Positions 1 to 20,629 of a stretch of 20,629 bases of DNA are shown here, piece after piece. The stretch spans positions 592,312-612,940 of the forward strand of contig WELB01000015.1 in NCBI GenBank assembly GCA_009602725.1. The letters run 5' to 3'. Origin of the DNA: Spirogloea muscicola. Taxonomy: Eukaryota > Streptophyta > Zygnematophyceae > Spirogloeales > Spirogloeaceae. The first letter of the stretch is position 1. Each line of letters opens with the position of its first letter. Below the pieces are notes generated by a model, which saw nothing but the letters and a program-made list of their open reading frames with translations, was not told the origin of the DNA and did no database searches. Both the position numbers and the translations under genes were made by a program.

Positions 1-270
1 GGGGACATACTTCCAGGAGCATAGCCTCTCCGACCTGCGCCTGCTTAGCAGGGGTTACTGAGTGGTTAGTAGCTGCTTTGTTTTTTCTTGTGTGCTTGTC
101 ATTTCTGCTGCTTCGCCTTAGCATGGGCCTAGCAGCCCGGGGCTTGACTTCCTACTGCTGACACGGGGGTATTGAGGGTGTCTGCCTAGCCTTTGGCTCC
201 GTCATGAACACCTGTACAGTATGCATCTGGCTGGCATTTCACAGCCGATTCTTTCATATCAGCAGCCGCT
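1..270 (+). mobile_element. Non-LTR retrotransposon 3' end (RLLSRGY type), 5' cut by window edge
   Basis: Frame 2 reads to a TGA at 59-61 and ends in SLSDLRLLSRGY. This matches the C-terminus of the large retrotransposon ORF at 18492 (SISDLRLLSRNY), including the residues just before it (GTYFQ versus GTHFQ). The tail after the stop (gtggttagtagctgctttg, then T-rich) resembles the tails after the stops at 11733 and 18492. Only the last 19 codons are in the window. The 3' boundary is not clear; a phrase ending in ggctggcatttcacagcc at about 228-246 recurs at 12510-12526. Inference: 5'-truncated or edge-clipped copy in plus orientation. Confidence 0.7.
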
Positions 271-289
271 TTCTTTCGTATACTCCTCA

Positions 290-425
290 CCCCCCCTTCG
301 GCTTCCGACCGTTGGGCGCCCGCGCCCGCCGCTGGAGCCGCCGCCGTCGCCGCCGGCGGCGGCAACGGCGGCGGCGCGAGCGGCGGGCGCGGGCGCCCAA
401 CAGTCGGGAGCGGGGGGGGGGCGGG
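290..425. repeat. GC-rich inverted repeat / long hairpin
   Basis: Positions 311-333 and 379-401 are exact reverse complements (23 bp, starting gttgggcgcccgcgcccgcc). The GCC/GGC-rich interior continues the symmetry almost to the centre near 356. Outside the arms the symmetry goes on with mismatches (ccgaccgttgg against ccaacagtcgg). All ORFs across it are low-complexity Pro/Arg/Ala and probably do not code. It may be a CpG-rich promoter-like segment or a palindromic insertion; nothing here decides. Confidence 0.75.
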
Positions 426-559
426 GCCACCAAAGAGAGATGGCGCGCGGGGCGCACGAATTGACCGGAGCGGGGCCGCCAACGAAGCAAGCTCGTCCAA
501 AACGGCGAAGAACTGCCCGAAGAGAATGGACCCAATCCACGAGGGGCCGATGGCTGTGT
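426..559. other. Gap with no recognisable gene
   Basis: GC-rich at its left end, otherwise ordinary sequence between the hairpin and the next retrotransposon tail. Open frames cross it on both strands but they are Arg/Pro/Ala-biased and match nothing recognised. No promoter or RNA gene seen. Confidence 0.4.
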
Positions 560-912
560 CACAGCGCTTCCTCTGGCTTCCTCTGGCCCCCTTCTCGTTC
601 TTTGTTCATTCTTTTTGTGTCACAGGCCTCAGCCCCACAAGAAGGTACGAAGGCCCGGAGGAGCGAAGAAAGTGCTCGCCCAATGAGAATAGGGGCTGGA
701 ATGAACAAAGAACGAGAAGGGGGCCAGAGGAAGCCAGAGGAAGCGCTAAGAAACCAAAGCACACAAAGAAAGAAAGCAGCTGGAACAACCAGCCCGAAAA
801 AGAATGAACAGAGTACGAGAAGGGGGCCAGGGGAAGCGCTAAGTAACAGAAACAAAGCTGCTACGAGACACTCAGTAACCCCTGCTAAGCAGCCGCAGAT
901 CAGAGATCAGGA
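560..912 (-). mobile_element. Non-LTR retrotransposon 3' end (RLLSRGY type), truncated
   Basis: On the minus strand the last codons read LISDLRLLSRGY with TGA at 874-872. The following tail (871 down to about 560) is pyrimidine-rich. It carries the tail phrases also found after the stop at 18492: cttagcgcttcccctggc, cccttctcgtactctg, ttcattctttttcgggctgg, and a version of the attctcattgggcgagc phrase near 668-690. Parts of the tail (cttagcgcttcc, cccttctcg) occur twice, so it has an internal duplication. Upstream homology stops near 912, so almost all of the ORF is missing. Inference: 5'-truncated insertion. Confidence 0.7.
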
Positions 913-1040
913 GCTGCAGCACTGCCAACTCCGCTGTCATCACCTCCTTCTAGCTCCACTTTCTGCACTACACTTTGCCTGAACCGTGCACTGGCTTGAA
1001 ATGGCCACCCGTTCACTTCACATGCACCGCGCGCCTTCTG
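913..1040 (+). mobile_element. Retrotransposon tail fragment
   Basis: The stretch 968-1040 (tttgcctgaaccgtgcactggcttg through caccgcgcgccttct) has close relatives at 5746-5820 and 12672-12742. At 5746-5820 it lies just downstream of a retrotransposon stop codon, so the sequence is probably the 3' tail of an element whose coding part is lost here. The three copies differ at many positions and look old. Nothing recognisable lies in 913-967. Confidence 0.45.
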
Positions 1041-1470
1041 TCGTCCAGCCACAGTGGACCCCGTGTTTGCACGCGACCTCGTCCCCACTCCTTGCGCGAC
1101 AGCATGGCCGGCCTATGTACGCACGTTCTGGGGATCTGAGGATGTGCTTCCGACGGAGACGACCTGCTGATGGCAATTTCCTTCGCCCTTGTGTTGCACC
1201 AGCAAGCTGGGCCTCCTCTAGTTGGTGGTCGGGGGGCTTGCAACCTGCCTTTTGGCATCCGGGCATCTGCTCACGACCTCTGCGTGCTGACTTGTGGCTA
1301 CTGGGCGGGTCACCAGAGCAGCAGGCGGCCTATATTTGTACAAGTGCTTGCCGTCGTACTTGGCCACTATGGCCGTGTCACTCAGCGCAAGCTATATCAC
1401 CGGCTAACCTCGTGTACTCCTCCCTCCACACCCTTCTGCCCCCCCATAAAGAGTGCTGAACTAGCCTGAG
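1041..1470 (+). mobile_element. Degenerate non-LTR retrotransposon 3' end (LTRGY type)
   Basis: Plus-strand frame around 1185-1300 reads LHQQAGPPLVGG ... FGIRASAHDLCVLTCGY. It aligns with LHQKAGRALAAG ... SGIRASASDLYVLTRGY of the better preserved copies at 11796 and 17310. The expected stop TGA is changed to TGG in ctgggcgggtcacc, where the others have ctgagcgggtca. The tail also matches (tttgtacaagtgcttgcc, gtacttggccactatggcc). This is the most diverged LTRGY-type copy here. Its 3' end is unclear. Confidence 0.6.
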
Positions 1471-1502
1471 CCAAGCCGCAGCAGCCTTTTGTCAAGGCAG
1501 CC

Positions 1503-1572
1503 ATCTCCTTGGCTCCACGCACCCCCCCACATCCACTCTTCTTCTTGGCTCCACGCTCCCCCCCACACTTAT
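1503..1572. repeat. Short imperfect tandem duplication with C-runs
   Basis: Two copies of a unit of about 34 bp: cttggctccacgcaccccccc at about 1509-1529 and cttggctccacgctccccccc at about 1543-1563. It lies about 160 bp beyond the stop codon of the kinase gene, on that gene's 3' side. It could be in the 3' UTR. The rest of 1470-1730 shows no gene. Confidence 0.6.
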
Positions 1573-1730
1573 ATGTACAGCCGCGGGGACAATCGAAGCC
1601 GCAACAACGACACGCTCAGAGCGTGGTGAAGGACACCTTGCGCGGCAGCGCCGTGCCTCGCCTGGGGCCCTCCGTGGGCGCCTGCACCCCGCAGCGCGAA
1701 CGCACCACCACAATGGCCTCAACCATCCCG

Positions 1731-5407
<3,677 letters not shown>

Positions 5408-5544
5408 GGCGCCGGCGCCGGCGCCCGGGGCAGGGGAGGAAGCCGAGGCCGGCGACTGGCCCGCCTCCTCGGCCCTTGGTCCGGCAGATGGTTGTGAGCA
5501 AGTAAGCTCATCCCAAGGGATGTGTTCCCGGCTGAGATGTGCTT
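5408..5544. other. 5' flank of the CIPK gene
   Basis: About 140 bp lie between the CIPK start codon and the first retrotransposon remnant upstream. GC-rich next to the start codon (gccggcgccggcgcc), then ordinary sequence. No TATA box or other named site is clear. The 5' UTR and promoter must lie here or within the retrotransposon debris beyond. Confidence 0.4.
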
Positions 5545-5822
5545 GCCAGCTGCATATCTATCTTTCTTTGGCTCTTCATCAACGTGCAGGGCGCGCTCTA
5601 AGTCAGGCCTCCGGCTTTCGTGGCGGCGCTCCAGCTCCCCAAGTTAGCTTGTCAGATTTGTTTGTGCTCACCCGTGGGTACTAATGTCATCTTAGGTACC
5701 TTAGATTAGGTCTCCGTCTTATGTAGCATTGTTTAGTCTGCACTCGACTCTGCCTGAACAATGTATTGGCTTGAATTGGCCTCCCTTTCAATTCATGTGC
5801 CCCGCGCGCCTTCTCTCTCTTG
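5545..5822 (+). mobile_element. Non-LTR retrotransposon 3' end (FVLTRGY type)
   Basis: The plus frame ends LALHQRAGRALSQASG ... SLSDLFVLTRGY with TAA at 5682-5684. This is intermediate between the RLLSRGY and YVLTRGY types in the variable linker. The tail runs through ctgcctgaacaatgtattggcttg to ccccgcgcgccttctctctc at about 5820, shared with 968-1040 and 12672-12742. Only about 45 codons of the ORF remain. It sits upstream of the CIPK gene, in opposite orientation. Confidence 0.7.
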
Positions 5823-6068
5823 CGACGACGAGTTTCGGCCTGTTTGCAGCGTGCCCAGGCTAATGCCTTGCACCAGAAAGCTGGGCGTGCTCTAGTTGGT
5901 GGCAGAAGGGCTTCTTATCTGACATCTAGTACTCAGGCATCGTTTAGCAACCTTTATGTTTTGACCCGCGGTTACTGAGCGGGTCATTCTGCTGTAGGTT
6001 ATGTAGGTCTTAGATGTGCTTGCCTTTGTACTTGGCCATTTGGCCTTCGTTTGTTTCAAATACACGAA
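5823..6068 (+). mobile_element. Non-LTR retrotransposon 3' end (YVLTRGY type)
   Basis: Starts directly after the tail of the previous copy. The plus frame reads LHQKAGRALVGG ... SNLYVLTRGY with TGA near 5976. Its tail (gagcgggtcattctgctg, tgtgcttgcctttgtacttggcca, caaatacacg) matches the tail of the copy at 11796-12182. It lacks the upstream part (LENIASLGYARRED) that the three short elements contain, and has small substitutions throughout. Confidence 0.7.
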
Positions 6069-6082
6069 AATTCCTTCCCAAG

Positions 6083-6467
6083 GAATGCGTGTATATTAAG
6101 AGATGGGGAGGCCATGTGTGGCCAAGTACAAAGGCAAGCACATTGGACAAATGTACGTCACCTGCTGCTAAGCTGACCCGCTCAGTAACCACGAGTCAGC
6201 ACATAGAGGTCGCTAGCTGACGCTCGAATACCGGACGGCAGTTGACTAGCTCTTGTGCCAGCAGCTAAGGCTCGACCAGCTTTCTGATGCAGAGCATACG
6301 CCTGAGCTCGTTGCAGACAGGTTGACACTCAATTCGCAGAAATGACAGATAGGCTGCCGGCATACCTATCTGGGCTGGGAGCATATCCTCGCGTCGTGCA
6401 TATCCCAGACTCGCTATGTTCTCGAGTAGGGTATGGAAGCGAGGACCCAAGCAGCCGAAAGTGTCGA
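6083..6467 (-). mobile_element. Short non-autonomous retroelement, copy R1
   Basis: A 385-bp copy, in inverse orientation, of the elements at 11796-12182 and 17310-17688. Its own 5' end is at 6467 (tcgacactttcggctgcttggg read on the minus strand) and its 3' end at 6083 (tatacacgcatt). The minus frame resembles the retrotransposon C-terminus (ARREDMLPAQIGMPAAYLSF) but has a 1-nt deletion where the others read FLRRRVSTCLQRAQA, so it is frameshifted. Its 5' end lies 9 bp from the ambiguous base at 6476. It is tail-to-tail with the copy at 5823-6068. Confidence 0.85.
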
Positions 6468-6475
6468 TTGCGGCC

Positions 6476-6476
6476 N
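6476..6476. other. Ambiguous base (N)
   Basis: The only N in the window, in the context gcggccnggccgac, exactly between the R1 flank and the first base of the 270-bp array. It may be a simple miscall or a collapsed join or gap. The linkage between the left third (1-6475) and the right part rests on this point. Confidence 0.9.
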
Positions 6477-9422
6477 GGCCGACAACCGAGTCATCGGCCG
6501 CAGACTTCTTAAGGAAAAAGCGTGGAAATTTGCCACATTATGTGAGTAGCGAAACCATGTCAATGTGGCTAGATTAGAGAAAATGCTTCACATAGAAACC
6601 ATGCATCTCCCACTGGGCCGTAGGCTCCACAATAAATAAGGCCCCTTCAGAAGAGGGGTCGACCAGCGACGCCAGAGGGTCGTCAGCCAGTAGTTGCCTG
6701 GCTCTGGCCTCCACCTCTGCCTCAAAACGGCTTAAGTCCTCAAAACGGCCGACAACCGAGTCATCGGCCGCAGACTTCTTAAGGAAAAAGCGTGGAAATT
6801 TGCCACATTATGTGAGTAGCGAAACCATGTCAATGTGGCTAGATTAGAGAAAATGCTTCACATAGAAACCATGCATCTCCCACTGGGCCGTAGGCTCCAC
6901 AATAAATAAGGCCCCTTCAGAAGAGGGGTCGACCAGCGACGCCAGAGGGTCGTCAGCCAGTAGTTGCCTGGCTCTGGCCTCCACCTCTGCCTCAAAACGG
7001 CTTAAGTCCTCAAAACGGCCGACAACCGAGTCATCGGCCGCAGACTTCTTAAGGAAAAAGCGTGGAAATTTGCCACATTATGTGAGTAGCGAAACCATGT
7101 CAATGTGGCTAGATTAGAGAAAATGCTTCACATAGAAACCATGCATCTCCCACTGGGCCGTAGGCTCCACAATAAATAAGGCCCCTTCAGAAGAGGGGTC
7201 GACCAGCGACGCCAGAGGGTCGTCAGCCAGTAGTTGCCTGGCTCTGGCCTCCACCTCTGCCTCAAAACGGCTTAAGTCCTCAAAACGGCCGACAACCGAG
7301 TCATCGGCCGCAGACTTCTTAAGGAAAAAGCGTGGAAATTTGCCACATTATGTGAGTAGCGAAACCATGTCAATGTGGCTAGATTAGAGAAAATGCTTCA
7401 CATAGAAACCATGCATCTCCCACTGGGCCGTAGGCTCCACAATAAATAAGGCCCCTTCAGAAGAGGGGTCGACCAGCGACGCCAGAGGGTCGTCAGCCAG
7501 TAGTTGCCTGGCTCTGGCCTCCACCTCTGCCTCAAAACGGCTTAAGTCCTCAAAACGGCCGACAACCGAGTCATCGGCCGCAGACTTCTTAAGGAAAAAG
7601 CGTGGAAATTTGCCACATTATGTGAGTAGCGAAACCATGTCAATGTGGCTAGATTAGAGAAAATGCTTCACATAGAAACCATGCATCTCCCACTGGGCCG
7701 TAGGCTCCACAATAAATAAGGCCCCTTCAGAAGAGGGGTCGACCAGCGACGCCAGAGGGTCGTCAGCCAGTAGTTGCCTGGCTCTGGCCTCCACCTCTGC
7801 CTCAAAACGGCTTAAGTCCTCAAAACGGCCGACAACCGAGTCATCGGCCGCAGACTTCTTAAGGAAAAAGCGTGGAAATTTGCCACATTATGTGAGTAGC
7901 GAAACCATGTCAATGTGGCTAGATTAGAGAAAATGCTTCACATAGAAACCATGCATCTCCCACTGGGCCGTAGGCTCCACAATAAATAAGGCCCCTTCAG
8001 AAGAGGGGTCGACCAGCGACGCCAGAGGGTCGTCAGCCAGTAGTTGCCTGGCTCTGGCCTCCACCTCTGCCTCAAAACGGCTTAAGTCCTCAAAACGGCC
8101 GACAACCGAGTCATCGGCCGCAGACTTCTTAAGGAAAAAGCGTGGAAATTTGCCACATTATGTGAGTAGCGAAACCATGTCAATGTGGCTAGATTAGAGA
8201 AAATGCTTCACATAGAAACCATGCATCTCCCACTGGGCCGTAGGCTCCACAATAAATAAGGCCCCTTCAGAAGAGGGGTCGACCAGCGACGCCAGAGGGT
8301 CGTCAGCCAGTAGTTGCCTGGCTCTGGCCTCCACCTCTGCCTCAAAACGGCTTAAGTCCTCAAAACGGCCGACAACCGAGTCATCGGCCGCAGACTTCTT
8401 AAGGAAAAAGCGTGGAAATTTGCCACATTATGTGAGTAGCGAAACCATGTCAATGTGGCTAGATTAGAGAAAATGCTTCACATAGAAACCATGCATCTCC
8501 CACTGGGCCGTAGGCTCCACAATAAATAAGGCCCCTTCAGAAGAGGGGTCGACCAGCGACGCCAGAGGGTCGTCAGCCAGTAGTTGCCTGGCTCTGGCCT
8601 CCACCTCTGCCTCAAAACGGCTTAAGTCCTCAAAACGGCCGACAACCGAGTCATCGGCCGCAGACTTCTTAAGGAAAAAGCGTGGAAATTTGCCACATTA
8701 TGTGAGTAGCGAAACCATGTCAATGTGGCTAGATTAGAGAAAATGCTTCACATAGAAACCATGCATCTCCCACTGGGCCGTAGGCTCCACAATAAATAAG
8801 GCCCCTTCAGAAGAGGGGTCGACCAGCGACGCCAGAGGGTCGTCAGCCAGTAGTTGCCTGGCTCTGGCCTCCACCTCTGCCTCAAAACGGCTTAAGTCCT
8901 CAAAACGGCCGACAACCGAGTCATCGGCCGCAGACTTCTTAAGGAAAAAGCGTGGAAATTTGCCACATTATGTGAGTAGCGAAACCATGTCAATGTGGCT
9001 AGATTAGAGAAAATGCTTCACATAGAAACCATGCATCTCCCACTGGGCCGTAGGCTCCACAATAAATAAGGCCCCTTCAGAAGAGGGGTCGACCAGCGAC
9101 GCCAGAGGGTCGTCAGCCAGTAGTTGCCTGGCTCTGGCCTCCACCTCTGCCTCAAAACGGCTTAAGTCCTCAAAACGGCCGACAACCGAGTCATCGGCCG
9201 CAGACTTCTTAAGGAAAAAGCGTGGAAATTTGCCACATTATGTGAGTAGCGAAACCATGTCAATGTGGCTAGATTAGAGAAAATGCTTCACATAGAAACC
9301 ATGCATCTCCCACTGGGCCGTAGGCTCCACAATAAATAAGGCCCCTTCAGAAGAGGGGTCGACCAGCGACGCCAGAGGGTCGTCAGCCAGTAGTTGCCTG
9401 GCTCTGGCCTCCACCTCTGCCT
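6477..9422. repeat. 270-bp tandem array, 10.9 copies, visually identical
   Basis: Copies begin with ggccgacaaccgag at 6477, 6747 and then every 270 bp; the last starts at 9177 and stops after cctctgcct at 9422, giving 10 x 270 + 246 bp. I saw no difference between copies. On the minus strand each unit is 90 codons with two TAA stops. One 77-codon open stretch starts CGKFPRFFLKK, passes EVEARARQLLADD, and ends HGFYVKHFL. Its last part is the same sequence as the end of the exon at 9555-9274, so the array arose by repeating the 3' part of that exon plus its downstream sequence. Each unit has an internal direct repeat (tcaaaacgg twice, 18 bp apart). Function unknown; it may be satellite DNA or an assembly product. 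Confidence 0.97.
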
Positions 9423-9555
9423 TGGACCATTCTGGAGCAATGGCATATCCTACATCTCTCCAGACTTTCAACTCATCTTCCTTCAACTGCGCCAACGCCT
9501 CCTATTTCTTAAGGTTCATTTGTGTCCAACGAATTTTGTCTTTCTCGTAATTTCT
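9274..9555 (-). pseudogene. Probable downstream exon of the Cys-rich gene, with in-frame TAG
   Basis: After an acceptor (caatctcttcag at 9567-9556) the minus strand reads RNYEKDKIRWTQMNLKK, then TAG at 9504-9502. It continues open in the same frame: EALAQLKEDELKVWRDVGYA, then APEWSKAEVEARARQ, to a TAA at 9276-9274. From 9422 downward it enters the 270-bp array. The start phase (0) fits the phase-0 donors of the three Cys-rich exons upstream. Two readings are possible. Either the true end is NLKK-stop, or CAG (Gln) has become TAG and this is a decayed exon. The protein is unrecognised; GYAIAP followed by an acidic helix recalls the start of phytanoyl-CoA dioxygenase-like proteins only very weakly. 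Confidence 0.5.
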
Positions 9556-9574
9556 CTGAAGAGATTGCAGAGGC

Positions 9575-9715
9575 ACAGAGAGAGAGAAGAAGACACAGAA
9601 ATCTAAAGTTAGTACTTCGTCTGAGACTTGGTTTGAAGTAACTCTTCACCTTTGAGATTGAATGAGAAAGTTTAAGTGAGATGAAAGGCAGAAAGAGAGA
9701 GAGAGAGAGAGAGAT
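9575..9715. repeat. GA/CT microsatellites in the intron
   Basis: An uninterrupted (GA)n run of about 11 repeats lies at about 9691-9713, and a shorter AG-rich stretch at 9577-9591. On the minus strand they are CT runs upstream of the acceptor at 9556 and would act as a long polypyrimidine tract. Confidence 0.85.
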
Positions 9716-9771
9716 CTTCGATTTGATCGAAGAGTGTTACCAAAGGATTGTTCAAAAGCAGAAGTGCATAC

Positions 9772-10056
9772 CTTTTTGCGATCGTGTTGGTAGTCACAGG
9801 CTGCACAGAAGCGGTAGTAGTAGTACTTGTTGTCGTCTGGTCCTTTCTTCATCATACCATTGAGTCTCCAGTCCAATTGAGTTGTTCAAGCCCTGCAACA
9901 TTTCGCGGGAGGTGCATACGTGATGACCTCCGAATCGTCCTTGCTTAGCCTATTCCAGTTCCTTTGCCCAAGCGGAGTCAAAACGACTCCGCCAAAGGAT
10001 TCAGGAGGAGGTGCAGGTGCCGCCATGGTCGAGGACGTCGACGGCAGATCACGTCC
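9772..10056 (-). pseudogene. Cys-rich exon, copy A, stop at a conserved Cys
   Basis: 285 bp, same splice sites (ttggattcag acceptor, AAAAAG|gtatgc donor). The frame keeps to the others except for TGA at 9888-9886, exactly where copy C has the second Cys of KNCKAC (TGT). After it the frame is open and conserved: LDWRLNGMMKK, NKYYYYRFCAAC, DRKK. As it stands, the copy cannot give a full zinc-binding module. It is the copy nearest the downstream exon at 9555. Confidence 0.7.
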
Positions 10057-10340
10057 CTGAATCCAAAAAGAGACAGATTTCAGCGTAAGCGAACAACGTG
10101 GTACACAAACCGAGTGAGAAGTTGGTCGAGTCGGCCAGGCTGACAAGGAAAGCAGTCAATGGAAAAATCAGCGGTCCAAATCTGAACCTGTGACACACAA
10201 GCAAATGTGTACTACCTTGTCCACAAGATTGATGGCTTGCGCAAGGTCAGTGGATGCCAAATGACCTGTAGTTGTCTACACGTGCGATAGGCAGCACAAT
10301 ATCATGGGCCAAGGATTGTTCAGAGTGCAGGAGTACATAC

Positions 10341-10632
10341 CTTGCCGGTATTTTTTGGCAATGCACAGGATGAACATTGGGCCTTGTAGTAGAAATACTG
10401 TTTCTTTGCTGTCTTGTTTGTATTCAGCATACCATTGAGTCTCTAGTCTAATTGCGTTGTACAAGCCTTGCAAGTCCTCGGGGGAGGTGCATACGTGATG
10501 ACCTCCAATGCGTCCTTGCTCAGCCTACTCCAGTTCCTCTTCCCAAAGCGGAGTCAAATCGACTCCGTCATAGGAGTCAGGAATTGGAAGAGGAGGAGCC
10601 ATGCTCGAGGCCGTCGACGCGAGATCACGTCC
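10341..10632 (-). pseudogene. Cys-rich exon, copy B, frameshifted and interrupted
   Basis: Same acceptor and donor positions as copy C, but 292 bp long. One extra A in cccaaagcgg (about 10546) shifts the frame after VDLTPL. Farther on, the conserved Trp codon of the DWR motif is TAG (10445-10443). Both CX2C pairs survive (CKAC, CSSC), as does the KQYFYYKAQ block. The donor AAG|gtatgt is intact. Inference: the exon decayed after duplication; it would have to be skipped for any product. Confidence 0.75.
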
Positions 10633-10916
10633 CTGAATCCAAAAAGAGACAGATGTCAGCGTAAGCAAACAACGTGGTACACAAACCGAATGAGAAGTTG
10701 GTCGAGTCGGCCAGGCTGACAAGGAAAGCAGTCAATGGAAAAATCAGAGGTCCAAATCTGAACCTGTAATACACAAGCAAATGTGTACTACCTTGTCCGC
10801 AAGATTGATGGCTTGCGCAAGGTCAGTGAATGCCAAATGACCTGTAGTTGTCTACTCTTGCGATAGGCAGCACAATATCATGGGCCAAGGATTGTTCAGA
10901 GAGCAGAAGTACATAC

Positions 10917-11207
10917 CTTACCGGTCCTTTTTGGCCGTGCACAGGATGAACATTGGGCACGGTAGTAGAAGTACTTGTTCTTCACTGTCTTTACTTTATT
11001 CAGCATACCACTGCGTCTCCAGTCCACTGGCGATGTACAAGCCTTGCAGTTCTTCGGAGGAGGTGAATTAGTGATGTCTTCCAACGCGCCCTTGCTCAAT
11101 ATCCTCCAGTTCCTTCTCCCAAGCGGAGTCAAATCGACTCCGCCATAGGATTCTGGAGGAGGAGGAGGAGGTGCCATGCTCGAGGACGTCGACGCGCGAT
11201 CACGTCC
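10917..11207 (-). CDS. Cys-rich (CX2C-X28-CX2C) exon, copy C, open
   Basis: 291 bp between an acceptor (tttttgggttcag) and a donor (AAG|gtatgt), phase 0 on both sides and fully open. The protein runs GRDRASTSSSMAPPPPPPES, then VDLTPLGRRNWRILSKGALE, NCKAC, DWRRSGMLNK, NKYFYYRAQCSSC, and ends RTGK. The two Cys pairs have zinc-binding spacing (CX2C-X28-CX2C). ATG at 11177-11175 is kept in all three copies and may be the real start, with the exon beginning inside a 5' UTR. The next exon is probably 9555-9274. I do not recognise the family. This is the only copy of the three without a stop or frameshift. Confidence 0.55.
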
Positions 11208-11407
11208 CTGAACCCAAAAAGAGACAACTGTCAGCATAAGCAAACAACGTGGTACACACACCGAATGAGAAGGTGGTCGAGATGGCCAGGCTACAAGGAT
11301 AGCAGTCCGTTAAGAGACCAACACCGTTGCTCGCAATGTCAACGGGAAAATGAGAGGTCCAAATCTGAACCTGCAACACACAAGCAAATGTGTACTACCT
11401 TGTCCAG

Positions 11408-11472
11408 ACCGGCCTTGTGCCAGTCGGCTGCGGCTGCGCCCTTGCATCTCTGCGCCGGCACGTTTCTGGCGG

Positions 11473-11503
<31 letters not shown>

Positions 11504-11795
11504 GTGGCAACGGCGGCGGCGCGGCCCGCGGCAGGAGGGTGGGACTTGCAGGCGGACTGCTCGGCCTGGGCCGCTCGCTCCGGCTCGCACCGGGCGCTGC
11601 AGGTGCCGCTTGCTCCGGCTGGGGCCGGGCACTGTAGAGATCCTAGCGCTGCCTAATAAGAAGGGAGAGTAGGCCAGCTTCGCCCACTTCCAGGAGCCTA
11701 GCATCTCTGACCTCAGGCTGCTTAGCAGGGGTTACTGAGTGATTCGTAGCTGCTTACTTTCTTTGTGTGCTTGCTTTCCTTAGCAGCTTTTCTTT
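11408..11795 (+). mobile_element. Non-LTR retrotransposon 3' end (RLLSRGY type) with GGC expansion
   Basis: One plus frame gives LHLCAGTFLAAAAAAA, matching LHLRAGRALAAAS of the large retrotransposon. Here the Ala codons are blown up into a GGC/GCG run (about 11466-11525). A second frame ends FQEPSISDLRLLSRGY with TGA at 11733-11735. The tail continues gtgattcgtagctgctta, ctttgtgtgcttgctttcctta, is broken at about 11790 by the short element, and resumes at 12183. The left end abuts the third Cys-rich unit at 11407/11408. Confidence 0.75.
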
Positions 11796-12182
11796 TCGAC
11801 ACTTTCGGCTGCTTGGGTCCTCGCTTCCATACCCTACTCGAGAACATAGCGAGTCTGGGATATGCACGACGCGAGGATATGCTCCCAGCCCAGATGGGTA
11901 TGCCGGCAGCCTATCTGTCATTTCTGCGACGTCGAGTGTCAACCTGTCTGCAACGAGCTCAGGCGTATGCTCTGCATCAGAAAGCTGGTCGAGCCTTAGC
12001 TGCTGGCACAAGAGCTAGTCAATTGCCGTCCGGTATTCGAGCGTCAGCTAGCGACCTCTATGTGCTGACTCGTGGTTACTGAGCGGGTCAGCTTAGCAGC
12101 AGGTGACGTACATTTGTCCAATGTGCTTGCCTTTGTACTTGGCCACACATGGCCTCCCCATCTCTTAATATACACGCATTTT
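11796..12182 (+). mobile_element. Short non-autonomous retroelement, copy R2
   Basis: Closest to an intact copy of the short family. It runs from tcgacactttcggctgcttggg to tatacacgcatttt. A plus frame is open across it (RFHTLLENIASLGYARRED, FLRRRVSTCLQRAQAYAL, HQKAGRALAAGTRAS, SASDLYVLTRGY) with TGA at 12080-12082. This is homologous to the last 100 or so codons of a retrotransposon ORF. The tail after the stop is about 100 bp (gagcgggtcagcttagcagc, tgcctttgtacttggcca). It has no RT of its own and would need one in trans. It sits inside the 3' tail of the older copy at 11408. Confidence 0.85.
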
Positions 12183-12300
12183 CCCTTCTCGTCCTTCCTT
12201 CATTCTTTTATGGGCTGGCTTTTCCAGCCCCTATCCTCAATGGGCGAGCCCCCTCTCTTTCTTCGGCCATAGCTACGCTGTTGGCTCAACTGGGATGGCC
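12183..12300 (+). mobile_element. Continuation of the split retrotransposon tail
   Basis: Directly after R2, cccttctcgtccttccttcattctttt leads into gggctggcttttccagccc and tatcctcaatgggcgagc. This is the same order as in the tail after the retrotransposon stop at 18492 (minus, 18440-18355). It is the missing part of the tail begun at 11736. The 3' boundary is uncertain. Confidence 0.7.
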
Positions 12301-12375
12301 GACACCCTTCGTGGGCCAACCGCGGGACCCCGGGGTAAAATCGAAGAAAGGGCTCGCCCATTGAGGATAGGGGCT
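12226..12375. repeat. 26-bp perfect inverted repeat
   Basis: Arms 12226-12251 and 12350-12375 are exact reverse complements (agcccctatcctcaatgggc...), with 98 bp between. A cttcttcg/cgaagaaa pair just inside the arms extends the symmetry imperfectly. The arm is the tail motif found elsewhere in retrotransposon tails, so this is probably two tails meeting in opposite orientation. Confidence 0.9.
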
Positions 12376-12984
12376 AAACTCTAGGTCCCCGGGTGGTGAG
12401 CTCCAGTCGTCCGTTCCACGATCGGACGGCGGGCGTCGTGCGTGGGCTTGGGCCCTTGCAGAGGGGCGGGTGTAACTGCCAGCCGAGTGCATGCTCGTTC
12501 TTTGTGGGCTGGCATTTCACAGCCTCGCCCCTTCTTTCTTCTTTCTTTCTTCTTTCTGGAATGACTACTCCCCTCTCCTATGCCAGCCTTTTCAGCCTTT
12601 CTTTCACAATCTTCCTTCAGCACCCCTTTGCATGGGGCTTATTAATGTAGCCTCCAGGTTTTGCACTGGCTTTTGCCTGAGTAGTGTACTGGTTAAGATT
12701 CGCCTCCCAGATTTAATATATGCGCACCGCGCGCCTTGCTCCAGCGGCTTGCGCAGCATTAAGAGCAGCGGAGCGAGCAGCCCGCCTTCAACACCGTCGG
12801 GTCGCTCCTTGAGGAGCAAGGCCAGCCCGGAAGGATAAGCTCTTTCAGTGTAGGGTAGTGGTGGTGAGAGGCCTGCCCGATGAGGAACAGCTCGTCTAAG
12901 CTGCAGATGCTTGCTCACAAGAAGGCAGGTAAGAGGTAGGGAACCCTCGAAGCAGATTGGCTATGTGAGGAACTCCAGTGGACA
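12376..12984. other. Retrotransposon-derived spacer downstream of the GT92 gene
   Basis: No convincing gene. Contents: the gggctggcatttcacagcc phrase at 12507-12525 (also at 228-246), a pyrimidine-rich run at 12530-12555, and a tail fragment at 12655-12745 (ttttgcctgagtagtgtactgg through gcgcaccgcgcgccttgctc) related to 968-1040 and 5746-5820. At about 12778-12820 the plus strand reads PAFNTVGSLLEEQG, slightly like the reverse-transcriptase NAFNTV block but too short to call. A possible last GT92 exon lies near 12899-12907 on the minus strand. Confidence 0.4.
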
Positions 12985-15900
12985 TCAGATGCGGATATTG
13001 TCCAGCATGCCTGTGTCCAATTGAAGATTGTGACCACTGAGATTTGCAGTGATTGGCACAAGGTTGACACATGTGTGCTTACTAACAACCGAGCGCAAGC
13101 GGTTGATCCGCAGCACATCCTCGCTCAAAATAGCATCTAACCACTGTCTCATGGTGGGAGCTACGTTGGCATGATGAACCACTGCTGATGTTATTCTGCA
13201 TGGCTGTGCCACCCACTTCTTGCGGTACTCCAAGCGGTCAATTTCTCGAAATGCCATACGCTGGACGGTCAGGACTTCTCGATCATCACTAGAGTTCTCA
13301 TAGAGGCAGTAGCGGATATTAAACTGGAGCTCTACCATCTCGAAGAAGGCCCAGTCCTTGACCTGGTCAAGGACACTGTCTGCAAAACACATCACTAGCG
13401 TCAGCCCAGGTAGTCCCATGTGCAGTGGCCCTCTCAACAACTGTCAGGCAGCAGCACCTTGGCTTCATACTCGCAAAACACTAAACCGGTCCAGACATTT
13501 TGAGGTTATTTCTTAAATCTTGATGAGCATTCACAGTGAGATGGAGTTGCGGTGCTACACCTAGTGTCAAGGAGGGGGGATGATACAGGTACTCGTCAAC
13601 ATCAAAAAAGAAACTCCAGTGCGCGAGTGGGCGTGTTCTGTAAAGGCAGTCATTGATGAAAAGTATTTGATTGTAGAGCCATGCTGGGAACTGCTCCTCT
13701 CCGCGAACATCTGTCAAAGTCATCTTCCCCTGTGCTACATATGGCTGCGCATGGCCACAACAACATTATCGCAAAGTCGGCTCAAAGGGCTTCACATGCG
13801 TTGGTAAGGTCGACCAGAATTGCTGATGCTTGCTAGACTCGTCTAGTCACGTGCTTGGGAGCCGATAGTTCAATCAGAAGACAGAATTCATAACAAGAGC
13901 CCAGCAACAGCACAGATGCAACTGGGAGGGAGCAGACAGCATATCAGGAAATCCTGCTTCACATGCAAGTCAGCAGAGCAGTGGCAAGTGCCAACGTGTC
14001 ATAGATACCTCATAGATACTGAGGAGCTCATCAGTCACACCTCCAACAGCATTGTACCAGAAGTAGTGCACACCATCCCCAAAGACAACATCGTGGTACT
14101 TGAGCCACTCTGCAACAAATTCAGCATGTATGATGCCATACATAGGTGGCCCACAGAAGGCGTACTTGTATGGGAGCTCCCTGTAACAGCAGGAGGTTGA
14201 CATGAGCTGGCATGGTCAGACACTCTAAAGCCAGGTGCTTGTAAAAAATGAGCCCTGCGAAACACAGGACACATGGCTGCCATACCCAAAGCATACTTGC
14301 TTACTTAGAATGGTGGCGAACAACATCTAGCAAGAAAAGACGTATCTGAGCCATATCATACTTTGGTGGGTCCTGAGCAGCACCGGGGTCTTCTTGCAGA
14401 GCCAGCAGCATCTCCACGGGTTGCTTTGCTTCGTCCTCAACCACCTGCGAGCGCAAGTATATCACATCCAAGAATCGGTCGGCAGGCCAGCATTCACGCA
14501 ACCATCTCAACCCATCCCTTCACTTGTCCTCAATTTGCTACCATAGTCTTGACCGTAAGGAGGGGGAACAACCCAAATACTCGACATGCTAGCCTTGTGA
14601 CATTCGAGTGAAAGCACCTAGGTTTGTCAACTTGGTCTATGCTACATCTATCGATGAGGTTTAACTCCTCACACCAGTCCACCTTGACTTCTCAAGGGGG
14701 TCAGAGGATCAGATGAAACTGCACTGAAGCTGCGATACTTGAAAGGGAGCTCAATCAGCTACCAAGACCTTCACTGTTAGCGAGCGGCACAATGCAATGT
14801 CCACATTTTGAAGAATGTCGAGTCATTGTCACAAGGAACCCACCACCAGAAGGTGCACGGCGACGTACAGGGAGCCGCCACTAGCATCAACATTGATATC
14901 ATTCTGGAAGTTGCAGTGGTGGACTACGGTATCGTATGGTTTCTTGGAGTGGCTGTCTGTCACATATGAACAGCTGTCAACATCAAGGCGCAAAATGTGC
15001 TCTAAAGATGTGAGAGGGTCCAAGTCAGAGGCTTACCATCTATTAAGCCCTCTCACAGCAGTCACACTACTCTGGCCTTTCTCACTGCAGCTATGCATCA
15101 CAAAGCAAAGGCTTTTGTAAAGAGGACAGCTCCTGACTAATGCACGCAAAGGCAGCGTACATGTGTAGTGGGTCTCCACATCACCCATGACGGCAACAGC
15201 AGGCAGTTCATCTGCGCATCAAGCAGGCAGTAAATCTGAGCACCCCATTTGCTCCTTGCCAAAGCTCTTGCAGTGATCTACCAGTGCACCAGCACACAGG
15301 CAGGCTGCTGTACCTTCTAAATGTCACGTACGTCGTTCATTCATCATCCTCCCAGGTTTTACTGTTGGTACCTAAGTTGCACCCGTCCATGCTGGCAAAG
15401 CAGGATAAGCTCCAGCCGGAGAGCCTGCAAGTGCTTGATAAGAGGTTGCAAGAGCGTACAGTACTAGCTGTTGTGGACGCTGGAACCCACAGGCAGAAGT
15501 GTACGGGGTCGCCAAAACGCTCCTGAAGGGGCAGGGGCAAGCATTGGCCAGCTTCGTGTTACTGACAGCTCCACCGTGACCAGCAAACACAGGGCAGGAT
15601 GACTGCCGACAAGCATGGCATATCCTGCTGATCGGAGTGAGTGCCGCTCCAATCCACTCCTCCAGGTCTGGAGCAGATGCGATAAGGGCACCGCTTGGGC
15701 CACTTGGTGTGGCCCGATGGGCCAGGCCCTGCTGCGGGGTCGCCTGGTGGCTCCTAGCGGCGAGGGCTACCGGCGACCCATCGCAAGAAGGCCAAGGAGC
15801 CCAGCTCCGTGTCCCCAGCGCTCGGCCGGAGGTGCAGGTTCCACCCGATCCAGGCACAGCAGCGGACGTCTAGGCCTGGGCAGCACCTCAGGCGGCAGGC

Positions 15901-16086
15901 AGGCACCTGGAGGGCGGGGGAGAAGAGGCCGATGACGGCAAATTTGGCGGTGTCGATACGGTATGCACTGTACCGCGCGTACGCGTGCAGCGATGAGTTC
16001 CTGCCGCGCTGCGTGGTGAGCAGCAGGGGGGCGGCTCCATCTCCGTCCTGTCGGGCATTCGCAGCGCAGAGAGCCGCCGGCGTCAT
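12985..16086 (-). CDS. Glycosyltransferase family 92 (DUF23; galactan synthase-like), multi-exon
   Basis: Plant GT92 members are Golgi type II membrane enzymes that extend beta-1,4-galactan; substrate here is unknown. Exons with matching phases: 16086(?)-15907, 15522-15465, 15211-15161, 14956-14844, 14444-14305, 14180-14009, 13729-13561, 13379-13083 or on to the TGA at 12985. Family motifs in order: YSAYRIDTAKFAVIGL (exon 1), FGDPVHFCLWVP (2), ELPAVAVMGD (3), YDTVVHHCNF (4), YKYAFCGPPMYG with EWLKYH and NAVGGV (6), NQILFINDCLYR and the DxD metal site FFFDVDEYL (7), RKKWVAQP and VVHHANVAP (8). Introns are 124-399 nt. About 394 codons before the C-terminus. The N-terminus is unsure: the ATG at 16086 gives no membrane anchor, while a Leu-rich anchor-like segment lies just upstream in another frame. 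Exon 3/4 limits are the least certain. At the 3' end, donor GTTGTTA|gtaagc (13082) competes with reading through to 12985. Confidence 0.85.
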
Positions 16087-16330
16087 GGGAGCCGCAGGCC
16101 GTGCCCGGGGCAGAGGCCGGAGACGGGCTGGGAGTGGAGCAGAGCGGGGAGGAGTGGAGCGGCGGGAGCTTGCCGACCGGCCAGCCCAGCAGCAGCCGCA
16201 CCTCTTCGGAGGGGCTGGGGCCGAAGCTGCCGCGCGACGGCGGCGTGGCCAGGAGCAGCAGGAGCGGCAGCAGCAGCCGCAGCAGCGGCGGCGGCGGCGG
16301 CGGCGGCGCCGGCGAGGCGACGGGCGCGTT
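16087..16330 (-). other. Possible 5' coding part or 5' UTR of the GT92 gene, GC-rich
   Basis: On the minus strand one frame reads APPPPPPPLLRLLLPLLLLL, then ATPPSRG, a hydrophobic stretch that would suit the signal anchor expected of a GT92 enzyme. It is not in the frame of exon 1 (16086-15907), so an intron, an unseen indel in the GCC run, or coincidence must be invoked. A pure CGG/GCC run lies at about 16285-16310, which makes base-call slips plausible. All three frames are open here, so openness is weak evidence. Confidence 0.3.
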
Positions 16331-16350
16331 TTTTGGGGGGGGGGGTGGCT
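16260..16350. repeat. CGG/GCC and G-run low-complexity tract
   Basis: CAG/CGG-type triplets (agcagcagccgcagcagcgg, then a CGG run) are followed by tttttt and a run of ten G at about 16337-16346. It encodes poly-Ala, poly-Arg or poly-Pro depending on frame. Composition resembles the tracts at 330-380 and 11466-11525. Confidence 0.8.
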
Positions 16351-17309
16351 GTGGTGGCCAAGCCGCGCGCGAGGGGGGAGCCCCCGAGGCGACACCGGCA
16401 CCCCGGATACCCACGGAGAAAGTGCTCGCCCATTGAGGACGAAGCCCTCTTCCCGTACGGAAAGTGGCTCTCCCCAAAGCGGGCGGTGGCTGTGATTGGC
16501 CAGCCCAGGGGATAGAAACAGGCCCTTCCACTCTACGGCCATGGCTACGAGAGAAGTGGCTCTCGCAACGAAATTGCGCGCCCCATCGAGAAGCTGGCAA
16601 GCGGCCAGCCCTTGAAGAATGCCCTCCACAGAGCCAAAAAGATGACGGAAAGAAACACCACACCGCTAGACACGAGACGACGCCAAGAGAAGCCCACTTC
16701 CCACTTCCCACGAGAGAGCAGCAGCAATTCCGAGTAGCTCGCAGCTGGGAAAGAAGAAGTGGCTCACCCAATGGGGAGCGGTGAAGAAGTGAGCTCTTCC
16801 AGAAAAGGGTGCGCGGTGCTGTGAAAGAAAACTGCGCCCATAGAGAAGAGGGGCTGGCAGAGGCCAGCCCTAAAAGAATGGACAAAAGTGGAGTGGTTTT
16901 CTCCCAAAGGCCAGCCCAGAATCAGAATGGACAAACAAACAGCCCAGAAAGCATGAACAAGGTCCAAAGGGGCCGAAGGAACAACAGCTCTTCCAAGTCA
17001 AAGGCAGTGGCTGTGAGTGAAAGAAAGTGGCTCCCAAAGGGGGCAAAGGCTGTGCCCAAAGCAATATATGCCCAAAGAAGGGCGCCAAAACCACACATCT
17101 CTGTAAGAGACTACACCGAAAAAGGTTTGAAGGGACTGGAGGCTGGGGCTGGGGCTCAGAAAGAATGAACAAGTTCCAAAGGGCATAAAGGCGCCAGAAC
17201 CACAAAGCTATGCAAGAGACTACAGAGAGTGGGAGCTTAGTAACCCCAAAAGAAGTCCAGAAGAAAAGACATCCAGGCCAGCGACAGAGAGACGAAGCTC
17301 TTACAAAGG
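16351..17309 (-). mobile_element. Retrotransposon tail-derived, modular pyrimidine-rich region
   Basis: No gene. On the minus strand it repeats the words of retrotransposon tails. At 16888-16830: tgtccattcttttagggctgg, then ccagccc, then tctatgggcgcag. At about 16446-16420: gtcctcaatgggcgagcac. Also gttcattctttctgagcccc near 17170 and several copies of gagccactttc (near 16462, 17024; variants at 16556, 16757). This suggests several degraded tails, or one long tail built of repeated modules. Long minus ORFs across it are Leu/Ser/Phe-rich because of pyrimidine bias, not because they code. Confidence 0.5.
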
Positions 17310-17688
17310 AAAATGCGTGTATATTAAGAGATGGGGATGCCATGTGTGGCCAAGTACAAAGGCAAGCACATTGGACTAATGTACGTCACCTGCTGCTAAG
17401 CTGACCCGCTCAGTAACCACGAGTCAGCACATAGAGGTCGCTAGCTGACGCTCGAATACCGGACGGCAATTGACCAGCTCTTGTGCCAGCAGCTAAGGCT
17501 CGACCAGCTTTCTGATGCAGAGCATACGCCTGAGCTCGTTGCAGACAGGTTGACACTCGACGTCGCAGAAATGACAGATAGGCTGCCGGCATACCCATCT
17601 GGGCGGGGAGCATATCCTCGCGTCGTGCATATCCCAGACTCGCTATGTTCTCGAGTAGGGTATGGAAGCGAGGACCCAAGCAGCCGAG
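17310..17688 (-). mobile_element. Short non-autonomous retroelement, copy R3
   Basis: 379 bp, minus orientation. Nearly identical to R2 from cggctgcttgggtcc (17688) to tatacacgcattt (17310). The frame is open with FLRRRVSTCLQRAQAYAL and SASDLYVLTRGY, TGA at 17412-17410, so it lacks the frameshift of R1. Its 5' boundary is about 8-10 bp shorter than those of R1 and R2 (no tcgacacttt) and is followed by cccccc. It lies within pyrimidine-rich retrotransposon tail sequence of the same orientation. Confidence 0.85.
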
Positions 17689-17829
17689 GGGGGGCGGTTG
17701 GAGTGAAAAGGCCAGCGAGTCCACACTGACTGGACAGAGCCCAAAGGGGCTGGGTAGCGCAAATCACCCAGCAAGGCCTGAAAGGGAGAGGGAGGGAGGT
17801 GAGGGGGAGAGAGAGAGAAGAGGAGATAG
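17689..17829. other. Purine-rich spacer
   Basis: On the plus strand a G-run (17687-17693), then GA-rich low-complexity sequence (ggagagggagggaggtgagg, gagagagagaag) at about 17785-17825. No gene seen. On the minus strand it is a CT-rich tract joining R3 to the next older 3' end. Confidence 0.5.
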
Positions 17830-17945
17830 AAGGCAGAAGAGATAGAGAAGTCAAGCGAGCCGAGTAGAGGGGCACCCCGCCAAGCAAGCCAGAGGGTGCT
17901 GCAAGGGCGAGACCGGCATGGCGGTGCAAAGCAAGCAATTAGCAG
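17830..17945 (-). mobile_element. Degenerate retrotransposon C-terminal tail fragment
   Basis: The minus frame from 17938 reads ALHRHAGLALAAPSGLLGG, followed by LTSLSLL. It aligns with ALHLRAGRALAAASGS ... ISDLRLL of the large retrotransposon ORF. No RGY-stop ending is kept. Old, isolated 3' end in the same orientation as the large element. Confidence 0.5.
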
Positions 17946-18214
17946 CTCTTTCACTATGAGGCAACGCTGCGAAAGTCAGCTCCTATGATCGGACAAGTAG
18001 TTGGGAAAGTATTGGGGAAGCAGCTCTTGCACAGGAAAGAAAGTGGCTCTACCAGAAGGGGCTATGTGAAAAGCCAGCCCGGAAAGAGTTGACCGAGCCG
18101 AAGTGGCACAGAAAGCGAGGGCTGCAAGTGCCAGCCCACAGAATGATGACAAGGTCCGCAGAAGTTGGGAAGCAGATGCCACGGAGGACAACAAGCAATC
18201 CCCAAGGACGGCCG
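17946..18214 (-). other. Tail-like sequence between two retrotransposon remnants
   Basis: Pyrimidine-rich on the minus strand, with another gagccactttc word at about 18041-18051 and a ggctggc word near 18073. Probably the tail of the remnant at 18215-18335. No gene or RNA feature seen. Confidence 0.35.
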
Positions 18215-18335
18215 CTCGTAAGCTTTAGCAGCCGCAAGTGGGATATACTAGCAGCCCGAAAGCAGTCCACCTGCCGATGGCTGGACGCGGCAGACAGGGC
18301 ATGGCCAGCACGGAGATGCAAGATTGGAGCCAAAA
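18215..18335 (-). mobile_element. Degenerate retrotransposon C-terminal tail fragment
   Basis: The minus frame reads ILHLRAGHALSAASSH ... ASISHLRLL, clearly the same tail as LHLRAGRALAAASGS ... PSISDLRLLSRNY. The stop is lost (LRLLKLTSG), so the frame runs on into tail sequence. It lies just beyond the tail of the large element, in the same orientation. Confidence 0.65.
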
Positions 18336-18339
18336 ATTA

Positions 18340-18491
18340 AAGAAAGCTGCAGGCAACGAGAAAGAGCTCGCCCATTGAGGATAGGGGCTGGAACAGCCAG
18401 CCCAAAAAAGAATGGACAAAGTACGAGAAGGGAGCCAGGGGAAGCGCTAAGAAAAACAAGCACAAGAAGAACCAAAGCAGCTACGAATGAC
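18340..18491 (-). mobile_element. 3' tail of the large non-LTR retrotransposon
   Basis: Follows the stop of the ORF. Minus-strand order: gtcattcgtagctgctttgg, cttagcgcttcccctggc, cccttctcgtactttgtcc, attcttttttgggctggctg, ttccagcccctatcctcaat, gggcgagctctttctcg. The pair gggctgg/ccagccc can form a 7-bp hairpin. The same order follows the stops at 872 (minus) and 11735 (plus, split by R2), so this is a genuine element tail. No poly(A) or simple terminal repeat was found; the end near 18340 is an estimate. Confidence 0.7.
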
Positions 18492-20629
18492 TCAGTAATT
18501 CCTGCTGAGCAGCCGCAGATCAGAGATGCTAGGGTCCTGGAAGTGGGTCCCCTGGACAGAGCCAGAGGCAGCAGCTAGGGCTCTTCCGGCACGAAGGTGC
18601 AGCGCACGGGCCATGGACCTCTGCAACGAGACGGCCAAGCGCATGCGATACACTTGCGCCAGCGACCCGGCTGCAGGAAAGTCTACCGGCTCACCATGGA
18701 AGCGAGGGGCGATTGCGTGGCGGGCGAGCTGGTTAAGTAGCTCAAGCCACCGAGCGCCCAGTGCCCCATGGATGTCAATTGCCAACGGGAAGAACTCGTC
18801 TTCCGGCGGATGGTCGGCGTACTTGATCTCTTTTGCCCGAGCGGCGCAGGCGACCGCATACCCAGCCTTGGTGGCAGACTGGGCTGGGTGGGAGCGGTCG
18901 AATGCGTCGGTAGTCACCACGTCCAGAAGCAGACATGGCCCGCCAGCCTGTGGGGTGGCCACCAGGTCGACGCGACAAGCGTGGAGACCGTCGGCCCTTT
19001 CCTGGAGCAGCATGACGCCGGAGTGCTCCGCTGCCACCGCGAAGCCAGCCTCCACCAGGATGCCGTGCATCGCGTCCCGGAGGCGGTCGTGGGCCGCCGT
19101 CCTCTCGCCGCCGTGGGGACAGTGCAGGACGTGAGCAGCCAGCTCGCCAGGCTCGGCCCCTCGCTCGCCACACTGGCATTGAAGCACGCCCTGGAGGCAT
19201 GGAGGCGGCAGCCCCAGGAGCCGGTGGACGGCAGTGCGAAACACCTCATCTGGGAGGGTCAGGGCGTCAGTGATGGGGAGTGCCTGGAGCCACGCCGCTG
19301 CCCCCGGGGAGGAAGCCGATTGTAGTCTCGCGCGCCCGCGCAGGTCGGCCTCAGGGAGCTGCAGCACGGCGGTGGTGTAGGCGGCCTTGTCGATGACGGC
19401 CGCGAAGCGCGCTTGGACGTGCAGGTCAGCGGTGTGCCTGAGGTGCGCAAAGGAGACCGCCTGGCCGGCCATGTCAGGGTGCGCCGCGAGCAGCTCCTGG
19501 TGGGCGGTGCGAAGCGCCACCTGGAACGGCAGCGCGCCCTTGTCCACCTCCACCACCGCCTGCTCCAGTGCACGCCGGCCATGGACCATGAAGCGCTGAG
19601 CCACGGAGGCGGCAGTCTGCGCCCAGCTGCCGAGGTATGCAGCCCGGCATGAGCGGACGAGCGGGCGCAGGCCGAGACCCCCGTGGCTGATGGGTAGCGC
19701 CGCCTGGTGGATAGCGGCTGGCGACTGGGGGAAGCCCTAGTGGCGGACCAGGGCCGCCAAGCTCGCCACCATGCCCGCGTCGAAAGCCTCGTACGCCGCC
19801 AATGCCTCTGGGGACGGCGGAGTGGCCCGCGTCAAGTACTGGGGCCGCTGCCCGATGGCCTTGGTCAGCATGGCCAACGACAGCTGCATATCCTCCAGCT
19901 CGGGGAGCCGGGCCGCGGGCTGAAGGTGCTCCGCGAGGCGGGCTCGCAGCTGCCCCTCCACGAAGGCCGGCGTGCCGATGGGGACTCCCAGGAGGGGCGT
20001 GCCGATGGGGACTCCCAGGAGGGTGAAGCCGTCTGCCGGAGTCCGGCAGCCCGGGGGCAGCGCCAGGGTGGGTAGGATCTCGCCAGGGGACCAAGCCGCG
20101 CACTTCGCCGGCCGGATGGTCAGGCCGAGGGTGGCCAGCTGCTGCGTGAAGTGCCGAAGGCCGCCGCCACGTCTTCCGGAGGGCCGACTATGGTTGTGTC
20201 GTCCACGAAGGTGGGGAGAAGGACTCCTGGGTGGGCCGCTGCGGTAGCCAGCAGAGCCCGGTTGTGCGCGAGCGCAAAGAAGAAGCCGGCGAGGGGGTCC
20301 CCTTGCCGCGTGCCCGAGCGGGACTGCAGGACCTCCACCTGATCACCCCCTGTCCACCAGAGGAGGTCGCTGGGCTGACCGTACCCCAAGCGGAAAAAGG
20401 GGACCAGGGAGGGGAAGGAGGCCCGGAGCTCCTCCGCAATGCAGGCGCGCTCCACGGTGTTGAAGGCGTTTGCCACGTCGACGGCAAGCACCAGCCAGCT
20501 CGGGTGCTGGTCCAAGGTTGCACGGACCCCGTGGACGACGGCCTCACCCCCACTCCGCAGCCCCGCGCCGTACTGGTGTGGCGCCATGTGCACCTGCGCC
20601 GGCCCCGCATGCTGCTGCCAGAGTACGCG
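18492..20629 (-). mobile_element. Non-LTR retrotransposon ORF: reverse transcriptase + restriction-like endonuclease, partial and broken
   Basis: The minus-strand ORF enters at the window edge. RT blocks: VDVANAFNTVE (about 20490-20455), SGTRQGDPLAG, and the catalytic box FVDD (20209-20198). A frameshift near 20150 follows AAAFG; the other frame continues FTQQLATLGLTIRPAKC. A 27-bp tandem duplication lies at 19970-20023 (LLGVPIGTP twice). An in-frame TAG at 19739-19737 follows ALVRH; the same frame goes on through ALPISHGGLGLRPL. Then come a Cys/His knuckle CQCG ... HVLHC (about 19185-19130) and an endonuclease core CRVDL ... LLLDVVTTDAF (about 18980-18905). The end is LHLRAGRALAAASGS ... SISDLRLLSRNY. 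RT followed by a knuckle and a PD-(D/E)XK-like nuclease is the layout of R2/NeSL/Utopia-type LINEs, which cut target DNA and prime reverse transcription there. The start lies outside the window. Probably dead as read, but with few lesions, so fairly young. Confidence 0.88.
19970..20023 (-). repeat. 27-bp tandem duplication inside the retrotransposon ORF
   Basis: Two exact copies of a 27-bp unit (gcgtgccgatggggactccc...) at 19970-19996 and 19997-20023. It is in frame, adding nine residues (LLGVPIGTP twice) after the RT catalytic domain. It may be a feature of this subfamily or a private slip in this copy. Confidence 0.9.

What the first reader, a model, noticed from the sequence alone, without database searches (positions are those of the whole stretch)
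6476..9422. Perfect 270-bp array of 10.9 copies starts exactly at an N
All copies look identical, which needs either very recent expansion, strong homogenisation, or an assembly artefact. The single N of the window sits at the left edge (gcggccnggcc), where one expects a collapsed or gap-filled join. The true copy number could be very different.
Basis: partly seen in the sequence, partly recalled or inferred. Interest (0 to 1): 0.75.

Follow-up and report, generated by a model that had tools for sequence, protein, structure and literature searches.

The report
Repeat array with unreliable copy number
A short scrambled piece of a decayed gene is drawn as eleven perfect copies beside an unread base; the repeat is probably real, but its length and perfection are most likely products of how the genome was assembled.

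Summary
In detail: 6477-9422 repeats exactly every 270 bp (10.9 copies, no mismatch), and the window's only N is at 6476. The genome search found the unit only here, plus three partial relatives. The unit joins two parts of one small gene family head to head: a C-terminal "tail" on + and part of the preceding exon on -, plus a short linker. Left of the N is the 3' end of a high-copy LINE-like element; ten other copies, picked because they reach this point, all continue past it, so N lies where element and array meet. Short N runs elsewhere in this assembly often touch perfect repeats (5 of 11 others against 81 of 4,000 random places), though short ones: an 83-base poly-A is the longest. The linker was found only inside this array, so at least one real tandem junction probably exists. 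A simulated short-read walk loops endlessly from about 3-4 true copies and reproduces the sequence seen. Best reading: a real tandem repeat in a decayed gene copy, with copy number and perfection set by assembly. No reads were available. Side finding: this family's 3' end has inverted pieces at 3 of 10 places found, one a 98% palindrome.

The parts
6477..9422 (.). Tandem array, unit 270 bp, 10 full copies plus 246 bp, no mismatch
6476..6476 (.). Single N, the only one in the window, at the junction of LINE-like fragment and array
6477..6636 (+). First copy, 'tail' part: C-terminal coding part of the gene family (63% amino-acid identity for this copy, 67% for the ten others, to C54:478001-478576), with stop codons
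6638..6724 (-). First copy, 'exon' part on the opposite strand (99% to C18:476846-476932)
6725..6746 (.). Linker leading into the next copy's tail; its last part (6736-6746) already belongs to the tail in frame
9338..9540 (-). Rightmost exon part, continuing out of the array into non-repeated sequence; the family's exon, with one in-frame TAG
6084..6475 (-). 3' part of a high-copy LINE-like element, cut off on its 5' side at the N; the same family lies at 11796-12180 and 17305-17687
9843..11307 (-). Older tandem repeat of the upstream exon region of the same gene copy (period 576, 2.5 copies, 87%)

Best explanation
This is a real but unresolved tandem repeat in a decayed copy of a small gene family. 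In this copy the gene's 3' end was scrambled: the C-terminal tail and part of the exon before it are joined in opposite orientation, and this joined piece was duplicated in tandem. A 5'-truncated LINE-like element abuts it. The assembly could not cross the junction of element and array. From the unique right side, a walk went round the 270-bp loop until it met a length limit or a mate-pair distance, then left a single N. Shown: exact periodicity, place of the N, composition of the unit, the linker found only in the array, enrichment of short N runs at perfect repeats in the sample, and that such a walk yields this very sequence. Inferred: that short reads and a gap filler or similar step were used, and that the true copy number is at least 2 (about 3-4 or more if a majority-rule walker was used) but otherwise unknown.
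For: Exact periodicity, with N at the edge. In 10 of 10 other copies fetched (chosen from those that match up to the N) the LINE-like element runs on past the N position, so N is at a junction. Of the other 11 short N runs in 235,729 non-N bases, 5 touch a perfect tandem repeat of at least 12 bp, against 81 of 4,000 random places (Fisher p = 1.7e-6). One of them is an A83 run ending at a single N. Short N runs occur about once per 20 kb, so an exact touch at either array edge by chance is about 1e-4. A simulated majority-rule k-mer walk reached its limit in 15 of 15 runs with 4 or more true copies and 1 of 3 runs with 3, stopped in 3 of 3 with 2, and one looped walk cut to 2,946 bp was identical to 6477-9422. 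The only other array with a TRF score above 1,000 outside the window (L032, period about 135) carries differences between copies and touches no N.
Against: No reads, no depth and no assembly method were available. None of the 11 other short N sites touches an array of a long unit; for perfect runs of 30 bp or more only 1 of 11 does (15 of 4,000 controls, p = 0.04). A stop caused only by a length limit would fall at a random phase of the unit, yet the array ends where it shares GGCC with the LINE side (5 of 270 phases begin with GGCC, about 2%); this suits a real junction there. A 269-base A run in L031 has no N beside it, and L032 holds a perfect 303-bp stretch of period 136 without an N, so perfect runs are not always marked and can occur inside ordinary sequence. 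The sample is only partly random.
Confidence: 0.68

Rival explanations
1. The array is real and about as long as drawn: a very young expansion of the 270-bp unit by unequal crossing-over or rolling-circle amplification, with the LINE-like element genuinely ending at its edge; N is one uncalled base.
For: The array edge falls at a phase sharing GGCC with the LINE side, as expected of a real junction with microhomology; if N is G, the element's homology runs on two more bases. 5' ends of this element vary from copy to copy. The same gene copy already holds an older 576-bp tandem repeat.
Against: No difference in 2,946 bp, whereas the other large array in the sample outside the window differs between copies. 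N exactly at the edge, and short N runs enriched at perfect repeats.
Confidence: 0.2
2. Pure artefact: a single copy (tail + / exon -) with chimeric or misassigned reads supplying the linker.
For: Left and right flanks are each compatible with a single copy; assemblies hold such errors (general knowledge).
Against: The exon-linker junction was found nowhere else in the assembly at up to 3 mismatches, so no other placed locus supplies it; gaps and unplaced sequence cannot be excluded. A one-copy model does not loop in the simulation (3 of 3 runs). The end of the linker reads on into the tail in the family's frame (VLKTADNRVIGR against VLMTADKRPIGR), so it looks like gene-derived sequence.
Confidence: 0.07
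3. A functional coding repeat: each unit is an exon plus intron of a repeat protein (270 = 3 x 90).
For: In one minus-strand frame each unit has an open stretch of about 80 codons.
Against: Part of that frame is the antisense of the family's tail. In the family's own frame the search reports stops in the tail matches (1 TAG and 2 TAA in ten, 1 TAG and 1 TAA in the first) and a TAG in the flanking exon. Pfam finds nothing for the reference copy's matching ORF. Splicing was not tested.
Confidence: 0.03

Closest known systems
Unresolved tandem repeats in short-read assemblies (loop in the local assembly graph, as described for Pilon, PMC4237348, passages seen)
   Same: Perfect repeat longer than a k-mer; copy number cannot be determined from short reads; an unresolved base sits at the edge.
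   Different: Pilon, by its paper, does not try to close such loops; here copies were written out, so some other step or tool was used, unknown to me.
Overfilled or negative gaps (PBJelly paper, PMC3504050, passages seen)
   Different: No evidence that PBJelly or long reads were used here.
Minisatellites / large-unit tandem arrays (general knowledge)
   Same: Head-to-tail copies of one unit.
   Different: The unit is an inverted junction of two coding pieces of one gene family, and there is no variation at all between copies.

Membership tests
Tandem repeat array | Head-to-tail copies beyond chance | tested here: met
Tandem repeat array | Copy number confirmed by spanning reads or depth | not testable with these tools
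   no reads held
Assembly loop or gap-fill artefact | Perfect periodicity touching an unresolved base | tested here: met
Assembly loop or gap-fill artefact | Same signature elsewhere in the assembly | tested here: inconclusive
   5 of 11 other short N runs touch perfect short repeats (A83 the longest), but none touches a long-unit array
Assembly loop or gap-fill artefact | Tool and method known to write loops out | not tested
   species and assembly method not identified; two paper searches by scaffold number or assembly size gave nothing useful
LINE-like retroelement (left flank only) | Many copies with a common 3' part and variable 5' ends | tested here: met
   one search lists 40 full-length matches, the window's own included, with 2,502 first-look candidates of which 40 were scored; fetched copies diverge from one another at different points
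LINE-like retroelement (left flank only) | Reverse-transcriptase domain and target-site duplication | not tested
   only the 3' part was read; no family search of the element's ORF was completed (one search failed); the 5' side of the window's copy is the array and N, so both ends cannot be compared

The most novel reading that the evidence does not exclude
The array is a real, very young amplification that grew out of fold-back (palindromic) duplication: in this gene family the 3' end repeatedly turns back on itself, leaving a 98% palindrome at C136, an exon(-)/tail(+) remnant at C38, and here a centre-trimmed inverted junction that then amplified in tandem. That would be three stages of one process caught in paralogues.
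Probability: 0.13. Interest if true: 0.45.

Novelty: new member of a known kind. Interest (0 to 1): 0.18.

Why it matters
Mostly as a caution: in this assembly, a perfect long repeat beside a single N should not be read as biology or counted as copy number without reads. If the fold-back reading were right, paralogues of one gene would show how an inverted duplication turns into a tandem array.

Tried and rejected
Coding repeat protein: rejected, because the unit joins sense and antisense parts and the family frame holds stops. The other loci of the family also show stops at many of their matches (C18, C149, C179, C136, C127, C21, C38), so decay is not special to the window. Chance repeat: rejected. 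Copies elsewhere feeding the array: none found in the assembly. Palindrome inside the window's own unit: none of 20 nt or more in 6400-7100. Identifying the species or its assembly method: two paper searches, nothing useful; a CBL-interacting-kinase-like exon hints at the green lineage, not settled. The idea that single Ns are overlaps of abutting contigs: only 3 of 12 sites, the window's included, have a suffix-prefix match of 2 bases or more, one of them inside a GCC repeat, so it is not general. No domain: no Pfam family for the reference copy's C-terminal ORF and no PDB sequence match at E up to 1; matches of its upstream parts and of the window's upstream exon stayed below Pfam's cut-offs. 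Two paper searches for assembly methods gave listings; of four papers I saw passages only.

Full report
What is there. The window holds one tandem array at 6477-9422: period 270, 10.9 copies, no mismatch or indel. A letter-by-letter check gives exact periodicity up to 9422, and the only N of the window is at 6476, the base before the array. In the assembly (153,112,186 bases, 471 contigs; the window is C15:592312-612940) the search listed 14 matches of the unit: 11 at 100%, all in this array, and three partial relatives at C18 (87 bp, 99%), C38 (122 bp, 84%) and C54 (151 bp, 79%).

What the unit is made of. The relative at C54 (L003) has an open reading frame of 215 codons that contains both parts of the unit in one direction: an exon part followed by a C-terminal tail. 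In the window's unit, the tail (unit 1-160) is on the + strand and the exon part (unit 162-248) on the - strand, so the unit joins two pieces of one gene in opposite orientation, followed by a short linker. The rightmost copy runs on without a break into non-repeated exon sequence up to about 9540. In the family's frames the window's exon has one in-frame TAG, and the tail matches hold 1 TAG and 2 TAA (ten copies) or 1 TAG and 1 TAA (the first), so this gene copy looks decayed. Matches at several other loci of the family also hold stops. Just upstream on the same strand lies an older tandem repeat of period 576, 2.5 copies, 87%. No Pfam family matched the L003 C-terminal ORF and no PDB sequence did at E up to 1. 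Upstream exons gave only matches below the cut-offs, to short families of which several are zinc-binding.

The family. A protein search with 192 residues of the L003 ORF gave 39 matches at 10 places, 22 of them in this array and its edge. Reading the strands together: both parts lie in the same direction at C54 (two places), C21, C149 and C179 (5 of 10); only one part was matched at C18 and C127 (2 of 10); inverted pieces lie at C15 (this window), C38 and C136 (3 of 10). At C136 (L039) the region is a palindrome, 909-1570, arms about 98% alike with 6 bases between the inner arms. I did not test whether that palindrome is itself an assembly product; that its arms are not identical speaks for a real one.

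The left edge. Positions 6084-6475 belong to a high-copy element. The search listed 43 matches (2,502 first-look candidates, 40 scored); 40 of them cover the whole query, the window's own included, and the others of these 40 are at 98-99%. I fetched ten of those full-length copies, so they were bound to reach the N position. All ten hold the last 30 bases before it exactly, and all ten continue with the same bases beyond it for at least 27 bases, after which they diverge from one another at different points. The two other copies in the window stop matching 8 and 17 bases short of the N. One fetched copy (L018) has an open frame of 439 codons that ends in this 3' part. Variable 5' ends and this layout suit a LINE-like element; that is an inference, as I ran no successful domain search on it. 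So the N lies where this element's sequence stops and the array starts. The two sides share GGCC at the join. If N stands for G, the element's homology runs on for two more bases.

What Ns mean in this assembly. Over all stretches read (285,081 letters, 235,729 not N, window included) there are 12 short N runs: 11 single Ns and one NNN. Leaving the window's own out, 5 of 11 touch a perfect tandem repeat of at least 12 bp within 3 bases, against 81 of 4,000 random places (Fisher p = 1.7e-6). At 15 bp or more it is 4 of 11 against 35; at 20 bp, 2 of 11 against 26 (p = 0.0025); at 30 bp, 1 of 11 against 15 (p = 0.04). One is a run of 83 A that ends at a single N. Of five long homopolymers in the sample (20 or more A or T, 15 or more C or G), three touch an N, one of these a long N run, while a T28 and a run of 269 A in L031 do not. 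None of the other 11 sites touches a long-unit array. The sample is only partly random: 12 stretches come from one fixed position of different contigs, of which two were wholly N, and 11 from around matches of another query; the other 19 were chosen as relatives, neighbours or element copies. Control places lay in the same stretches; places within 30 bases of an N, window 6300-9600 and loci of up to 1,200 bases were left out. Long N runs may be gaps or withheld stretches. The window itself is bordered by N runs: 4,312 bases or more on the left, 2,171 on the right.

Can assembly make this sequence? I modelled the locus with 1 to 30 true copies, drew error-free 100-base reads and walked leftwards from the unique right flank with a 31-mer majority rule (0.7), three runs each. 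With one copy the walk passes through into the left flank. With two it stops as ambiguous (3 of 3). With three it loops in 1 of 3. With 4, 5, 6, 11 and 30 copies it reaches the set limit in 15 of 15. One looped walk (8 copies) cut to 2,946 bp is identical to 6477-9422. The parameters are mine and the real tool is unknown. The Pilon paper says that tandem repeats longer than K make loops in the local graph and that short reads hold no unambiguous copy-number information (PMC4237348, passages). GapFiller extends contig ends by k-mer overlap and closes only near the estimated gap size (PMC3446322, passages). The PBJelly paper describes overfilled and negative gaps (PMC3504050, passages). The RFfiller paper notes that gaps of a single base occur in a test set (PMC9575681, passages). 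I have no evidence that any of these tools was used here.

Why not a pure artefact. The exon-linker junction is found ten times, each between two copies, and nowhere else in the genome at up to 3 mismatches. The linker's last part continues the family's tail in frame (VLKTADNRVIGR against VLMTADKRPIGR in L003). Something in the reads must therefore have joined exon, linker and tail. The simplest source is a true tandem junction, hence at least two copies; unplaced or withheld sequence cannot be excluded as a source.

What speaks against my reading. The array ends at a phase that shares GGCC with the left side; 5 of 270 phases begin with GGCC, so a stop at a random length would do this in about 2% of cases. 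No other N in the sample touches a long-unit array. L032 holds a perfect stretch of 303 bp with period 136, without an N, inside an array whose other copies differ. These facts keep a real, long, young array possible (0.2).

Verdict. The array is real as a feature of the sequence and probably real as a repeat, but its 10.9 copies and its perfection are most likely set by the assembly. It is an ordinary unresolved repeat in a decayed gene copy beside a retroelement. The more unusual thing nearby is the repeated inversion of this gene family's 3' end, at 3 of the 10 places found.

Noticed in passing
L039:909-1570 (G000:C136, 274108-274769): Near-perfect palindrome (98% arms, 6-nt centre) made of the same gene-family segment that is scrambled in the window.
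   Followed up: partly
L002:1467-1792 (G000:C38): Another paralogue with exon part on - directly followed by tail on +, i.e. an inverted arrangement with other breakpoints.
   Followed up: partly
L031:2896-3164 (G000:C3): Run of 269 uninterrupted A in the middle of sequence without any N; an assembly extension product or an extreme homopolymer.
   Followed up: no
window 9843-11307: Tandem repeat of period 576 (2.5 copies, 87%) of an upstream exon region with cysteine pairs that look zinc-binding.
   Followed up: no
window 5830-6330: Region that matches its own reverse complement (71%, 509 columns): two element 3' tails facing each other.
   Followed up: no
window 291-421: Region that matches its own reverse complement over 131 bp (87%).
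   Followed up: no
window 5111-5557 and 3583-3909, - strand: Parts of a protein kinase (Pfam Pkinase, below the cut-off); the first is closest to plant CBL-interacting kinases in the PDB.
   Followed up: no
window 18492-20342, - strand: GC-rich open frames whose end resembles, by eye, the C-terminus of the LINE-like element's ORF; no Pfam hit.
   Followed up: no
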